Shown: positions 1-64,000 of the stretch, one piece after another | How positions within the stretch are numbered: the stretch's first letter is position 1 | How the letters are laid out: every line of letters begins with the position of its first letter | Origin: Pedobacter arcticus A12 | Lineage (GTDB): Bacteria; Bacteroidota; Bacteroidia; Sphingobacteriales; Sphingobacteriaceae | Assembly: GCF_000302595.1 (NCBI RefSeq) | Contig: NZ_JH947128.1 | Coordinates: 372,001-436,000 of the forward strand | Reading direction: 5' to 3' | DNA length: 64,000 nucleotides | Translations under genes and position numbers: made by a program | Notes under the pieces: model-generated | The model's input: the letters and a program-made list of their open reading frames with translations, nothing else | The model's database searches: none | What the model was told of the DNA's origin: nothing

Positions 1-2
1 AA

Positions 3-395
3 ATGAAAATGCTCTCTAACAGCAAAGGGGAGTTCGCTTTTCAAAATCCAAAAACTGCCGATTTTAAATTTACTATTGAAACACCACAGATTATCAATAT
101 TGATCGAAATTATGCCAGACCAGGAAACCCAATTGGCGGAATCGTGGTAAAAGGCGGGAAAAATCCAGGTGGACAAATGTTTACCACCACTGCTAACGGA
201 AACGGCGAAGTAGAATTTAAAAACTTGCCAGCAGGTAATTATAAATTCACGGTAACCGCTCCAACGGAACCTAAACAATATGAGAGTTTTAGAAAAGGCT
301 GGGATGGTACGGTAAAAGGGGGTTCTAAAAAAGAAAATCCAGTTTATCAGCGACAAAATACTGAACACATGAGTCCGCTATACAAAGGGAATTAA
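3..395 (+). CDS. C-terminal part of a secreted-type protein with a carboxypeptidase-regulatory-like (beta-sandwich) domain, cut by the window edge
   Basis: Reading is open to the left edge, so the ATG at base 3 is probably internal and this is the last 130 residues of a longer protein. The stretch from about residue 38 to 88 (GNPIGG, GGQMFTTTANGNGEVEFKNL, PAGNYKFTV) has the alternating pattern of a Cna-B or carboxypeptidase-regulatory-like beta-sandwich, in which a Gly-Glu-x-x-Phe strand precedes 'lpaGnY'. The rest is hydrophilic and rich in Lys, Asn and Gly. No catalytic motif is visible. It is followed directly by a strong terminator. The function is unknown; a cell-surface or periplasmic structural role would fit, but that is inference. 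Confidence 0.6.
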   Translation: MKMLSNSKGEFAFQNPKTADFKFTIETPQIINIDRNYARPGNPIGGIVVKGGKNPGGQMFTTTANGNGEVEFKNLPAGNYKFTVTAPTEPKQYESFRKGWDGTVKGGSKKENPVYQRQNTEHMSPLYKGN

Positions 396-400
396 ATTAT

Positions 401-447
401 AGCCTTACGATTCGACGCTTTTTATAGTTGAATCGTAAGGCTTTTTT
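401..447 (+). terminator. rho-independent terminator
   Basis: AGCCTTACGATTC pairs with GAATCGTAAGGCT around a short AT-rich loop and is followed by a run of T. It begins six bases after the stop codon of the first gene. Confidence 0.9.
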
Positions 448-508
448 ATATTAAAAAAGAGCTCTGATATTTTCGTCGATTGAAAGGAAAACTTTAATCT
501 TATTTAAA

Positions 509-895
509 TTAAGAAGCTTTTAAATCGTAGTCTTTTACCAAATATTGAACGGGAATTCTTAAGAGTTCGCTAAACTTTTTTATCATATTTAAGGACAGTG
601 ATTGCTTATAATTTAAGACCTTGCTTACCGTCCCTTTATCGCCGTAGGCACTTGCTAAATCAGCTGACTTATAGCCAAAATCCTCCATCCTGATTTTTAT
701 CATTTCTATCGGATTCACATCTGGCAAAGTTGAATTTGCTTTTTCGTAGGTTGAGATCAAGTGAACCAATAGCATTTTTTCTTTATGCTCATCGGTTCCA
801 TTTAGAGTGTATTTTATCTGCTCAAATCTCTCAACCGCTTTCTCATAATCTTCGTCGGTTTCAACTAAAAACCATTGTTTTTTTAACGTTGCCAT
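509..895 (-). CDS. higA: HigA-type antitoxin, helix-turn-helix (XRE-like) protein
   Basis: 128 residues from the ATG at 895 (MATLKKQWF). An earlier in-frame start at 937 would overlap the toxin gene by 38 bp; the ATG at 895 leaves a 4-bp gap after the toxin stop and is preferred. The C-terminal half (about residues 75-122) reads as a helix-turn-helix: MEDFGYKSADLASAYGDKGTVSKVLNYKQSLSL, then a fourth helix with the IPVQYLV ending typical of HigA proteins encoded next to HigB. The N-terminal part is a charged helical region likely to bind the toxin. In this family the antitoxin blocks the toxin and represses the shared promoter. Toxin-first gene order is the usual HigBA arrangement. Confidence 0.82.
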   Translation of the reverse strand: MATLKKQWFLVETDEDYEKAVERFEQIKYTLNGTDEHKEKMLLVHLISTYEKANSTLPDVNPIEMIKIRMEDFGYKSADLASAYGDKGTVSKVLNYKQSLSLNMIKKFSELLRIPVQYLVKDYDLKAS

Positions 896-899
896 GTCT

Positions 900-1193
900 T
901 TAAATTTTTTCAGCATCAATTTTATCGTATTCAGCATGTGTACCTATAAATCTGATATCCACAATAGAATCTCCAAACTCAACTTCAACAATTAATCGGT
1001 ATTTGTTGCCTACAATTTTAAATCTTGCCCTACTGTTCTTAATTATTTTGGCTTTCGGAAAATCCCGTAAAACATCTAAACTTGTTTTCCAATTCGCATT
1101 TTCAACAACAAACTTCCACGCTCTTAAATTCTTGCTGCAGTCTGAATGCTTTTTAGCAAACTTATCAAGCATCAAGGATTTAACTATAAACAT
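900..1193 (-). CDS. higB: HigB-family mRNA interferase toxin (RelE/ParE fold)
   Basis: 97 residues, the normal length for HigB. The diagnostic block is in the second half: [20 protein letters not shown] followed by [20 protein letters not shown], the strands and the [10 protein letters not shown] end of the HigB_toxin family. Members cut mRNA in the ribosomal A site; toxicity here is inferred from family membership. Lys and Arg residues in the central strand and the terminal His-Ala-Glu-Tyr block are present, so the toxin looks intact. It is the first gene of a two-gene unit with higA. A -7 element lies about 30 bp upstream. Confidence 0.85.
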
Positions 1194-1221
1194 AGACTAT
1201 CTAAGTTGCAAACCAATTGAA

Positions 1222-1229
1222 CAAATATA
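1222..1229 (-). promoter_or_regulatory. -7 element (TATATTTG) for higBA
   Basis: On the minus strand the sequence reads TATATTTG, a perfect Bacteroidetes -7 element, 29 bp before the higB ATG. The expected -33 TTTG is only partly matched (TTGG). Confidence 0.45.
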
Positions 1230-1252
1230 ATAAAGAGTTGGCAATTAACCAA

Positions 1253-2542
1253 CTAATAAAGCACCCTAAACTTTATCGTATTCTCAATTTTACGTAATTC
1301 TTTTAAAAGTGCTTTATCGTAACTGGTATCCGTATCCGTAATTACGTAACCAATCTGGGCGTTAGTCATCAAAAACTGACCTAAAATGTTAATCTCATGC
1401 TTTGCTAAAACCTTGGTAATTTTAGACATGATACCCGGAACGTTTTTATGGATATGAATTAAACGGAATGAACCAGCAATTTTCGGCAACTGCAAATTGG
1501 GGAAGTTGGTACTTCTAAAAGTGGTTCCCGTATTGATAAAATCTGCCATACGTTTGGCTATCAATGTTTTGTTGCTGAGCGGTTTTGCACTATCAAAAAC
1601 CACCATACCCATTTCTGTGCAGATATGTAAATTGATTTTCTCGGCAGCATGCCCCAAATAACCCAAAGTTTTCAGCTTAACCGCTTTGCGCAAGGTTTCG
1701 TCAGAAATGGTTTCGCCATCGCCCAAAAGCAACATACCCACATCTTTCACATATTTTTCTTCGAACGAATCTTTATGACGGATAGAAAAACCATCTTTCT
1801 TTAAATAATCAATACTTTCTTGCGGAACGTCACCTACCAATAAACAAAGAATTCTGTTTTTTGGATAAGAGATGGTCTGTGGCAAATTGCTCACATATAA
1901 AAACTCATCAAAACTTGGCGCAACGTGATCGGCTTTCGCAGCAACTGCTTTACGTTCGATGTTTTCTGTATAAGCGAAAAACTTTTTAATCATTCCAGAT
2001 TCTTTCAACTGAAAATCCGAGTGACCATCGCCAATACCGTAAATATCACCTTGCAAAGGCATTTGTTTCAATAGCTTTACTTTTCCATTTTCCTGAGAAA
2101 GTGGATTTTCAGTATCGTAACCAACAATATTACCATCTTCATCAAACACAAAAGTATTGGCGTAAATGTTAGCTTTTTTAATGTGATATTGCTTAACAAC
2201 TGGCGTAATAAATTCTTTAAAACCACCAGAAACAATCAAAACTTGGTCTGCATGTTTCTTAAAAAACTCTTTATTTCGCTGGAAAGACGACGACACTTTC
2301 TTTTTTAGATGCTTTACCAATAACTCCAAATGGTCTTTGTTTGCATTCAGCAATTTCACCCTCGCAGCTAAACTCTCTGTAAAGGAAAGTTTGCCTTCCA
2401 TGGAAAGATTGGTCAAATCTTCTATTTGCTGATAAATTTTTTCTCTGTTGGGATGATTTTTTAAGGAAATTCGAGCTAATTCGTCCAGCGCTTCTACTTG
2501 TGTAAAAGTGCTATCAAAATCTATAATAAAGTATGGTTTCAA
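1253..2542 (-). CDS. serB: Phosphoserine phosphatase fused to a D-3-phosphoglycerate dehydrogenase remnant and an ACT domain
   Basis: 429 residues. Residues 1-215 are a HAD phosphatase of the SerB type: motif I DFDST (8-12), motif II VSGGF (104-108), Lys near 154-159 and motif III GDGHSD (171-176), so the active site for hydrolysing O-phosphoserine to serine looks complete. Residues 229-353 resemble the outer domain of phosphoglycerate dehydrogenase (SerA): ISDETLRKAVKLKTLGYLG, then a segment ending in NFPNLQLP, but the NAD-binding Rossmann domain is absent. Residues 358-429 are an ACT domain, the serine-sensing module of SerA. The protein thus joins the last enzyme of serine synthesis to the regulatory parts of the first. 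No in-frame ATG precedes the HAD domain; the start is TTG at 2542. Bacterial SerB is usually 210-320 residues long. Confidence 0.85.
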   Translation of the reverse strand: MKPYFIIDFDSTFTQVEALDELARISLKNHPNREKIYQQIEDLTNLSMEGKLSFTESLAARVKLLNANKDHLELLVKHLKKKVSSSFQRNKEFFKKHADQVLIVSGGFKEFITPVVKQYHIKKANIYANTFVFDEDGNIVGYDTENPLSQENGKVKLLKQMPLQGDIYGIGDGHSDFQLKESGMIKKFFAYTENIERKAVAAKADHVAPSFDEFLYVSNLPQTISYPKNRILCLLVGDVPQESIDYLKKDGFSIRHKDSFEEKYVKDVGMLLLGDGETISDETLRKAVKLKTLGYLGHAAEKINLHICTEMGMVVFDSAKPLSNKTLIAKRMADFINTGTTFRSTNFPNLQLPKIAGSFRLIHIHKNVPGIMSKITKVLAKHEINILGQFLMTNAQIGYVITDTDTSYDKALLKELRKIENTIKFRVLY

Positions 2543-2604
2543 AGCAATAGTTTTAGATTGCGAAAGTGCAAAAATCCTTTCTAAAAAGCTAAATTATTTG
2601 AGCT

Positions 2605-3579
2605 TTAAGCGGATTTTAAAGCCTTTGCAATTTCGATAATACTCTGTTTTAGTGGAATAAACTCGTAATTCAACAGTGTTTTTATCTTTTGATTATCGTA
2701 CTGGCTCACCTTATTGGCGGTCTTAGCAACAGTTTTATTGATACCTCCCTTTTTACCTAAAAACAAGTTTTTAAAAGAGGTAAATCGCCATGCGAAATTC
2801 AGCATCCAAGGTTTTGCTAGCTTATGGGGTTCAGCTATTCCAAACGCTCTTGCGGTTTGTTCAAATAGGTTTTGGTACGTTATATTTTCGGCATTAAGGA
2901 TAAACCGTTCTTGCTTCACCGGATTGTTCATCAACAAAATCATGCAATTGGTTACATCCTCCACATCAACAAAGCCGGTAGCGCCACGGGTATAATAACT
3001 TAATCCGTTTTTTACGCTTTCGAAAATTGCCCCACTTCCAGATGTTCCAGCGTCAGCCCCAATAATTACAGATGGATTAACGATTACAGCGTTTAAACCT
3101 TCGTTAATGCCACGCCAAACTTCCATTTCTGCTCTGTATTTGGAGACCGCATAAGCGTCTTTAATTTCAAATCCCTCCCAAAAACAGGCTTCATTAATTA
3201 ATCCGTCAGCTTTTGCGCTACCCAAAGCGGCAATAGAACTTACATAAACTAATTTTTCTATCTCGTTTTTAACACATAAAGTCACCACATTTGCCGTTCC
3301 TTCTGCATTCACTTGCAACATTTCAGTTTTTAAACTTTCATCAAAAGAGACCAAAGCCGCACAATGGTAAACTTGGGTAATATCTTCAAAAGCATCTTCC
3401 AAATCAGAAAAATCTAAAATATCTGCGTTAAGCCATTCAATTCGGACAGAGAAGGGAATGAGTTTTTCGGGAATAACAGAATCTTCTCGTTTGATACAAC
3501 GAACTTTTTCCTCAGTTTGTAACAATCTGAAAACCAATTCGGCACCTAAAAAACCTGTTCCTCCTGTAACTAATATCAT
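2605..3579 (-). CDS. NAD(P)-dependent epimerase/dehydratase (extended short-chain dehydrogenase)
   Basis: 324 residues from the ATG at 3579; a TTG three codons earlier is possible but lies between the -7 element and the ATG. The dinucleotide-binding motif GGTGFLG is at residues 6-12, the strand ending VYHCAALVSF near residue 70, VYVSSIAALG near 113, and the catalytic YAVSKYRAE (Tyr-x-x-x-Lys) near 142-146 is intact. VNPSVIIGADAGTSGSGAIF is like dihydroflavonol-4-reductase and sterol dehydrogenase members of the family. It should reduce or oxidise a hydroxyl or keto group on a small NAD(P)-linked substrate in the cytoplasm; the substrate cannot be told. It is encoded after serB on the same strand direction, with 62 bp between them. 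Confidence 0.85.
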   Translation of the reverse strand: MILVTGGTGFLGAELVFRLLQTEEKVRCIKREDSVIPEKLIPFSVRIEWLNADILDFSDLEDAFEDITQVYHCAALVSFDESLKTEMLQVNAEGTANVVTLCVKNEIEKLVYVSSIAALGSAKADGLINEACFWEGFEIKDAYAVSKYRAEMEVWRGINEGLNAVIVNPSVIIGADAGTSGSGAIFESVKNGLSYYTRGATGFVDVEDVTNCMILLMNNPVKQERFILNAENITYQNLFEQTARAFGIAEPHKLAKPWMLNFAWRFTSFKNLFLGKKGGINKTVAKTANKVSQYDNQKIKTLLNYEFIPLKQSIIEIAKALKSA

Positions 3580-3585
3580 TAGAAA

Positions 3586-3593
3586 CAAAGTTA
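3586..3593 (-). promoter_or_regulatory. -7 element (TAACTTTG) next to the epimerase start
   Basis: On the minus strand TAACTTTG ends six bases before the ATG at 3579. If used, the transcript would begin about 2-3 bases before the start codon. No clear -33 TTTG is present. Confidence 0.4.
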
Positions 3594-3659
3594 TAAATAT
3601 TTATCACGTGATTTGATGTTGTCCTTTGATAGTTAATTTGCAACTATGAACTAAATATT

Positions 3660-3811
3660 CGGCAATTACGCACAGCCTTTCCTGCCCTCTGCCGGGCAAT
3701 GGCAGAAACTTTTTTACAGAAAAAAGTATCCAAAAACTGTCGCCTGCGCCCTTTGCTACTAACGGAAGTGCTTTTACTTTCTTCTTCGTTACCGCAAAGA
3801 CCAAGGGCGCA
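3660..3811. repeat. Intergenic repeat-like segment with nested inverted repeats
   Basis: The gap 3580-3970 carries no convincing gene. It holds ACTTTTTT/AAAAAAGT around ACAG (about 3708-3727), TGCGCCCTT (3744-3752) against AAGGGCGCA (3803-3811), and a C/G-rich stretch CTGCCGGGCA. GC-rich blocks like these stand out from the AT-rich surroundings and resemble dispersed Bacteroidetes intergenic elements. A 66-codon open frame across it has no coding signs. Confidence 0.4.
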
Positions 3812-3970
3812 TAAACGTTAACAACAGTCTGCGCTTAGGCTTGGCCTAATGGAAACCTAAAAAAAAACACAATGGTAATGTTAAACTCAACTACATGAAT
3901 CCAAAACATCCTCAAAAAAATTACCCCAATTAATTTAAAAAATAGATATTTGGTAACATTCAAACAAAAT

Positions 3971-5152
3971 ATGTCATTAGTCGATTTCTTCTCTCCCATA
4001 AACATTTCAAAAATTGCTCCCAAAAATGGTTATAATAACAGTCAACTAGGTTTAAAAATAGCCATTCACGAGGAAAATTTCCCCGACTTAGAAGAGGGCG
4101 GTTTTAACATTGCGATAATTGGGGTAATGGACGATAGAGGAGCTGTAAACAATCAAGGCTGCGCCTTAGCACCAGATTACATCCGCGAAAAGCTTTACAC
4201 CTTAAATGAGGGGATTTTCCAATCGAGGATTGTTGATTTAGGGAATATTAAGCCCGGAGAAAAAACATCCGATACTTATATTGCCATTAAAATGGTGGTT
4301 GCAGAGTTGATAAAAATGAATATTTGCCCGGTAATTTTAGGCGGTAGCCAGGATTTAACTTACGCCCAATACATGGCTTATGAAGAGTTGGAGCAAAAAG
4401 TAGATTTAGTGGTGATTGATTCACATTTTGATTTGGACGAATCTGCGGAAGATACCATTACCACCAATTCTGTATCATACCTGAATAAAATATTTTTACA
4501 CCAACCCAATTACCTTTTCAATTTCAGCAATTTGGGTTATCAAACTTATTACGTGAACCAAGATAGTTTGCGGGTAATGGATAAGTTGTTTTTTGATGCG
4601 CAACGTTTAGGCGAAATTAGTGGAGCAACGCACATTGCAGAGCCGGTAATTAGAAATGCGGATATGATCAGCTTCGATATTTCCAGTATCAGAGCATCAG
4701 ACGCAATGGCAAACGGAAACGCCGGACCCAATGGTTTTTATGGCGAAGAAGCTTGTCAGCTAACTCGATATGCTGGCTATAGCGACAAATTGACTTCAAT
4801 TGGTTTTTACGAATTAAACCCTGCTTACGATCAAAACGGGCAAACAGCAATGTTGGTTGCGCAGATGATCTGGTGTTTTTTTGATGGATTTTACAGTCGC
4901 AAAAAGGATTTTCCGCTAAAGCCAAAAAGCGATTATGTAATTTATAAAACCAGTTTACAGGAAGATGCTCACGAATTAATATTTGTGAAAAGTAAAAAAA
5001 CTGATAGATGGTGGATGCAGGTGCCCTACCCTGCAATGGGATCCAAAAACGAACGTTATCATATGGTGCCTTGTCTTTATGAGCATTATCAACTGGCAAT
5101 ATCTGGCGAAATGCCCGATTTATGGTGGCGCACTTATCAAAAATTGAATTAA
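3971..5152 (+). CDS. Arginase/formimidoylglutamase-fold protein with incomplete metal site
   Basis: 393 residues from the ATG at 3971 (MSLVDFFSP); an upstream non-ATG start 21 bp earlier is less likely. The ureohydrolase framework is clear: AIIGVMDDRGAVNNQGCALAPDYIRE near residue 45, ILGGSQDLTYAQY near 125, VVIDSHFDLDE near 152 and ISFDISSIRASDAMANGNAGPNGFYGEEAC near 232-260. Active members bind two Mn ions through GGDH, DAHxD and SxDxD. Here the first is GGSQ (His replaced by Gln), the second keeps Asp-His-Asp (DSHFD), and the third is SFDIS (second Asp replaced by Ser). At least two ligands are thus missing, so ordinary arginase activity is doubtful. Family annotations of such proteins as formimidoylglutamase should be read with care. 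The TlpA-type gene starts 17 bp after its stop. Confidence 0.75.
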   Translation: MSLVDFFSPINISKIAPKNGYNNSQLGLKIAIHEENFPDLEEGGFNIAIIGVMDDRGAVNNQGCALAPDYIREKLYTLNEGIFQSRIVDLGNIKPGEKTSDTYIAIKMVVAELIKMNICPVILGGSQDLTYAQYMAYEELEQKVDLVVIDSHFDLDESAEDTITTNSVSYLNKIFLHQPNYLFNFSNLGYQTYYVNQDSLRVMDKLFFDAQRLGEISGATHIAEPVIRNADMISFDISSIRASDAMANGNAGPNGFYGEEACQLTRYAGYSDKLTSIGFYELNPAYDQNGQTAMLVAQMIWCFFDGFYSRKKDFPLKPKSDYVIYKTSLQEDAHELIFVKSKKTDRWWMQVPYPAMGSKNERYHMVPCLYEHYQLAISGEMPDLWWRTYQKLN

Positions 5153-5169
5153 AATTTAAGAAAAATTAC

Positions 5170-6285
5170 ATGAGAAAATTATTGTTGGCCTTGTTGCTGA
5201 TCCCTTTTTTATCCCAAGCTCAAGATAAATTAAGCCTTAAAGGCGACATAAAAAACTTAAAAAACGACAAAACAGTTTACCTAATTCATGTTGACGGTAG
5301 AAACGAGAAACTAGATTCTGCAAAAACCGTAAGTGGAAAATTTGAATTTAATATAGATCTAAAAGCTCCAGCTTTAGCTATTTTATTGTTAGATCATACC
5401 GGCAATGATTTAAATACGCAAGGAACTCCAAAAGATATTTATCGTTTTTTTATAGAGCCAGGGCAAGCTACTTTAACAGCAAAAGACTCTATAAGAAATT
5501 CAAAAATAAAAGGCTTGGCTGTAGCCGATGATTATGCAATATTAAATAAAAGCACCCAGAAAGCTGAAGATGGTTTAATGGCTTTAAACAAAACGTTTAC
5601 TGCGTTAAATGATAAAGAAAAAGGAAAAGAAGAGGTTGTAAAAGGTTTTCAGGATAAATATCTGGCTTTGCTAGAAGATAGAAAAGCGGTAATTGCCGAT
5701 TTTATTGAGAAAAACCCAACCAGTTTTGTGAGTTTATACAGTTTAAATACCGATTTAGCTACCGAAGACATGAACGTTCCGCAGGTAGAAAAAGCTTTTA
5801 ACGCACTCGCTCCTAAACTTAAAGAAACGCCTTTGGCACAAACAATTGCACAAAAGTTGGAAATGGGCAAAAAAACCGGCTTAGGTGTTGAAGCAATTGA
5901 TTTTGAAGAAACCACGGCAGAAAACATCAAAGTAAAACTTTCTACTTTTAAGGGTCAATATGTACTATTAGATTTTTGGGCATCATGGTGTGGTCCTTGT
6001 CGCCAAGAAAACCCTAACGTTGTAGCGGCTTATGAGGCTTACAAAAATAAAAACTTCACCGTGTTAGGGGTTTCTATTGACAGCAAAGAGGACAAATGGG
6101 TTGAAGCTGTAAAAAAAGATGGTTTGGTTTGGACCAACCTATTAGACAGATCTCAAAACATCGCAATGACTTATGGTATAAATGCCATCCCAAAAAACTT
6201 TTTGATTGACCCCGAAGGCAAAATTATTGCTAAGAATTTAAGAGGACCTGCTTTAATGGATAAGTTGAAAGAGGCTTTGAAGTAA
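5170..6285 (+). CDS. Periplasmic thiol-disulfide oxidoreductase, DUF4369 plus TlpA/AhpC-TSA thioredoxin domain
   Basis: 371 residues from the ATG at 5170 (MRKLLLALLLIPFLSQAQ), a clear signal peptide; upstream in-frame codons overlap the preceding gene and are not needed. Residues about 20-110 form the DUF4369 beta domain (KLSLKGDIKNLKNDKTVYLI); 110-235 is a helical linker; about 240-371 is a thioredoxin fold with WASWCGPCRQENP, both redox cysteines present, and the cis-proline in INAIPKNFLIDPEG. The family works in the periplasm on protein disulfides, often in cytochrome maturation or redox homeostasis. It is probably co-transcribed with the arginase-fold gene upstream and ends before a terminator. 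Confidence 0.88.
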   Translation: MRKLLLALLLIPFLSQAQDKLSLKGDIKNLKNDKTVYLIHVDGRNEKLDSAKTVSGKFEFNIDLKAPALAILLLDHTGNDLNTQGTPKDIYRFFIEPGQATLTAKDSIRNSKIKGLAVADDYAILNKSTQKAEDGLMALNKTFTALNDKEKGKEEVVKGFQDKYLALLEDRKAVIADFIEKNPTSFVSLYSLNTDLATEDMNVPQVEKAFNALAPKLKETPLAQTIAQKLEMGKKTGLGVEAIDFEETTAENIKVKLSTFKGQYVLLDFWASWCGPCRQENPNVVAAYEAYKNKNFTVLGVSIDSKEDKWVEAVKKDGLVWTNLLDRSQNIAMTYGINAIPKNFLIDPEGKIIAKNLRGPALMDKLKEALK

Positions 6286-6328
6286 GGTTGATGATGAGGT
6301 CTAAGGTTTAGAGCGCATTGAAATTTGT

Positions 6329-6367
6329 AAAGCTCAAATTACGTTAAGGTGATTTGAGCTTTTTTTA
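6329..6367 (+). terminator. rho-independent terminator
   Basis: AAAGCTCAAAT pairs with ATTTGAGCTTT and is followed by T7. It lies 45 bp after the TlpA-type gene. Confidence 0.9.
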
Positions 6368-6479
6368 TGCAGTTTTCTAAAGCTAAAAGAAGGTTATAGA
6401 CTGCAAGATATCAGTGGAGTATTTCTAAAAATAAAACCGCCGAATAGTGCTTTGGGCTTTAAGCCTTCCGCTTTAAAAG

Positions 6480-7193
6480 CTAAATCTTAAAAAAATACCC
6501 AATCCCAGCGAAAACAGCTCCTGCTAAAGAAATCAAAAAAGCCGAACGTCCAAAAACAAAACCCATAACACCACCCAATACAATCAGCATTAAGCCAGCC
6601 CAAATTAAATTTTTTCCACGTTGCTGGTTTTGAGCAGCTTTTTGCTCCAATTCTGGATTTTTCTTTTTAATATCATTAAAAGCCATCTCTCTCATCTCCG
6701 AAGCGCTCGGACCAAAAGATGCGGCATTTTTTCCTGCTTTTATGGCTTTGGAATTTAAAGGGATCTTTAAGGCAGAATTTAACTTATCAGCTTCGGAATC
6801 AACCTTTACGACAGGATTAGGCTGTGGTTTATTTAACACCTTTTCTGGAACTTGTACAGTGACTTTTAAAGGCTGAGCCTTAAATGCTTTAGCAAATCGA
6901 TTACTTTTTTTAATGTTGTTTTGAAGTGTAGACCTATGAGTAGCTATCTCACTCTTGCTTTCTGCCAATTCAAAAAAACCATTAGATTCTGGATAGTATA
7001 ATACCATATCCTTCTCTTTTAGTTGCAGTACCATGCTAACCTGCCGAACCTTATCGCTATAAGGTGCTGTTTTTTTAGCCAGTTGTATCTTCTCTGGGTT
7101 AATTTTAACCCACTCAAAATTAGTTGTAGCACAGCCCGTAGCTAACAGAACTGCCAATAAACCAACAATGTATTTCCCTATTTTTATAATCAT
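6480..7193 (-). CDS. Putative lipoprotein with C-terminal membrane segments, unknown function
   Basis: 237 residues. It starts MIIKIGKYIVGLLAVLLATG with the lipobox LATGC, so Cys21 should be lipidated. The middle (about 30-165) is Lys-rich and polar (KKNPELEQKAAQNQQRGKN). Residues about 190-235 form two hydrophobic helices rich in Gly and Ala (LIWAGLMLIVLGGVMGFVFG and FLISLAGAVFAGIGYFF). A lipid anchor plus two terminal membrane helices is a layout seen in several uncharacterised Bacteroidetes envelope proteins. I recognise no domain. It is transcribed alone, convergent with the TlpA-type gene. Confidence 0.7.
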   Translation of the reverse strand: MIIKIGKYIVGLLAVLLATGCATTNFEWVKINPEKIQLAKKTAPYSDKVRQVSMVLQLKEKDMVLYYPESNGFFELAESKSEIATHRSTLQNNIKKSNRFAKAFKAQPLKVTVQVPEKVLNKPQPNPVVKVDSEADKLNSALKIPLNSKAIKAGKNAASFGPSASEMREMAFNDIKKKNPELEQKAAQNQQRGKNLIWAGLMLIVLGGVMGFVFGRSAFLISLAGAVFAGIGYFFKI

Positions 7194-7310
7194 TTAATAA
7201 AAAATAGCAAGAGAAGATTGTGCCAAAAGCTGATTACACACATAATCAACACTTTGCGTATAACCAGCTAATTTATAATTTATTTATAGGTAATCAAATT
7301 ACCCAAAAAT

Positions 7311-8585
7311 CTACAACAAATCAAATCCAATATCTTTTCTAAAGGTAGCGCCATCGTAATAAATACGACCAGCATCTGACGTTGCCTGTTGCAAAGCATC
7401 AAACATATTATCCTGCAAAGTGGTAACTGCCAAAACTCTACCGCCTTTGGTTTTCACAATGCCGTTGTCCATTTCTGTACCTGCATGAAAAACAATACTT
7501 TCTTTAATGTTTTCTAAACCCGCAATAGCTTTACCGTTGATGTATTCTCCGGGGTAACCTGCAGAAACCAACATTACGGTAGCAGCAGTTTTATTAGATA
7601 TTTTGAGTTCGTAGCTACCAACAGTTTCATCTGCAACAGCTTTTAACAGCTCTACAAAATCACTTTCCATTCTTGGCAACACGCTTTCGGTCTCCGGATC
7701 GCCCATACGACAATTGTACTCAATTACATTTGGGTGTCCATTGGTGTTCATCAATCCAATAAAAATAAAACCTTTATAATGGATATTATCGGCTTGTAAT
7801 CCTTTAACAGTTGGTATTACCACCAATTCTTCCACCTTTTTCAAAAACGCTTCATCTGCAAACGGAACGGGAGAAACAGAGCCCATACCGCCAGTATTTA
7901 AACCTGTATCGCCTTCGCCAATGCGCTTATAATCCTTTGCAGAAGGTAAAATCACGTAGTCCTTTCCATCAGTAACTACAAAAACAGAAAGCTCTATACC
8001 TGTCAAAAACTCTTCAATAACCACTTTTGAACTTGCATCTCCAAATTTTGCCTCCGCAAGCATCAAACGTAATTCTTCTTGCGCTTCTGCTAAAGTAGTA
8101 CAAATCAGGACACCTTTCCCTGCTGCCAAACCATCGGCTTTAAGCACAACAGGCATTGGATGATGTTTCAAATACGTTAAACCTTGCTTTAAGGTATCAA
8201 CTGTAAAAGTTTGAGATGCAGCCGTTGGGATTTTATGTTTCTCCATAAAAATCTTAGAAAAATCCTTACTTCCTTCTAACTGTGCACCGTCTTTCTTTGG
8301 ACCAATAACCGGAACGTTTTTCAACTCCTCATCTGCCAAAAAATAATCATGAATACCTTTTACCAAAGGCTCTTCTGGACCAACCAAAACTAAATCGACA
8401 CCGTTAGCCAACACAAAAGCTTTAATTCCTTCAAAATCTGTAACTTTTAATGGTACATTTTTTCCGTAAGCACCAGTTCCTGCATTTCCAGGAGCAATAA
8501 AAAGTTGGTCGCACAATGTGCTTTGGCTAATTTTCCAGGCAAAAGTGCTTTCTCTTCCGCCCGATCCAAGTATCAAAATATTCAT
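7311..8585 (-). CDS. purD: Phosphoribosylamine-glycine ligase
   Basis: 424 residues from the ATG at 8585 (MNILILGSGGRESTFAWK), the normal length and N-terminus for PurD; the open frame extends 28 codons further up but without homology. GSGGREST (7-14) is the N-domain loop; MPVVLKADGLAAGKGV near 148-163 is the ATP-grasp phosphate loop; VIEEFLTGIELSVFV near 190 and YNCRMGDPETESVLPR near 290 complete the ATP-grasp and Mg sites. It makes glycinamide ribonucleotide from phosphoribosylamine, glycine and ATP, the second step of purine synthesis. It stands alone here, with no other pur genes in the window. A -7 element ends five bases before the ATG, suggesting a very short or absent 5' leader. Confidence 0.96.
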   Translation of the reverse strand: MNILILGSGGRESTFAWKISQSTLCDQLFIAPGNAGTGAYGKNVPLKVTDFEGIKAFVLANGVDLVLVGPEEPLVKGIHDYFLADEELKNVPVIGPKKDGAQLEGSKDFSKIFMEKHKIPTAASQTFTVDTLKQGLTYLKHHPMPVVLKADGLAAGKGVLICTTLAEAQEELRLMLAEAKFGDASSKVVIEEFLTGIELSVFVVTDGKDYVILPSAKDYKRIGEGDTGLNTGGMGSVSPVPFADEAFLKKVEELVVIPTVKGLQADNIHYKGFIFIGLMNTNGHPNVIEYNCRMGDPETESVLPRMESDFVELLKAVADETVGSYELKISNKTAATVMLVSAGYPGEYINGKAIAGLENIKESIVFHAGTEMDNGIVKTKGGRVLAVTTLQDNMFDALQQATSDAGRIYYDGATFRKDIGFDLL

Positions 8586-8589
8586 GCCC

Positions 8590-8597
8590 CAAAAATA
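8590..8597 (-). promoter_or_regulatory. -7 element (TATTTTTG) next to the purD start
   Basis: On the minus strand TATTTTTG is followed by GGGGC and then the ATG of purD. A TTTG lies 17 bases upstream, slightly closer than the usual 19-20. Transcription would begin at or one base before the start codon. Confidence 0.5.
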
Positions 8598-8945
8598 GGA
8601 TAAGATATGTACAACAAAAACGTAAATGTTAATTAAATGTGTTTCTTTTTTTTGGCGAACAGATTTCATTTATTTTCCCTGCTATATTGGGCTTGAAATG
8701 ATCAATCAAAATTCAGATTTAAAAATCACCATACTATTTCGCTCACTAACTTAAGCTTCATGTTAAGTCAAAACTTGGTTAAAACATTCGAGAAATTGCC
8801 CTTAAGATAATATCAAATTGTTATAACCAGCCTTTAAAACAATGTATTTTTTATTTTCAATAAAGCAATATTTTATTCTGTAAATTATCGTCATAATCAA
8901 CTGCTTTCCAAGTTAATTAATTTATCAAATTTTTAATAATTTTTA

Positions 8946-9034
8946 GTTTTCCACAAGTGTAAACAGCTAAAAAACAACCAAATACAAACATCTGTTCAAT
9001 CTACAGCAATGTTGACATTTAGCTTGTGGAAAAC
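8946..9034. promoter_or_regulatory. Pair of inverted DnaA-box-like sites upstream of the ribonucleotide reductase
   Basis: GTTTTCCACAAG (8946-8957) is repeated exactly in reverse complement, CTTGTGGAAAAC (9023-9034), 65 bases apart. Each contains TTTTCCACA, one base from the DnaA box TTATCCACA. The second copy lies just upstream of the -33 position of the likely promoter. The rest of the 545-bp gap (8586-9130) is AT-rich and shows no gene. Confidence 0.5.
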
Positions 9035-9039
9035 TGGAA

Positions 9040-9070
9040 TTCGTTTATAGCTCTTAGGAACATAAATTTG
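9040..9070 (+). promoter_or_regulatory. Likely promoter of the ribonucleotide reductase gene
   Basis: TTCG (9040-9043), 19 bases, then TAAATTTG (9063-9070). The -7 element is perfect and the -33 is three of four. Transcription would start near 9075, leaving a leader of about 55 nt. Confidence 0.5.
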
Positions 9071-9130
9071 ATGAAAAACCCCTAAAGTTTTTTAGTTCAT
9101 TAACTCATTAACGATAAAATTAAAACAGAA

Positions 9131-12100
9131 ATGGCAAAAGCTTCTGCAACAAAAACTGCTAAAGGCCTCAAGTTTGAGCGCTACTTTAGTAAAGAAGGAA
9201 AAAGTGTTTACGATCTTTTTGATTACGATAAAAGATCTTCCGTAATCAGAAACCCTTCTGGCGACGCTGTTTTTGAAATGAACGATGTAGAAGTTCCACA
9301 CAGCTGGTCACAAGTTGCTACGGATATTTTAGCACAAAAATACTTCAGAAAAGCTGGTGTTCCACAAGCAGATGGCTCAACAGGCTCTGAAAACAGCATA
9401 AAGCAAGTAGCACATCGTTTGGCTAACTGCTGGAAAATTTGGGGAGAGCGTTACGGTTATTTTGCAACTACCAAAGACGCTGAAATTTTTTATGATGAAT
9501 TAGTTTACACGATTGTTGGTCAATTGGCTGCGCCAAACTCACCGCAATGGTTCAATACAGGCTTACATTCCTCTTACGGAATTACAGGTGGCCCACAAGG
9601 TCACTATTACGTTGATCCAATCACAGAAAATTTAGAAAAATCTACTTCAGCATATGAGCGTCCACAGCCACACGCTTGCTTTATCTTATCTGTAGAGGAT
9701 GATTTAGTAAACGAAGGTGGAATTATGGACCTTTGGGTTCGTGAGGCCCGTATTTTCAAATATGGTTCTGGAGTTGGAACAAACTTCTCCCGCATCCGTG
9801 GCGAAAGCGAAAAATTAAGTGGCGGTGGTTATTCTTCTGGCTTAATGTCTTTCTTAAAAATTGGTGATAGAGCAGCAGGAGCAATTAAATCTGGCGGAAC
9901 AACCCGTAGAGCAGCCAAAATGGTTTGTTTGGATTTAGACCATCCAGAAATTGAAAGCTTTGTAAACTGGAAAGTTGAAGAAGAGAAAAAAGTTGCGGCT
10001 TTAATAGCTGCAGGTTACGCTTCTGATTACGAAGGCGAAGCTTACCGCACCGTATCCGGACAAAACTCAAATAACTCCGTTCGTATTCCTAACGCTTTCT
10101 TTAAAGCGATGAAAGAAGGAAAAGGCTGGGATTTAACGGCTCGTTCAGACGGTCGCAGAATGAAAACTATTGATTCCAATAAACTTTGGGATGATATCGC
10201 ATTTGCTGCTTGGGCTTGTGCAGATCCTGGAGTACAGTTTGACACAACGATTAATGAATGGCATACTTGTCCAGAAGGTGGAAGAATCAACGCTTCTAAC
10301 CCTTGTAGCGAGTACATGTTCTTAGATAATACAGCTTGTAATTTAGCATCTATCAACCTCCGTCATTTCTTCGATTTAAAAACCTTGATTTTTGATGTTA
10401 AAGGTTTCGAGCATACTTCACGTTTGTGGACTACCGTTTTAGAAATCTCTGTTTTGATGGCACAGTTCCCATCAAAAGAAGTTGCACAACTATCTTACGA
10501 TTACCGTACTTTAGGTTTAGGTTATGCCAACTTAGGTTCTATGTTAATGGTTGCTGGTATTCCTTACGATAGCGATAAAGCAAGAGCAATTGGTGGTGCA
10601 ATTACTGCAATTATGACGGGTGTTTCTTATGCTACTTCTGCTGAAATGGCCAGAGAGTTGGGTACTTTTAACAGATACCAAGATAATAAAGACAATATGT
10701 TACGTGTAATGCGTAACCACAGATATGCAGCTTATAACGCTACAGGCAATTACGAAGGTTTAGAAATAGCGCCTCCGGGAATCGACCAAAAAAACTGTCC
10801 TGATTATTTATTAGCAGCAGCTTGCAATGCTTGGGATAAAGCAGTAGAAATGGGCGAAAAGTACGGTTACCGTAACGCACAAACTACTGTAATTGCACCA
10901 ACCGGAACTATCGGTTTGGTAATGGATTGCGATACAACTGGTATCGAGCCTGATTTTGCATTAGTAAAATTCAAAAAATTATCTGGTGGTGGATATTTCA
11001 AAATCATCAACCAAGCGGTTCCTGCAGCTTTAAGAAACTTAAAGTACAACGAGGAAGAAATCGAAACAATTGTTAACTACGCAAAAGGATCAGCAACCAT
11101 TAAAAATGCACCTCACGTTAACCCAGCAAGCTTAAGAGCTAAAGGTTTTACAGATGCTGATTTAGAAAAATTAGACAAAGCGATTATCTCTGCTTTTGAA
11201 ATTGGTTTCGCATTTAACGTATGGACTTTAGGCGAAGATTGTTTACACCGTTTAGGCTTTAAAGCCGAGCAGTACAATGCACAAGACTTTAACGTATTAA
11301 AATCTTTAGGTTTTACGCGTACTCAAATTGCAGAAGCAAATGAATTTATTTGCGGAACAATGACAATTGAAGGTGCTCCTTACTTAAAAGAAGAGCATTA
11401 TCCAATTTTTGATTGCGCTAACAAAAATGGAGCAAAAGGAGTGAGATATATTCATGCTCACGGTCACATTAAAATGATGTCGGCTGCACAACCTTTCCTT
11501 TCTGGAGCTATTTCTAAAACCATAAACTTACCAAACGAAGCTAAGGTTGAAGAAATTAAAGAAAGCTACGAACTATCTTGGAGCTTAGGTTTAAAAGCTA
11601 ATGCGCTCTACCGTGATGGTTGTAAATTATCTCAACCATTATCAACAAAATCTGATACCAAAGAAGAGAAAATTGACACGGTTGAAGAAGTTTTAGGTAA
11701 AGCTGGCGAGTTAAAATTAAGCGACTTAACACCTGAGCAGGTTTTAGAAGCCGCAACAGCAATTCTACAACGTTCAGAAGATACCAACTTTATGCGTCAG
11801 CTTTCACGAGTTGTACAAAAGAAAGTAATGCCTGCAAAACGTAGAGGTTTCACGCAAAAAGCAAGCATCGACGGACAAACTGTTTTCGTAAGAACCGGAG
11901 AATATGGAGATGGAACTTTAGGAGAAATTTTTGTAGATATGCATAAAGAAGGTGCAACTTTCCGCTCGTTGATGAACTGTTTCGCTATTGCGGTTTCAGT
12001 TGGTTTACAATACGGAGTGCCTTTGGAAGAATACGTAGAGAAGTTCACTTTCACTCGTTTTGAGCCAGCAGGAATGGTTGCTGGTCATGCAAACATTAAG

Positions 12101-12439
12101 TCTGCAACTTCTATTATCGATTATATTTTTAGAATGTTAGGTTACGACTACCTAAACCGTACAGATTTGGTACACGTAATTACAGAACAAAACGTGGTTA
12201 CAGACAACCCAACTATGCAAGATAGCGATGTAAACCACGATTCAACTAACGTTTACACGCCAGCTCCTGCTAAAGAGATTGCTACTTCTGCGCAAGCAAG
12301 TTCAAAAGCTCAAACTTTTGATTTGTCAATGGGTGCACAGTCAGATGCTCCAGCTTGTAGCAGTTGCGGACATACCACCATTCGTTCAGGCACTTGTTAC
12401 AAGTGCTTGAACTGTGGAACTTCAATGGGATGCTCTTAG
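9131..12439 (+). CDS. nrdJ: Vitamin B12-dependent (class II) ribonucleoside-diphosphate reductase
   Basis: 1102 residues. The substrate-site cysteine lies in PHACFILSVEDD (Cys183), the radical and redox region is SNPCSEYMFLDNTACNLASI (Cys392 in NPCSE), and PTGTIGLVMDCDTTG near 590 is the phosphate-binding loop. This is the long class II architecture that takes its radical from adenosylcobalamin rather than an iron partner; no nrdB lies beside it. After an insert near 840-890, the C-terminus ends CSSCGHTTIRSGTCYKCLNC and CGTSMGCS, a Cys-rich tail combining a zinc-ribbon-like pattern with the reductant cysteines. It makes deoxyribonucleotides for DNA synthesis in the cytoplasm. The start at 9131 (MAKASATKTAKGLKFERYFS) suits the family. 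Inverted DnaA-box-like sites lie upstream and a terminator follows. Confidence 0.95.
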   Translation: MAKASATKTAKGLKFERYFSKEGKSVYDLFDYDKRSSVIRNPSGDAVFEMNDVEVPHSWSQVATDILAQKYFRKAGVPQADGSTGSENSIKQVAHRLANCWKIWGERYGYFATTKDAEIFYDELVYTIVGQLAAPNSPQWFNTGLHSSYGITGGPQGHYYVDPITENLEKSTSAYERPQPHACFILSVEDDLVNEGGIMDLWVREARIFKYGSGVGTNFSRIRGESEKLSGGGYSSGLMSFLKIGDRAAGAIKSGGTTRRAAKMVCLDLDHPEIESFVNWKVEEEKKVAALIAAGYASDYEGEAYRTVSGQNSNNSVRIPNAFFKAMKEGKGWDLTARSDGRRMKTIDSNKLWDDIAFAAWACADPGVQFDTTINEWHTCPEGGRINASNPCSEYMFLDNTACNLASINLRHFFDLKTLIFDVKGFEHTSRLWTTVLEISVLMAQFPSKEVAQLSYDYRTLGLGYANLGSMLMVAGIPYDSDKARAIGGAITAIMTGVSYATSAEMARELGTFNRYQDNKDNMLRVMRNHRYAAYNATGNYEGLEIAPPGIDQKNCPDYLLAAACNAWDKAVEMGEKYGYRNAQTTVIAPTGTIGLVMDCDTTGIEPDFALVKFKKLSGGGYFKIINQAVPAALRNLKYNEEEIETIVNYAKGSATIKNAPHVNPASLRAKGFTDADLEKLDKAIISAFEIGFAFNVWTLGEDCLHRLGFKAEQYNAQDFNVLKSLGFTRTQIAEANEFICGTMTIEGAPYLKEEHYPIFDCANKNGAKGVRYIHAHGHIKMMSAAQPFLSGAISKTINLPNEAKVEEIKESYELSWSLGLKANALYRDGCKLSQPLSTKSDTKEEKIDTVEEVLGKAGELKLSDLTPEQVLEAATAILQRSEDTNFMRQLSRVVQKKVMPAKRRGFTQKASIDGQTVFVRTGEYGDGTLGEIFVDMHKEGATFRSLMNCFAIAVSVGLQYGVPLEEYVEKFTFTRFEPAGMVAGHANIKSATSIIDYIFRMLGYDYLNRTDLVHVITEQNVVTDNPTMQDSDVNHDSTNVYTPAPAKEIATSAQASSKAQTFDLSMGAQSDAPACSSCGHTTIRSGTCYKCLNCGTSMGCS

Positions 12440-12459
12440 GTTGAGATAAAATAATTACA

Positions 12460-12494
12460 AATCCTGTATCAAAAGAGATACAGGATTTTTTTTT
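12460..12494 (+). terminator. rho-independent terminator
   Basis: AATCCTGTATC pairs with GATACAGGATT, followed by T8, 20 bp after nrdJ. Confidence 0.92.
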
Positions 12495-12523
12495 AGAATA
12501 TTATAACTTATTAGCGAAATAAA

Positions 12524-13078
12524 ATGGATATGTTTCCACTGATAGCATTAAATATTTTTTGTAGCGTAATTGCTTCATTTATTTTTCTATTCCTAGTTTT
12601 ATATTTATTAAGACCAAAAATTTCAATTAGTACTTATATCTGTAAACAGGTAAATACCTTTGATGATTCTACAGCTAATACTTACGTTTTTAAAATTATC
12701 AATGAATCATATTTTAGTGCATTTGATGTACAATTAGAATTGTTTAAGTTGGAACAATATAGAGTAACAGCAAAAGGAATAAATAATAGAATTAAACCTA
12801 TTGCAATGCAGACTAATGAAATAAAACACATTCCAAATTACATTAGTAGCAAAAAATGTAATAAAAGAAGTTTTGCACCTCATGCTATTATGTTCAGAAC
12901 AAATGAAGTGTTAGAGGAAATACTGAAAAATGAAAAGGAAACGTTACAACTACAAATAACATTAAGACATGGTTTGACAGGGCTTTCTAGGGTTTATCAT
13001 AAAGATTATATTACAATTGACGATATTAAAGAAGGACAATTTAAATTTGGCAATAGTATTGATATAGATGTTAAATAA
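12524..13078 (+). CDS. Small membrane-anchored protein of unknown function
   Basis: 184 residues. One N-terminal membrane helix (about residues 5-30, IALNIFCSVIASFIFLFLVLYLL) is followed by RPKISIS and a mainly beta soluble part (KINESYFSAFDVQLELFKLE, LQLQITLRHGLTGLSRVYHKDYITI). The pattern suggests an Ig-like or C2-like sandwich on the cytoplasmic side or in the periplasm. Proteins starting with one membrane helix and '(K/R)PKI.I' occur as lone hypothetical genes in many Bacteroidetes. Base composition is more AT-rich than nrdJ. It has no clear partner: a terminator separates it from nrdJ and another follows. Possibly a recently acquired or fast-evolving gene. Confidence 0.65.
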   Translation: MDMFPLIALNIFCSVIASFIFLFLVLYLLRPKISISTYICKQVNTFDDSTANTYVFKIINESYFSAFDVQLELFKLEQYRVTAKGINNRIKPIAMQTNEIKHIPNYISSKKCNKRSFAPHAIMFRTNEVLEEILKNEKETLQLQITLRHGLTGLSRVYHKDYITIDDIKEGQFKFGNSIDIDVK

Positions 13079-13205
13079 TAAAATGACAAAAAAGATGGTG
13101 ATTTTATTATTAAATTCCTTATAATTACTGAAACTATCATTAAAAATGAATTTTATGAAAGACACAATGGTAGGCTAATTGCCTTTTATTAATTTTTAGA
13201 AATAT

Positions 13206-13234
13206 AGACCATTTTTAATTAAATGGTCTTTTTT
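13206..13234 (+). terminator. rho-independent terminator
   Basis: AGACCATTT and AAATGGTCT pair around TTAATT and are followed by T6. It lies 127 bp after the membrane protein gene. Confidence 0.8.
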
Positions 13235-13365
13235 GATTTATATACTATCCGTTATGTCATTTGTTAAAAAACACTTAAATTAATGAATATCAATCGATTA
13301 CTTTTAATTAGAGATTTGATATTAAATTCGCACTATAATGTTCAAAAATCAATCACTTACAAAAA

Positions 13366-13821
13366 CTAAATGGGTAATAAGGTTGTCTTTTTAATTTCTG
13401 CCATCACAAAAACACTATGTATATGTGCAACGGTTGGTAAAACAGATAGTTTATGTTGGTAAAATGTATTATAGGTTTCCATATCCTTACTTACAACTTT
13501 TAGCAGATAATCATAACCACCAGAAACTACATTACACTCCACTATTTCCGGGAATTTCAAAATACTTTCTTCAAAATCAGAGAAGTTAAATTTCGTTTGT
13601 TTATCCAGCGTGATGTTGCAAAAAATCGTCAGATTAGCATTTACTACGTTTTTATTTATCAGTGTTATATATTTCTCGATAACTCCATCACGCTCCATTC
13701 TTTTGATTCTGTCATGTACCGGTGTAACTGAAAGGTTTATTTTTTGCGAGATTTCTTTAAAAGTTAAGTGTGCATTTTCCTGCAAAAGTCTAAGTATTTT
13801 AATATCAGTATTATCAATCAT
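13366..13821 (-). CDS. Lrp/AsnC-family transcriptional regulator
   Basis: 151 residues, the normal family length. The N-terminal winged helix-turn-helix is MIDNTDIKILRLLQENAHLT then FKEISQKINLSVTPVHDRIKRMERDGVI (about 15-50). The C-terminal ligand-binding RAM domain includes NVVSGGYDYLLKVVSKDMETY (about 98-118). It is divergent from alanine dehydrogenase with 165 bp between the starts, the classic layout of a Lrp-type activator of ald that senses alanine. A palindrome lies in the shared gap. It probably controls ald and itself; that is inferred from position. Confidence 0.9.
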   Translation of the reverse strand: MIDNTDIKILRLLQENAHLTFKEISQKINLSVTPVHDRIKRMERDGVIEKYITLINKNVVNANLTIFCNITLDKQTKFNFSDFEESILKFPEIVECNVVSGGYDYLLKVVSKDMETYNTFYQHKLSVLPTVAHIHSVFVMAEIKKTTLLPI

Positions 13822-13877
13822 AAAAATGCTATCTAGAAAATTTTTCTACTAAGGGCTAAACCTAGTTTAAATATATT

Positions 13878-13897
13878 GTGTTTTTTCTTTAAAACAC
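13878..13897. promoter_or_regulatory. Candidate operator between the Lrp-type regulator and ald
   Basis: GTGTTTT and AAAACAC form a 7-bp inverted repeat around TTCTTT, 57 bp before the regulator start and about 90 bp before ald. Spacing and AT-rich core fit a Lrp-family site. Function is inferred from position only. Confidence 0.45.
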
Positions 13898-13959
13898 GCT
13901 GGAAAATCACTGTATATTCTTATTTATTTCTCTCTAATACAAAGATAAATGCTTTAATA

Positions 13960-13967
13960 TAAGTTTG
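13960..13967 (+). promoter_or_regulatory. -7 element (TAAGTTTG) of ald
   Basis: A perfect TAnnTTTG 20 bp before the ald ATG. No TTTG is found 19-20 bp upstream, which would fit a promoter that needs an activator such as the neighbouring regulator. Confidence 0.45.
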
Positions 13968-13986
13968 CATCACCAATTTTAGACTA

Positions 13987-15087
13987 ATGATTATAGGAAT
14001 TCCAAAAGAAATTAAGAATAACGAGAACCGGGTTGCTATTACTCCCGCGGGCGTAAAAAGTTTTGTTGACCAAAACCACCGTGTTTACATTCAAAAAAGT
14101 GCCGGAGAAGGAAGTGGTTTCTCTGATGATGAATATCGAAACGCCGGTGCCCAGCTATTAGAAACTATTGAAGAAGTGTATGCAATTGCAGAGATGGTTT
14201 GCAAAGTAAAAGAACCGATTGAGCGAGAGTATAACCTCATAAAGGCCGATCAATTAATATTTACCTATTTTCATTTTGCATCGTCCAGAGCTTTAACAGA
14301 AGCAATGATTGCCAGAAAGGCAGTTTGTTTAGCGTATGAAACGGTAGAAGCAGATGATCGCTCTTTGCCATTGTTAATTCCAATGTCTGAGGTTGCAGGG
14401 CGAATGGCCGTACAGGAAGGCGCAAAATACTTAGGCAAACCGAGTGGTGGAAGAGGTGTATTATTAGGCGGAGTGGCGGGGGTAAAACCTGCTAACGTTT
14501 TAATTTTAGGTGGCGGAATTGTTGGAACAGAGTCGGCAAAAATGGCTGCTGGTTTAGGCGCTAACGTTACCATAATGGATATCAGTTTAAAAAGATTACG
14601 TTATTTAAATGATGTGTTACCAGCAAACGTTGATACGGTTGTTGCTAATCCTTATCAAATTGAAGAAGCGGTAAAAACTGCTGATTTAATTATTGGTGCA
14701 GTATTGATTCCTGGAGCCAAAGCACCCCACTTAGTTAAAAAAGAAATGCTGAAATTGATGCGACCCGGAACGGTACTAATTGATGTAGCAGTAGACCAAG
14801 GTGGCTGTATTGAAACGGCAAAACCAACTACACATGAAAACCCGATTTATATCATCGACGGGATTGTTCATTACTGTGTTTCAAATATGCCAGGTGCAGT
14901 GCCTTACACCTCTACCATGGCTTTAACTAATGCTACTTTACCTTACGCTTTGCAACTCGCCAACAAAGGCTGGAAATTAGCATGTGAACAAAACGCTGAA
15001 TTACGTAAAGGTCTGAACATTGTAAACGGTAAGGTTGTTTACAAGGGTGTAGCGGATGCATTTGGTTTACTGTTGGAAGCAGTTTAA
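13987..15087 (+). CDS. ald: Alanine dehydrogenase
   Basis: 366 residues, the usual length. MIIGIPKEIKNNENRVAITP opens the family (Arg15 binds substrate); KVKEP near 73-77 carries the catalytic Lys; FTYFHFASS near 93-98 carries the His; LILGGGIVGTESAKMAAGLG near 170-190 is the NAD-binding Rossmann loop; IDVAVDQGGCIETAKPTTHENP near 263-284 is the substrate-closing segment. It interconverts alanine and pyruvate with NAD and ammonia in the cytoplasm, allowing alanine use or ammonia assimilation. Divergent from a Lrp-type regulator that most likely controls it. Confidence 0.96.
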   Translation: MIIGIPKEIKNNENRVAITPAGVKSFVDQNHRVYIQKSAGEGSGFSDDEYRNAGAQLLETIEEVYAIAEMVCKVKEPIEREYNLIKADQLIFTYFHFASSRALTEAMIARKAVCLAYETVEADDRSLPLLIPMSEVAGRMAVQEGAKYLGKPSGGRGVLLGGVAGVKPANVLILGGGIVGTESAKMAAGLGANVTIMDISLKRLRYLNDVLPANVDTVVANPYQIEEAVKTADLIIGAVLIPGAKAPHLVKKEMLKLMRPGTVLIDVAVDQGGCIETAKPTTHENPIYIIDGIVHYCVSNMPGAVPYTSTMALTNATLPYALQLANKGWKLACEQNAELRKGLNIVNGKVVYKGVADAFGLLLEAV

Positions 15088-15147
15088 ATTCTTAAAATAA
15101 ATTAGGGATTTTATTATCACTTTGAGCAAAGTGCTGGGCAATAAAAA

Positions 15148-15185
15148 AATCCGATTTGATTTACGCTAGCAAATCAAATCGGATT
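15148..15185 (-). terminator. Terminator downstream of the Trp/Tyr-rich exported protein gene
   Basis: A 15-bp perfect stem (AATCCGATTTGATTT / AAATCAAATCGGATT) with the T run on the minus strand (bases 15143-15149). It lies between two convergent genes and may stop both. Confidence 0.85.
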
Positions 15186-15209
15186 CAAAAAAATAATCAT
15201 AAAAGATTG

Positions 15210-16532
15210 TTACCTACTTGGTCTTCCGCTTCCGCCACTTCGGGAAGAAGAAGATGTTGAAGAACTACCGCTAGACGATGGCGCACTTGACCGCTCTGCA
15301 CTTCTACTAGGCGCACTGTTCTCCGTTCTTGGAGCCGGTGCACTTCGTTCCATTCGTTCTGGACGACTACTTTGCGTTTCACTTCTTTGTGGAGAAGATG
15401 AGGGCGTTGAGCTCCTAGTTGATTCGGTTCTTGCTGGAGAATTCGTCCTTGGCGTTTCTGTACGTTCGGGCCTGCTTGAGTTTGAACCTCTATCCACATC
15501 AGAACGAGTTGTTGGCGCCTCTGTTCTAGTACCTTCAGTTCTGCTTGGCGTACTCCTTGGCGATTCCGTACGTTCTGGCCTGCTTGAATTTGAACTTCTA
15601 TCCACATCAGAACGACTTGTTCCAATTGTATTTCTACTATCAGAACTGCTAGCCCCAGAACGGTCTGGTCTCGTAGAATTAGTTGAACTACTTCTATCCG
15701 TATTGGTCAGCGTTCTATCGATGTTCGTATCACCTCTGCTCGGCCTCGTTGTATTACTTGCAATGGTAGTACGTGGTGCAGAATTTCCGCTTCTATCCAC
15801 ATTTGGTCTGTAAATACCTACTTCTCCCCGACTAACACGGTCAGAACCTGGTCTACTATTATCTGACACTCTGTAAACTGGCACATCACTACGAGTTGCC
15901 CTCCTCACATCATCTCTACCCGGTCCGCTGTAGTAGCGTACCCTATCATTGGTGTAAATGTTATTGATGATAGTAGTATTGTTCACGATGTAAACATTAC
16001 GTCTTGGTTCCCAGTATCTACTATATGATGGATAATAGATACAACGCTGTGGAATAAATACCCAATAATTATCTGGCACATAATAACGTCTGCCCACATG
16101 GATATTTATACTTACTCGTGGCGCCAAAGGTGCCCATCCGTAATAACCACCACCAGTTCTCCAAGTTACCCAAGCTGGTCCCCACTCAGTGTCTGGCATC
16201 CAAATCCAACCATCATATTTATCGTAAAACCATCTTCCATAATGGAAAGGCGCCCAACCCCACTCGTAATCAGAAACCCAAGTATTTCCATACTCAGTCA
16301 TCACCCAGTGTCCGTTGGTGTAGTAAGGTCTAAAATCACTACCTACATTTGGTCGCCAAACGTATCCGTAATCGGGATTATTAACCCAATCGCCATAGTA
16401 AGAAAGCTCATCGTAAAACACCTGTAAGCTGATGTCTTTTCTCGAACTAGCCTCTGCCTTATTATTGCCAAGGCTTATCAATATAAAGAATACACTGAAA
16501 GCCCATGCTATTTTTTTTATGCTGTTTCTCAT
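15210..16532 (-). CDS. Exported Trp/Tyr-rich repeat protein (DUF6600-like) with Ser/Arg-rich tail
   Basis: 440 residues. A signal peptide (MRNSIKKIAWAFSVFFILIS to AEA) is followed by aromatic repeats at about 35-140: VFYDELSYYGDW, YGYVWRP, YYTNGHWV, WGWAPFHYGRWFYD, GWIWMPDTEWGPAWVTWRTG, GYYGWAPLAP. This is the YXWGXW-like pattern of DUF6600 proteins, predicted to sit in the envelope. Residues about 200-440 are disordered and very rich in Ser, Arg, Thr and Pro, with a repeated segment around RSDVDRSSNSSRPERTES. Basic low-complexity tails of this kind are frequent in Pedobacter exported proteins. Function is unknown. The tail's DNA contains a direct repeat that could change length by slippage. 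Confidence 0.78.
   Translation of the reverse strand: MRNSIKKIAWAFSVFFILISLGNNKAEASSRKDISLQVFYDELSYYGDWVNNPDYGYVWRPNVGSDFRPYYTNGHWVMTEYGNTWVSDYEWGWAPFHYGRWFYDKYDGWIWMPDTEWGPAWVTWRTGGGYYGWAPLAPRVSINIHVGRRYYVPDNYWVFIPQRCIYYPSYSRYWEPRRNVYIVNNTTIINNIYTNDRVRYYSGPGRDDVRRATRSDVPVYRVSDNSRPGSDRVSRGEVGIYRPNVDRSGNSAPRTTIASNTTRPSRGDTNIDRTLTNTDRSSSTNSTRPDRSGASSSDSRNTIGTSRSDVDRSSNSSRPERTESPRSTPSRTEGTRTEAPTTRSDVDRGSNSSRPERTETPRTNSPARTESTRSSTPSSSPQRSETQSSRPERMERSAPAPRTENSAPSRSAERSSAPSSSGSSSTSSSSRSGGSGRPSR
15451..15625. repeat. Direct repeat inside the Ser/Arg-rich tail
   Basis: About 65 bp starting at 15451 (GGCGTTTCTGTACGTTCGGG) recurs from 15559 (GGCGATTCCGTACGTTCTGG) with few changes, 108 bp apart, a multiple of three, so the frame is kept. 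Confidence 0.7.
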
Positions 16533-16772
16533 GTTTTCTAAAATTTAAATCGGTTCAATTAATCAATTAACGCTTCAAAAGCTTGTTTAATATGTTATGT
16601 TGAAAATGTGACAAACTCACCATAAAACACTTCATTCACGCTTCTGATGTAAGAACAATATCCCTTTGCGAGCGGCTATATTTATAAGACGATGTTATGT
16701 ACAAAAAGGTGTCAAATAAAATAACCTTATATAGTTTGGAGCTTTTTAAAAGCAAATGGTTTAATTTGCAAC

Positions 16773-17486
16773 ATGGCAAAAGGCACATTATACCTCATCC
16801 CCGTGGTGATGGCAGAAGGAGCAGAGCAAAAATCATTGACTCCTTTTTTATCACAAACCATTAATGAGATCAAAGAATACATCGTTGAAAACGAAAAAAC
16901 TGCAAGACGTAACTTAAAAAATGCGGGCTTAATAACCAAGCAGGCAGATTTGATTATCCATGATTATGGAAAACACGAAAGAAACGGCAGTTTAAAACCT
17001 TATTTCCAAGGGTTAGAGGCTGGGAATGATGTTGGATTAATGAGCGAAGCGGGTTGCCCGGGTGTTGCAGATCCAGGTGCGGATATCGTTGCCGAAGCAC
17101 ATAAGAGAGGGATAAAAGTAGTTCCTTTGGTTGGCCCAAGTTCTTTGCTTTTGGCATTAATGGGTTCTGGTTTTAACGGACAGAGTTTTGCGTTCCACGG
17201 CTATTTGCCAATTGATAAAATGGACCGGATGAAAAGAATTAGAGAGCTTGAATCTTTCTCCGATCGATTTAGGCAGACGCAATTATTTATTGAAACTCCG
17301 TTTAGAAATAACCCAATGATGAACGATATTTTGGCTAGTTGCAGAAATGATACTAGACTATGCATCGCTTCTAACTTAACTGCTGAGAATGAGTTTTTAC
17401 AAACAAAAACCATTGCGCAGTGGAAGCTTGAACAGCCTGATTTACACAAACAGCCTACTATTTTTCTGCTGTATAAAGCCAAATGA
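16773..17486 (+). CDS. SAM-dependent tetrapyrrole-methylase-fold methyltransferase, RsmI-like
   Basis: 237 residues. GTLYLIPVVMAEGA opens the family; EYIVENEKTARRNLKNAG (about 36-53), GNDVGLMSEAGCPGVADPGA (about 85-104) and VVPLVGPSSLLLALMGSGFNGQSFAFHGYLP (about 114-145) match the RsmI layout, in which SEAGxPxxxDPG and GPSA bind SAM. RsmI methylates the ribose of C1402 in 16S rRNA. This protein is shorter than E. coli RsmI (286), lacks the C-terminal extension, and has ETPFRNN where RsmI has ESPHR, so its exact target may differ. Its stop overlaps the start of the next gene by four bases (ATGA), so translation is likely coupled. Confidence 0.82.
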   Translation: MAKGTLYLIPVVMAEGAEQKSLTPFLSQTINEIKEYIVENEKTARRNLKNAGLITKQADLIIHDYGKHERNGSLKPYFQGLEAGNDVGLMSEAGCPGVADPGADIVAEAHKRGIKVVPLVGPSSLLLALMGSGFNGQSFAFHGYLPIDKMDRMKRIRELESFSDRFRQTQLFIETPFRNNPMMNDILASCRNDTRLCIASNLTAENEFLQTKTIAQWKLEQPDLHKQPTIFLLYKAK

Positions 17487-18544
17487 GAATCCCTACCCCG
17501 TCCGATGTTTTAATAGTTGGTGTTAGTCCGGTTTCTTTGGGCTTTGCAACGCTTTTGGCAAAAGGTGGATTAAATGTTTTGGTTATTAGCGAATTGGATT
17601 CTAAAGCTGAAGACAATACGCAACAATTACAGTTGAGCCTTTACAATGAAGCGCTCCTAAAACAACATGGCTACCAACTTAACGAGGAGACTACAACGCA
17701 GAATTTTATTGAACAAAGTCTGTTTTTGTTAGCGCACAGTTTATGCTGTGTAGTTTGGGGAACTAAGTTGATTAGTTCTGTTAAAAATGAACATCAATTG
17801 GAGCAAAGCGGAGTTAGCCAGAAGCACCAAAGTAATTTTGTTTTTAATTTGAGCGACTTAGAGATCAATCAATCCAACAATGAAGCGAATTTTAGAAATG
17901 CTTTTGTTTTGGCCTGGCGGGTAATTGGTGTTCAGCTTAAAAATTTTCACCCGTTTATAATGCACTCTTTTGAAGTTGAGCGGGAGATGATCGCCGGTTT
18001 CTATCAGGATAAAAAAGAAGGTGGCATTTTAAAAAAATGGATTGGAAAGCTTGCGCCAGTTAAACCGAATAACTTAGAACTGATAGGTAGTCCGGTTAAT
18101 TTACATTTAAGTCAACAGCGGGTTTTAGAAGCTGGCAAGCTATTAACAGATTTGCCATTTTACGATGAAAAGCTAAAGCAGGAAACTTCGCTTTACAAAT
18201 GGTGCAACTATCAGTATTTTTCGCTGATTGTAATCGGAAGCGTAAATCCCCACTTTTTGTTCAACGTTGCAAAATGGGTTCAGTTGAATTTTAATATAAA
18301 GCTGTTTTACCTCCCTTACAGCGAAAAGAACGAATGTATTTTTGAGACCTTGGACATCTCTCCAAACGAAAAAAGGACCTTAATGATCAGACCAGATAAA
18401 TACATTTCTTTTGTTAACGATATTTTGGAAACGGATATTATCGACAATTACCTAAGAAACGTGTTATTGATGCATGCGAATGCAGAGAAAAACTCGTCAT
18501 CATCATCCCGTCATGCCGACGATAGGCAACATCTCACATTCTAA
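17483..18544 (+). CDS. Degenerate flavin monooxygenase-like protein
   Basis: 353 residues. The N-terminus DVLIVGVSPVSLGFATLLAK has the position and pattern of a Rossmann FAD loop, but GxGxxG is reduced to GVSPVSLG. NFRNAFVLAWRVIGVQLKN (about 137-155) corresponds to the segment after the GD motif in p-hydroxybenzoate hydroxylase-type enzymes (usually GxNxGxxDAxNLAWKL), and HSFEVEREMIAGFYQ to YExERRPVA. The RPDKYISFVND near 317 matches the RPDGYV strand of the C-terminal thioredoxin-like domain. The second FAD motif (GDAAH) is missing, so flavin binding is doubtful. The last 16 residues (SSSSSRHADDRQHLTF) are encoded by an intergenic repeat into which the frame runs. Overlaps the RsmI-like gene by 4 bp. 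Confidence 0.6.
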   Translation: MRIPTPSDVLIVGVSPVSLGFATLLAKGGLNVLVISELDSKAEDNTQQLQLSLYNEALLKQHGYQLNEETTTQNFIEQSLFLLAHSLCCVVWGTKLISSVKNEHQLEQSGVSQKHQSNFVFNLSDLEINQSNNEANFRNAFVLAWRVIGVQLKNFHPFIMHSFEVEREMIAGFYQDKKEGGILKKWIGKLAPVKPNNLELIGSPVNLHLSQQRVLEAGKLLTDLPFYDEKLKQETSLYKWCNYQYFSLIVIGSVNPHFLFNVAKWVQLNFNIKLFYLPYSEKNECIFETLDISPNEKRTLMIRPDKYISFVNDILETDIIDNYLRNVLLMHANAEKNSSSSSRHADDRQHLTF

Positions 18545-18603
18545 ATTCCTTTAAACTGATTTACTCATAATAATGAGCTGTTTCACTCCGTTCAACGATG
18601 ACG
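18495..18603. repeat. Dispersed intergenic element overlapping a gene end
   Basis: Flanked by CGTCATC (18495-18501) and GATGACG (18597-18603), with an inner CTCAT/ATGAG hairpin. The text (CCGTCATGCCGA..., AACATCTCAC...) is like the dispersed repeats found between genes in Bacteroidetes. It supplies the stop codon of the flavin monooxygenase-like gene. The rest of the gap up to 18842 has no gene. Confidence 0.45.
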
Positions 18604-18842
18604 CGTTTTATCGTTACCGAAAATCATCGCATTAACGATTGAAACGGCATCCTTTTGGCGAGCCTGAGCGGAGGTCGAAAGCTAAGCCAAAAGATACAGT
18701 GCAAAGCGTGTTGAAATGCCCAAAAACTGAAAATACAAAACCCAAAAACGCGACACCAATTCTTTCCCCAAAATGTTCAAAAATTGGGTTTTATATTGAA
18801 GGTAAATTCTCCATCTTCGTATCTTCAAAAAACATAAAAAAC

Positions 18843-21131
18843 ATGTCAGATCAGCATATCTTTATAGTTGCACAGGAGTTAAATGTAGGGAGCAAGCAGG
18901 TACAAGCCACTTTAAATCTACTTGATGAAGGTGCAACCGTTCCGTTTATCTCGAGGTACCGTAAAGAAATGACGGGCAGTTTGGATGAAGTACAAGTTGC
19001 AACAATTAGAGATCGTGTGCAACAATTGCGGGATTTAGACAAGCGAAAAGAAGCAATCTTAAAATCTATTGAAGAACAGGGAAAGCTGACTAAGGAACTG
19101 AAAGAAGCAGTTTTAGCTACCGAAACCATGGCACTTTTAGAAGATATTTACCTGCCTTACAAACCTAAACGGAAAACGAAAGCATCCATAGCTCGTGAAA
19201 AAGGATTAGAACCTTTGGCTTTAAATATTTTTGACCAAGATCAAAATAGCCCAGAAACCGAAGCTGATAAATACATTGATCCAGAAAAAGGCGTAAACAA
19301 TACCGTTGAGGCTTTACAAGGCGCCAGAGATATTATTGCGGAAATGATTGCCGAAAACGCAGAGGCGAGGTTGACGTTGCGTAACCTATTTTTTAACAAA
19401 GGACTTTATAAGGCGGAAGTTTTAAAAGGGAAAGAGGAAGAGGGTATAAAATATAAAGATTATTTTGAGTGGAGCGAACCCGTAAAAACTGCCCCATCGC
19501 ACCGTATTTTGGCTATGCGGCGTGGGGAGAAAGAACAGATTTTAAAATTAGATGCTTTGCCAGAAGAAGAGGCGGCAGTCAATCTTTTAGAACAGCAATT
19601 TATTAAAGGCAACAATAAAAAAAGTGCAGCCGTAAAACAGGCTTTAGACGATAGCTACAAGCGATTATTAAAACCGTCGATGGAAACCGAAACTCGTTTA
19701 AAATCTAAACAACTGGCAGATGAGGAAGCTATCCGTGTTTTTGCCGAAAATGCTCGTCAACTTTTATTAGCTGCGCCAATTGGACAAAAAAGAGTGTTGG
19801 CTTTAGATCCAGGTTTTAGAACGGGTTGTAAATTGGTTTGTTTAGATGAACAAGGGAAACTATTAGAAAACGGAACGATTTATCCACATACCGGTCCCGG
19901 TGTTGCTAAAGAAGCAGCACAGACTTTAAAACATTTGTGTGATAAATATAAGATTGAAGCTATTGCAATAGGCAACGGAACTGCTGGCAGAGAAACGGAA
20001 GATTTTGTGAAAGCCCAAAATTTAGAAAATGTTTTGGTGGTAATGGTAAACGAAAGTGGTGCCTCTATCTATTCGGCATCAGACACGGCAAGAGAAGAAT
20101 TCCCAGACCAGGATATTACTGTTCGTGGTGCAGTTTCTATTGGTCGTAGAATGATGGATCCTTTGGCGGAGTTGGTGAAAATTGATCCGAAATCAATCGG
20201 TGTTGGGCAGTACCAACATGATGTTGATCAAACAAAATTACAGACGTCTTTGGATGATACCGTGATGAGTTGTGTGAACGCTGTCGGTGTGGAACTGAAT
20301 ACGGCTTCGAAACAAATTTTGGCTTATGTATCGGGTTTAGGTCCGCAATTGGCGCAAAATATTGTGGAATATCGTAATACGCATGATGCTTTTAAAAATA
20401 GAGCATCCCTAAAAAAAGTTGCCCGTTTGGGCGATAAAGCGTTTGAACAAGCTGCCGGTTTTTTAAGAATCAGAAATGGCGAACATCCGTTAGATGCAAG
20501 TGCAGTACATCCAGAACGTTACGCTTTGGTTGCTCAAATGGCAAAAGATGTAAATTGTAAAATTGAGGATTTACTGAAAGATGCAAAACTGAGGGAACAA
20601 ATCGATTTAAAAAAATACGTTTCCGCAGAGGTTGGTTTACCTACTTTAAAAGACATTGTAGCAGAACTGGCAAAACCCGGTCGCGACCCACGTGAACAAT
20701 TTGAAGCTTTTGCTTTTGCAGAAGGAATTAATAAAATTGACGATTTAAAACCGGGGATGAAATTGCCGGGCATCGTAACAAACATAACCAATTTTGGTGC
20801 TTTTATAGATATCGGCGTTCATCAGGATGGCTTGGTGCACTTAAGTCAAATGGCGGACAAGTTTATTTCGAATCCAAACGAGGTGGTAAAAGTATCGCAA
20901 AGAGTACAGGTAACTGTGGTTGATGTGGATGCTGTCCGTAAAAGAATTTCTTTAACGATGAAATCTGGCGAGAAAAAAGTTGCTGAACCAAAAGAGCGTA
21001 AACCAGTTGTTCAACAAAAACCACAACCACAAAAACCAGCGCAAACTTTTAAGAAAAAAGAAGTTGCGCCAAAAGAATCAGCAGGAGATATGGCGACAAA
21101 ACTGGCTGCTTTGATGGGGAAATTTAAATAG
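18843..21131 (+). CDS. tex: Tex-family RNA-binding transcription accessory protein
   Basis: 762 residues from the ATG at 18843 (MSDQHIFIVAQELNVGSKQV); the open frame runs 68 codons further up through repeat-like, non-homologous sequence and that start is rejected. Domains in order: helical N-terminal core (FISRYRKEMTGSLDE near 38; LLEDIYLPYKPKRKTKASIAREKGLEPLA near 96-125), a YqgF/RNase H-like domain (VLALDPGFRTGCKLVCLD near 318), helix-hairpin-helix units (ILAYVSGLGPQLAQNIVEYRN near 495; LKKVARLGDKAFEQAAGFLRI), and a C-terminal S1 domain (GMKLPGIVTNITNFGAFIDIGVHQDGLVHLSQ, about 640-705) with a Lys/Pro-rich tail. Tex binds RNA and affects transcription. It is complete and of normal length. 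Confidence 0.94.
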   Translation: MSDQHIFIVAQELNVGSKQVQATLNLLDEGATVPFISRYRKEMTGSLDEVQVATIRDRVQQLRDLDKRKEAILKSIEEQGKLTKELKEAVLATETMALLEDIYLPYKPKRKTKASIAREKGLEPLALNIFDQDQNSPETEADKYIDPEKGVNNTVEALQGARDIIAEMIAENAEARLTLRNLFFNKGLYKAEVLKGKEEEGIKYKDYFEWSEPVKTAPSHRILAMRRGEKEQILKLDALPEEEAAVNLLEQQFIKGNNKKSAAVKQALDDSYKRLLKPSMETETRLKSKQLADEEAIRVFAENARQLLLAAPIGQKRVLALDPGFRTGCKLVCLDEQGKLLENGTIYPHTGPGVAKEAAQTLKHLCDKYKIEAIAIGNGTAGRETEDFVKAQNLENVLVVMVNESGASIYSASDTAREEFPDQDITVRGAVSIGRRMMDPLAELVKIDPKSIGVGQYQHDVDQTKLQTSLDDTVMSCVNAVGVELNTASKQILAYVSGLGPQLAQNIVEYRNTHDAFKNRASLKKVARLGDKAFEQAAGFLRIRNGEHPLDASAVHPERYALVAQMAKDVNCKIEDLLKDAKLREQIDLKKYVSAEVGLPTLKDIVAELAKPGRDPREQFEAFAFAEGINKIDDLKPGMKLPGIVTNITNFGAFIDIGVHQDGLVHLSQMADKFISNPNEVVKVSQRVQVTVVDVDAVRKRISLTMKSGEKKVAEPKERKPVVQQKPQPQKPAQTFKKKEVAPKESAGDMATKLAALMGKFK

Positions 21132-21145
21132 ATATGGTTTTACGG

Positions 21146-21171
21146 AGGGTCCTCGAAAAGAGAGACCCTGC
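21146..21171. repeat. 26-nt hairpin repeat, copy 1
   Basis: AGGGTC and GACCCT pair, with CTC/GAG inside and a GAAAA loop. The 26 bases are identical to those at 32205-32230. Downstream (21190-21225) comes another dispersed-type text with CGAGGTACGAGACGTCTC. The gap 21132-21464 holds no gene. Confidence 0.7.
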
Positions 21172-21464
21172 TCGGACTTGAAAAGAATTCTTCTCCGTCA
21201 CGTCGAGGTACGAGACGTCTCACAAATAAGGTAAAACATAGAATTCATTGCCTATTTGCTTAGTTATCTTTGGCGAATTCACTTGGTTCAAAATCACGAA
21301 ATGCTTAAAAATAGCATTAGATGTCCGCAGAAAAGACAGGTTGTACTTTGACGTCTGATTACTCGAAACCAGCAAGAAAACTGAGCTAAAATTCCATCCT
21401 TTAAATGTTAAAATACCTTAAACCTCAGTCCAACTAAAAAAGAATCACCATCTTTAAACATCTT

Positions 21465-22178
21465 ATGGATTTCAGAAAAGCTTTTATTTCATCCCTTTTA
21501 ACAGTAATTGTATTTGTTGCGAATGCACAAGAAAAGGTTTTGATTAAAGGCTTAGTATTCCAAAAAGGGAGTTCTTCGAGGATTGAAGCCGTAGAAATAC
21601 AGGTAAAAAACACTCGAAATTCTGTTAAAACAGATGAATGGGGAAATTTTGCAATTGAAGTAAATATCGGCGACACCCTTTTATTCAGCAAATTGAACTA
21701 TGAAGATACGGAGCGGCCTGTACTTGCAAAAACCAATCTGATTGTTTATTTAACCAAAGCTATTGCTTTAAACGAGGTGATAGTAAAAGAACAGAGCAAA
21801 AGCAAACAACAGCAAGAAATTTTAGACGGCTACCGAAGCAAAGGTGTTTTCTACAATGGAGATCCACCTATTTTGGCTTATATATTTGTCCCACTTACTG
21901 CCCTGCATGAACTTTTAGGAACTGATGCCAATAATGCCAAAAAATTCGGAAATTACATTCAACGAGAGAATGCACAGTCAATGGTTGACCGCCATTTTAA
22001 CGAGATTGTAATACGTAAAGCAATAAAAATCCCCGATTCGGAATTGGTAGAGTTTATGTATTTATTTAGGCCAAAGCCAGAAGAGGCTATGTATTGGAAT
22101 TATTATGACGATATGAATTATGTAAAGAAATCTTACGCAAAGTTTTTACAGCGGAAAAAACAGAGATTAACACCTTAG
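21465..22178 (+). CDS. Exported protein with carboxypeptidase-like regulatory domain
   Basis: 237 residues. Signal peptide MDFRKAFISSLLTVIVFVANAQ, then a CarboxypepD_reg-like beta domain (about 24-105): IKGLVFQKGSSSRIEAVEIQ, VKTDEWGNFAIEVNIGDTLLFSKLNYE, ending in ALNEVIVKEQ, the same final strand that precedes the plug of TonB receptors. Residues 106-237 are helical and charged, with a Tyr-rich stretch YWNYYDDMNYVKKSYAKF. Such stand-alone proteins are common in Bacteroidetes and usually lack an assigned role; they probably sit in the periplasm or at the outer membrane. Convergent with the glycosyltransferase gene, five bases apart. Confidence 0.8.
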   Translation: MDFRKAFISSLLTVIVFVANAQEKVLIKGLVFQKGSSSRIEAVEIQVKNTRNSVKTDEWGNFAIEVNIGDTLLFSKLNYEDTERPVLAKTNLIVYLTKAIALNEVIVKEQSKSKQQQEILDGYRSKGVFYNGDPPILAYIFVPLTALHELLGTDANNAKKFGNYIQRENAQSMVDRHFNEIVIRKAIKIPDSELVEFMYLFRPKPEEAMYWNYYDDMNYVKKSYAKFLQRKKQRLTP

Positions 22179-22183
22179 TTTAA

Positions 22184-23179
22184 TCACATTCTACTTGCAA
22201 ATCTTTTTACAATTTCATCAACAATCTGTGCGGTTTGATTTGGAAAATCGAGGTGTATTTTCTGTTCTACACTTACCCAATCCCTCAATATAGACACTAA
22301 ATTATCATCAATTTTTTTCACCAATGGCACTCCAAGTTGTTCTGCTGCAAAAGCATTGCAACTTTGCTCAAATTGATTCTTAATTGGCATCAGCAACAGC
22401 TTTTTTCCTAAATAAAGTGCCTCTGCCGGTCCCTCAAAACCACCTCCTGTAAACAAACCGGCACAATTTTTCAAACTCTTTTTAAAAGCACAATTATCAA
22501 TCTTTTGTATTAATACATTTTGATATTGAAAGGCTGTGGTCTGATTTTTACTAAAAACCTGCCATTGTACATCAGGCAATTGGTGTAAATATTTTACCAG
22601 CAATTTATCATCTACCGCAGGTAAATAAACGGTATAATATCCATGGTTCTGAGGAGTTAAATCTCTAATTTCTTGGCGGATTACTGGCGTATAAATAAAC
22701 TTATCGTAGGCTTTAAAGTGAAAACCCACATGGTGTGTAGTTGGTGCATAATATTTTAGAATGAGCTCTGCAATTCTCCTGCGCTTTGGCGGACGAGGCG
22801 TTAATGGGGAAGAAAACGAAGCTTGATGACTTAAAGATACAGTTGGAATATTTCTTAATTTGCAGGCCCAGGCCGTAATAGGCTCAAAATCGTTGATGAT
22901 TAAATCGTAGTTTCTTACGGGTAAGGTAAAAATATCTTCCCAAAGTTGTCGGATCTTCATATTTTTTACCGTTTTCCAATAATCTATCCCTCCCTTTTTT
23001 CCAACAACATAACTAAAACCATGAAATTTATACTTTAGAGTCTCTGTTAAGGAAACCTCTGTTTGCGAGCCACTAACCAATAAATCTAGCTCTCCGTATT
23101 GTTTTAATAGCGGAACTATTTCTCTTGCTCTGCTAATATGACCGTTTCCCGTACCTTGTATAGCATATAATATTTTCAT
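22184..23179 (-). CDS. Glycosyltransferase of the GT-B fold (MurG/GT28-like)
   Basis: 331 residues. MKILYAIQGTGNGHISRARE is the N-terminal Gly-rich loop with the conserved GHxxR; YDLIINDFEPITAWACKLRNIPTVSLSHQ (about 90-118) is the acceptor-side domain; CAGLFTGGGFEGPAEALYLGKKLLLMPIKNQFEQSCNAF (about 240-278) is the nucleotide-sugar site with the GGGFEGPAEAL and E-Q pattern of GT28-type enzymes. No membrane helix, so it probably acts on the cytoplasmic face on a lipid or sugar acceptor. Encoded 11 bp after the metallophosphoesterase gene on the same strand, so the two probably serve one envelope glycolipid pathway; the substrate is unknown. Confidence 0.85.
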   Translation of the reverse strand: MKILYAIQGTGNGHISRAREIVPLLKQYGELDLLVSGSQTEVSLTETLKYKFHGFSYVVGKKGGIDYWKTVKNMKIRQLWEDIFTLPVRNYDLIINDFEPITAWACKLRNIPTVSLSHQASFSSPLTPRPPKRRRIAELILKYYAPTTHHVGFHFKAYDKFIYTPVIRQEIRDLTPQNHGYYTVYLPAVDDKLLVKYLHQLPDVQWQVFSKNQTTAFQYQNVLIQKIDNCAFKKSLKNCAGLFTGGGFEGPAEALYLGKKLLLMPIKNQFEQSCNAFAAEQLGVPLVKKIDDNLVSILRDWVSVEQKIHLDFPNQTAQIVDEIVKRFASRM

Positions 23180-23190
23180 GATTTAAAAAA

Positions 23191-24030
23191 TTATGAAACT
23201 TCTATTTTAAATTTTTCGAGCAAATCATTGATGTTCAACAGCTGTGCAAGGTCTTCGGTTTCTTCTGGCTCGTCCTCTTTTAAGTAAGTTGCCGGATTGT
23301 ATTTATACACCTCCCAATTTTTGCCATCATACTCCAAAGCGGTCAAACTTTCTACCCAATCACCAGAATTTAAATAAACTACGGATCCTTTATCTGTAGT
23401 AATATTACTGATTTCTGAGTGGTGGATATGGCCGCATACTACGTAATAATAACCTTTCTCTATCGCAAGTTCTGCGGCCGTTTGTTCAAATTGGTTGATA
23501 AATTTTACCGCTTCTTTAACGCTCGCCTTAATTTTTTGTGAAAACGAATATTTCTTTTTGCCCATTTTTTCAAGCATCCAGTTGGTGATGTTATTGATCA
23601 TGATCAAAGTATCGTAACCAATTGCGCCCAATTTCGCCAGCCATTTAGAGTGTTGCATGGTTACATCGAAAACATCTCCGTGGAAAAACCATGCTTTTTT
23701 ACCGTTTAAATTCAGAACTAATTTATTGGCGAGCTGAAAGTTCCCCATCTTGAAATCCACAAATTTTCTTAATAATTCGTCGTGGTTCCCCGTGAGATAA
23801 TAAACCTGTACCCCATCGGTAACAAACTTCAATACTTTACGGATCACCTTTAAATGATCTTCTGGGAAGTATGATTTGCTGAACTGCCAGATATCAACAA
23901 TATCGCCGTTAAGGATTAAGATCTTTGGATTGATGCTTTCTAAATACTTTAACAGTTCTTTGGCATGGCAACCGTATGTGCCTAAATGCACATCCGATAT
24001 AACTACAATATCTAAATCTCTTTTAGACAT
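23191..24030 (-). CDS. UDP-2,3-diacylglucosamine diphosphatase-like metallophosphoesterase
   Basis: 279 residues. Calcineurin-type motifs are complete: VISDVHLG (Asp and His, residues 9-16), LNGDIVD (about 40-46), TGNHDE (about 80-85), FFHGDVFD (about 115-122) and VCGHIHH (about 199-205). The order and spacing match LpxH-like and YbbF-like diphosphatases that release lipid X from UDP-diacylglucosamine in lipid A synthesis, though it is longer than E. coli LpxH (240) and has a different C-terminus with an acidic tail (LKEDEPEETEDLAQ). First gene of a pair with a glycosyltransferase. I am sure of the superfamily and less sure of the exact substrate. Confidence 0.85.
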   Translation of the reverse strand: MSKRDLDIVVISDVHLGTYGCHAKELLKYLESINPKILILNGDIVDIWQFSKSYFPEDHLKVIRKVLKFVTDGVQVYYLTGNHDELLRKFVDFKMGNFQLANKLVLNLNGKKAWFFHGDVFDVTMQHSKWLAKLGAIGYDTLIMINNITNWMLEKMGKKKYSFSQKIKASVKEAVKFINQFEQTAAELAIEKGYYYVVCGHIHHSEISNITTDKGSVVYLNSGDWVESLTALEYDGKNWEVYKYNPATYLKEDEPEETEDLAQLLNINDLLEKFKIEVS

Positions 24031-24533
24031 ATTTTATTTTAAGGAATTTGAATTTTAGGTACTTTGGGTAGAAGTGCTTTTTTGGATAAACTGATTGATT
24101 TTTCTGCATATTGTTTCAGCAAAGCTAAGACATGGCTGTTAACTGAGTTTTAACAAATTGTTATGATATAGGAAAGTTTTGAGAGGGAAAGTGGAAATCT
24201 CGAATTGTAGCAATGAGAATAGCTTCGCCTAAACATCCAAAAAAATTGAGGGAGAGAAACTTCCGTACAAGCTAATCTCAATAATTAAACCCAGGCTATA
24301 TCGCCAATAGTTTACCAAATATTTTTAAGGAAAATCCTGCTTTTAAAATTTTCTATCGCACCTAGGCTACCATTAAATTGCGTATTCGGCTCATATCGTT
24401 CAACTTAAAGAAATCTAAATTTTTGATTAATTATCGAATGAGTATAATAGACAAATCCTAGAAGTTTATTTATAGCGTACATTTTTAAAAATTCTTTTTT
24501 TAAAAAAAGCCGATAACCTTATCATAGTTATTT
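24031..24533. other. Long intergenic region, no gene seen
   Basis: About 500 bp of AT-rich sequence between divergent genes. I find no coding frame, tRNA or strong hairpin with a T run. It must hold promoters for the phosphoesterase (minus) and the sigma factor (plus). Confidence 0.6.
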
Positions 24534-24541
24534 TATATTTG
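24534..24541 (+). promoter_or_regulatory. -7 element (TATATTTG) of the sigma factor gene
   Basis: Perfect TAnnTTTG 30 bp before the sigma factor ATG. No TTTG stands at the expected -33 distance. Confidence 0.45.
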
Positions 24542-24570
24542 GTTCACTGAACCTAAAATTTTCTGATCAG

Positions 24571-25173
24571 ATGGCCCAGCCGCAATTAACTAATCTTGAT
24601 CATTCATTATTGCTTACCCAATTGAAATGTGGTAACCAGGATGCTTTTACAGAACTGTATAAAATGTATAGTGTAAAGCTATACGTCAATATTTTACGGA
24701 TGGTGAAAGATGAACAGGTTGCAGAAGAATTGGTTCAGGAGCTTTTTACCAAAATATGGCGAAAGCGAGAAAGCCTTCAAATCAACATCGATTTTAAATC
24801 CTATTTATATGTGATAGGTCAAAATTTAGTTTACGATTTTTTCAGGAAACTACAGCGTGACCAAAAGATGTACCAGCATTTTAAAGAAATCGCCACCGAG
24901 CAGTATTCTCATATTGAAGAATCTTTACAGCTTAAACAAAGTGAAGATATTCTAGAAAAAGCATTGAGCAAATTATCAGTTCAGCAAAGAAACGTTTATA
25001 AATTATGCAAAATTGAAGGTTACACCTATAAACAAGCGGCAGATAAAATGGGCATATCTCCGCATACCGTAAAAGAATACCTAAGCATTGCTAACCGCTT
25101 TGTTAAAGAGTATTTGCTCAATAACCTGGACATCTGTATGACCCTACTTTTATTTTTTTTCATAAAAAAGTAA
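24571..25173 (+). CDS. ECF RNA polymerase sigma factor (sigma-70, FecI/RpoE type)
   Basis: 200 residues. Region 2 (about 27-92): AFTELYKMYSVKLYVNILRM then AEELVQELFTKIWRKRESLQ and SYLYVIGQNLVYDFFRK. Region 4 (about 128-185): ALSKLSVQQRNVYKLCKIEGYTYKQAADKMGISPHTVKEYLSIA, the -35-binding helix-turn-helix. No region 3, as in ECF factors. It is the first of a four-gene locus with a FecR anti-sigma factor and a SusC/SusD pair, so it most likely drives that locus when the receptor signals substrate. The hydrophobic last residues (LDICMTLLLFFFIKK) are a typical ending for this Bacteroidetes group. Confidence 0.93.
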   Translation: MAQPQLTNLDHSLLLTQLKCGNQDAFTELYKMYSVKLYVNILRMVKDEQVAEELVQELFTKIWRKRESLQINIDFKSYLYVIGQNLVYDFFRKLQRDQKMYQHFKEIATEQYSHIEESLQLKQSEDILEKALSKLSVQQRNVYKLCKIEGYTYKQAADKMGISPHTVKEYLSIANRFVKEYLLNNLDICMTLLLFFFIKK

Positions 25174-25229
25174 ACACACCCCCCCGTAAGAGTTTATGAA
25201 ACGTCATGATATAAATGACGCTTTAATAA

Positions 25230-26423
25230 ATGAACATTCCCAATAGCCGTATTTTCCATCAAATATTAAATAACACTTGCTCTCCGCCGGCGTTAGATGA
25301 ATTCTTAACCCATATTGAAGATGATAAGAATAAAGAAGCTTATCTAAACTTAATTACTAATGCTTTAGATAAAGACGTAGAAACTGCACTTGATGAGCAA
25401 ATAAGGTTAAGATTAAATGAACGCTTAAATCAAATACTGGCACAAGAGACAAAATCTGCTAACCGTTCTGTTAAAAAATTACAGCTTCACACCTTTTATA
25501 AATATGCGGCCATAGTTTTTCTAGCATTATCTCTAATTACTGGCATATATATTCTAAATCATAAAAATACAATAAGTGAAACTATTAGCGCAATTAAACC
25601 GGGTGGCAATAAAGCAATTTTAACCTTGGCAAATGGTTCAAAAATAGTGCTGAACGATATCAAAGATGGGACACTAATCCGCCAAGCAGGAATAGAGATT
25701 ATTAAAGCAAAAGACGGCCGATTGATTTACAACATCAGTGACGAACAGGTTTCTGAACAAAACCCATCTAGCAATCAGTACAACACCTTGGAAGTTCCGC
25801 GTGGCGGGCAATACCAAATCAACCTATCAGATGGCACCAAAGTATGGCTGAATTCCGAGTCGTCCTTAAGATTTAAGCAGAGCTTCACAAACTTAGATGA
25901 GCGAAAAGTGGAATTGAGCGGTGAAGCTTATTTTGAGGTAGCTAAAAATAAATTAAAACCCTTTCGAGTGATGACCACTAATGGTGCAGGCTTAAAAGAA
26001 GAAGTTCAGGTTTTGGGTACTCATTTTAACATCACCAGCTATAAAGATGAAAAAACATCTAAAACCACCCTTTTAGAGGGTTCGGTACGCGTAACTACAG
26101 CTTCCACAATACAAACCTTAAAGCCAGAACAACAATTTGTATTACGGAGTAATGGTTTCTCTGTAGACAAAGTAGATGTACAGGAAGTTATAGCCTGGAA
26201 AAATGGCTTCTTCATTTTTGAAAACGATAACCTAGAAGGAGTATTAAAAAAAATATCCAGATGGTACGATGTGCAAATTGTTTACGACGGCAGTCTTAAC
26301 GACATCAAGATTATTGGCTCAGTATCACGTAAAACCGATATTTCTGAGGTACTAAACATTCTAGAAAAAACCGATAAATTTAAATTCAAACTGGAAGGAA
26401 GGAGGATTATTGTGATGCACTAA
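25230..26423 (+). CDS. FecR-family anti-sigma factor
   Basis: 397 residues. The N-terminal cytoplasmic part (about 1-90) should hold the sigma factor; one membrane helix follows (about 91-111, FYKYAAIVFLALSLITGIYIL). The periplasmic FecR domain spans about 180-285: LEVPRGGQYQINLSDGTKVW, LNSESSLRFKQSF, RKVELSGEAYFEVAKNKLKPFRV, VLGTHFNITSYKDE, LLEGSVRV. The DUF4974 domain at the end (about 325-395) contains VLKKISRWYDVQIVYDG and reads like a secretin/TonB N-terminal fold that pairs with the STN domain of the receptor. Encoded 56 bp after the sigma factor gene. Confidence 0.94.
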   Translation: MNIPNSRIFHQILNNTCSPPALDEFLTHIEDDKNKEAYLNLITNALDKDVETALDEQIRLRLNERLNQILAQETKSANRSVKKLQLHTFYKYAAIVFLALSLITGIYILNHKNTISETISAIKPGGNKAILTLANGSKIVLNDIKDGTLIRQAGIEIIKAKDGRLIYNISDEQVSEQNPSSNQYNTLEVPRGGQYQINLSDGTKVWLNSESSLRFKQSFTNLDERKVELSGEAYFEVAKNKLKPFRVMTTNGAGLKEEVQVLGTHFNITSYKDEKTSKTTLLEGSVRVTTASTIQTLKPEQQFVLRSNGFSVDKVDVQEVIAWKNGFFIFENDNLEGVLKKISRWYDVQIVYDGSLNDIKIIGSVSRKTDISEVLNILEKTDKFKFKLEGRRIIVMH

Positions 26424-26591
26424 ACCACCAATTTTTCCTTATCCATTCCAAAAAACCAGAGGTGTTGACGCACCCCCGGCCTAAACGTTTGGATAAGTTC
26501 TTTGATTGCAATCAACTATAATTTTTATCTCAGACCTGAAAATGACAGCTATCTCTAGCTTTTATTTTCTTAAACCAAACTAACCAAATGT

Positions 26592-29500
26592 ATGAAAATT
26601 TACGATTTTAAATTATACCGGGATTCCGGTATGGGGAATAAAATTATCCGAATCATGAAACTTACAAGCATACTGTTGTTCACCATTTTACTTCAGGTAA
26701 GCGCTAAAAGTATTGCGCAAAAAAAAGTTACACTCCATGAGCAAAGCGCAAAACTAGAGTTTGTTCTAAAATCTATTAAAAATCAGACGGGATATAACCT
26801 TATCATCATCGCTAACAATATCCAAAATGCAAAACCCATCACTATAAATGTTAAAGAGGTAGATTTAGAAGATGTTTTACAGCAATGCTTTCTCCATCAG
26901 CCTTTCACTTACCTGTTGGAGTCTAACGCAATTATTGTTAAGGAGAAACAGGAGAGCAATAGCTCAGCTAGCTTTCTTGGTTTTAAAATCTCGGGGACGG
27001 TAAAAGATGAGTTGGGTTTGCCCATTCCAGGGGTGGCTATCAAAGTTTTAGGTAAATCCAAGGCTACAACAACCAGCAATTCCGGAAAATACACCATTGA
27101 AGTTGAGTTAAGAGACAGTCTGGAATTCAGTTATCTAGGCTATAAAAAGCAAAGGATCTCGGTAAGAGGTATTGACGAGATTGACGTAGTGATGCAACCC
27201 GAAAGCAATAGTCTTAAAGACGTGATTGTAGTTGGCTACGGAGTGCAAAAGAAAGAGAGTGTGGTAAGCTCAATAAGTACGGTCAAAGGAGAGGACTTAG
27301 CGTTTCCTACCAGAAACCTCACTAATAATTTGGCGGGCCAGGTTTCCGGATTAATTGCTATCCAGCGTACAGGAGAACCCGGATACGATGACTCGGAGTT
27401 TTGGATTAGAGGAGTAAGCACCTTTGCTGGCGGTAGCTCTCCTTTGGTTTTAGTAGATGGGGTTCCACGAAAAATGACCGATATAGAACCCGATGAAATA
27501 GAAACCTTTTCGGTACTTAAAGATGCAGCAGCTACGGCAGTATACGGTGCTGAAGGAGCCAACGGAGTGGTATTGATTACTTCAAAGAGAGGAAGAAAGC
27601 AGAAAGGCGTCATCTCTTTCCGCACAGAACACAGCACTTCTAAAGCTACTCGTTTACCAGAGTACGTAGGTTCGGCAGAATACCTCACCCTATTTAACGA
27701 AGCACTTGGCAATGATGGTTTGGCTCCTATATTTAGTGACGATCTCATCTCAAAATACCGGAACCATGAAGATCCAGATCTTTACCCAAGTACAAATTGG
27801 TTAAATGAACTGCTAAGAAAGAACACAGACAACCACCGCTATACCCTAAACGTACGAGGAGGAACCGACCTTGCCCGCTATTTTGTTTCTGGAGCTTATT
27901 TTAGCGAAAGTGGAATGTTTAAAGACGACCCTACAGACAGATATGAAAACAACATTGGTGTAAAGCGCTTTAACCTCCGTAGCAATATAGATATGGATGT
28001 ATCTAAAACCACTACTGTAAGTGTAGATTTAAGCGGGCAATATCTACTAACCAACTACCCAGGCGTAGCTACTGCAACCATATTTAGACAGATGTTAATC
28101 ACCCCTCCTTATGTTTTCCCTGCCGTTTATAGTGATGGTACTGTGTCCACTTTTCAACAAGAAAGAGATGCCAACATGCGTAATCCCTATAACCAATTAA
28201 TGAACTCTGGTTATGCGAAAGAATGGAGAAGTGGCATACAATCTAATGTACGTTTAAACCAGAAATTAGACTTTATTACCGCCGGCTTAACGTTTAAAGG
28301 AAATGTGAGTTATGATTATGACGGGAATTTTATCTCAAAACGAAACTATGACCCCAGCAGATATAATGCTACCGGTAGAGATGTTGACGGCAAACTCATT
28401 TTTTCTAAAACCTATTCTGGAACTGGGAATCTAAGCGACCCTACAGAGACTAGTGATGCTGTAAAAAAGGTATATGTAGAATCTTCGCTCAATTACAACC
28501 AGCACTTTGGCAAACACACCGTAGGTGCCATGGCATTATACATGCAGAAAGAAACACAATTGAATACAGAAGCGCTTGCTTTTAGGAAACAAGGCTTGGT
28601 GGGGAGAGCAACTTATGCATTTGATAATCGCTATTTTGTAGAAGGCAACTTTGGCTATACCGGCAGTGAAGCTTTTGCAAAGGAATATCGCTTTGGCTTT
28701 TTCCCAGCGATAGGCTTAGGGTATCAGCTTTCCAATGAATCATTTTACCCAGAACACTTAAAAGATGTTGTATCAAGCTTCAAACTTCGCTTTTCTATGG
28801 GTAGAACCGGGAATGACGCAACTGGTGGAGCAAGATTTTTATACCGTGGCACCTATAAATTTGACGATGCAACCTTTAGTCAAGGTATTACCTCTGCAGG
28901 AGGTGTAAACGCTTATGGAACAGGGATTACAGAGGCCCGTTTTGAAGCACCCTATCTGGTGTGGGAGATTGAGGACAAACAAAACTACGGGGTAGATGTT
29001 GGCTTGTTTAAAGACCGTGTAAACATTGTAGCAGATTATTTTAAATCAGAACGAAGCGGGATTCTACTCCAAAGAAGAACCACGCCTTCTGTTGGAGGCT
29101 TTAGGCAAGCACCGTGGGAAAATTATGGCAAAGTAAAAAACCATGGGGTTGATGCAAGTATCGATGGCAAACAAAAATTCAACAACTTTTTAATTAGTGC
29201 TAGAGGTACTTTTACTTTTGCCCGTAATAAAATCACCGAGTATGATGAATTAAAACAACCTTATCCATGGATGGCTGTAACTGGCAACAGCGTTGGGTAT
29301 TCAACCTACTACGTTGCAGATAGGCTGTATACCGTTGATGATTTTACGTCAGTTGACAACTCAAACGGCACAAAGTCTTACACCTTAAAAGATGGCATTC
29401 CCAAGCCTACGCTTGGCGGTAAAATAGGACCTGGAGATATTAAGTACAAAGATTTAAACGACGATAAGCAAATAGATGTTTTCGATAGAGTAACGGGTGG

Positions 29501-30017
29501 CGATGTAGCGCCTAAAAATCCTGAAATTGTGTATGGTTTTGGCTTAAATGTAGAGTACAAAGGCTTCTACATCAGCTCCTTTTTTCAAGGCTCTGGCAAT
29601 ACTTCTGTGATGCTTAACGGCTATACTGGCTGGTTTCCTTTCGCCTGGGGCGTAGACCAATCTAATTACAGAACCTTTGAGCTCGACCGTTGGTCAGACG
29701 CGAACCCTAATCCTAACGCACTCATGCCCAGAACACATACAAGCAGTGCGAACAATGCAAATAACGATCGGGCAAGTACTTTTTGGGTTAGAAACGGTAG
29801 TTTCTTACGACTAAAAAACATGGAGGTTGGGTATAACCTACCCAAAACTTTCTTAAATAAAATGAAACTTCAAACAGCCCGCTTATATGTAATGGGTTAT
29901 AATTTGGCGGTATGGGACAGCATTAACTATTGGGATCCTGAAGTTGGAAACGGGAATGGGGGAAGTATTTACCCCTTGCCAAGGACTTTTACTTTCGGCT
30001 TAGAGGTTACATTATAA
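26592..30017 (+). CDS. SusC/RagA-family TonB-dependent outer-membrane receptor with STN signalling domain
   Basis: 1141 residues. The signal sequence (MKLTSILLFTILLQVSAKSI, around residues 22-42) is preceded by an N-terminal extension typical of Pedobacter SusC proteins; ATGs at 26634 and 26655 are possible alternatives. Order: STN domain (about 45-118), carboxypeptidase-regulatory domain (about 130-205, KISGTVKDELGLPIPGVAIK), TonB box region KDVIVVGYGVQKKE (about 210), plug (about 220-335, LAGQVSGLIAIQRTGEPGYD, AATAVYGAEGANGVVLITSKRG), then the beta-barrel ending RTFTFGLEVTL with a terminal hydrophobic residue. It imports a large substrate, probably a glycan or peptide, together with SusD, powered by TonB. 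The STN domain is the link to FecR signalling. Confidence 0.95.
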   Translation: MKIYDFKLYRDSGMGNKIIRIMKLTSILLFTILLQVSAKSIAQKKVTLHEQSAKLEFVLKSIKNQTGYNLIIIANNIQNAKPITINVKEVDLEDVLQQCFLHQPFTYLLESNAIIVKEKQESNSSASFLGFKISGTVKDELGLPIPGVAIKVLGKSKATTTSNSGKYTIEVELRDSLEFSYLGYKKQRISVRGIDEIDVVMQPESNSLKDVIVVGYGVQKKESVVSSISTVKGEDLAFPTRNLTNNLAGQVSGLIAIQRTGEPGYDDSEFWIRGVSTFAGGSSPLVLVDGVPRKMTDIEPDEIETFSVLKDAAATAVYGAEGANGVVLITSKRGRKQKGVISFRTEHSTSKATRLPEYVGSAEYLTLFNEALGNDGLAPIFSDDLISKYRNHEDPDLYPSTNWLNELLRKNTDNHRYTLNVRGGTDLARYFVSGAYFSESGMFKDDPTDRYENNIGVKRFNLRSNIDMDVSKTTTVSVDLSGQYLLTNYPGVATATIFRQMLITPPYVFPAVYSDGTVSTFQQERDANMRNPYNQLMNSGYAKEWRSGIQSNVRLNQKLDFITAGLTFKGNVSYDYDGNFISKRNYDPSRYNATGRDVDGKLIFSKTYSGTGNLSDPTETSDAVKKVYVESSLNYNQHFGKHTVGAMALYMQKETQLNTEALAFRKQGLVGRATYAFDNRYFVEGNFGYTGSEAFAKEYRFGFFPAIGLGYQLSNESFYPEHLKDVVSSFKLRFSMGRTGNDATGGARFLYRGTYKFDDATFSQGITSAGGVNAYGTGITEARFEAPYLVWEIEDKQNYGVDVGLFKDRVNIVADYFKSERSGILLQRRTTPSVGGFRQAPWENYGKVKNHGVDASIDGKQKFNNFLISARGTFTFARNKITEYDELKQPYPWMAVTGNSVGYSTYYVADRLYTVDDFTSVDNSNGTKSYTLKDGIPKPTLGGKIGPGDIKYKDLNDDKQIDVFDRVTGGDVAPKNPEIVYGFGLNVEYKGFYISSFFQGSGNTSVMLNGYTGWFPFAWGVDQSNYRTFELDRWSDANPNPNALMPRTHTSSANNANNDRASTFWVRNGSFLRLKNMEVGYNLPKTFLNKMKLQTARLYVMGYNLAVWDSINYWDPEVGNGNGGSIYPLPRTFTFGLEVTL

Positions 30018-30074
30018 GCTAAGGTTGAAGTGCAATAACTTCAATATTTTTTGGTGTTTATTAAAAAAAACAAA

Positions 30075-31904
30075 ATGAAATTTAAGAAAATAATTATCCT
30101 ATTGCTTTTAACTATCGGGATATGTTCCTGCAAAAAGAATTATTTAGACGTTTCGAATGAACTTGCCGGAGGACTAAGTTCTACAGACGAGGTATTTGAA
30201 AATCCAGCCTATACACGTCGGTGGTATGCAAATATTCTTTCTGGTGTACCAGATTATTCGACCATTCCTTTTGTAGGGCTAACAGGATTTCACAACCCGT
30301 GGACAGGTTTAACAGACGAACTTAACGTTGGTTACGGCGACGTTAACAACTATGCTATCGCTCCAAAAAACTCCACAAATGTAAATTTTCATCGTTGGCA
30401 ACCTGCTTATCAGCTTATTAGACAGGCCAATATCTTTCTAGAAAAAGCAAAACCTATCCCTGCAACAGGTACAGATGCAGATCAACTTGCTGAAGATGAA
30501 TTTAATAAAATGAAAGCAAACGTACTATTTATGAGAGCGTATTATCATTACCTGCTTTTTGAACAATATGGTCCAATCCCTATCGTTACCAAATCATTAG
30601 CTACAACCGGGGATTTAGATTTGTTTAGACGTCCTATTGATGAGGTAATTGCTTTTATTGACAAAGAATTAGCTGATGTAATACCGCTATTGCCCCAAAC
30701 TGCAATTACAGATGAGCAATATTTAGCAAACCCTACTAAAGGTGTTGCCTTGGCAGTGAGAGCCAAATTATGGATGTACGCGGCCAGCCCACTCTTTAAC
30801 GGAGAATATGCCGAAGCATTAGCCTTGCAAAATTCAACGGGAGAGAAGCTGTTCCCTGCTAAAGATTTAAGTAAGTGGACTAAAGCTGTTACCGCCACAA
30901 AAGCGCTGATTACCTTTGCAGAAGAGGGGAATTACGAGTTATATAAAGCAACTACAGGTGGAATATTAGACCCTGAAAAATCTTTATATGAACTTTTTCA
31001 GGTTTATAACAAAGAAATTATTTGGGCAACTGCTAAAAATGGATGGGGAGGCATGAACAATGATTCATTTGATAGACGTTCAACTCCAAGAAGTGAGCCT
31101 AACGGCTTAGGAAGCAATGCTGTACTTCAAGAATTGGTTGACGATTTTTATATGAAAGACGGTTTACCCATTAAAAATACAGCTTTCCTTCCCAGCTCGC
31201 CACTATATTCAGAAACTGGCAAAAGCATGTACAACGGTGTAAACGTATTTAATATGTGGATTAACCGCGAACCACGATTTTACAATACTGTTTTCTTTGC
31301 AGGACGTAAATGGCACATCTCCAATAAAGAGATTAATTTCTACGTTGGCACTCCAAACGATAGAAGCGGTCAATCTACTTTAAGTGGCTATATGCTGTAT
31401 AAACGCTTCAACAGAAAAGTACATAAAACAAGCCCTGGGATTGTTTCTGTTTTTAGGCCTTCTATTGTTTTTCGTTTAGCAGAGTTTTATCTTCTTTATG
31501 CCGAGGCTTTAAATGAGGTAAACCCATCAAGTCCCGATATTCTTAAATACGTGAACCTAGTGAGGGAAAGAGCTGGTTTACCTAAATTGGAAATTCTAAA
31601 CCCATTGATTGTTAATAATCAAAATTTACAGAGACAAGCGATCAGAAGAGAATTTAGAGTAGAGCTTTGCACCGAAGGACAAAGATATTTTAACGTAAGG
31701 CGATGGATGATTGCAGAAAACGCTGTTGGAGATGGAGGCTTAAATGGAGATTTCCACGGCATGAATATGGATGGTGATGCCACCACCTTTTTCCAACGTA
31801 CAAAAATACAAACTAGAGTTTTTGAGCGCAAACAATACCTTTACCCAATTCCTTACAACGAAATGGAGAAGACTAAAAACCTTGTTCAAAACCCCCTTTG
31901 GTAG
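30075..31904 (+). CDS. SusD/RagB-family outer-membrane lipoprotein
   Basis: 609 residues from the ATG at 30075 (MKFKKIIILLLLTIGICSC); a start eight codons earlier is not needed. The lipobox GICSC places a lipidated Cys near residue 19. Typical SusD features follow: KNYLDVSNELAGGLSSTDEVFENPAYTRRWYANIL, tetratricopeptide-type helices (MKANVLFMRAYYHYLLFEQYGPIPIVTK, RAKLWMYAASPLFNG), FRLAEFYLLYAEALNEVNPSSPDILKYVNLVRERAGLP and the ending REFRVELCTEGQRYFNVRRW with YLYPIPYNEM. It binds substrate as the lid of the SusC barrel. No glycan hydrolase follows; a terminator ends the unit. Confidence 0.95.
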   Translation: MKFKKIIILLLLTIGICSCKKNYLDVSNELAGGLSSTDEVFENPAYTRRWYANILSGVPDYSTIPFVGLTGFHNPWTGLTDELNVGYGDVNNYAIAPKNSTNVNFHRWQPAYQLIRQANIFLEKAKPIPATGTDADQLAEDEFNKMKANVLFMRAYYHYLLFEQYGPIPIVTKSLATTGDLDLFRRPIDEVIAFIDKELADVIPLLPQTAITDEQYLANPTKGVALAVRAKLWMYAASPLFNGEYAEALALQNSTGEKLFPAKDLSKWTKAVTATKALITFAEEGNYELYKATTGGILDPEKSLYELFQVYNKEIIWATAKNGWGGMNNDSFDRRSTPRSEPNGLGSNAVLQELVDDFYMKDGLPIKNTAFLPSSPLYSETGKSMYNGVNVFNMWINREPRFYNTVFFAGRKWHISNKEINFYVGTPNDRSGQSTLSGYMLYKRFNRKVHKTSPGIVSVFRPSIVFRLAEFYLLYAEALNEVNPSSPDILKYVNLVRERAGLPKLEILNPLIVNNQNLQRQAIRREFRVELCTEGQRYFNVRRWMIAENAVGDGGLNGDFHGMNMDGDATTFFQRTKIQTRVFERKQYLYPIPYNEMEKTKNLVQNPLW

Positions 31905-31932
31905 GCTATTTAAAATAAAAAATGTTTAACCC

Positions 31933-31963
31933 AAAAGCTGGACTTAAAACTCCAGCTTTTTTT
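31933..31963 (+). terminator. rho-independent terminator of the sigma-FecR-SusCD locus
   Basis: AAAAGCTGGA pairs with TCCAGCTTTT, followed by T3 and ATG-rich sequence. Lies 29 bp after susD. Confidence 0.88.
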
Positions 31964-32198
31964 ATGCATTATTTTTAACGGTTTTGTGGCAACTCCTTAG
32001 GTTTTAGAAAAATAGCAGTTATTCGAGCTGTTAGCAAAGCACATTCCGAATCAGGAATAATTCGGATTTACAAACCTCTGACAACAAATAAGTTAATAGC
32101 GGAATAGATAGATTACGAATCTATCACATTTTTAAGTTCAACATGGATTTGAGAGCAGCAGGATTTGGTTTAAAACAGCAACCGAAGCAAAAATAAAA

Positions 32199-32234
32199 TA
32201 ACGCAGGGTCCTCGAAAAGAGAGACCCTGCGTTA
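32199..32234. repeat. 26-nt hairpin repeat, copy 2, with longer stem
   Basis: TAACGCAGGGTC and GACCCTGCGTTA form a 12-bp stem; CTC/GAG continues it around a GAAAA loop, with one bulged A. Bases 32205-32230 match copy 1 exactly. It lies just after a minus-strand gene end (32256) and may serve as its terminator. The rest of the gap 31964-32255 shows no gene. Confidence 0.7.
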
Positions 32235-32255
32235 ACATAAATGTTGATCTACACT

Positions 32256-32744
32256 TTAAAAATTGACTTTTAATCCGGCGCCGTTATTGGAGATTAGTAA
32301 GTTATAGCGGACTTCATTTTTACCAGTTTGCATTAAACCATTGTTGTAGATTAAGACAGCACTTTTGAGGTGCTTCACTCTTCCAAGTTCAAACGGAATA
32401 GACAATCCTAACAAAGCAGTAGCCGCACTAAGTGCTCCCCAATTGGGTTTGGATCTAGTATACCTACTAGTTAATTGATAACCGAAAATATAACCAGATG
32501 TGCATCCAAATACTATCGAAAAAATCAAATTAGTTCTCATTAATTTTATTTCGGCATTTGTTTCTGGATTTGACCTTAATAACTTATTTAATCCCTTGCC
32601 GTTACCTATGCTTTTGTCGCCCTTTAAATAAATAGTACCAAATACACCTTTTTTAATTTGAATAGTGTCTATTAATGGTTGAGCTTTAGAACAGCTGAGA
32701 CAAAAAAACATTAAGCAGAAACCGACTATTAAATTTTTCCCCAT
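32256..32744 (-). CDS. Putative small lipoprotein, unknown function
   Basis: 162 residues. MGKNLIVGFCLMFFCLSCSK gives a signal peptide with lipobox CLSC, lipidated near Cys18. Residues about 25-60 are polar (IKKGVFGTIYLKGDKSIGNGKGLNKLL). Two hydrophobic, Gly-rich stretches (LIFSIVFGCTSGYIFGYQL about 70-90; GALSAATALLGLSIPFEL about 100-118) may be membrane helices or buried strands. The C-terminus is beta-like (SAVLIYNNGLMQ, YNLLISNNGAGLKVNF). No domain recognised. It stands alone. Confidence 0.65.
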   Translation of the reverse strand: MGKNLIVGFCLMFFCLSCSKAQPLIDTIQIKKGVFGTIYLKGDKSIGNGKGLNKLLRSNPETNAEIKLMRTNLIFSIVFGCTSGYIFGYQLTSRYTRSKPNWGALSAATALLGLSIPFELGRVKHLKSAVLIYNNGLMQTGKNEVRYNLLISNNGAGLKVNF

Positions 32745-32808
32745 CCTCTAAAATAAAAATAATGTTGTTTCAATAAATAAGTATTTTTTACAATATTTTC
32801 CACCTCTG

Positions 32809-32839
32809 TCCTTAGAGTTCAGCGAAGCGTCTCTAAGGA
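32809..32839. repeat. Hairpin near the mfd 3' end
   Basis: TCCTTAGAG and CTCTAAGGA pair around a 13-nt loop containing AGCGAAGCG. No T run on either side. It lies 35 bp after the end of mfd (minus strand) and resembles dispersed intergenic repeats. Confidence 0.4.
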
Positions 32840-32873
32840 TTCAAGAATAGAAAAGAGTCTCTGCCTCTTTAAA

Positions 32874-35800
32874 CTAAATCACCACCGGATCCCGCATCTG
32901 CTCCAAAGCAAAAATAGCTTCATCAATAGTTTTGATACCCTCAATGGCAATCCTCAATGTATTTTTCACCTCTTTTAAATTTACATTACGAGGATTCTGT
33001 TGCGCAAAAGACAGTATCCTGCCAAAGGCTTCCGATTCAAAATACTTGGATTGTTTATCCGAGATAAAATAACCTCGCAAAACGCCTTTTTTCCAGCTGA
33101 TTTTTTCTAAGCCGATTTCTTTACCGATCCATTGCAATTCAACGGTTCGCAATAAATCACGGACTTGCCGTGGGACAGCTCCAAAACGGTCATGTAGCTC
33201 TTTAGCGAAAGCATCCAACTGGGTTTGGTTTTCTATTTTAGATAATTCGGTGTATAAATTATAACGTTCCTGAATGTTGGTGACGTATTCATCCGGAATC
33301 ATCAATTCCATATCCGTATCAATCTGCGTAAAGCTTACAAACGGACGAGGTTTGTCATCGGAAAATAGTCCCTTGAACTCGTCTTCTTTCAGTTCTTGGA
33401 TGGCTTCGTCCAAAATTTTATGGTACATATCAAAACCAATTTCGGCAATGAAACCACTTTGTTCGGCACCTAAAAGGTTTCCGCTTCCTCGGATATCCAA
33501 ATCTCTCATGGCAACATTAAAGCCGCTTCCCAAATCAGAAAACTCTTCAATAGCGCTCAGTCTTTTTCTAGCTTCAGATGTTAAAGTGGATAAAGGTGGA
33601 CTCAATAAATAACAGAAAGCTTTTTTGTTGGAACGCCCAACTCTGCCTCGCATCTGGTGCAAATCGCTTAAACCAAACATATGGGCGTGATTGATAAGCA
33701 TTGTATTGGCGTTTGGAACATCCAAACCTGCTTCAATAATGGTTGTTGCTACTAAAACATCATATTTACCATCAATAAAATCAAGCATCACATCTTCCAG
33801 CTTATCACCTTCCAACTGTCCGTGAGCAATTGCAATTTTAGCTTTTGGAACCAGTTTTTGAATTAATCCACCTAACTGACGTAAATCTGCAACACGGTTA
33901 TGGATAAAGAACACTTGTCCGTCGCGGTCCAACTCAAATTCAACAGCCTCTTTAATTAAAGTTTCGTTAAAAACGTGAAGTTCTGTTTGTACTGCTTGGC
34001 GGTTTGGCGGAGGCGTTTGCATGATGGATAAATCACGAGCACCCATTAAAGAGAAATGCAAAGTACGCGGAATTGGCGTTGCGGTAAGCGTCAACGTATC
34101 CACATTGGCTCTAAATTGCTTCAGCTTTTCTTTAACAGAAACGCCAAATTTTTGTTCCTCATCAATAATCAGCAAGCCTAAATCTTTAAACTTTACATCC
34201 TTACTTACCAGCTTGTGCGTACCAATAATGATGTCCACTTTGCCGGCTTTTAAATCCTCTAAAGTATCCTTTACTTGTTTGGTAGTTTTAAAACGATTGA
34301 TATAATCCGTACGGACAGGAAAATCTTTTAAACGTTCGTTAAAGGTTTTGTAATGTTGCATTGCTAAAATGGTGGTGGGCACTAAAATAGCGACTTGCTT
34401 ACCATCCGTTGCGGCTTTAAAGGCGGCTCTGATTGCAATCTCTGTTTTTCCGAAACCAACATCGCCACAGATCAAACGATCCATCGGATTGGGCGATTCC
34501 ATATCCTTTTTTACATCTGCTGTAGCCTTTTCCTGATCTGGCGTATCCTCATAAATAAACGATGCTTCCAGCTCGTTCTGCAAATAAGTATCGGGCGAAA
34601 ACGCCATTCCCTCCTGCGCTTTACGAACGGCATAAAGTTTTATGAGGTCGCGGGCAATATCTTTAACTTTTTTTTTTGTGGTTTTCTTTAGCTTATCCCA
34701 AACATCGGTACCCAATTTATTCATTTTCGGCACCTGCCCTTCTTTGCCGGCGTATTTAGAGATACGGTTTAACGAGTTGATATTTACATACAGCAGATCG
34801 TTATCGGCGTAAACCAAACGAATCATTTCCTGCACTTTATCATTCACTTCTACTTTTTCTAAGCCGGCATATTTCCCAACTCCGTGATCAATATGGGTAA
34901 TAAAATCTCCGGGTTTTAAATCACGAAGTTCTTTTAGAGTTATGGATTGCGAGCGGGTATAACCACGTTTCTGCTTATACTTATAATACCTGTCGAAAAT
35001 CTGATGATCGGTGTAGCAAGCGATTTTTTGCTCATGATCAATAAAACCTTCCCGTATGGAAACGTTGATGGGCTGGAATTTGATTGCCTTATTCAAATCA
35101 TCAAAAATGGCAAACAAACGTTCCTGCTGTTTTGATGAATCTGTTAAAATATAGTTGTCGATTTTTTGTTCTTCATTTTGCTGAAGGTTGTGCATCAACA
35201 ACGTGAAGTCTTTATTGAACGAAGGTTGCGGACGGGCATCAAAATTAATGGTATCCGTAGCGTGATAAAAAAACTGCTTCCCAAATTCTATAATTGGATA
35301 ATCATTTAGCTGATCTGCCAACATTTTATCATCCGTAAAAGCAAATTTTGGATCAATCCAATCTGGGTTTTGTTGTTTTTGCGCTGGCGATAGTGCTTTC
35401 CATAATTCGGATGCTTTCTTATAGCCCGATTTAATCACATCCAATGTAAATTGAACATCCTTAAACCAAACCACAGCATCTTTTTCAATAAATTCAAGCA
35501 AAGAAATATTACTTTCCGTCAAAAATTTAGCCTGTACATTAGGCACAATGGTAATGGATTTTACCTGCTCTACCGAAAGCTGACTCTCAATTTCAAAAGT
35601 ACGGATGCTTTCAATATGATCACCAAAAAACTCAATTCGATATGGTAGTTCATGCGAAAACGAGAAAATATCTACAATACCTCCACGTACAGAAAACTGC
35701 CCAGGTTCATAAACAAAATCAGTACGTTCAAAATCGTAATCGATCAAAAACTCATTGATAAACTCAATGCTCAACTTATTATTGATAGAAATTTCTAGGG

Positions 35801-36224
35801 TGTTTTTCTCGAGCGCATTTCTGTCGATTACCTTTTCTGCCAGCGCTTCTGGGTAGGTAACAATCAGATTTCCGAATTCGTGGGTTTTACTCAGCTCACT
35901 TAAAACCTCGGCCCGCATCAATACATTTGCCGAATCTGTTTGGGTAAAATCAAAAGATTTACGGTATGACGATGGAAAAATCAGCACTTCTTTCTCCATC
36001 AAACTCTCCAAATCTGCCTGAAAATAATTGGCTTCTTCCCGATCCGGAAGAATGAAAACCATATTTCTATGGTTTAAAAAATAAGTTGAAGCAACAGCAA
36101 AAGCATCCAAAGAACCTATTAAGCCTTTCAATTGAATGCGTGAAGCTTTTTTTTGTAGCGCCTTGGTTAAACTGAGCACTCGCTCGTCTGTTTTATACTG
36201 CGCTAAAATTGATTTAATATTCAT
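32874..36224 (-). CDS. mfd: Transcription-repair coupling factor
   Basis: 1116 residues from the ATG at 36224 (MNIKSILAQYK); a GTG two codons earlier would fall inside or before the predicted transcript start. N-terminal UvrB-like module (about 30-330: FVYEPGQFSVRGGIVDIFSF, PYRIEFFGDHIESIRTFE), the RNA polymerase-interacting domain (about 430-495: LKPGDFITHIDHGVGKYAGLEKVEV), the translocase (about 540-930: ICGDVGFGKTEIAIRAAFKA Walker A, IIDEEQKFGV as the DExQ box, TATPIPRTLHFSLMG, MRGRVGRSNKKAFCYLL) and the C-terminal TRCF domain (LYTELSKIENQTQLDAFAKEL). It removes stalled RNA polymerase at DNA damage and recruits UvrA. Complete and of normal length. Confidence 0.96.
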   Translation of the reverse strand: MNIKSILAQYKTDERVLSLTKALQKKASRIQLKGLIGSLDAFAVASTYFLNHRNMVFILPDREEANYFQADLESLMEKEVLIFPSSYRKSFDFTQTDSANVLMRAEVLSELSKTHEFGNLIVTYPEALAEKVIDRNALEKNTLEISINNKLSIEFINEFLIDYDFERTDFVYEPGQFSVRGGIVDIFSFSHELPYRIEFFGDHIESIRTFEIESQLSVEQVKSITIVPNVQAKFLTESNISLLEFIEKDAVVWFKDVQFTLDVIKSGYKKASELWKALSPAQKQQNPDWIDPKFAFTDDKMLADQLNDYPIIEFGKQFFYHATDTINFDARPQPSFNKDFTLLMHNLQQNEEQKIDNYILTDSSKQQERLFAIFDDLNKAIKFQPINVSIREGFIDHEQKIACYTDHQIFDRYYKYKQKRGYTRSQSITLKELRDLKPGDFITHIDHGVGKYAGLEKVEVNDKVQEMIRLVYADNDLLYVNINSLNRISKYAGKEGQVPKMNKLGTDVWDKLKKTTKKKVKDIARDLIKLYAVRKAQEGMAFSPDTYLQNELEASFIYEDTPDQEKATADVKKDMESPNPMDRLICGDVGFGKTEIAIRAAFKAATDGKQVAILVPTTILAMQHYKTFNERLKDFPVRTDYINRFKTTKQVKDTLEDLKAGKVDIIIGTHKLVSKDVKFKDLGLLIIDEEQKFGVSVKEKLKQFRANVDTLTLTATPIPRTLHFSLMGARDLSIMQTPPPNRQAVQTELHVFNETLIKEAVEFELDRDGQVFFIHNRVADLRQLGGLIQKLVPKAKIAIAHGQLEGDKLEDVMLDFIDGKYDVLVATTIIEAGLDVPNANTMLINHAHMFGLSDLHQMRGRVGRSNKKAFCYLLSPPLSTLTSEARKRLSAIEEFSDLGSGFNVAMRDLDIRGSGNLLGAEQSGFIAEIGFDMYHKILDEAIQELKEDEFKGLFSDDKPRPFVSFTQIDTDMELMIPDEYVTNIQERYNLYTELSKIENQTQLDAFAKELHDRFGAVPRQVRDLLRTVELQWIGKEIGLEKISWKKGVLRGYFISDKQSKYFESEAFGRILSFAQQNPRNVNLKEVKNTLRIAIEGIKTIDEAIFALEQMRDPVVI

Positions 36225-36231
36225 GAACACA

Positions 36232-36239
36232 CAAATATA
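36232..36239 (-). promoter_or_regulatory. -7 element (TATATTTG) next to the mfd start
   Basis: On the minus strand TATATTTG ends eight bases before the ATG at 36224, so transcription would begin only about 2-4 bases upstream of it. No TTTG stands at the -33 distance. Confidence 0.45.
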
Positions 36240-36539
36240 AACAATGGATTGTTAATTCTGTTTTAGCGAGTGGTTAAGGTACATTAATTCTAATCTGGCT
36301 AAACGGGACATGGGTATCAATAAAAAATTTATCTATATTGGCAATTAGCAGGTTTAACAAGCGCACCGGCTATGACAGTTAATTTAAATCTTTTTAGTTC
36401 CTCTTAAGTTTGAGATCTTTAGTTTTAAAAAGTGAAAATAATTTATAATACGACAGCTTAGATCTCCTTAAAAAGCCATAAACTATCAAAACCAACGTTA
36501 GTACATAGCTATTATAACCTTAAAATTTTAAAATAAATT
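36240..36539. other. Intergenic region between mfd and the phosphatase gene
   Basis: AT-rich, 300 bp, divergent promoters expected. I see no gene, repeat or structured element. Confidence 0.5.
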
Positions 36540-36986
36540 ATGAAACTATTAATGGTGTGCTTAGGCAATATTTGTAGATCACCTTTAGCCGAGGGAAGTA
36601 TGCGACATTTAGTAAAAGAGAAGAATTTAGGCTGGCAAGTAGATTCTGCTGGCACTGGCGGTTATCATATTGGTAGTAAACCAGACCCCAGGTCTATAAA
36701 AGTGGCTAAGCGTTACGGAATAGACATCTCACAACAGGCAGCAAGAAAATTCAGTGCCGAGGACTTCAACCTTTTCGATCATATTATTGTGATGGACCAA
36801 CAAAATTATAAAGATGTAGTGGCCTTGGCAGAAAACCCGGAGCAGGAGAAGAAGGTACGGTTATTAATTGTTAACGACATTGTGCCCGATCCCTATTACG
36901 ATGATAACCTATTTGAACCGGTTTTTGAACTTATAACAGGTAATTGTGCAAAACTTTTAACTGATTTACAAAACACTAAGGCTTAG
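36540..36986 (+). CDS. Low-molecular-weight protein-tyrosine phosphatase
   Basis: 148 residues. The active-site loop CLGNICRSP (Cys7, Arg13) follows the first strand, and the general-acid loop VPDPYYDD near 115-122 holds the catalytic Asp before Pro-Tyr-Tyr. DSAGTGGYHIGSKPDPRSI and ARKFSAEDFNLFDHIIVMDQQNY are typical of bacterial members. These enzymes dephosphorylate tyrosine residues, often on polysaccharide export kinases, or phospho-arginine. No kinase lies nearby. It is followed after 24 bp by a small exported protein on the same strand, possibly co-transcribed. Confidence 0.93.
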   Translation: MKLLMVCLGNICRSPLAEGSMRHLVKEKNLGWQVDSAGTGGYHIGSKPDPRSIKVAKRYGIDISQQAARKFSAEDFNLFDHIIVMDQQNYKDVVALAENPEQEKKVRLLIVNDIVPDPYYDDNLFEPVFELITGNCAKLLTDLQNTKA

Positions 36987-37010
36987 CTTTATTCTGTAAA
37001 TCACTAATCA

Positions 37011-37433
37011 ATGAAAAAATTAATTGTTTTGTTACTTGTGTTCTTAAGCGTAGGCGCTTATGCGCAAAAGGTTGAAAAAGACCTGACCTATTATTACTAC
37101 TACGCAAATCAGGATAAATATTTCAACAATTATTTAAATGCTCGTAGGGTTTTCGACAGTAAGAAATTCGATTTTACTCTACCATCCTCTAAAGAAGCAT
37201 TGGAAGAATTGCAGGATAACCAAAACAAGATTTTAAAAAACGCTAACAGCTATGCTACATTTTTAAACAAGTATGGAATGAAGGGTGCTGGTGAATATGC
37301 GGAATTATGGTTTAACCAGATGGAAACCTTAAAAATATTCATCAAAAAAAATCCGGAATTTTATCAATTAAGTGCGAAAGAGCGGCAAAACATCATTGAT
37401 AAATGGTACTTCTCTGAAGTAGCTGCAAAATAA
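37011..37433 (+). CDS. Small exported protein, unknown function
   Basis: 140 residues. Signal peptide MKKLIVLLLVFLSVGAYAQ, then a helical mature part with a Tyr-rich start (TYYYYYANQDKYFNNYLNARR) and LQDNQNKILKNANSYATFLNKYG, ending EFYQLSAKERQNIIDKWYFSEVAAK. I do not recognise a family. Periplasmic location is likely. Follows the phosphatase gene closely and ends in a terminator. Confidence 0.72.
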   Translation: MKKLIVLLLVFLSVGAYAQKVEKDLTYYYYYANQDKYFNNYLNARRVFDSKKFDFTLPSSKEALEELQDNQNKILKNANSYATFLNKYGMKGAGEYAELWFNQMETLKIFIKKNPEFYQLSAKERQNIIDKWYFSEVAAK

Positions 37434-37460
37434 GGAAAGAGCCTTTTGGGCTCTTTCCTT
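37432..37460 (+). terminator. Strong hairpin, probable terminator
   Basis: AAGGAAAGAGCC and GGGCTCTTTCCTT pair around TTTT immediately after the stop codon. The T run inside the 3' arm (CTTTCCTTATT) is weak; it lies between convergent genes and may act both ways. Confidence 0.75.
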
Positions 37461-37475
37461 ATTAAAAATCTTAAA

Positions 37476-37706
37476 CTAGTTTGAAGTTTTTGTTGGGCGT
37501 GTTTCCAGATTTGGTTCGCTTTTCAAATCAGAATATTGCTGATGCTCATCTCCGTTCTTTTCCTTAAAAGAACCCTCTCCCTTATCATCTAAATTTTCTT
37601 TTCTACGCTCCGACTCTTCTTTTGCTCGTTCAAACTGTTCGTCAGTGCGTTTGTCGTCGGTTTCCTGAATTGGACCCGATTCCCATTTCTTATTTTTAGC
37701 TTCCAT
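37476..37706 (-). CDS. Small, highly charged hydrophilic protein
   Basis: 76 residues from the ATG at 37706 (MEAKNKKWESGPIQETD); upstream codons in the same frame are hydrophobic and unlike the rest, so the later start is chosen. The protein is almost entirely Glu, Lys, Asp and Arg with Asn/Gln, and predicted disordered or helical (FERAKEESERRKENLDDKGE). Such short charged proteins are common in Sphingobacteriaceae; a stress role is sometimes assumed but nothing here shows it. Confidence 0.55.
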   Translation of the reverse strand: MEAKNKKWESGPIQETDDKRTDEQFERAKEESERRKENLDDKGEGSFKEKNGDEHQQYSDLKSEPNLETRPTKTSN

Positions 37707-37828
37707 AGCGATAAACTTATTTATAGGTATTCTACTATAAGTCAAAACCTCTGCCAAAATTAAATCCAACGCTAAGCTTCAATTTTTAGTTGTATGCTTT
37801 GCCCCATACCTTTTATCCCAAACCTTTT

Positions 37829-38305
37829 TTACTTGAGGGTAATTTGTCGCTTAATGCTTTCTTCTAAGGAGATAAAAGTTTCTGTGCGCTGTATCCCAGG
37901 GACAGCTTGTATCTCGTCGTTTAATACGTGGCGTAAATGACCGGTATCTCTACAAATAATTTTTGCAAACATGGAATAATTACCTGTTGTGTAATGCAAT
38001 TCTACAATTTCTTTGATTTTTTTCAGCTCTGCCACTGCCTCATGATAAATAGAACCCTTCTCTAAATAAATCCCTAAAAAGGCGCAGATATCATAACCTA
38101 CTTTTTGAGCATCTACAATAAGATTAGAACCTTTGATAATACCCATATCCTGCATTTTTTTCATCCTCACATGGATTGTGCCGCCAGAAACGATCAGTTC
38201 TTTGGCGATTTCTGTGTACGCAGTGGTAGCGTCGTTCATCAAAATCGATAATATGTCGATATCTAAATTATCAATTTCTAAATTAGTTCGCGTTTTATCA
38301 CTCAT
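37829..38305 (-). CDS. Lrp/AsnC-family transcriptional regulator
   Basis: 158 residues. Helix-turn-helix: LDIDILSILMNDATTAYTEI then AKELIVSGGTIHVRMKKMQDMGII (about 15-58). RAM ligand domain: YDICAFLGIYLEKGSIYHEAVAEL (about 70-95) and ELHYTTGNYSMFAKIICRD (about 102-120). The wing has the SGGTIHVRM variant common in a Bacteroidetes subgroup that is a stand-alone global-type regulator. It is divergent from the tRNA-like RNA gene, and a palindrome lies in the shared gap. The two regulators in the window are clearly different members. Confidence 0.9.
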   Translation of the reverse strand: MSDKTRTNLEIDNLDIDILSILMNDATTAYTEIAKELIVSGGTIHVRMKKMQDMGIIKGSNLIVDAQKVGYDICAFLGIYLEKGSIYHEAVAELKKIKEIVELHYTTGNYSMFAKIICRDTGHLRHVLNDEIQAVPGIQRTETFISLEESIKRQITLK

Positions 38306-38367
38306 GTTTTTATCGAATATTAATATAAAACAAGTATAAATAAAAAATTGGTAAAAATTAAAATATA

Positions 38368-38388
38368 ATGTTGAAATATTTGCAACAT
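38368..38388. promoter_or_regulatory. Palindrome between the Lrp-type regulator and the RNA gene
   Basis: ATGTTG and CAACAT flank AAATATTTG. The site overlaps the -33 element of the RNA gene promoter, so a bound protein would block it. The regulator encoded 63 bp away is the obvious candidate. Confidence 0.4.
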
Positions 38389-38410
38389 ATAGCTATTCCT
38401 CTTACATTTG
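38379..38410 (+). promoter_or_regulatory. Promoter of the tRNA-like RNA gene
   Basis: TTTG (38379-38382), 20 bases, TACATTTG (38403-38410): both elements perfect. Transcription would begin near 38415, about 54 nt before the cloverleaf. Confidence 0.65.
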
Positions 38411-38468
38411 TACTATACAATAAGTCAAAAGGGCAAGCTTTTTGATTATAATTGAAAAACAAATATAC

Positions 38469-38580
38469 TGTAGGGTGGTGAAATTGGCAGACACACCTCC
38501 TTGTCTCGGTGGCGAAGGTTTGGAAAATAGCAGCAATGTGAAATAACCACTTCGTGTAGGTTCGACTCCTACCCCTACAG
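38469..38580 (+). tRNA. Type II tRNA-like gene, leucine-like body, unusual anticodon arm and 43-nt variable arm
   Basis: A cloverleaf can be drawn: acceptor stem TGTAGGG/CCCTACA (7 bp, perfect), D arm GTG-AAATTGGCAGA-CAC as in Bacteroidetes leucine tRNAs, anticodon stem CCTCC/GGTGG with a central T-T mismatch and loop TTGTCTC, T arm GTAGG-TTCGACT-CCTAC (perfect, with TTCGA). The variable arm is about 43 nt, closed by CGAAG/CTTCG; leucine tRNAs usually have 12-18. Position 34-36 reads GTC (an aspartate anticodon), base 37 is T, and the discriminator is G, not the A of leucine tRNAs. No CCA is encoded. Total 112 nt. It may be a non-standard tRNA, a decayed leucine tRNA or a tRNA-derived RNA. 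It has its own promoter and terminator. Amino acid identity is not assigned. Confidence 0.6.
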
Positions 38581-38612
38581 CCCTTTCGTTTAATTTAGGT
38601 TTATAATTGGTT

Positions 38613-38655
38613 AGTTTAAGCTCCACTCTCCCCGTTTGGAGCTTAACTGTTTTAT
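38613..38655 (+). terminator. Terminator of the tRNA-like RNA gene
   Basis: AGTTTAAGCTCCA and TGGAGCTTAACT pair (one bulged T) around CTCTCCCCGTT, followed by GTTTTAT. It ends the transcription unit 33 nt after the cloverleaf. Confidence 0.8.
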
Positions 38656-38915
38656 AACCTTTTGGTTACGGCTCTTAACGAATCGCATCTCTCAAATAAA
38701 AAACATAGTATATACGGGCAAATAGAGTGCATTTAAGGGTCATATTTTATAAATTGATACTCAAATTGATGCCATTTTTAAGTTTTTTGGGTTTCAAAAA
38801 AGTACTTAGTGTATTTAAAAATTAAGCCGACTAGTTTCAGTCTATAGTAATTAGTCTTTTAATGATAGATTAAGAAGTACTGCTATTAGATGGCCCAAAT
38901 GAACAAAAACTAAAA

Positions 38916-38943
38916 GAGGCTGAACATTGTTTTGTTCAGCCTC
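38916..38943 (-). terminator. Terminator of the HEAT/DUF1080 gene
   Basis: GAGGCTGAAC and GTTCAGCCTC pair around ATTGTTTT, with the T run on the minus strand (38912-38915). The rest of the gap 38656-39026 shows no gene. Confidence 0.85.
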
Positions 38944-39026
38944 CCTTACAAGCTACTTATCTTACAAGCTACATGACAAAACACCTATTGTTATTGCCAA
39001 AATCCTTAAGAGAACAAGCTATAGCT

Positions 39027-42000
39027 CTATTTACCTAAATCTTTGATTCGTATATTTTTGAAATGAACCTCTGATCCATGACCTAGAAAACCAATATGTC
39101 CGATTTTTCTTCCTAAACCTGGATGTTGCTTTTTATCGAGTGTCCCATTTTTAGAAGCTTCCGCTATGTTTCCTTCTAGTATTACAGTTCCGTTTAAAGT
39201 CACCTTTATATTATTCCCTTTAATATGAATTTCCTCACTGTTCCACTCTCCAAGTGGCTTAAGATAACCTCGTTTAGCGGGGATAACACCATAAACAGAA
39301 CCATGATATTGATAAACTGCTAAATTCTTATACTTATCCGCATCATTATCCAGTACTTGGATTTCCATACCTTCGTACGCTGCATCTCCGGTAAGAGGAG
39401 CTCGGATTCCAATTCCGTTATTTGCTCCAGAAGTCAAACGAAATTCAAAACGATATATGAAATCACTAAACTCTTCTTTGGTAAATAAGTTCCCTCCTGA
39501 TCCTTTCGTTGGATAAATAGCCAAGGTTCCTTCGTTACTTACCGTATAAGATGTTGTATTACCCATCCATGAGTCTAAATTGCTTCCATCAAACAGTATT
39601 TTAAAACCTTCACCCTTCTCTTGCTCACTTAACTTAAAGATTTCTTTACGAGGGAGCTCTTTAATAAAAATATCTCTGTAATAAACCAAAGATCCATGTG
39701 CCTGAAGTTCGATCTGCTCAACGGGGAAAATAGACTGATTTCTGTCCCAGTAATTTTCCAAGGTAACCTGGTCCACAACTAACTCGCCGTTTAAATATAC
39801 CGTTACCTTTTCTCCTACCATTGTAATCTTCATAGTATTCCACTCTCCCAAAGGATTATCAGCTACTTTAAGTGGTTTACTAGGATTCTGTTTATTATTG
39901 TACAAACCACCAGAACCCACTTGTGCCCCTACGTTTGTACGGGAAATATCCCATATCTGAACTTGAGGAGTTCCGCGTAGATACACACCTGCATCACCCT
40001 CTTTCCCGTCCTTATCGAGTTTCCAATCTACCAGCATTTCGAAATCTCCGTATTGCTTGATGGTTGCAATGTTATTCCCTTTGCCAGTAAACATCAAAAC
40101 ACTATCCTTAACTACCCAACCCTGGCGCATTTCTTCATTTGCTTTTGCCTGTTCTAGACCGAGTTCTTTGGCACTCATCTGGCTTCTTTTGATAGGGTTA
40201 GCCACCAAACCTTGCCAGCCACTTAAATCAAATCCATTGAATAGCGGAACATAGCTCGAACCTCGGGGCAACTCTATGATATGCTTTTTAATAGCTTCTT
40301 TATCATAGCTACTGTCGCCTCCTTTTAAAAGAGGGATAACTTTATTCAATAAGGCTTTTACTCCTTCTCCGTTATAACTGTTATTTGCCAAAGCGATCTC
40401 CATAGCTGTGTTGGCAGCTACTTCTCCCAAATCCTTATCATCTAAAAAAGAACTCGCAAACATCAAGGCATTATAGCTATCTGTTGATCCAATATTCTTC
40501 AAGATTAACTTTTTCTGCGCCTCCGTTCTCGCCACTTCCATCGCGTCGCGGTAGATTAAAAGCTTACGCTCGTCGTTAATATCTGCAGCTTCGGTTAAGC
40601 GGACTAAACCATTCAATACCAAACCAAACTGTGTAGGATTTTTTGTAGTTCTGCTCAAGTCAACCAAAGTCCAAAGTGCATCCTTATCTTTCCAATTTGA
40701 AAGCGCTGCTATTGCAGCATCATTTAGAACAGCATTACTGCTTTCACTTGATTGTATTGTAGCATCTAATGCTCTTTGTCCGCCCATGCCAGGTAAAATC
40801 TCCAAAAACTTAGCTTTTTTAAGATCATCAAGCGTGTTATAATATTTTAGAATATATTCGATATCCTGATCCTTACTGGAACTATACCGCACAGCATTTA
40901 CAATAGCATCATTTACAAGCTTCTCATTTGTAGCTTGTCCATTATTTAATAGTGAAATTAGAACAGGTAAATCTTTAGATCTTGAAATTTGAGGAAGTGC
41001 TGTAAACGCAGCAACTTTCACTGTTTCATCTTTATCTTTCAACAAGGCGCTTATTGAAGAAAAACTATCGGAATATCCACGATGTGCAAGTATTTCAATA
41101 AGAAAAACCTTATTTTCTGGACTTGCTCCCGAAAGTGCACTCGTTAATAAAGCCGGAGTTTTCGCTCCTTTCATCGTTAAAAACGCTTCTTTCAAAGCAG
41201 GTCTGTCCACTGAGTTTCCTTTCTTCAATAGGCTTAGTAAGACTGGAGCAACTTCATCACCTCCTAATTTACCTAAGCCCGCAATAGCAGAAATACGCTC
41301 AGCATCATAGTTGCTCCTCAAAGATTTTTTAATGGCAGGAATAACTGATTTGTTATTACTTGCTCCCAAAAAAGTAATAATAGCAGGTTTTGCTTCTTTA
41401 TCTGCTTTCTTCAGTGCTTTAACCCACGCTCTAATATTTCCTTGGTTTACAAACGGAGCAGCAAACTTTAACGCTGCAACTCGGTATTCGATATTTTTAT
41501 CGCCGGCTGCCTTAATCAGCTCCGCGGTATAATCCTGACCGTGGATATCCGTTAGTACTTTTAAGGCTACAATACGGGAATGAACCTGGGAGTCGGCACC
41601 GGCATCCTTTATAAAATCGGAAGCTATTTTTTCTGCAAGCTTATTATTGCCATTTTTAACCAATACAGATGCATAGTGAAGATAAGATGCGGTTGCATCG
41701 GTTATATCATATAAATAACCTGATTTAAGCGCTGCATTTTTCAACGCATCAAATGAGCTTGGACCGCCAATATTAGAAAGTGCGTATAGAAGTACTTTTT
41801 GCAAATCCGCATTACCTTTTCCAAGGAGCGGTAACAGTGCTGATTCAGCCCCTGCATATCTCGTATCGCCCAAAGCCTCAATAACAGAAAGCAAGGCATT
41901 TCCTGTAGCCGAACTTAGCGCATCTAAAAGTGCTTTAGAAGCCGTAACCGATCCTATCCTTACCAATGCTCTTGAGACTTTTTCCGACAAATAATCATCT

Positions 42001-42434
42001 GTTAAATAAGAACTTAGAGCAGCAACAGCATCGTCCTTTCCGGCTTTTTGTAATAAAGAGATAATATATCCTTTATTGTCTTTGTTTACAACTTCCTTTA
42101 AAGCGGCACAAAGTCCTTGTACGTATTTTGCTCGTTGGCTTTCTTTTCCAGTTTGCATTACATAGAACGCATAGCTGTTTGTAGCATACTCAACTCCGGA
42201 GTTATCCTTTTTCCCGGGAGGAGCTAATAATTTAAGCATGGCAACAAAGTCAGGACTCTCGAAAGCCTCCATTTGCTCCATGGCGCCGTCCAGTTTTTGT
42301 TTGTTGAGGGCAGGGAGTTGAACAAGTAAATCGGCAATCTTTGTGGTGCTTGTCCGTTGATCAACCTGTTGTGCATAAACGGGTAATTGTAGTATAAAAA
42401 TCGCTAGTATAAGCGTATATAATAATTTCTTCAT
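39027..42434 (-). CDS. Exported HEAT-repeat protein with two 3-keto-disaccharide hydrolase (DUF1080) domains
   Basis: 1135 residues from the ATG at 42434 (MKKLLYTLILAIFILQLPVYAQ), a signal peptide; the open frame further up overlaps the upstream gene and is not needed. Residues about 60-700 are HEAT-like alpha repeats (ALVRIGSVTASKALLDALSS, AGLGKLGGDEVAPVLLSLLK). Two DUF1080 beta-jellyroll domains follow: YVPLFNGFDLSGWQGLV (about 725-930) and FKILFDGSNLDSWMGN (about 945-1135), each ending with a 'GEWN.. I.' strand and '...FKNIRIKDL'. DUF1080 members include 3-keto-disaccharide hydrolases and many glycan-binding proteins. The next gene upstream is a Gfo/Idh/MocA oxidoreductase, the usual partner that makes or reduces 3-keto sugars. 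Periplasmic or surface location is expected. Confidence 0.88.
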   Translation of the reverse strand: MKKLLYTLILAIFILQLPVYAQQVDQRTSTTKIADLLVQLPALNKQKLDGAMEQMEAFESPDFVAMLKLLAPPGKKDNSGVEYATNSYAFYVMQTGKESQRAKYVQGLCAALKEVVNKDNKGYIISLLQKAGKDDAVAALSSYLTDDYLSEKVSRALVRIGSVTASKALLDALSSATGNALLSVIEALGDTRYAGAESALLPLLGKGNADLQKVLLYALSNIGGPSSFDALKNAALKSGYLYDITDATASYLHYASVLVKNGNNKLAEKIASDFIKDAGADSQVHSRIVALKVLTDIHGQDYTAELIKAAGDKNIEYRVAALKFAAPFVNQGNIRAWVKALKKADKEAKPAIITFLGASNNKSVIPAIKKSLRSNYDAERISAIAGLGKLGGDEVAPVLLSLLKKGNSVDRPALKEAFLTMKGAKTPALLTSALSGASPENKVFLIEILAHRGYSDSFSSISALLKDKDETVKVAAFTALPQISRSKDLPVLISLLNNGQATNEKLVNDAIVNAVRYSSSKDQDIEYILKYYNTLDDLKKAKFLEILPGMGGQRALDATIQSSESSNAVLNDAAIAALSNWKDKDALWTLVDLSRTTKNPTQFGLVLNGLVRLTEAADINDERKLLIYRDAMEVARTEAQKKLILKNIGSTDSYNALMFASSFLDDKDLGEVAANTAMEIALANNSYNGEGVKALLNKVIPLLKGGDSSYDKEAIKKHIIELPRGSSYVPLFNGFDLSGWQGLVANPIKRSQMSAKELGLEQAKANEEMRQGWVVKDSVLMFTGKGNNIATIKQYGDFEMLVDWKLDKDGKEGDAGVYLRGTPQVQIWDISRTNVGAQVGSGGLYNNKQNPSKPLKVADNPLGEWNTMKITMVGEKVTVYLNGELVVDQVTLENYWDRNQSIFPVEQIELQAHGSLVYYRDIFIKELPRKEIFKLSEQEKGEGFKILFDGSNLDSWMGNTTSYTVSNEGTLAIYPTKGSGGNLFTKEEFSDFIYRFEFRLTSGANNGIGIRAPLTGDAAYEGMEIQVLDNDADKYKNLAVYQYHGSVYGVIPAKRGYLKPLGEWNSEEIHIKGNNIKVTLNGTVILEGNIAEASKNGTLDKKQHPGLGRKIGHIGFLGHGSEVHFKNIRIKDLGK

Positions 42435-42465
42435 TGTTTCTTTGATTTCAGCTAGATAAATAAAA

Positions 42466-43734
42466 TTAGATAATCCACGGGCTCCGCATTGGCTGGTCAA
42501 TTAACCGATTTGCAGCTTCATCATCGATAAACTGTTCTTTTACCGAATCGTATTTAAGAGATCTTCCTAACCTTAAAGCAATTTTACCCATATTCACCAA
42601 GGTGCAAGAGCGGTGACCATTGTCCTCGTTCAAAGCAAATTTCTGTCGATTTTTTACAGCTTCCACAAAGTCCGTTACTTGAGCTTCTGGCTCGGGAAAT
42701 GAAGCTAATTTTTGTTCCATATTAGGTATATCAGATTTGAAGCCCTTAAATAACTTTCCATCTGGTCCATCTATATAGGGAACATTATCAATTTTACCTT
42801 CTCCGTCTAAAATCACTTTACAGCCATCTGCGTAGGTGTACACAATTTTACGCCAAACGCCTACTGCATCACTATGTTGCTGAGGCGCATCTACCTCTAT
42901 AGAGATAGGGCTTTCATTATCTTTTCCTAAAAAATATTGAACCGGATCCAAATAATGCTGTCCCATATCTCCTAATCCTCCTCCATCATAGTCCCAATAG
43001 CCTCTAAAAGTTTGTTTAGTGCGATGATCGCTATATGGTTTGTACGGAGCTGGCCCGAGCCACATATTGTAATCAAGTTCTTGTGGAATAGGCTCTACAG
43101 CTAAATTATCTTTTCCAACCCAATAAAACTTCCAGTTAAAACCCGTATGCCGGCCAATGGTGACAGTTAATGGCCATCCTAGCATCTTTGAGTCAACCAG
43201 TTTCTTTATCTTTTTTACCGGAACATTCATTCCATAAAAGGTACCTTCAAACCTAAACCAAGTATTCAATCTAAAAATCCTATCGTACTGCTGTACTGCC
43301 TCTTTTACTCTTTTTCCCTCTCCAATAGTCCGCGTCATCGGTTTTTCACACCAAATATCCTTTCCGGCTTTCGCGGCATCAGCGGCCATAATTCCATGCC
43401 AATGTGGCGGAGTAGCAATATGGACAATATCAACCTCAGGCAGTTGGATAAGGTCTCTATAATCAGCAAACTGTTTAACGCCTTTACCAAGCTGTTGGGT
43501 TGCAAGCGCAAGCTGTCGCTTATCAACATCACATATTGCTACTGTTTTGGTTCCGGCATATTTAAAGTGGTTTCGCCCCATGCCTCCAACGCCAATAACT
43601 GCTTTAGTTAAATGATCGCTCGGCGCTAAATAACCCTGACCACCTAAAACAAAACGGGGTACAATTGTAAACGCTACTGCTGCAATTGCTGTTTTTTTTA
43701 GAAATTCGCGTCTAGAGTCTGTTTCTTTATTCAT
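42466..43734 (-). CDS. Tat-exported Gfo/Idh/MocA-family oxidoreductase
   Basis: 422 residues. The N-terminus MNKETDSRREFLKKTAIAAV has the twin-arginine motif SRREFLKK before a hydrophobic stretch, so the enzyme is folded with NAD(P) and exported. The Rossmann loop is AVIGVGGMGRNHFKY (about 45-60); HIATPPHWHGIMAADAAKAGKDIWCEKPMTRTIGE (about 105-140) contains the EKP motif with the catalytic Lys; GGGLGDMGQHYLDPVQYFLG (about 250-270) has the D-x-G-x-H motif of active members. The active site looks complete. It should oxidise or reduce a sugar ring hydroxyl, probably at C3. Encoded 31 bp before the HEAT/DUF1080 gene; together they form a likely sugar-processing operon. Confidence 0.92.
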   Translation of the reverse strand: MNKETDSRREFLKKTAIAAVAFTIVPRFVLGGQGYLAPSDHLTKAVIGVGGMGRNHFKYAGTKTVAICDVDKRQLALATQQLGKGVKQFADYRDLIQLPEVDIVHIATPPHWHGIMAADAAKAGKDIWCEKPMTRTIGEGKRVKEAVQQYDRIFRLNTWFRFEGTFYGMNVPVKKIKKLVDSKMLGWPLTVTIGRHTGFNWKFYWVGKDNLAVEPIPQELDYNMWLGPAPYKPYSDHRTKQTFRGYWDYDGGGLGDMGQHYLDPVQYFLGKDNESPISIEVDAPQQHSDAVGVWRKIVYTYADGCKVILDGEGKIDNVPYIDGPDGKLFKGFKSDIPNMEQKLASFPEPEAQVTDFVEAVKNRQKFALNEDNGHRSCTLVNMGKIALRLGRSLKYDSVKEQFIDDEAANRLIDQPMRSPWII

Positions 43735-43935
43735 AATTAATTAATAATTGGTGTAACATAAATGTTTAAGGTGATGGCTCTCCTTAATAATATTTATAAC
43801 TTGGGTAATTACTTGAGGTTTATACAAGCAACGAAGATGAAGTTAGATAATTAGTTTAATATTCGTATGGTTTTTCTTATCCGGGGGAATTCACAGAGAT
43901 TGACTTTTACAAGAAACAGACTGCTGTTTAATTCT

Positions 43936-44652
43936 TTATTCTTCAACCCTGAATAATCTTTCGGTATAGTCAAGCAACTCGGCTCCACCCCAATTTCCAT
44001 GACCTGGAATAACGATGGTCGGTTTTAATTTTTTCACCTTATTAATTGTTTTACTCCACTGTTTAAGATCAGCGTCTGCTAGGTTTCCTTTCGAAGCCCC
44101 TAACGCTTTCACCATACAGCCTCCAAAAAGCACTTTTTCTGCGGGGATATAGCTTACGATATTGTCAATTGTATGTGCTCCGCCGAAGTAGTAGTTCGCT
44201 GCAACATCCCCCTCAACATTTAAAAATAGTTTCTTCTCAAAACCATGTTGAGGAATTTCATATTGATGAGCTTTAGCTAAAACTACAGTCTTATTATTGG
44301 CGTATGATGGAATATTTAACTGGTGAAAAACTTGTAATCCGGCAAGGCAATCAGCATGAAAATGATTGACCACTAGCCCTATAATTTTCGCTTTCAAGCT
44401 ATCTTGAATAATATTGATTAATACTTTGGTAGCCTCTTCACTAGCCGGAGTATCAAAAACAACTGCTTTATTCTCATTGATAAAAATCAATCCGTTACAA
44501 GAAACTCTCCCCCATTCTTGGGTTTGTAAAAATGATTCATGAACATATGTTCTCGGACTTATTTGGGTGATGTTAATTACGCTTCCTTGAGAAAAGCCAT
44601 CTAAAAAAATCGTTAATAGCATAAAAAGACAAGAAGATATTTTAAGACTCAT
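43936..44652 (-). CDS. Subclass B1 metallo-beta-lactamase
   Basis: 238 residues, normal for B1. A signal peptide (to about residue 21, FLDGFSQ) precedes the mature enzyme. Zinc site 1: His97, His99 (NHFHAD) and His160 (GGAHTID). Zinc site 2: Asp101, Cys179 (FGGCMVKALG) and His218 (IPGHGNW). The Lys at 182 and Asn at 190 (SKGNLADADL), which hold the beta-lactam carboxylate and carbonyl in B1 enzymes, are present, and Cys102 follows the Asp as in CcrA. These match the full B1 pattern, so hydrolysis of penicillins, cephalosporins and carbapenems is expected but not shown. It sits alone between sugar-processing genes and a beta-helix gene, with no transposon, integron or resistance gene nearby, which points to an intrinsic chromosomal enzyme. 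Confidence 0.93.
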   Translation of the reverse strand: MSLKISSCLFMLLTIFLDGFSQGSVINITQISPRTYVHESFLQTQEWGRVSCNGLIFINENKAVVFDTPASEEATKVLINIIQDSLKAKIIGLVVNHFHADCLAGLQVFHQLNIPSYANNKTVVLAKAHQYEIPQHGFEKKLFLNVEGDVAANYYFGGAHTIDNIVSYIPAEKVLFGGCMVKALGASKGNLADADLKQWSKTINKVKKLKPTIVIPGHGNWGGAELLDYTERLFRVEE

Positions 44653-44887
44653 GTTGCAAACATCAGAAATTTACAGGAAATACTAAAGCTCTAAACAAAA
44701 CTTGGTGAATTTTTGAACTGTAAAGAAGAAATTTATCTCAATCAAGGAACACCCATCGAAAAAAACCTACAATTTCTTATTGAGAAATAATAACTTTTAT
44801 TTATTGGTTTCATTTGCTTATGTAGCAAATAAAAGCCAGTTTTGCCACTTTACAAAAGTATCTTATAGCTCTTACTTATCAATTTTT

Positions 44888-47800
44888 ATGAAAAAAATCC
44901 TATCTACCTTTCTAGCATTGCTTTTTGCCGCGACTTTGTATTCGCAAACACCCAATTCCAACAATATTTTATTTGTAAATATTAACAACCCTAGCGGCAA
45001 CGGTAGTGGTGACAGCTGGAACAATGCTATACCAGAACTCGCCGATGCTTTAAAATGGGCAAACGAAAACCGAAATGCCAACTTTTGGGACGTTGCTAAC
45101 CCTTTACAAATTTGGGTAGCAGGTGGTATTTACAAACCGATGTACACCCCAGAAGACAACCAAAACTTTAACGCCAACCCGGTTGATCCACGAGACAAAA
45201 GCTTTCTTTTGGTTAACAACGTTCAAATTTACGGCGGGTTTGCAGGCTCAGAAACCACGTTATCGCAACGGAGCTTAAAACTAACAGCTAACACGAGTAT
45301 ATTGTCGGGCGATTTAAACGTTGCCAATGATGATACTGATAATGCTTACCATGTGGTAGTTAGTGCCGGAGGAGTTGGCACAGCTTTACTCGATGGCTTT
45401 AGTATTTACAGCGGTAACGCAGCCGGCGCAGGCAATATCGTTATCAATGCTAGAAACTTTAAAAGAGAAAACGGCGGTGGCATATATGTTCATTACTCCT
45501 CGCCAATGATTACAAACAATACATTTTCTGGAAACACAGCCAACTACGGTGGCGGACTTTTCAATAGCATTGGCGGAAATCCATCGATTACAAATTGCTT
45601 ATTTACCGGTAATGTTGCCGCATATGGTGGTGGACTTGCTATTACTGGTGCAAGTTCTCCAGTTTTAACCAATGTTACCATATCTGGTAACAAAGCTCCT
45701 AACGGAGGTGGCATCTATAATCAAACATCTACACCGCTACTTAGAAACAGCATAGTTTTAGGAAACAATACTGGCGTTAGCAATGAGAACGGAACAACTA
45801 CAACTAGTTATAGTTTAGTACAGGGCAACAGCGTTTTGGATAATGGCAATTTACTAGGCACTGGCGTTGCGTTTGCAGATATCTTTACAGCTCCTATAAA
45901 TCAGAATACAGCACCATTTGTTGGTGGCGATTATACTTTAAAAAAAGGAAGCGGTTTGTTTAATGTAGGAGATGGAGTTCTGTTTGATGCCGGGAAATCT
46001 CCAGACATCAGTGCAATAACAAGCGATATCGCAGGTAATATCCGTGTTTTTGACACCAATATAGACTTAGGAGCTTATGAAAGTCCGATTATACAATTTA
46101 CACCGACCAACAGTATCATATACGTAAAAAAAGGAGGTAGTGGCAATGGCTCATCATGGAGTAATGCCATAGGCGAACTAGCTGACGCCTTACTTTGGAC
46201 AAATACCACTAAAAGCAATTGGACAAATAAAGTACTACAGATATGGGTAGCAGGCGGCACATACCAACCGCTCTACAGCCCAGAGGATGGACTTAATTTT
46301 GGCACAGACCAAGATACCGATAACGCTTTCCTTTTGGTAAACAATGTGAAGTTGTATGGCGGTTTTGCAGGTACAGAGACAGATTTGTCCCAAAGAGATT
46401 TGAGTTTAACCGCAAACGCCAGTATACTATCTGGCGATTTGAACAATAATTCAACAAAAGATTTAGCTGATGCTAAGCATCTAGTGGTTAGCGTAGACAA
46501 TGTTGGGTTAGCAGAACTTAATGGATTTACGATTACTAATGCTTATACAAACTCGACGGTTACAGGAGATCTGAAAGTAGGAACAAAAAATATCGCAAAG
46601 AAACATGGCGCTGGCATATATAACTATTCATCATCACCAACAATCAACCATGTGCTTATTTTAAATAATGAAGCAGCCTTTGGAGGCGGAATGTATAATG
46701 TTTCAAGTTCTCCCATCATTTTAAATAGCATTTTTTCTGTTAATAAAGCCACTAATGGCGGTGCGCTCTCTAATAACTCTAATTCATCGCCCATAGTGAT
46801 GAATTGTGTTTTTTCGGGTAATACCGGAAGTAATGGAGGTGCGATGGCTAACGCAACAAATTCTATCCCCCAAATAACAAATAGTGTCTTTTCTGGCAAT
46901 AAAGCAACTAACGGATCCGCCGTACACAATAACACTTCACACCCGGTACTTTTACATACTACATTAGCCGGAAACCAAGGCAATGGTGTTTTATTTAACA
47001 ATACTTCCTCTAATCCTCAAATAAAAAATAGCATCATTTATGGTAACAGTAGTGGAATTGTAAATAACAGTTCAACTCCTGTAATTACGAATAGTTTAGT
47101 TCAAGGCTATACTTACAGCACTGGAGATTTAAACAACTTATCTAATACCACCGATCCGTTATTTACAAACACACCAAGTTTTAATACAGCACCTTTTCTT
47201 GGTGGAGATTACGCGTTAAAGGTTAGCAGTCCCGCAATTGATAAAGGCGATAATAGTTTCGTAAATACAACTATAGATTTAGCAGGCAATCAGCGCATTA
47301 GGAACATCCAAGCCGACTTAGGTGCTTACGAACAGCAACAACTTGGGACAATTGTTGTGGCTACACCAGATGCAAACGGGATAGTATATGTTAAACCGGA
47401 TGGCTATGGTACGGGTGCCAGTTGGACTAACGCTTATGGTGAACTAGCCGATGCTTTGGTAGCTGCCAAACAAAATACTGCAATACAATATATACATGTA
47501 GCCCGCGGTACTTACAAGCCAATGTATACACCACAGGACGGACAAAATTTCACGCCAAACCCTAGCAACGCAAGAGATAAAGCATTTCTTTTAGTTAACA
47601 ATGTAAAAGTTTATGGTGGTTTTGCAGGGACAGAGACCTCATTAAGCCAAAGAGATTTAACGCTAACAGCAAATAAAAGTATTTTATCTGGAGATATTGG
47701 AACAGTAGCGAACACGGCAGACAACACTTACCACGTAATTGTTAGCGCCGGCGAAATTGGCACAGCCGAGTTAAATGGTTTTACCGTTACTGCTGCTAAC

Positions 47801-49189
47801 GGTAATGATCTAGGGAGCTCCATCCTCATAAATAATAAACAGGCTCCTAGAAATTATGGTGGTGGAATGCTAAACACATCTTCTTCTCCATCCATTAACA
47901 AGGTTATTTTTGCCGCTAATAACTCTGGCGGTGGTGGTGGTATGAATAATACGGGTACCTCCCTACCAACAATCAGTCAAACAGTGTTTATGGAAAATAC
48001 TGCTACTAATGGTGGCGGAATGGAAAACTCAGGACAATCTTCACCAACAATCACCAACACGCTATTTAGCGGAAACACCGCAAATCGGGGAGGAGGAATA
48101 AATAATGCCATATCATTGTTAACTACCATTACCAATACGGTGTTTTCTGGAAATAATGCTGCTCAAGATGGCGGAGCGATTTATAATCTAATGTCACCGT
48201 TAATAGTTACCAATTCAACTCTCTCTGGAAACAAAGCAAGCGGAAGTGGCGGCGGTATTTACAATGATGATGATTTCATTAATTACACTTTCCAAATTAG
48301 AAATAGTATCGTTTTAGGTAATAGTACCGGGATTTACCAAGAAATCCCTAATTCAAACCAAGAAATTAGCAACAGTTTAATACAAGGAGAGACCAGTAAT
48401 GCAAACGGCAACTTAGACGCCACAGGTGTTACACCTACGCAGATTTTCAACAATGCACCCAATTTTACTACAGCTCCTTTTACAGCAGGAGATTATACTT
48501 TGGTAGAAAATAGTCTGGCAATCAATAAAGGAGATCAAACATTATTTGATACTGGCAAAACTCCAGATCTTTCGGGTATTACCACAGATTTAGCAGGTAA
48601 CCCGCGTATTTTTGATAACGAGATAGATATGGGTGCTTTTGAAAACCAAACTGAAACAGTGCTACCAGTAACTTTAACCAGTTTTACGGTATCAAAACAA
48701 GTCAACAAAGCACTGATACAGTGGCAAACGGCTATAGAAACTAGAAACAAAGAGTTTGTTGTAAGTCGTAGCGCTGATGGATTAAACTTCACAGCATTAA
48801 ATACAATCGTTGCTAAAGGGAATAACAGCAGTTACAATTACTCGGATTTTAACCCTTTTAACGGAGCAAACTACTACCGTTTGCAACAGCAAGATTTAGA
48901 TGGAAAAATCGCAACTTTTGGTATAAAAGTATTGAGATTTGATTTAAGTGCAAGCAACGTAAGCGTTTACCCTAATCCAACACAAGAACAGCTTACCGTA
49001 GCCTATGCACCAGGTATTTATCAAACTTTAACCATAACTGATTTTTTAGGAAGCGTATTGTTGGTTAAAAAACTTGGCGCTAATAGCACTAATCAAGTAG
49101 TTTCTTTAACTGCTTTTAACGCAGGCACTTATTTCGTAAAATTAGCGGGTAAAGCTAAAGCCGAAGTTTTAAAAGTGATTAAGAATTAA
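44888..49189 (+). CDS. Large secreted protein: three beta-helix modules and a type IX secretion C-terminal domain
   Basis: 1433 residues from the ATG at 44888 (MKKILSTFLALLFAATLYSQ), a signal peptide; the 36 codons above it in frame are not needed. Three homologous modules follow, each starting with a strand such as ILFVNINNPSGNGSGDSW, IIYVKKGGSGNGSSWSNA or IVYVKPDGYGTGASWTNA, then 'Y.....G' turns of right-handed parallel beta-helix (GGIY..., ITNNTFSGNTA, GNPRIFD...DLGAYE). Repeats of 'NGGG(I/M)YN..S.P.ITN..FSGN.A' dominate. The last about 75 residues (VSVYPNPTQEQLTVAY, GTYFVKLAGKAKAEVLKVIKN) are a type IX secretion sorting domain. It is exported through the outer membrane and anchored or released. 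A polymorphic-adhesin or polysaccharide-binding role is possible. Confidence 0.9.
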   Translation: MKKILSTFLALLFAATLYSQTPNSNNILFVNINNPSGNGSGDSWNNAIPELADALKWANENRNANFWDVANPLQIWVAGGIYKPMYTPEDNQNFNANPVDPRDKSFLLVNNVQIYGGFAGSETTLSQRSLKLTANTSILSGDLNVANDDTDNAYHVVVSAGGVGTALLDGFSIYSGNAAGAGNIVINARNFKRENGGGIYVHYSSPMITNNTFSGNTANYGGGLFNSIGGNPSITNCLFTGNVAAYGGGLAITGASSPVLTNVTISGNKAPNGGGIYNQTSTPLLRNSIVLGNNTGVSNENGTTTTSYSLVQGNSVLDNGNLLGTGVAFADIFTAPINQNTAPFVGGDYTLKKGSGLFNVGDGVLFDAGKSPDISAITSDIAGNIRVFDTNIDLGAYESPIIQFTPTNSIIYVKKGGSGNGSSWSNAIGELADALLWTNTTKSNWTNKVLQIWVAGGTYQPLYSPEDGLNFGTDQDTDNAFLLVNNVKLYGGFAGTETDLSQRDLSLTANASILSGDLNNNSTKDLADAKHLVVSVDNVGLAELNGFTITNAYTNSTVTGDLKVGTKNIAKKHGAGIYNYSSSPTINHVLILNNEAAFGGGMYNVSSSPIILNSIFSVNKATNGGALSNNSNSSPIVMNCVFSGNTGSNGGAMANATNSIPQITNSVFSGNKATNGSAVHNNTSHPVLLHTTLAGNQGNGVLFNNTSSNPQIKNSIIYGNSSGIVNNSSTPVITNSLVQGYTYSTGDLNNLSNTTDPLFTNTPSFNTAPFLGGDYALKVSSPAIDKGDNSFVNTTIDLAGNQRIRNIQADLGAYEQQQLGTIVVATPDANGIVYVKPDGYGTGASWTNAYGELADALVAAKQNTAIQYIHVARGTYKPMYTPQDGQNFTPNPSNARDKAFLLVNNVKVYGGFAGTETSLSQRDLTLTANKSILSGDIGTVANTADNTYHVIVSAGEIGTAELNGFTVTAANGNDLGSSILINNKQAPRNYGGGMLNTSSSPSINKVIFAANNSGGGGGMNNTGTSLPTISQTVFMENTATNGGGMENSGQSSPTITNTLFSGNTANRGGGINNAISLLTTITNTVFSGNNAAQDGGAIYNLMSPLIVTNSTLSGNKASGSGGGIYNDDDFINYTFQIRNSIVLGNSTGIYQEIPNSNQEISNSLIQGETSNANGNLDATGVTPTQIFNNAPNFTTAPFTAGDYTLVENSLAINKGDQTLFDTGKTPDLSGITTDLAGNPRIFDNEIDMGAFENQTETVLPVTLTSFTVSKQVNKALIQWQTAIETRNKEFVVSRSADGLNFTALNTIVAKGNNSSYNYSDFNPFNGANYYRLQQQDLDGKIATFGIKVLRFDLSASNVSVYPNPTQEQLTVAYAPGIYQTLTITDFLGSVLLVKKLGANSTNQVVSLTAFNAGTYFVKLAGKAKAEVLKVIKN

Positions 49190-49209
49190 AATTTTCAACA
49201 CGTTCTTTC

Positions 49210-49243
49210 AAAATAGCTTAGCCTAAGGTTAAGCTATTTTTGT
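49210..49243 (+). terminator. rho-independent terminator
   Basis: AAAATAGCTTAGCC pairs with GGTTAAGCTATTTT (one G-T pair) around TAA, then T run. 20 bp after the beta-helix gene. Confidence 0.9.
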
Positions 49244-49303
49244 TTGTACTAGACAATACATTCTTTCTGGTTGAACCCGAGCTAGCGTCGATTTACTTTA
49301 AAC

Positions 49304-49328
49304 AAAAAATCCACAAATATGTGGATTT
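49304..49328 (-). terminator. rho-independent terminator
   Basis: AAATCCACA pairs with TGTGGATTT around AATA; T run on the minus strand. Ends the methyltransferase gene unit. Confidence 0.85.
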
Positions 49329-49357
49329 AAAATATCTATAGCCTTTACACCATACGT

Positions 49358-50005
49358 TTAGATATCCAAACAATTCCCTGCCTTATAAAAAACAGAAGTT
49401 GACGACCTATGCAGAAATCCGGGCGACACGCCACTAAATGGCAATTCTTTAAAACCGTTCGCTTTCAAAAAATCAATCCCAGGTTTGTATTCAGTTCTAT
49501 AAGAATCATCCAATACAATAACACCAGTATTGGTTAAAGCGTTTACAGCTTCTTTGCAGCAGTTCACGCGGTCTCTACCATCCACAATAATGATATCAAA
49601 TTTTTGACCTAAAGAAACAGGCTTTTTACAATATTCGCCTCCCTCTTTTAGCGCACAAAAAATCATGTTGCTGTTTGCTGGTTTGCTTGCCACGATTTTG
49701 TTGTACCAATCTTGATCATGCTCTACAGAGGTTACCAAACCTACATGTTGCGCATAAAACCAAGTGGAGTTACCCGAACCGAATTCAAAAACGCTTTGTT
49801 CTTTTTTCAATCGCCCTTTGATAAAATCTAAGAAAGAATAAGTAACCCAGGGAATTGGATTTCCGTTTTCATCAACCGAAGATTTGCTTTCATAAGCTTT
49901 GTACCAACCAATCTGCTTCAGATAACCTTTGTGGTTTAAAGAAAGTAGCGATTTTAGTCGGGCTGGTTTTGATAAAAGCTCTAAAACTGAGGAAAATCCG
50001 TTCAT
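49358..50005 (-). CDS. Class I SAM-dependent methyltransferase-like protein
   Basis: 215 residues. VFEFGSGNSTWFYAQHVGLV (about 73-92) is motif I with the E/D-x-G-x-G loop; TSVEHDQDWYNKIV (about 93-106) carries the acidic end of strand 2; FDIIIVDGRDRVNCCKEAV (about 135-153) is motif II; VIVLDDSYRTEY is motif III. Such small proteins often modify or are encoded with surface sugars; substrate unknown. It is followed by the threonine operon's last gene 53 bp upstream on the same strand, so co-transcription with thrC is possible but its function does not point to threonine synthesis. Confidence 0.78.
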   Translation of the reverse strand: MNGFSSVLELLSKPARLKSLLSLNHKGYLKQIGWYKAYESKSSVDENGNPIPWVTYSFLDFIKGRLKKEQSVFEFGSGNSTWFYAQHVGLVTSVEHDQDWYNKIVASKPANSNMIFCALKEGGEYCKKPVSLGQKFDIIIVDGRDRVNCCKEAVNALTNTGVIVLDDSYRTEYKPGIDFLKANGFKELPFSGVSPGFLHRSSTSVFYKAGNCLDI

Positions 50006-50058
50006 TTGGTATTTATAAATTTCGGTTTAAATATAAGCGTTCGAAAATAAAATCTAAT

Positions 50059-51363
50059 TTATTTCTTCAACAAAAAAGCTTTAAAATAATCAAAGTTATT
50101 TGCCATATCTACTTGGTGTTTATCTTTTTTATAAAGCTCCGCAACCTGTTCTGGCTCGTCGTATTTGATATTCAGTTCCTCAAAAACATCAGGAAATTTA
50201 CATGGATGCGCCGTAGCTAAAACGATGTAAGCTGTTTTTTCGGTAACCGAAATCGTTTCTTTCAACTCTTTAACCGCTAAATAACCGGTTGCCGTATGCG
50301 GACAAAGCACATATTGCTTCGCATTGTAAACTTCGGTAATTGCTTGTTTAATCTGCTCATCGTTATAAGCGTAAGCGCTCAACATCTGTTTTAACTTTTC
50401 AATATCGCCATCAAACATATCCAAAATACGCACAAAATTACTTGGATCTCCAACATCCATTGCATTTGCCAAAGTTTGCACAGAGGGACGTGGCGTGTAT
50501 TTGCCAGTACTTAAATACTGCGGAACAATATCGTTGCTGTTGGTTGCTGCGATAAACTTTTTAATAGGCAAACCCATCTTATAGGCAATCATCCCCGCTG
50601 CAATGTTTCCGAAATTTCCGCTTGGCGTTACAAATACCAAATCTTTGAACTCATTTTTAAGTTTAGCATAGGTATTTGCATAGTAAAACATCTGCGGAAT
50701 CAAACGGCTGATGTTGATAGAATTTGCAGAAGTCAGGTTCAGTTTTGCATTCAACTCTTCATCATGAAAAGCTCTTTTAACCAAAGCTTGGCAGTCGTCA
50801 AAAGTCCCGTGTATCGCGATGGCTTCAATGTTGTTTCCGTTAGTGGTTAACTGTAGCTCTTGGATTAAACTTACTTTCCCTTTCGGATACAAAATCGTGA
50901 CTTTAATCCCCGGAACATTTAAAAAGCCTAGCGCAACTGCACCACCTGTATCGCCAGAAGTGGCTACCAAAATCTGAATCTCTTTTTGTTCTTTCTGTAA
51001 GAAATGAGCCATCATCCTACTCATAAACCTGCCACCAAAATCTTTAAAAGCTAAAGATGGTCCGTGGAAAAGTTCCAATACAAAAGTATCATCCTGTAAA
51101 GGATATAATGGTGCATCAAAATTCGCAGCTTCATCTACAATCGCCTTTAAATTCTCTGCAGAAATATCATCTTTCAACAAAGTATAAGCTATATCAAATG
51201 CAATTTCTGGCAGTGATTTTTTATCCCAATTTTCCATCAAAGCTGTATCTATTTGAGGCAAAATTGTCGGCATATACAACCCCTTATCAGCCGGAAGGCT
51301 ATTAAAAACAGCGGTTTCTAAATCAACTGATAAATTATGATTTTTGGTGGAGTAGAGTTTCAT
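50059..51363 (-). CDS. thrC: Threonine synthase
   Basis: 434 residues. MKLYSTKNHNLSVDLETAVF opens the long (type I) threonine synthases; HGPSLAFKDFGGRFM (about 104-118) contains the PLP-binding Lys; ILVATSGDTGGAVALGF (about 130-146) is the phosphate/substrate loop; FVTPSGNFGNIAAGMIAYKMG (about 236-256) the PLP-ring region; PHTATGYLAV near 365. It converts O-phosphohomoserine to threonine and phosphate. Third gene of the thrABC operon; a 505-bp repeat-filled gap separates it from thrB. Confidence 0.97.
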   Translation of the reverse strand: MKLYSTKNHNLSVDLETAVFNSLPADKGLYMPTILPQIDTALMENWDKKSLPEIAFDIAYTLLKDDISAENLKAIVDEAANFDAPLYPLQDDTFVLELFHGPSLAFKDFGGRFMSRMMAHFLQKEQKEIQILVATSGDTGGAVALGFLNVPGIKVTILYPKGKVSLIQELQLTTNGNNIEAIAIHGTFDDCQALVKRAFHDEELNAKLNLTSANSINISRLIPQMFYYANTYAKLKNEFKDLVFVTPSGNFGNIAAGMIAYKMGLPIKKFIAATNSNDIVPQYLSTGKYTPRPSVQTLANAMDVGDPSNFVRILDMFDGDIEKLKQMLSAYAYNDEQIKQAITEVYNAKQYVLCPHTATGYLAVKELKETISVTEKTAYIVLATAHPCKFPDVFEELNIKYDEPEQVAELYKKDKHQVDMANNFDYFKAFLLKK

Positions 51364-51383
51364 TCTTGTGTTGTGTGTTAGTG

Positions 51384-51716
51384 AGTATCGAGTAGTTAGT
51401 ATCGAGTATCAAGATTCTTTTATTATGGCAACTTGTAAGTTAATTAGTATCGAGTAGTTAGTATCGAGTATCAAGATTCTTTTATTATGGCAACTTGTAA
51501 GTTAATTAGTATCGAGTAGTTAGTATCGAGTATCAAGATTCTTTTATTATGGCAACTTGTAAGTTAATTAGTATCGAGTAGTTAGTATCGAGTATCAAGA
51601 TTCTTGTAGTATGGCAACTTGTAAGTTAATTAGTATCGAGTAGTTAGTATCGAGTATCAAGATTCTTGTAGTATGGCAACTTGTAATTTAATTAGTATCG
51701 AGTATCAAGATTCTTG
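51384..51716. repeat. 62-bp minisatellite inside the threonine operon
   Basis: Unit AGTATCGAGTAGTTAGTATC... of 62 bp repeats from 51384, 51446, 51508, 51570 and 51632 with one to three changes (TTTATT to TGTAGT), then a truncated copy at 51694. Each unit contains two related AGTATCGAGTA motifs. Downstream (51776-51793 and 51838-51854) stand reverse-complement-like forms (TTGATACTTGATACT) able to pair with the units. 62 is not a multiple of three and no frame runs through it. No CRISPR-type spacers. Confidence 0.95.
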
Positions 51717-51868
51717 AACCAGATAAGCTCTTGCTACTTGCTACTCAAATCTTGCTACTTAAACAAACCAGATAAACTCTTGATACTTGATACTAAATCT
51801 TGTTTCTGCAAAGGTTACAAGGTATCAAATTTATAAGCTCTCGATACTTGATACTAAAATCTTGCTAC

Positions 51869-52801
51869 TTAAAGAACCACTGGTCCAGTTTCGTTAATTT
51901 CTGATAAATAAATATTGCTTTTAACACCTTTATCGGCTAACATTTTTTGAAGATTGGTGATTACTTTTTGGGCGTCATCTGGTGAGCGGTACAGCGAAAA
52001 CACGGTTGGTCCAGATCCAGAAATACCAAAACCTAAAGCTCCGTTTTCCATGGCGTAGGTTTTCATATGATCAAACTCTGGAATTAAAATAGAACGTATT
52101 GGTTCTACAATCACATCTTTCAAGCATCTGCCTAATAAATCGTAATCATGCGTATAAAGTGAACTTACCAAACCAGCGATATTTCCCCATTGCGTTACCG
52201 CGTCTTTCAACAGAACTTTAGAACGGATAATTTGGCGGGCATCACGCGTTGGTACATCCACATGCGGATAAAGTAATGCGCAAAAAAGTTTAGGGACTGG
52301 TAAAGCAATCACTTCTAAAGGCTCGTAACTTTTAATCAGCGTAAATCCACCAAATAAAGCTGGTGCAACATTGTCCGCATGTCCGTGTCCGCAAGCCAAA
52401 GCCTCACCTTCCATGGCAAATGGCAAAAGTTCCAATTTGGTCAATGGCTTTCCCAGCAATTCGTTTGCAGCAAATAAACCTGCAACCGCACTCGCCGAAC
52501 TTGAGCCTAACCCACTGCCCATGGGCATTTTTTTGGTAAGTTTTAGTTCAAAACCAACATCTTCCCTACCCAAGTGTTTTAGTAGACTAATTACGCTGGC
52601 ACTTACCGTATTCTTTTGCGGGTCTAAGGACAGTTTACCTTCGTCGCCATTAATAGACAGAATTCTAACACCCGGTTTATCCGAGGTTTCCATCCACAGC
52701 TCATCACCAGGTTCGTTAACTGCAAAACCTAAAATATCAAACCCACATACAACATTTGCAACAGTTGCGGGGGCAAAAACTTTGATCGATTCCTTTTTCA
52801 T
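51869..52801 (-). CDS. thrB: Homoserine kinase
   Basis: 310 residues. GHMP kinase fold: VFAPATVANVVCGFDILGFAV (about 8-28), then MPMGSGLGSSSASAVAGLFAANELLG (about 91-116), the ATP phosphate loop, and GALGFGISGSGPTVFSLY (about 252-269). It phosphorylates homoserine with ATP. Middle gene of thrABC on the minus strand. 318 bp of repeat-rich sequence separates it from thrA and 505 bp from thrC, wide gaps for an operon; the repeats may have been inserted. Confidence 0.96.
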   Translation of the reverse strand: MKKESIKVFAPATVANVVCGFDILGFAVNEPGDELWMETSDKPGVRILSINGDEGKLSLDPQKNTVSASVISLLKHLGREDVGFELKLTKKMPMGSGLGSSSASAVAGLFAANELLGKPLTKLELLPFAMEGEALACGHGHADNVAPALFGGFTLIKSYEPLEVIALPVPKLFCALLYPHVDVPTRDARQIIRSKVLLKDAVTQWGNIAGLVSSLYTHDYDLLGRCLKDVIVEPIRSILIPEFDHMKTYAMENGALGFGISGSGPTVFSLYRSPDDAQKVITNLQKMLADKGVKSNIYLSEINETGPVVL

Positions 52802-53119
52802 TATGCCTCATCCTAAATCCTTCTCCGAGGGAGAAGGACTTGCTTATTTTATGGTTTGTTTGGAGGTCGCCACTTGACTTGACTTCCCCTAATTTAAACC
52901 CAGTTCTATTTCATTTTGGGCGTTTTAACGGGCTTTCCGTTGTATCTTTTTTGTCTTATTCTTCGACTCCCTCTTCGACTCCGCTCAGAGTGACGGTTCT
53001 TAGAATGACAAAAAAAGGATGTCAATCAATCCCTAACGCAAAATCTATATTATTCTATAATTCGCCTTTGTAAAACTTTCTACTTTGAACTTTAGACTTT
53101 CTACTTTAAACTTCAAGTC
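52802..53119. repeat. Cluster of dispersed repeats between thrA and thrB
   Basis: Three elements in tandem. (1) 52804-52840: CCTTCTCCGAGGGAGAAGG hairpin. (2) 52918-53039: an element opening GGGCGTT and closing CCCTAACGC, with an inner imperfect inverted repeat (TCTTTTTTGTC...GACAAAAAAAGGAT) and TTCGACTCCGCTCAGAGTGA; its ends recur at 61576-61678. (3) 53070-53115: runs of ACTTTCTACTTTGAACTTTAG and related steps. No gene is present. Confidence 0.75.
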
Positions 53120-55570
53120 TTACTTCGCTCCTACCTTAACCAAATCAGAGAAAACGCCAGCAGCAGTCACCGCGGCACCTGCACCTGGACCTTTAACTAC
53201 CATTTGGGTTTCATTGTAACGCTCTGTAGTAAATGCGATAATATTATCACTTCCAGATAAACTGTAGAAAGGATGATCAGCACCAACGGCTTGCATACCT
53301 ATCTCCACTTTTCCGTTTTCTAACTTACCAATGTAACGCAGTACTTTCCCCGCTTTTGCCGCATCATTTTTCATCTGCTCAAAATAAGCGTTCTCATTTT
53401 TAAGCTCCTGATAAAAATCGTCAACACTTGTAGCTTTTGCACAGCTTTCGGGAATAATAGCGCCTAATTTCACATCTTCAGCTTCGATTTTGAAACCTGC
53501 GTTACGGGCCAAAATCAGCATTTTGCGCATAAAATCTATTCCTCCTAAATCGTCTCGTGGATCTGGTTCTGTGTAACCTTTTTCCTGTGCCATCTTTACC
53601 ACATCGTGGAAATTGGCATCGCCCTTAAAATTATTAAAAATGAACGAAATAGTTCCGGATAATATCGCTTCAATCTTGGAAATCTTATCTCCGCTGATGA
53701 TTAAATCATTTAAGGTTTTGATAATGGGCAAACCTGCGCCTACGTTGGTTTCGTAATAAAAATCTACTCCATGTTTTTGAGCAGTCTCTTTTAGCTCAGC
53801 GAAAGCGGCGTATTTACCAGAATTGGCAATTTTATTACAGGTTACCACAGAAATACTCGCCTCAAAAACTTCTTTATAAAACTTTGAAGGATTTGGACTG
53901 GCTGTATTATCAACAAACACACAATTAGGAAGGTTCAGCGCTTTCATTTGGGCAACAAAATTGCTCAAATCTGCCTCTTCATCGGCATTAGCCAAATCTT
54001 CCTGATAAGTATTTAAATCGATCCCATTAGCGTCGATCAACATTTTTTTAGTGTTGATTAGGCCTAAAACCTGAATATTGATTAAATTATTTTTTGCTAG
54101 AAATTCTTTATGCTCATTAATCTGACGGAAAAGTTCTTTACCGATATTGCCCACGCCAACCGCAAAAACGTTCAATGTTTTCTGCAATTCTGCAAAGAAA
54201 GCATCGTGTACCGCGTTTAATGCTTTAGATAAATCATCATGCGGGATGATTACCGAAATGTTAAATTCTGAAGAACCTTGTGCAATGGCCACAACGTTTA
54301 CACCGTTACGACCCAAAGCATTAAAAAGCTTACCCGAAATACCCGGTGTCTTTTTCATATTCTCGCCAACAATGGCCAAAACAGAAAGATCAGTCTCAAT
54401 TTTTACAGGTTCTAATTTACCGGCAAGCAACTCCAGTTCAAACTCCTGCTCAATCAAAGCTTTCGCTTTTAAAGCGTCTGCTGGATTAACCGCAAACGTG
54501 ATGGAATGCTCAGAAGAAGATTGGGTAATTAATATAATATTTACCTGCTCGCGGGAAAGTAAAGTAAACAAACGACCGCTAAAGCCTGCTTTGCCCACCA
54601 TTCCACTACCCTGAATATTGATGATACTGATATGATCTACAGAAGAAATTCCGCGGATAGTAGTTTGCGAAGGCTTTAAATCATGTTTGATAAATGTACC
54701 TTCAAAATCGGGGTTAAACGTATTCTTGATTACAATGGGAATCATTTTTAAAAACGCAGGAATCATAGTGGGTGGGTAAATCACCTTTGCACCAAAAAAT
54801 GAAAGTTCCATGGCTTCGGTATAAGAAAGTTCTTCCATTGAAAAAGCCTTCTTCACTCGGCGAGGATCTGCGGTCATCATCCCGTTCACGTCTGTCCAAA
54901 CTTCAATTTGCTTCACATTCAAAGCTGCACCAATAATTGCAGCAGTGTAGTCACTTCCTCCTCTACCCAAAGTAGTAATCTGATCTTGGTTATTACTTGC
55001 TATAAAGCCGGTTACTACAACTAAATTCCCCTGTTCGTGGCTAAAATAATCCTGAACAAGATGGTTTGTTTGGTTAAAATCTACTTTCGCGTTTCCAAAA
55101 GCACTATCCGTTTTAATAATTGTAGTTGCATCTAAAAATTCTGCTTCTGGCTTTACGCTTCGTAAAATACGGCTCAGCATAAATGCCGAACTTTTTTCTC
55201 CAAAACTCACAACGGCATCTTTAGTTTTGGGGCTCAATTCTTTTAAAGCAGCGATACCGTTCAAAACATCCTCTAAAGCCTGGAAATATAATTTAAGTTT
55301 GGTGATTACCTGATTTTGCTGTTGTAAGGCAACCAATTCTTTGACCACCGTAAAATGCCGTTTTTCCAATTCCGCTAAACCAGCAGAAAAATCATTTCCA
55401 ACTACGGCATCGTCTGCCATTTTCAGCAATTGATTGGTTACGCCACCCATTGCAGAAACCACCACAATAATCTGTTCTTTCTGATCTATGTTAGTTTTAA
55501 CAACAGCAGTCAATGCCTTTAATGCTTCTACGGAACCTACGGATGTTCCCCCGAATTTTAGAATTTTCAT
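53120..55570 (-). CDS. thrA: Bifunctional aspartate kinase/homoserine dehydrogenase I
   Basis: 816 residues, like E. coli ThrA (820). Aspartokinase: MKILKFGGTSVGSVEALKAL (catalytic KFGGTS), VVVSAMGGVTNQLL, TLGRGGSDYTAAIIGAAL (about 202-219). Two ACT domains (about 318-455: VDHISIINIQGSGMVGKAGF; VLAIVGENMKKTPGISGKLF), which sense threonine in this family. Homoserine dehydrogenase from about 465: VFAVGVGNIGKELFRQI (NAD loop), TVASPN at the usual position near 560 (ASPNPSKFYKEVF), EAILSGTISFIFNNF and PRDDLGGIDFMRKMLILAR (about 675-695). It performs the first and third steps from aspartate toward threonine and methionine. First gene of thrABC, preceded by an attenuator. Confidence 0.97.
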   Translation of the reverse strand: MKILKFGGTSVGSVEALKALTAVVKTNIDQKEQIIVVVSAMGGVTNQLLKMADDAVVGNDFSAGLAELEKRHFTVVKELVALQQQNQVITKLKLYFQALEDVLNGIAALKELSPKTKDAVVSFGEKSSAFMLSRILRSVKPEAEFLDATTIIKTDSAFGNAKVDFNQTNHLVQDYFSHEQGNLVVVTGFIASNNQDQITTLGRGGSDYTAAIIGAALNVKQIEVWTDVNGMMTADPRRVKKAFSMEELSYTEAMELSFFGAKVIYPPTMIPAFLKMIPIVIKNTFNPDFEGTFIKHDLKPSQTTIRGISSVDHISIINIQGSGMVGKAGFSGRLFTLLSREQVNIILITQSSSEHSITFAVNPADALKAKALIEQEFELELLAGKLEPVKIETDLSVLAIVGENMKKTPGISGKLFNALGRNGVNVVAIAQGSSEFNISVIIPHDDLSKALNAVHDAFFAELQKTLNVFAVGVGNIGKELFRQINEHKEFLAKNNLINIQVLGLINTKKMLIDANGIDLNTYQEDLANADEEADLSNFVAQMKALNLPNCVFVDNTASPNPSKFYKEVFEASISVVTCNKIANSGKYAAFAELKETAQKHGVDFYYETNVGAGLPIIKTLNDLIISGDKISKIEAILSGTISFIFNNFKGDANFHDVVKMAQEKGYTEPDPRDDLGGIDFMRKMLILARNAGFKIEAEDVKLGAIIPESCAKATSVDDFYQELKNENAYFEQMKNDAAKAGKVLRYIGKLENGKVEIGMQAVGADHPFYSLSGSDNIIAFTTERYNETQMVVKGPGAGAAVTAAGVFSDLVKVGAK

Positions 55571-55581
55571 CTTTGAATATT

Positions 55582-55616
55582 AAAAAAAAGCGCCTTCCGT
55601 TTTATCGGAAGGCGCT
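55582..55616 (-). terminator. Attenuator terminator before thrA
   Basis: On the minus strand AGCGCCTTCCG pairs with CGGAAGGCGCT (11 bp) around ATAAAA, followed by T8, 12 bp before the thrA ATG. As it precedes the gene it must be bypassed for thrABC expression. An upstream GGAAGG (55644-55649) can pair with the CCTTCC of its first arm and so act as antiterminator. Confidence 0.88.
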
Positions 55617-55650
55617 GAATATGCTATTTTAAAACCATAACTACCTTCCT

Positions 55651-55704
55651 TTACGCTAAAAGCGTAACGGTTGTTGTAGTAGTGTATGTGCTTATTAAAA
55701 TCAT
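55651..55704 (-). CDS. thrL: Threonine operon leader peptide
   Basis: 17 residues from ATG 55704 to TAA 55651: MILISTYTTTTTVTLLA. It has seven Thr and two Ile, with five Thr in a row, the composition of a leader that senses charged Thr-tRNA and Ile-tRNA. TTACGC and GCGTAA form a small hairpin over its last codons (55651-55667). The stop codon is followed by GGAAGG, which can pair with the terminator's first arm. A strong promoter lies 20 bp upstream and thrA 81 bp downstream. By analogy with the enterobacterial thrL, ribosome stalling at Thr codons would free the antiterminator. Too short for standard gene finding. Confidence 0.85.
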   Translation of the reverse strand: MILISTYTTTTTVTLLA

Positions 55705-55723
55705 TGTTTTTAAATTGATATGC

Positions 55724-55754
55724 CAAAGCTAATATTTCAATTTTTAATTGCAAA
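55724..55754 (-). promoter_or_regulatory. Promoter of thrL-thrABC
   Basis: On the minus strand TTTG (55754-55751), 19 bases, TAGCTTTG (55731-55724): both elements match the Bacteroidetes consensus. Transcription would start near 55719, some 15 nt before the leader ATG. Confidence 0.75.
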
Positions 55755-55845
55755 TTTTTACACGATATTTATTACTCGAATATTTTTTTTTCGAATAGCT
55801 GTTAACATGTATGAATACTGAACTTCTCTTCCCAAAACCCCGCCT

Positions 55846-58527
55846 ATGAATCGCTTGAACTTTCTCTCTTCTCATGGTGAAATGGGAAAACTCATCCGCG
55901 AGAAGGATTGGACAAAAACGCCGTTAGGTGAACCTAGAGATTGGCCTCAAAGTTTAAAGACTACGCTCAGCATCATACTAAACTCTAAATTTCCCAAATT
56001 TTTATTTTGGGGAGAAGAATTAATCTGTTTCTATAACGATGCATACCGCCCAAGCTTAGGTAATGAAGGAAAGCATCCTAACATTTTAGGAGCAAAAGGT
56101 AGCATCGCATTTCCTGAGATCTGGGATATTATTAAGCCTATGATGGATGTGGTAATCGCAACTGGAGAAGCAACATGGAGCGAAAACCAGTTACTTCCAC
56201 TTTACAGAAACGGCAATATTGAAGATATTTATTGGACCTTTAGTTACAGTCCTATCGTTGATGAAAACGGAACGATTGCTGGCATCTTTACAACCGTTGT
56301 GGAAACAACTGCCGAAGTAAATATTAGGAAAAATCTAATAGAAGCAAATAAACGCTTTTACGAAAACATCATGCAAGCGCCAGTAGCAATGAGTGTTCTT
56401 GTTGGAGAAAATTTTGTAGTTGAAATAGCGAACCAATTGATGTTAGAACTTTGGGGGAAACAAGAAGCTGATGTAATCAACAAACCGGTTTTTGAAGGCC
56501 TTCCAGAAGTAAAAGGACAAGGTTTAGAGAAAATTATAGAAAACGTATTCCGTACGGGCCAAAAGTTTGAAGCAAATGAACGGGTAGTGGTATTACCCAG
56601 AAACGGAAAACTCGAAAACATATACCTGAATTTTGTTTACGAACCCATTAAAGGGGAAAACAACCAAGTGGTGAGTATTGTGGCAACCGCCACAGATGTT
56701 ACCAACCAAGTATTAGCCCGACAAAAAATACAGGAAAGCGAGGAAAGATTCAAAAAAGTAGCCGATAGTGCGCCAGTACTCATTTGGATGTCGGGAACCA
56801 ACAAACTTTGCTATTATTTCAATAAAGCGTGGCTGCAGTTTACCGGCAGAACAATGCAAGAAGAAAACGGCAATGGATGGGCAGAAGGGGTACACCCCAA
56901 CGATCTTGAACGCTGTATAGAAACCTACACTGGTGCATTTGATAAGCGGGAAGAGTTTTACATGGAGTACCGCCTAAAAAGGAACGACGGAACATACCGA
57001 TGGCTTTCTGACAATGGTGCCCCGAGATTTACCGCCGACGGTATTTTTGAGGGATTTATCGGCGCTTGTATGGATATTCACGACAGCGTGACGGCAAAAC
57101 AGGTTTTAAAAGAAAGTGAAGAGAAGTTAAATATTGTAATTGAAGCCACCGAGCTTGCCGTGTGGGAATACGATTACAAAAAGAAAGAGGGTGTATTTGA
57201 CGCACAGTATGCAACTATTTTTGGATATACAAACCCAAAAGAACTAACGAGCAAACTGATTGAACAACATATGCACCCAGAGGATAATACAATTAGAGAT
57301 AAAGCTCACGAAGTAGTACTAAAAACTGGTTTATTAACTTATGAAAGCCGGATAATATGGGCTGATAAATCTGTGCACTGGATTGATGTAAGCGGAAAAT
57401 TATTTAAAGATCGGGACGGTTTGCCGGATAAGTTGATGGGAACTATCCGGGATATTACGCAGGATAAGAAAAATGAACAGGACTTAATTGATAGGGAAGA
57501 AAAATTTAGGCTTTTAGCAAATGAAATGCCGCAATTTGTGTGGATTGCTGATACCGAAGGGCATTTAAATTACTTTAATCCTTCGGTTTACAGGTATTCT
57601 GGAATGGATGAAAGCATTCTTGAGGATGACAACTGGCTAAATATTGTACATCCAGACGACCGAGAAGAAAACGTTAGACTGTGGACCAATTCCGTAAATA
57701 CCGGAAAAGATTTCTTATTAGAACACCGTTTTAGGCGTAAAGATGGAGCTTACAGATGGCAGTTGAGCCGAGCAAAAGCTTTGCAGGACAGCAAAGGCAA
57801 TATTACCATGTGGGTGGGTACCAGTACAGATATACACGACATTAAAGAGCTAGAGGAACAGAAAGACTACTTTATCAGTATGGCCAGTCACGAGCTTAAA
57901 ACCCCTATTACATCTATAAAAGGCTACGTTCAATTATTAGAAAGCAAGTATAGAGACACGGAAGATCTGTTTCTAAAAAACTCTTTAAAAGTTGTGCACA
58001 AACAAATAGAGAGTTTAACAACTTTAGTTGCCGATTTATTAGATGTATCTAAAATAAAGACTGGAAATCTGCAACCCAAAAAAGCTCGATTTATCATCAA
58101 TAACTTAATCGACGAGGTAATCTCTGAAATCCAACACATTAACCCGCTAAGTGAAATTAACTTTAAACGGGAATCAGAAATTGAGGTACTTGCGGATGAA
58201 GAAAATATAAGGCAGGTTATCGTTAATTTTCTGACTAACGCGGTTAAATATTCTCCAAATTCAAAAAAAGTAAATGTAAGCTTAACAGCGCATGAGAACC
58301 ATATGATGTTCTCTGCTACCGATTCGGGAATTGGGATAACTCCAGAAAACCAGCTTAAGATATTCGACCGATTTTACAGAGTAGAAGGTAAAAATGAAAA
58401 AACTTTCCCCGGTTTTGGAATTGGACTTTACATTGCCGCAGAAATCATCAGAAAACACCAGGGTAAAATTGGCGTAAGTAGCGAAATAGGCAAAGGCTCC
58501 ACCTTTTATTTTACCTTACCATTGTAA
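55846..58527 (+). CDS. Soluble multi-PAS sensor histidine kinase
   Basis: 893 residues, no membrane helix, so the signal is cytoplasmic. An N-terminal PAS-like module (about 1-165: LGEPRDWPQSLKTTLSIIL, PKFLFWGEELICFYNDAY) opens a kind common in Bacteroidetes and Proteobacteria. Then four PAS/PAC units (about 170-295, 300-420, 425-545, 550-670) with repeats such as GFIGACMDIHD and MWVGTSTDIHDIKELEEQ. HisKA at about 672-740 with His682 in MASHELKTPITSIKGYVQL; HATPase at about 780-893 with NFLTNAVKYSPNSKK (N box), DSGIGITPENQLKIFDRF (G1/F) and GFGIGLYIAAEII (G2). No response regulator lies beside it. Divergent from the thr operon. Confidence 0.93.
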   Translation: MNRLNFLSSHGEMGKLIREKDWTKTPLGEPRDWPQSLKTTLSIILNSKFPKFLFWGEELICFYNDAYRPSLGNEGKHPNILGAKGSIAFPEIWDIIKPMMDVVIATGEATWSENQLLPLYRNGNIEDIYWTFSYSPIVDENGTIAGIFTTVVETTAEVNIRKNLIEANKRFYENIMQAPVAMSVLVGENFVVEIANQLMLELWGKQEADVINKPVFEGLPEVKGQGLEKIIENVFRTGQKFEANERVVVLPRNGKLENIYLNFVYEPIKGENNQVVSIVATATDVTNQVLARQKIQESEERFKKVADSAPVLIWMSGTNKLCYYFNKAWLQFTGRTMQEENGNGWAEGVHPNDLERCIETYTGAFDKREEFYMEYRLKRNDGTYRWLSDNGAPRFTADGIFEGFIGACMDIHDSVTAKQVLKESEEKLNIVIEATELAVWEYDYKKKEGVFDAQYATIFGYTNPKELTSKLIEQHMHPEDNTIRDKAHEVVLKTGLLTYESRIIWADKSVHWIDVSGKLFKDRDGLPDKLMGTIRDITQDKKNEQDLIDREEKFRLLANEMPQFVWIADTEGHLNYFNPSVYRYSGMDESILEDDNWLNIVHPDDREENVRLWTNSVNTGKDFLLEHRFRRKDGAYRWQLSRAKALQDSKGNITMWVGTSTDIHDIKELEEQKDYFISMASHELKTPITSIKGYVQLLESKYRDTEDLFLKNSLKVVHKQIESLTTLVADLLDVSKIKTGNLQPKKARFIINNLIDEVISEIQHINPLSEINFKRESEIEVLADEENIRQVIVNFLTNAVKYSPNSKKVNVSLTAHENHMMFSATDSGIGITPENQLKIFDRFYRVEGKNEKTFPGFGIGLYIAAEIIRKHQGKIGVSSEIGKGSTFYFTLPL

Positions 58528-58607
58528 GGAAATGCAGAAGACTGAAAGCTTAAAACAAGAGGCCTACCTATATGAATTCGTTGATCTAATATTAACAAAG
58601 CATTAAC

Positions 58608-58637
58608 AAAAAAACCTCGTCTGAATTCCAGACGAGG
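58608..58637 (-). terminator. rho-independent terminator of rplM-rpsI-rpsB-tsf
   Basis: CCTCGTCTG pairs with CAGACGAGG around AATTC; T7 follows on the minus strand. Confidence 0.9.
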
Positions 58638-58687
58638 CTCTATATTAATATCGCAAGTAATCTTGATTCTTGCGTCTTGCTCTAAAA

Positions 58688-59527
58688 CTAAGCTCCTAAA
58701 ACAATTCTTTTAAAAGCACTAACTGTTAAGCCTTTAGATGTTTCATCTAAAAATTTACGGATATCCTTTGAAGAATCCTTAACAAACTCTTGGTTTAATA
58801 AAGTTTGTTCTTTGTAGAACTTATTCAATTTACCAGCAGCAATTTTCTCAATCATTGCTTCAGGCTTACCTTCTGCTCTAATTTGATCTTTTGCAATTTC
58901 AAGTTCTTTTTCGATAACTCTTGCGTCAACATCATCTTTATCAATACCAACTGGGCTCATTGCAGCAATTTGCATTGCAACATCTTTTCCAGCTTCGTCT
59001 AATCCAGCTCCGTTTTGATTAAAACCAACCAACACAGCTAAACGGTAGTTTCCATGAATATAAGCAACTACTTTTTCAGCAGCAACAGCTTCAAATTTAG
59101 AAACACCGATTTTCTCGCCTATTTTACCAGTTTGGTCAATAATTAAGTCGGAAATTTTAGCACCATCTAGTTCTAAAGCAGTCAACTCTTCAATAGAAGA
59201 AACACCGCTTTCAACCGCTTTATCAGCAATTGCTTGTGCAAAAGCAACGAAATCTGCGTTTTTAGCTACGAAATCAGTTTCGCAGTTTACTTCAACAATA
59301 ATTCCTTTTTTACCGTCAGCAGTTGTTTTAGCAATTACAACACCTTCGTTAGAATCTCTGTCTGAACGTGAAGCTGCTACTTTAGCCCCTTTTTTACGTA
59401 AATAATCAATTGCAGCTTCAAAATCGCCATTAGCTTCTGTTAAAGCTTTTTTGCAATCCATCATACCTGCGCCAGTTTGCTGACGAAGTTTGTTTACATC
59501 TGCTGCAGAAATTTGTACTGTAGACAT
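58688..59527 (-). CDS. tsf: Elongation factor Ts
   Basis: 279 residues. MSTVQISAADVNKLRQQTGAGMMDCKKALTEANGDFEAAIDYLRKKG is the N-terminal UBA-like domain and the TDF-like core follows (GIIVEVNCETDFVAKNADFVAFA near 74-96), the segment that displaces Mg from EF-Tu. It exchanges GDP on EF-Tu. Last gene of the rplM-rpsI-rpsB-tsf operon, 97 bp after rpsB. Confidence 0.97.
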   Translation of the reverse strand: MSTVQISAADVNKLRQQTGAGMMDCKKALTEANGDFEAAIDYLRKKGAKVAASRSDRDSNEGVVIAKTTADGKKGIIVEVNCETDFVAKNADFVAFAQAIADKAVESGVSSIEELTALELDGAKISDLIIDQTGKIGEKIGVSKFEAVAAEKVVAYIHGNYRLAVLVGFNQNGAGLDEAGKDVAMQIAAMSPVGIDKDDVDARVIEKELEIAKDQIRAEGKPEAMIEKIAAGKLNKFYKEQTLLNQEFVKDSSKDIRKFLDETSKGLTVSAFKRIVLGA

Positions 59528-59561
59528 TTTATTTTTCTTTTTAAATTTTTAACTAAAAGCA

Positions 59562-59612
59562 ATGGGTTGTTAACAGAAGCTGAGATTACTCCAACTACAG
59601 CTAACAACCCAT
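59562..59612 (-). ncRNA. Hairpin in the rpsB-tsf intergenic mRNA
   Basis: ATGGGTTGTTA and TAACAACCCAT form an 11-bp stem, continued by GCTG/CAGC after an asymmetric bulge. No T run follows on the minus strand, so it is not a simple terminator. It may adjust the ratio of S2 to EF-Ts or protect the mRNA. Confidence 0.5.
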
Positions 59613-59624
59613 CACTAAATTTAT

Positions 59625-60491
59625 TTACTCTCCTTTTGCCTCATCCGTAGCAGCTGCTTCCGCAACTACTGGAGTTCCAGCGTCAGCACCTTTACGGGTT
59701 CTTTTACCTGGTTCAGCCGGAGCTTTTTCTTCTTTAGCTTCTGGAGCGTCAACTTTTGCTTTTTCAGCAGCAGCTTCTTTATCGCTTTCAGCATCCTTCT
59801 CTTGCTTACGCTCTTCTAAACCTTCATTAATCGCATCAATAATAATGCTGGTGATTAAAGAGATAGATTTAGTAGCATCATCATTCGCTGGGATAGGGAA
59901 ATCGATGTTTGAAGGATCAGAGTTAGTATCTACCATTGCAAAAGTAGGTATGTTTAACTTGATAGCCTCAGTTACAGCGATATGCTCTTTTTTAACATCA
60001 ATCAAAAACAAAGCAGCTGGTAAACGGTTTAAATCAGCAATACCTCCTAAAAGGCTTTCTAATTTAATACGCTCACGCTGAATCATTAATTTTTCTTTTT
60101 TAGAAAGCACATCGTAAGTACCGTCTTTAGTCATCTTGTCGATGTTTGTCATCTTCTTGATCGACTTTCTAACAGTAGCAAAGTTAGTTAACATACCACC
60201 TAACCATCTTTCGGTTACAAACGGCATATTTACAGATTTTGCGTATTCTGCAACGATGTCTTTAGCTTGTTTCTTAGTAGAAACAAATAATATTTTACGA
60301 CCCGATTTAACAATTTGTTTGATAGCAGAAGCTGCTTCTTCAACGCGTGTTAAAGTTTTGTTTAAGTCGATAATGTGAATTCCGTTACGCTCCATAAAAA
60401 TATATTGCGCCATTTTCGGATTCCACTTGCGGGTAAGGTGACCAAAATGTACACCTGCATCCAATAAGTCCTGATAAGTTGTTCTTGCCAT
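59625..60491 (-). CDS. rpsB: Ribosomal protein S2
   Basis: 288 residues. MARTTYQDLLDAGVHFGHLTRKWNPKMAQYIFMERNGIHIIDLNKT is the canonical start; VTERWLGGMLTNFATVRKSI (about 92-111) and AVTEAIKLNIPTFAMVDTNSDPSNIDFPIPANDDATKSISLI (about 172-213) complete the fold. From about 228 a 60-residue tail of Lys, Glu, Ala and Pro extends beyond the usual 230-250, a low-complexity extension typical of Bacteroidetes S2. Part of the 30S head; binds S1. Encoded 18 bp after rpsI. Confidence 0.97.
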   Translation of the reverse strand: MARTTYQDLLDAGVHFGHLTRKWNPKMAQYIFMERNGIHIIDLNKTLTRVEEAASAIKQIVKSGRKILFVSTKKQAKDIVAEYAKSVNMPFVTERWLGGMLTNFATVRKSIKKMTNIDKMTKDGTYDVLSKKEKLMIQRERIKLESLLGGIADLNRLPAALFLIDVKKEHIAVTEAIKLNIPTFAMVDTNSDPSNIDFPIPANDDATKSISLITSIIIDAINEGLEERKQEKDAESDKEAAAEKAKVDAPEAKEEKAPAEPGKRTRKGADAGTPVVAEAAATDEAKGE

Positions 60492-60509
60492 TGTCTTGTC
60501 CTCCGAATA

Positions 60510-60896
60510 TTAACGTTTACTGAATTGGAATTTCTTACGAGCTTTAGCTCTACCTGGTTTCTTACGCTCAACCATACGGTTATCACGTGTCATTAAACCT
60601 TTAGCTCTAAGAGATGGTTTCCTAATAGCGTCTAATTCAACAATAGCTTTAGCGATAGCTAAACGAACAGCTCCAGCTTGTCCATTAATACCGCCACCTT
60701 TAACATTTACAGTAACATCGTATTGCCCTGTAACTTCAGCAACAATAAAAGCCTGATTTACAACATACTGCAAAGGCAGTGTTGGGAAATATTCTGTATG
60801 ATCTTTACCGTTTACGGTTATGGTACCGTTGCCGTCTTTCAAGTAGATTCGGGCAACTGCAGTTTTTCTTCTTCCAGAAGTATTAGTAACTGACAT
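60510..60896 (-). CDS. rpsI: Ribosomal protein S9
   Basis: 128 residues. SVTNTSGRRKTAVARIYLKDGNGTITVNGKDHTEYF at the start, VKGGGINGQAGAVRLAIAKAI (about 65-85) and the basic C-terminus KKPGRAKARKKFQFSKR ending in Lys-Arg, which contacts P-site tRNA. Complete and normal. Second gene after rplM, 18 bp apart. Confidence 0.97.
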   Translation of the reverse strand: MSVTNTSGRRKTAVARIYLKDGNGTITVNGKDHTEYFPTLPLQYVVNQAFIVAEVTGQYDVTVNVKGGGINGQAGAVRLAIAKAIVELDAIRKPSLRAKGLMTRDNRMVERKKPGRAKARKKFQFSKR

Positions 60897-60914
60897 TTCT
60901 TTTCTCCTTTAAAT

Positions 60915-61358
60915 TTAAAATTTAACTTCTTTAGGGTTCTGCGCAGCATGTGGATGCTCATTACCTGCATAGATATACAGATTTTTGAAAATTGCTCTAC
61001 CTAAACGAGTTTTAGGTAACATACCACGTACAGCCTTCTCGATAATACGAGTTGGATGCTTTTCCATTAAATCTTTCGGAGTAATGAAACGCTGACCACC
61101 TGGGTAGCCAGTATATCTAACATAAACTTTGTCAGACATTTTATTACCAGTCAATTTAACCTTGTCTGCATTGATAACGATTACATTATCGCCGCAGTCT
61201 ACGTGTGGGGTAAAAGATGGCTTGTTTTTTCCTCTAATCACCTTAGCGATGTTAGAAGACAAGCGCCCCAAAATCTCGCCCTGAGCGTCAACAACAATCC
61301 ATTGTTTGTCAACGGTCTTTTTATTGGCAGAGACAGTTTTGTAACTTAACGTATTCAC
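60915..61358 (-). CDS. rplM: Ribosomal protein L13
   Basis: 147 residues, starting with GTG at 61358 (NTLSYKTVSANKKTVDKQW); the GTG is chosen because homologs begin with this text and no ATG is in frame before it. KVRGKNKPSFTPH-type core (IRGKNKPSFTPHVDCGDNVIVINADKVKLTG) and HPTRIIEKAVRGMLPKTRLGRAIFKNLYIY identify it. It is an early 50S assembly protein. First gene of the operon, with a promoter and a hairpin at the 5' end of its leader. Confidence 0.97.
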   Translation of the reverse strand: MNTLSYKTVSANKKTVDKQWIVVDAQGEILGRLSSNIAKVIRGKNKPSFTPHVDCGDNVIVINADKVKLTGNKMSDKVYVRYTGYPGGQRFITPKDLMEKHPTRIIEKAVRGMLPKTRLGRAIFKNLYIYAGNEHPHAAQNPKEVKF

Positions 61359-61392
61359 TTGCTTTGTATTTAATTAATAAAATATAGTATTC

Positions 61393-61409
61393 CCCTAATT
61401 TTTTTAGGG
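61393..61409 (-). ncRNA. Hairpin at the 5' end of the rplM leader RNA
   Basis: CCCTAA pairs with TTAGGG around an A-rich loop. With the promoter at 61414-61444 the transcript would start near 61409, placing this stem at its extreme 5' end, 35 nt before the GTG. Possible mRNA-stability element or ribosomal-protein binding site. Confidence 0.45.
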
Positions 61410-61413
61410 ACTG

Positions 61414-61444
61414 CAAAGATAGAACTATGCTTTTATATATCAAA
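61414..61444 (-). promoter_or_regulatory. Promoter of rplM-rpsI-rpsB-tsf
   Basis: On the minus strand TTTG (61444-61441), 19 bases, TATCTTTG (61421-61414). Both elements match and the spacing is the same as in the thrL promoter. Confidence 0.75.
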
Positions 61445-61575
61445 GGGTTGGATGGAGATTTATTTGGAAGATTTTGAGTGGGAGGTGGGAAGTAAGCGGG
61501 TTGTAGGTTATAAGTTTTATAGATAGGCTATCTGACAGAAAGTCCCCTTTCCCAATTTAATCACTTTATTGATCT

Positions 61576-61678
61576 GGGCGTTTCCTTTTTCCATAGCACA
61601 AGGCCCCACCCAGGTCAGGCTTTCCGCTCATAAGCACAAAGCCTTAGCCACGGGCGGGTACCCACTACAATCCCTAAC
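61576..61678. repeat. Dispersed element related to 52918-53039
   Basis: Opens GGGCGTTTC, contains CAGGCTTTCCGCT and closes CAATCCCTAACC; these blocks match those of the element between thrA and thrB, while the middle differs. Its GC-rich centre (CCCCACCC, GGGCGGGTACCC) stands out from AT-rich flanks. A 66-codon frame across it is not convincing as a gene. The rest of 61445-61929 shows no gene. Confidence 0.65.
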
Positions 61679-61902
61679 CAGATATTATTCTCTTGATCCC
61701 CATGCACTCGCCATTCTTCTTTTGATTCTCTTAATCGGTGTACTCATCGAAATTAGAGAATCGCCCTAACAAAAGCGACGCTACGAAAGCATCGAGCGTG
61801 AAATATAAGCTAGGTTTTACCATTATTACTTTATTATTACAGTACAAGCTAATTCTGCCAAGTTTATGACCTAAATCACTTTAGATATGAAAAGCTTTGC
61901 CT

Positions 61903-61910
61903 TAGATTTG
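61903..61910 (+). promoter_or_regulatory. -7 element (TAGATTTG) of the azurin-like gene
   Basis: Perfect TAnnTTTG 20 bp before the ATG, with TTTA 19 bases upstream (three of four of the -33 element). Confidence 0.5.
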
Positions 61911-61929
61911 CTGAAAAATATATTTTAAT

Positions 61930-62457
61930 ATGAAACAAATGAAATTAAAATCAACTTTCGCAATGTTAGCCCTAGGCTTAACCTTCTTATTTGCGTGTAA
62001 CAACGAACAAAAAAGTGAAGCAACGAATGAAACAGCGGTTGCTGATGAAACAGCTGTTGATGAAACGGAGGCTACCAGCCAAGAAAAAGCAGAAATCACT
62101 TTAAATGCCAATGATGCTATGCAGTTTGATAAAAATGAGTTTACTGTTTCTGCTGGACAAACAGTAGTTTTAACGTTGAACCATACAGGCAAACAGCCTG
62201 CAGCTTCTATGGGACACAATTTTGTACTTTTAACCCAAGGTACAGATATGGCTACTTTTGCAACTGCAGCAATGGCGGCTAAAGACAATGATTACATCCC
62301 AGCTGATGGTAATGGCGTAATTGCACATACCAAACTTATTGGTGGCGGAGAGAGCGACACCATTACCTTCACAGCTCCAGAAAAAGGGACTTATGATTTT
62401 TTATGTTCTTTCCCAGGGCACTATTCTATTATGAAGGGTAAATTTATTGTTCAGTAA
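61930..62457 (+). CDS. Azurin-like blue copper lipoprotein
   Basis: 175 residues. MKQMKLKSTFAMLALGLTFLFAC has the lipobox LFAC, Cys23 lipidated. Residues 24-55 are an acidic, Glu/Thr/Ala-rich linker. The cupredoxin domain (about 55-175) keeps the azurin layout: TVSAGQTVVLTLNHTGKQP, then MGHNFVL with His96, and the C-terminal loop FLCSFPGHYSIMKGKFIV with Cys159, His164 and Met168. All four copper ligands are present, so electron transfer in the periplasm, anchored to a membrane, is expected. No partner oxidase or reductase lies nearby. A terminator follows. Confidence 0.94.
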   Translation: MKQMKLKSTFAMLALGLTFLFACNNEQKSEATNETAVADETAVDETEATSQEKAEITLNANDAMQFDKNEFTVSAGQTVVLTLNHTGKQPAASMGHNFVLLTQGTDMATFATAAMAAKDNDYIPADGNGVIAHTKLIGGGESDTITFTAPEKGTYDFLCSFPGHYSIMKGKFIVQ

Positions 62458-62479
62458 AAAGAACTAAAGTTTATACTTA

Positions 62480-62534
62480 AAAAGTCCCAGAAGGCTTGCA
62501 GGGAATTATATTATCTTGCACCTCTGGGACTTTT
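62480..62534 (+). terminator. rho-independent terminator
   Basis: AAAAGTCCCAGA pairs with TCTGGGACTTTT; the inner loop is about 30 nt. T-rich sequence follows. 23 bp after the azurin-like gene. Confidence 0.75.
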
Positions 62535-62618
62535 CTTTTTCAAAGGGCTTTTATTTTCCGGCTGGAGGGTTACTAGCTTTTTCAAAGCTCCCTAATTCTA
62601 TTATACCGTTCTATTAGA

Positions 62619-62653
62619 AACAGCCGTTTATCTTATCGTAACAAACGGCTGTT
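62619..62653 (-). terminator. Hairpin after the small membrane protein gene
   Basis: AACAGCCGTTT and AAACGGCTGTT form an 11-bp stem; a short T run (TTTC) follows on the minus strand. It lies 7 bp after the stop at 62660. Confidence 0.65.
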
Positions 62654-62659
62654 CGGATG

Positions 62660-63115
62660 TTAAGCTGGCACAGCCAGTAGTAAAACCCATTCCTTGGCCA
62701 TTTTTTTAGCGCTAGGCAATTCGCTTTCACTACTGTCATATTGCTTATAAAGAACAATTTCTTTTTTCGCACCATTAGCAAAAGACAATAAAAGCATCAC
62801 ATTTCTTACTTCTTTGCCATTATAACTTATCTCTTCCTTAACACTTATAACTTTTTCAAGGTCGATTAATTCGTAGGTAAAATCGATTAAATTGAGAAGT
62901 ATCAACTTCCGCTTATCCGAAAAGGCAAGTAGCAAGTTCCCTATACTGCCTGTACGGGTAAGTTTACAATTATTATCGGCAGTAATGCTGTCGAGTTTGT
63001 TTTGGAGTAATTCCTGTTTCTTTTTTCTGTTACTTCTTTTAACTATAACTACGGGAATCAATATCAATGCGGCTAAAACAACCATAACAAGGGTGTTCTC
63101 TAAAATATTTGTCAT
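62660..63115 (-). CDS. Single-pass membrane protein, unknown function
   Basis: 151 residues. One N-terminal membrane helix (about 8-26, TLVMVVLAALILIPVVIVKR) is followed by a basic stretch RSNRKKKQELLQNK and a soluble beta/alpha domain: NCKLTRTGSIGNLLLAFSDKRKLILLNL, YELIDLEKVISVKEEISYNG, VMLLLSFANGAKKEIVLYKQYDSS. The pattern of strands recalls a PH-like or bPH domain, which is a guess. The basic residues after the helix place the soluble part in the cytoplasm. No partner visible. Confidence 0.65.
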   Translation of the reverse strand: MTNILENTLVMVVLAALILIPVVIVKRSNRKKKQELLQNKLDSITADNNCKLTRTGSIGNLLLAFSDKRKLILLNLIDFTYELIDLEKVISVKEEISYNGKEVRNVMLLLSFANGAKKEIVLYKQYDSSESELPSAKKMAKEWVLLLAVPA

Positions 63116-63239
63116 TTTTTTTAGGATATAAATTTTGGATTACCAGTATTAACTGGCAGCTAAATAAAGATTTGGAAATTATCTTTTTAAATTTCCTAGG
63201 AGGATTGCCTGATCTTTAAAAGAAAGAGCAATTGCGTAA

Positions 63240-63584
63240 CTAATAAAAAGAATGGAAAGGAAAAAGGATGAGCCACAACCAGCGTTGCCTCAAAACTTTA
63301 ATTTTTTTCTGATAAAAACTATCCGCACCAATTCCAGCAAAACCGATGAAGGAAATAAAAGTGAACAGTACGGACGTAGAAACAGGCAAAGTTTGCGAGT
63401 GTACAGGGAACGACACTCTTGAACTCTCTAAAAACGCAGCACTTGTACCACATGTCTGTACTTTTTTAAACTCCTGCTGTTGATTACGCTCAAGTTTTGC
63501 TTGATCATAAGAAACGACTGAGGCCTTCGTGTTAAATACGATCCCGAAAATTAAGATGGTAAATATTTTTAGCAGTAGCTTCAT
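63240..63584 (-). CDS. Small exported or membrane protein, unknown function
   Basis: 114 residues from the ATG at 63584 (MKLLLKIFTILIFGIVFNTK); the in-frame start three codons earlier is possible. A signal-type hydrophobic N-terminus is followed by a short polar part (SYDQAKLERNQQQEFKKVQTCG) and two hydrophobic stretches near the end (VLFTFISFIGFAGIGADSF, RWLWLILFPFHSFY). I recognise no family. It stands alone. Confidence 0.55.
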   Translation of the reverse strand: MKLLLKIFTILIFGIVFNTKASVVSYDQAKLERNQQQEFKKVQTCGTSAAFLESSRVSFPVHSQTLPVSTSVLFTFISFIGFAGIGADSFYQKKIKVLRQRWLWLILFPFHSFY

Positions 63585-63794
63585 TTTATGCAATGATACA
63601 AAATCATTGCAATAGTAAAGTAAAAAGGTGGCTTGATGAAAAAATTGAAAAAGGTAGGAAGGTGGAAATAACCTTTTTCCTCGAAAAATTCGCCTTCTAC
63701 CCCCTAAACTCTTTATTTTGTATAAAATCCCGCTATAAGTTTAACGCCAAGTCTGTTTTTTTTGGCGGCTTTACAAGAAATTTAATACAACAAT

Positions 63795-64000
63795 ATGCCA
63801 CAACAGAATTTTAAGGAGCGACTAAACAGCATTATATTCGGAACAGATACCAAAGAAGGAAAACACTTTGACATCATTTTACTTTGGGTAATCTTGGTCA
63901 GTGTAGTGGTGGTGATTGCGGAAAGCATGCCTGAGCTCGGCCTTAGGTTTCCAAAAACATTTTATTACATCGAATGGTTTTTCACCATTGCGTTTTCTAT
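63795..64000 (+). CDS. Ion transporter (voltage-gated potassium channel family), N-terminal part cut by the window edge
   Basis: Open from the ATG at 63795 to the right edge (68 codons seen). The translation opens MPQQNFKERLNSIIFGTDTK, followed by FDIILLWVILVSVVVVIAES (first membrane helix) and MPELGLRFPKTFYYIEWFFT leading into a second helix. The 'R..IIFGT.T..GK.FD' start and ES helix end are typical of bacterial six-helix cation channels annotated as ion transporters. The voltage sensor and pore are beyond the edge. Confidence 0.8.
   Translation, partial: MPQQNFKERLNSIIFGTDTKEGKHFDIILLWVILVSVVVVIAESMPELGLRFPKTFYYIEWFFTIAFS

Follow-up and report, generated by a model that had tools for sequence, protein, structure and literature searches.

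The 64,000-nt stretch of Pedobacter arcticus A12 DNA analysed here (the window) carries a gene for a tRNA-like RNA that, as judged from its sequence and from those of its relatives, probably serves as a dedicated carrier on which AspRS and the amidotransferase GatCAB make asparagine. We directly establish the RNA, its structure, its conserved identity nucleotides, its co-occurrence with gatB, its linkage to a gene for an AsnC-type regulator, and, in its own genome, the lack of AsnA and of a true AsnB among the two AsnB-like proteins over the broad cut-off. With less confidence we also lean towards a wider reading, i.e. that a tRNA descendant was withdrawn from translation and acts as a phylum-wide carrier for free asparagine, replacing asparagine synthetase and standing under the control of AsnC.

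Architecture, conservation and distribution of the RNA

The gene is composed of a promoter, a short leader, the mature RNA, in which the 3' CCA is not encoded, and an intrinsic terminator (Table 1). Direct re-reading confirmed what an earlier, sequence-only reading had described, i.e. promoter and terminator, perfect acceptor and T stems, a leucine-type D arm, the GTC anticodon, T37, an anticodon stem with a T-T mismatch, the 43-nt variable arm and the discriminator G. The acceptor strands TGTAGGG and CCCTACA are paired in 7/7 positions, and U33 is present in the window copy. A related promoter pattern occurs in 157 of 244 distinct 5' flanks, compared with 1.3% of mono-shuffled flanks, and a sigma-70 scan of the region gave nothing above shuffles. 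The terminator was not in the output of a generic scan whose loops were restricted to 3-8 nt. The leader often contains a short inverted repeat (AAGCAAT ... ATTGCTTA) just 5' of the mature RNA, as seen in 5' flanks such as those of loci L017-L030. Another small RNA in the window, Flavo-1 (RF01705), lies at 18624-18717 (+) and scores 44.5 bits in Rfam against a gathering score of 42.

Table 1. Features of the RNA gene and of its divergent neighbour in the window
Feature	Position	Strand	Evidence or remark
tRNA-like RNA, mature body of 112 nt	38469-38580	+	direct reading; RF00005 35.2 bits; genus homologues; covariation
Acceptor stem, 5' strand UGUAGGG, pairs with 38573-38579	38469-38475	+	U1-A72 and G2-C71 invariant
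D arm GTG-AAATTGGCAGA-CAC (RNA: GUG-AAAUUGGCAGA-CAC), leucine-type 3-bp stem, G18G19	38478-38494	+	
Anticodon arm CCUCC-UUGUCUC-GGUGG (DNA loop TTGTCTC)	38496-38512	+	GUC at 38503-38505
Variable region of 43 nt: stem GAAG/CUUC, UGG/CCA, internal loop, apical hairpin	38513-38555	+	
T arm GUAGG-UUCGACU-CCUAC (DNA GTAGG-TTCGACT-CCTAC), 5/5 pairs	38556-38572	+	helix 100% paired in the covariation alignment
Discriminator G73	38580	+	G in 218/218 distinct copies
Bacteroidota-type promoter TTTG (38379-38382)-N20-TACATTTG (38403-38410)	38379-38410	+	direct reading
Intrinsic terminator: 10-bp inverted repeat TTAAGCTCCA/TGGAGCTTAA (38616-38646), 11-nt loop, then CTGTTTT	38616-38653	+	direct reading
AT-rich motif gTTgAAATATTTGCAA over the -33 box, candidate AsnC operator	38370-38385	+	by eye in 5' flanks
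AsnC-type regulator gene, divergent from the RNA	37829-38305	-	NF008384 'transcriptional regulator AsnC' 176.8 bits; Pfam AsnC_trans_reg

The RNA easily escapes annotation. ARAGORN called no tRNA anywhere in the window and none in 22 loci of the RNA, and a fast Rfam scan of the whole window missed it. When the RNA region was scanned alone with lax filters, the tRNA model with which the sequence-only reading had proposed to compare it exceeded its gathering score of 29, tRNA being the sole Rfam family to do so. Fast scans of 20 related loci gave 0 family matches, which is a weak negative as the same scans also miss the tRNA match. Folded on its own, the window copy shows no advantage over shuffles (z -0.09), and the middle of its minimum-energy fold departs from the cloverleaf; thus, single-sequence folding is uninformative and the structure rests on comparison.

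This comparison is based on alignment A2, which comprises 64 distinct sequences from seven families fitted to a covariance model. In A2 97.6% of the pair cells are standard, both sides have changed in 19 of 31 pairs, and the covariation score is 0.352; shuffles give 0.151 (0/500 reach the A2 score) and slid controls no more than 0.111. Alignment A1, made with MAFFT and not fitted to the model, gives 94.7% standard cells, 13 such pairs and a score of 0.209 vs 0.098. Compensatory changes are found in acceptor pairs 4-7, and pair 10-25 is G-C, A-U or U-A in 63/64 rows. In the D arm the GG and the subsequent C and A are invariant in the 64 rows of A2. The variable arm, for which covariation had likewise been suggested as a check, is built of an outer stem followed by a 3-bp stem, with an internal loop and a hairpin at the apex, and 9 of its 11 pairs (helices 4, 5 and 7) are changed on both sides; its length ranges from 37 to 101 nt in the family and from 48 to 106 nt in distant copies. 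Long-arm forms at L228, L238, L249, L250 and L251 share a GGGUUGACCAC segment (GGGUAGACCAC in L249) within this arm. The anticodon stem covaries outside Sphingobacteriaceae. Its T-T mismatch (CCUCC/GGUGG) is near-invariant in Sphingobacteriaceae and is a standard pair elsewhere. The anticodon arm of this family contains ACACCUCCUU, which presumably matches the anti-Shine-Dalgarno 3' end of 16S rRNA; mimicry of this element was considered and rejected, as other families swap the ACACCUCCUU stem for compensating pairs.

A DNA search of close relatives, as proposed by the sequence-only reading, found the RNA at full length in 15 of the 18 genomes of the genus, with 93-100% identity, which is far beyond chance. 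In the own family matches occur in 103/151 genomes, weak ones counted in; a single genome has as many as seven, and tandem arrays occur. Covariance model R1, built from 52 elements, detects the RNA in 213 of 300 genomes that were drawn from the order and all belong to the own family; the 213 positives have a best E below 1e-20, and the remaining 87 exceed 1e-13, which is where ordinary-length tRNAs fall. With strict filters, long copies are present in at least 30 genomes of a phylum sample of 296, six of them from the own family and 24 from six other Bacteroidota families (2/24 in another class). Here a long copy has at least 108 nt and 61 bits, both being demanded since ordinary 82-87-nt matches reach 63 bits. 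An exact-pattern scan of named genomes matched at least 120 stretches, and the 80 matches listed carry only names of Sphingobacteriaceae (Pedobacter, Mucilaginibacter, Pelobium, Arcticibacter, Daejeonella, Hufsiella, Desertivirga, a Sphingobacterium MAG) or of higher ranks. No match to the RNA was obtained in phage and plasmid collections.

The RNA is thus conserved, often multicopy, covarying and present in several families, which refutes the idea that it is a relic. This was one of the three options left by the sequence-only reading; its non-canonical tRNA was right in kind, and its regulatory RNA is retained as a low-rated rival discussed below.

Arrays of three to five copies are found in L032, L033, L044, L235 and L246, with a spacing of about 150-175 nt in L032, L235 and L246 and of several hundred nt in L033 and L044. 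In L046, L055 and L065 a copy with a short arm precedes one with a long arm. The array copy L023 913-1024 (+) is degenerate, having U38 and changes in the anticodon stem, and one in L068 (-) has no recognisable T arm; some copies are thus decaying.

Identity nucleotides and decoding

The base pairs U1-A72 and G2-C71 and the discriminator G73 are invariant in 218/218 distinct copies, 190 from the family and 28 distant. The GUC anticodon is present in 82/82 family copies found by similarity and in 27/28 distant copies, and C38 in 81 of the 82 similarity-found family copies, the exception being the degenerate L023, as well as in 64/64 rows of A2. GUC occurs in all 190 family elements, but 108 of these were retrieved solely by a pattern that fixes GUC and C38 and were left out of these two counts. 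All counts in the anticodon arm were made at fixed register, as a free-register search is wrong in 38/218 copies (e.g. GUCUC/GAGAU in Sphingobacteriaceae). Position 20a, in our own numbering, is A in 64/64 rows of A2.

According to PMC9976931, Asp identity in bacteria resides in G73, G34, U35, C36 and C38, to which G2-C71 makes a minor contribution; U1-A72 enables Asp-tRNA to be amidated, and G1-C72 and U20a keep tRNA-Asp from amidation. Read against this set the RNA is a hybrid that combines the AspRS determinants with the amidotransferase determinant and has neither antideterminant. Some features speak against charging by AspRS. The RNA lacks G1-C72, a pair that assists the placement of tRNA-Asp on E. 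coli AspRS, and its long variable arm may hinder the enzyme. G10, also an Asp identity element, was considered and rejected as part of the set, as position 10 is not kept (G, A or U).

A decoding loop usually has U33 and a purine at position 37. Position 33 of the RNA is U in 53, A in 6, C in 4 and G in 1 of the 64 rows of A2, and U in 63 and C in 19 of the 82 similarity-found family copies; position 37 is U in 59, G in 3 and C in 2 rows of A2 and U in 72, G in 5 and C in 5 of the 82 family copies, A never being seen. As position 33 is not kept as U and position 37 is never A, decoding is unlikely. Moreover, the own genome has two separate tRNA-Asp(GUC) genes with the loop CUGUCAC, G1-C72 and, by our reading, U20a, and the RNA is thus not required for reading Asp codons. 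We therefore regard it as very unlikely that the RNA works in translation as a non-canonical tRNA, either reading Asp codons or recoding, even with its GUC anticodon, its intact acceptor and T arms and the U33 of the window copy, the more so as Asn at an Asp codon would be mistranslation.

The sole non-GUC copy among the 218, L244 1501-1615 (-) with the loop CUCUCUC, comes from genome G503, in which AsnA is present and GlnRS absent, and is a case of possible decay or repurposing. Loss of GUC beside AsnA is as expected if the RNA is dispensable there, and one case proves nothing.

AsnC linkage, GatCAB and the asparagine synthetases

The sequence-only reading had missed an AspRS-like recognition loop that probably takes no part in decoding, a probable GatCAB mark at the acceptor end, and a divergent gene for a probable AsnC-type regulator. 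The latter protein scores below the strict NF008384 cut-off of 227, and its next best match, LrpA, reaches 71.7. An AsnC-type gene is located upstream of and divergent from the RNA in 148 of 171 family loci, i.e. those with at least 700 nt upstream, some of which overlap or share a genome, and in 15 of 24 distant loci, with a median gap of 155 nt; it is missing in 23/171 and 9/24, respectively. When the ORFs of 160 family loci were clustered, the AsnC-type regulator was found in 136, and the next commonest cluster in 35.

The genes asnC and asnA of E. coli are divergent. On the basis of this arrangement, the RNA appears to take the place of asnA beside AsnC. In E. coli, the activation of asparagine synthetase A by AsnC is lost in the presence of asparagine (PMC4482635). 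In G033 and G503, asnA has no AsnC gene within about 1.5 kb. A palindromic AsnC operator was rejected, since a fuzzy inverted repeat in 83/244 flanks is not clearly above the control (24% of mono-shuffles).

The linkage to AsnC might also be expected of a regulatory or sensor RNA that associates, in its charged or uncharged form, with AspRS and/or GatCAB and serves as a decoy or as an Asp/Asn gauge whose level is set by AsnC, and the RNA's own promoter and terminator and its elaborate variable arm would suit such a role. However, a sensor would have no need to stand in for asparagine synthetases, the presence of up to seven matching copies in one genome is more in keeping with a substrate, and the RNA is lost together with gatB (see below), so that we consider this explanation unlikely.

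Based on U1-A72 and the AspRS determinants GatCAB was named as candidate partner before gatB was searched, its presence being scored on gatB alone, without gatA or gatC. The own genome carries gatB at C2:221488-222915 (541 bits). In a hand-picked panel of 35 genomes gatB is present in 23/23 genomes with and in 5/12 without the RNA, and of the 300 genomes 212 have both the RNA and gatB, 86 neither, one (G043) the RNA only and one (G017) gatB only. These are not independent events, as all 300 genomes belong to one family and 70 of the 87 genomes without the RNA to one genus (g17). The gene gatB was found without the RNA in G017, G011, G015, G344 and G351, and the RNA without gatB in G043; G017, G011, G015 and G043 are draft genomes.

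Both the dominance of g17 and the genomes with gatB and no RNA would be compatible with a gatB link due to chance or shared ancestry, the RNA doing something unrelated, e.g. via its variable arm. Against this stand the prediction of gatB from the RNA sequence, the co-loss inside genus g21, where G037 and G089 have neither the RNA nor gatB and the other seven members in the set have both, the presence of gatB in 11/11 RNA-bearing genomes tested from six other families, and the exact match between the conserved bases and the AspRS/GatCAB set. Chance or shared ancestry is thus the least probable of all explanations considered.

The GatCAB of the own genome is apparently not explained by ordinary charging. 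In a panel of 43 genomes GlnRS is over the cut-off in 26 of 29 genomes with the RNA, the own genome included, and in 12 of 14 without; the exceptions with the RNA are G503, G610 and G618, whose GatCAB has another job. The own genome encodes three PF00152 proteins, namely AsnRS, LysRS and one bacterial-type AspRS, and no second AspRS is among them. In an alignment this AspRS has Leu where 1c0a and 1efw, which we take to be the E. coli and Thermus enzymes, also have Leu, where 4wj3, presumably an Asp/Asn enzyme, has His, and where 6wom, the closest solved AspRS, has Lys. Leu at this residue presumably marks a discriminating enzyme, and ordinary tRNA-Asn is probably not a substrate of the own AspRS. 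Given GlnRS, AsnRS and a Leu-type AspRS, neither Gln-tRNA nor Asn-tRNA charging would need GatCAB in this genome, which is how PMC4206432 portrays organisms with asparagine synthesis on tRNA. Retention of GatCAB beside GlnRS and AsnRS is described for some bacteria, Bacteroidetes among them, in the part of PMC4206432 considered here. A passage in PMC3927822 states that gatCAB is absent from the GlnRS-bearing Bacteroidetes studied there, except S. ruber; this statement does not hold for the genomes searched here.

AsnA was found in 2 of 29 genomes with the RNA (G008 and G503) and in 1 of 14 without, and not in the own genome. A broad AsnB model has matches in all 35 panel genomes, over the cut-off in 29. 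True AsnB (NF006949, cut-off 499) is recognised with 908-946 bits in 6 of the 7 panel genomes that have neither the RNA nor gatB, the seventh, G022, having no protein over the broad cut-off. In 13 genomes with the RNA the best AsnB-like protein reaches at most 320.4 bits to NF006949 where listed, those of G030, G036, G018 and G378 having no NF006949 match within the E-value limit; the best AsnB-like protein of G344, which has gatB and no RNA, is not of NF006949 grade either. This test covered the best match only in 20 genomes and left out G002, G008, G021, G031, G450, G515, G527, G585 and G618 of those with the RNA and G011, G015, G017, G022 and G351 of those without. Neither AsnA nor an AsnB over the cut-off was found in G021, a genome with seven matching copies of the RNA.

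The own genome has two AsnB-like proteins over the broad cut-off, with 285 and 291 bits to NF006949, which by these scores are not true AsnB and whose genes lie amid genes for polysaccharide export, a flippase and glycosyltransferases. One of the two is fused to a glycosyltransferase: L299 9303-12194 (+), on C4 of the own genome, encodes a 963-aa protein in which an AsnB-like amidotransferase is joined to a GT4 glycosyltransferase in a polysaccharide cluster. AsnB-like proteins of the own and of most RNA-bearing genomes might make asparagine; as such proteins exist, we do not claim a simple asparagine auxotrophy.

Taken together, we propose that the RNA is transcribed from the shared intergenic region, probably under the control of the divergent AsnC-type regulator in response to the asparagine supply, and that it may then be processed at its 5' and 3' ends and receive CCA. 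The ordinary AspRS would charge it with Asp via GUC, C38, G73 and G2-C71, as the determinants published elsewhere suggest, and GatCAB, reading U1-A72 and the absence of U20a, would turn Asp into Asn on the RNA, which is in line with both the determinant and the co-occurrence. Positions 33 and 37 and the giant variable arm may keep the RNA out of decoding, and with poor decoding Asn would not be inserted at Asp codons. Finally, Asn would be set free or passed on, the weakest step of the proposal.

At this last step an alternative branches off, in which Asp is likewise amidated to Asn on the RNA and the aminoacyl group is then handed to a lipid, a peptide or a cell-surface sugar by a transferase. 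The same identity and gatB evidence would fit, several tandem copies suggest bulk supply, and the release of free Asn is a conjecture. Nevertheless, no widely conserved transferase gene adjoins the RNA, the AsnC-type regulator being the sole neighbour shared by most of the 160 family loci, and the lack of a true AsnB among the best matches tested and of AsnA in most genomes points to asparagine itself. We thus rate transfer to another acceptor as rather unlikely and prefer the dedicated carrier for asparagine.

Relation to known systems

Full-text literature searches, outside the coverage of which most subscription journals lie, gave no description of the RNA by title or abstract start. It offers a concrete reason for the retention of GatCAB in Bacteroidota with GlnRS and AsnRS, and would add a family of RNAs overlooked by the annotation tools applied here. 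If asparagine is made on it, the RNA would represent a new functional class of RNA, and would show how an amino acid can be synthesised on RNA with no need for a promiscuous synthetase and no danger to the genetic code. The asparagine prototrophy of Pedobacter- and Mucilaginibacter-like bacteria would thereby become testable through deletion at an RNA locus.

The RNA resembles tRNA-Leu in its D arm (AAAUUGGCAGA) with a 3-bp stem and in its class II layout, and differs from it in having G73 instead of A73, a far longer variable arm with an internal loop and a hairpin, and a GUC anticodon. A tRNA-Leu is its probable origin, an idea based on ordinary-length tRNAs of unassigned identity that score 50-63 bits with model R1. 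With elongator tRNA-Asp(GUC) it shares GUC, C38, G73 and G2-C71, apart from one distant copy without G34 and one degenerate copy without C38, whereas U1-A72 in place of G1-C72, the lack of U20a and of A37, a position 33 not kept as U and a variable region of 37-106 nt, where tRNA-Asp has a short loop, set it apart.

There are tRNA genes outside ordinary decoding or with unusual cloverleafs, namely the staphylococcal non-ribosomal tRNA-Gly of cell-wall synthesis and the allo-tRNAs. The RNA is similarly a tRNA-type gene apart from ordinary decoding and has an odd cloverleaf, and we know of no staphylococcal non-ribosomal tRNA-Gly or allo-tRNA with a combined AspRS/GatCAB identity or an asnC neighbour.

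The closest parallel is tRNA-dependent asparagine synthesis by AspRS and GatCAB on tRNA-Asn, as described for Deinococcus radiodurans, Thermus thermophilus and Bdellovibrio bacteriovorus in the part of PMC4206432 considered here. The system of the RNA is similar in that GatCAB is kept beside GlnRS and AsnRS and that the carrier has U1-A72 and neither G1-C72 nor U20a. In the known pathway asparagine is made on RNA without a dedicated synthetase, which is for the present RNA a proposal from sequence. Moreover, the known systems use a non-discriminating AspRS on a decoding tRNA-Asn, whereas here a single, apparently discriminating AspRS would meet a GUC RNA that probably does not decode. As enzymes and chemistry are already known, we rate the system as a variant of tRNA-dependent asparagine synthesis, in which the RNA itself is the new part.
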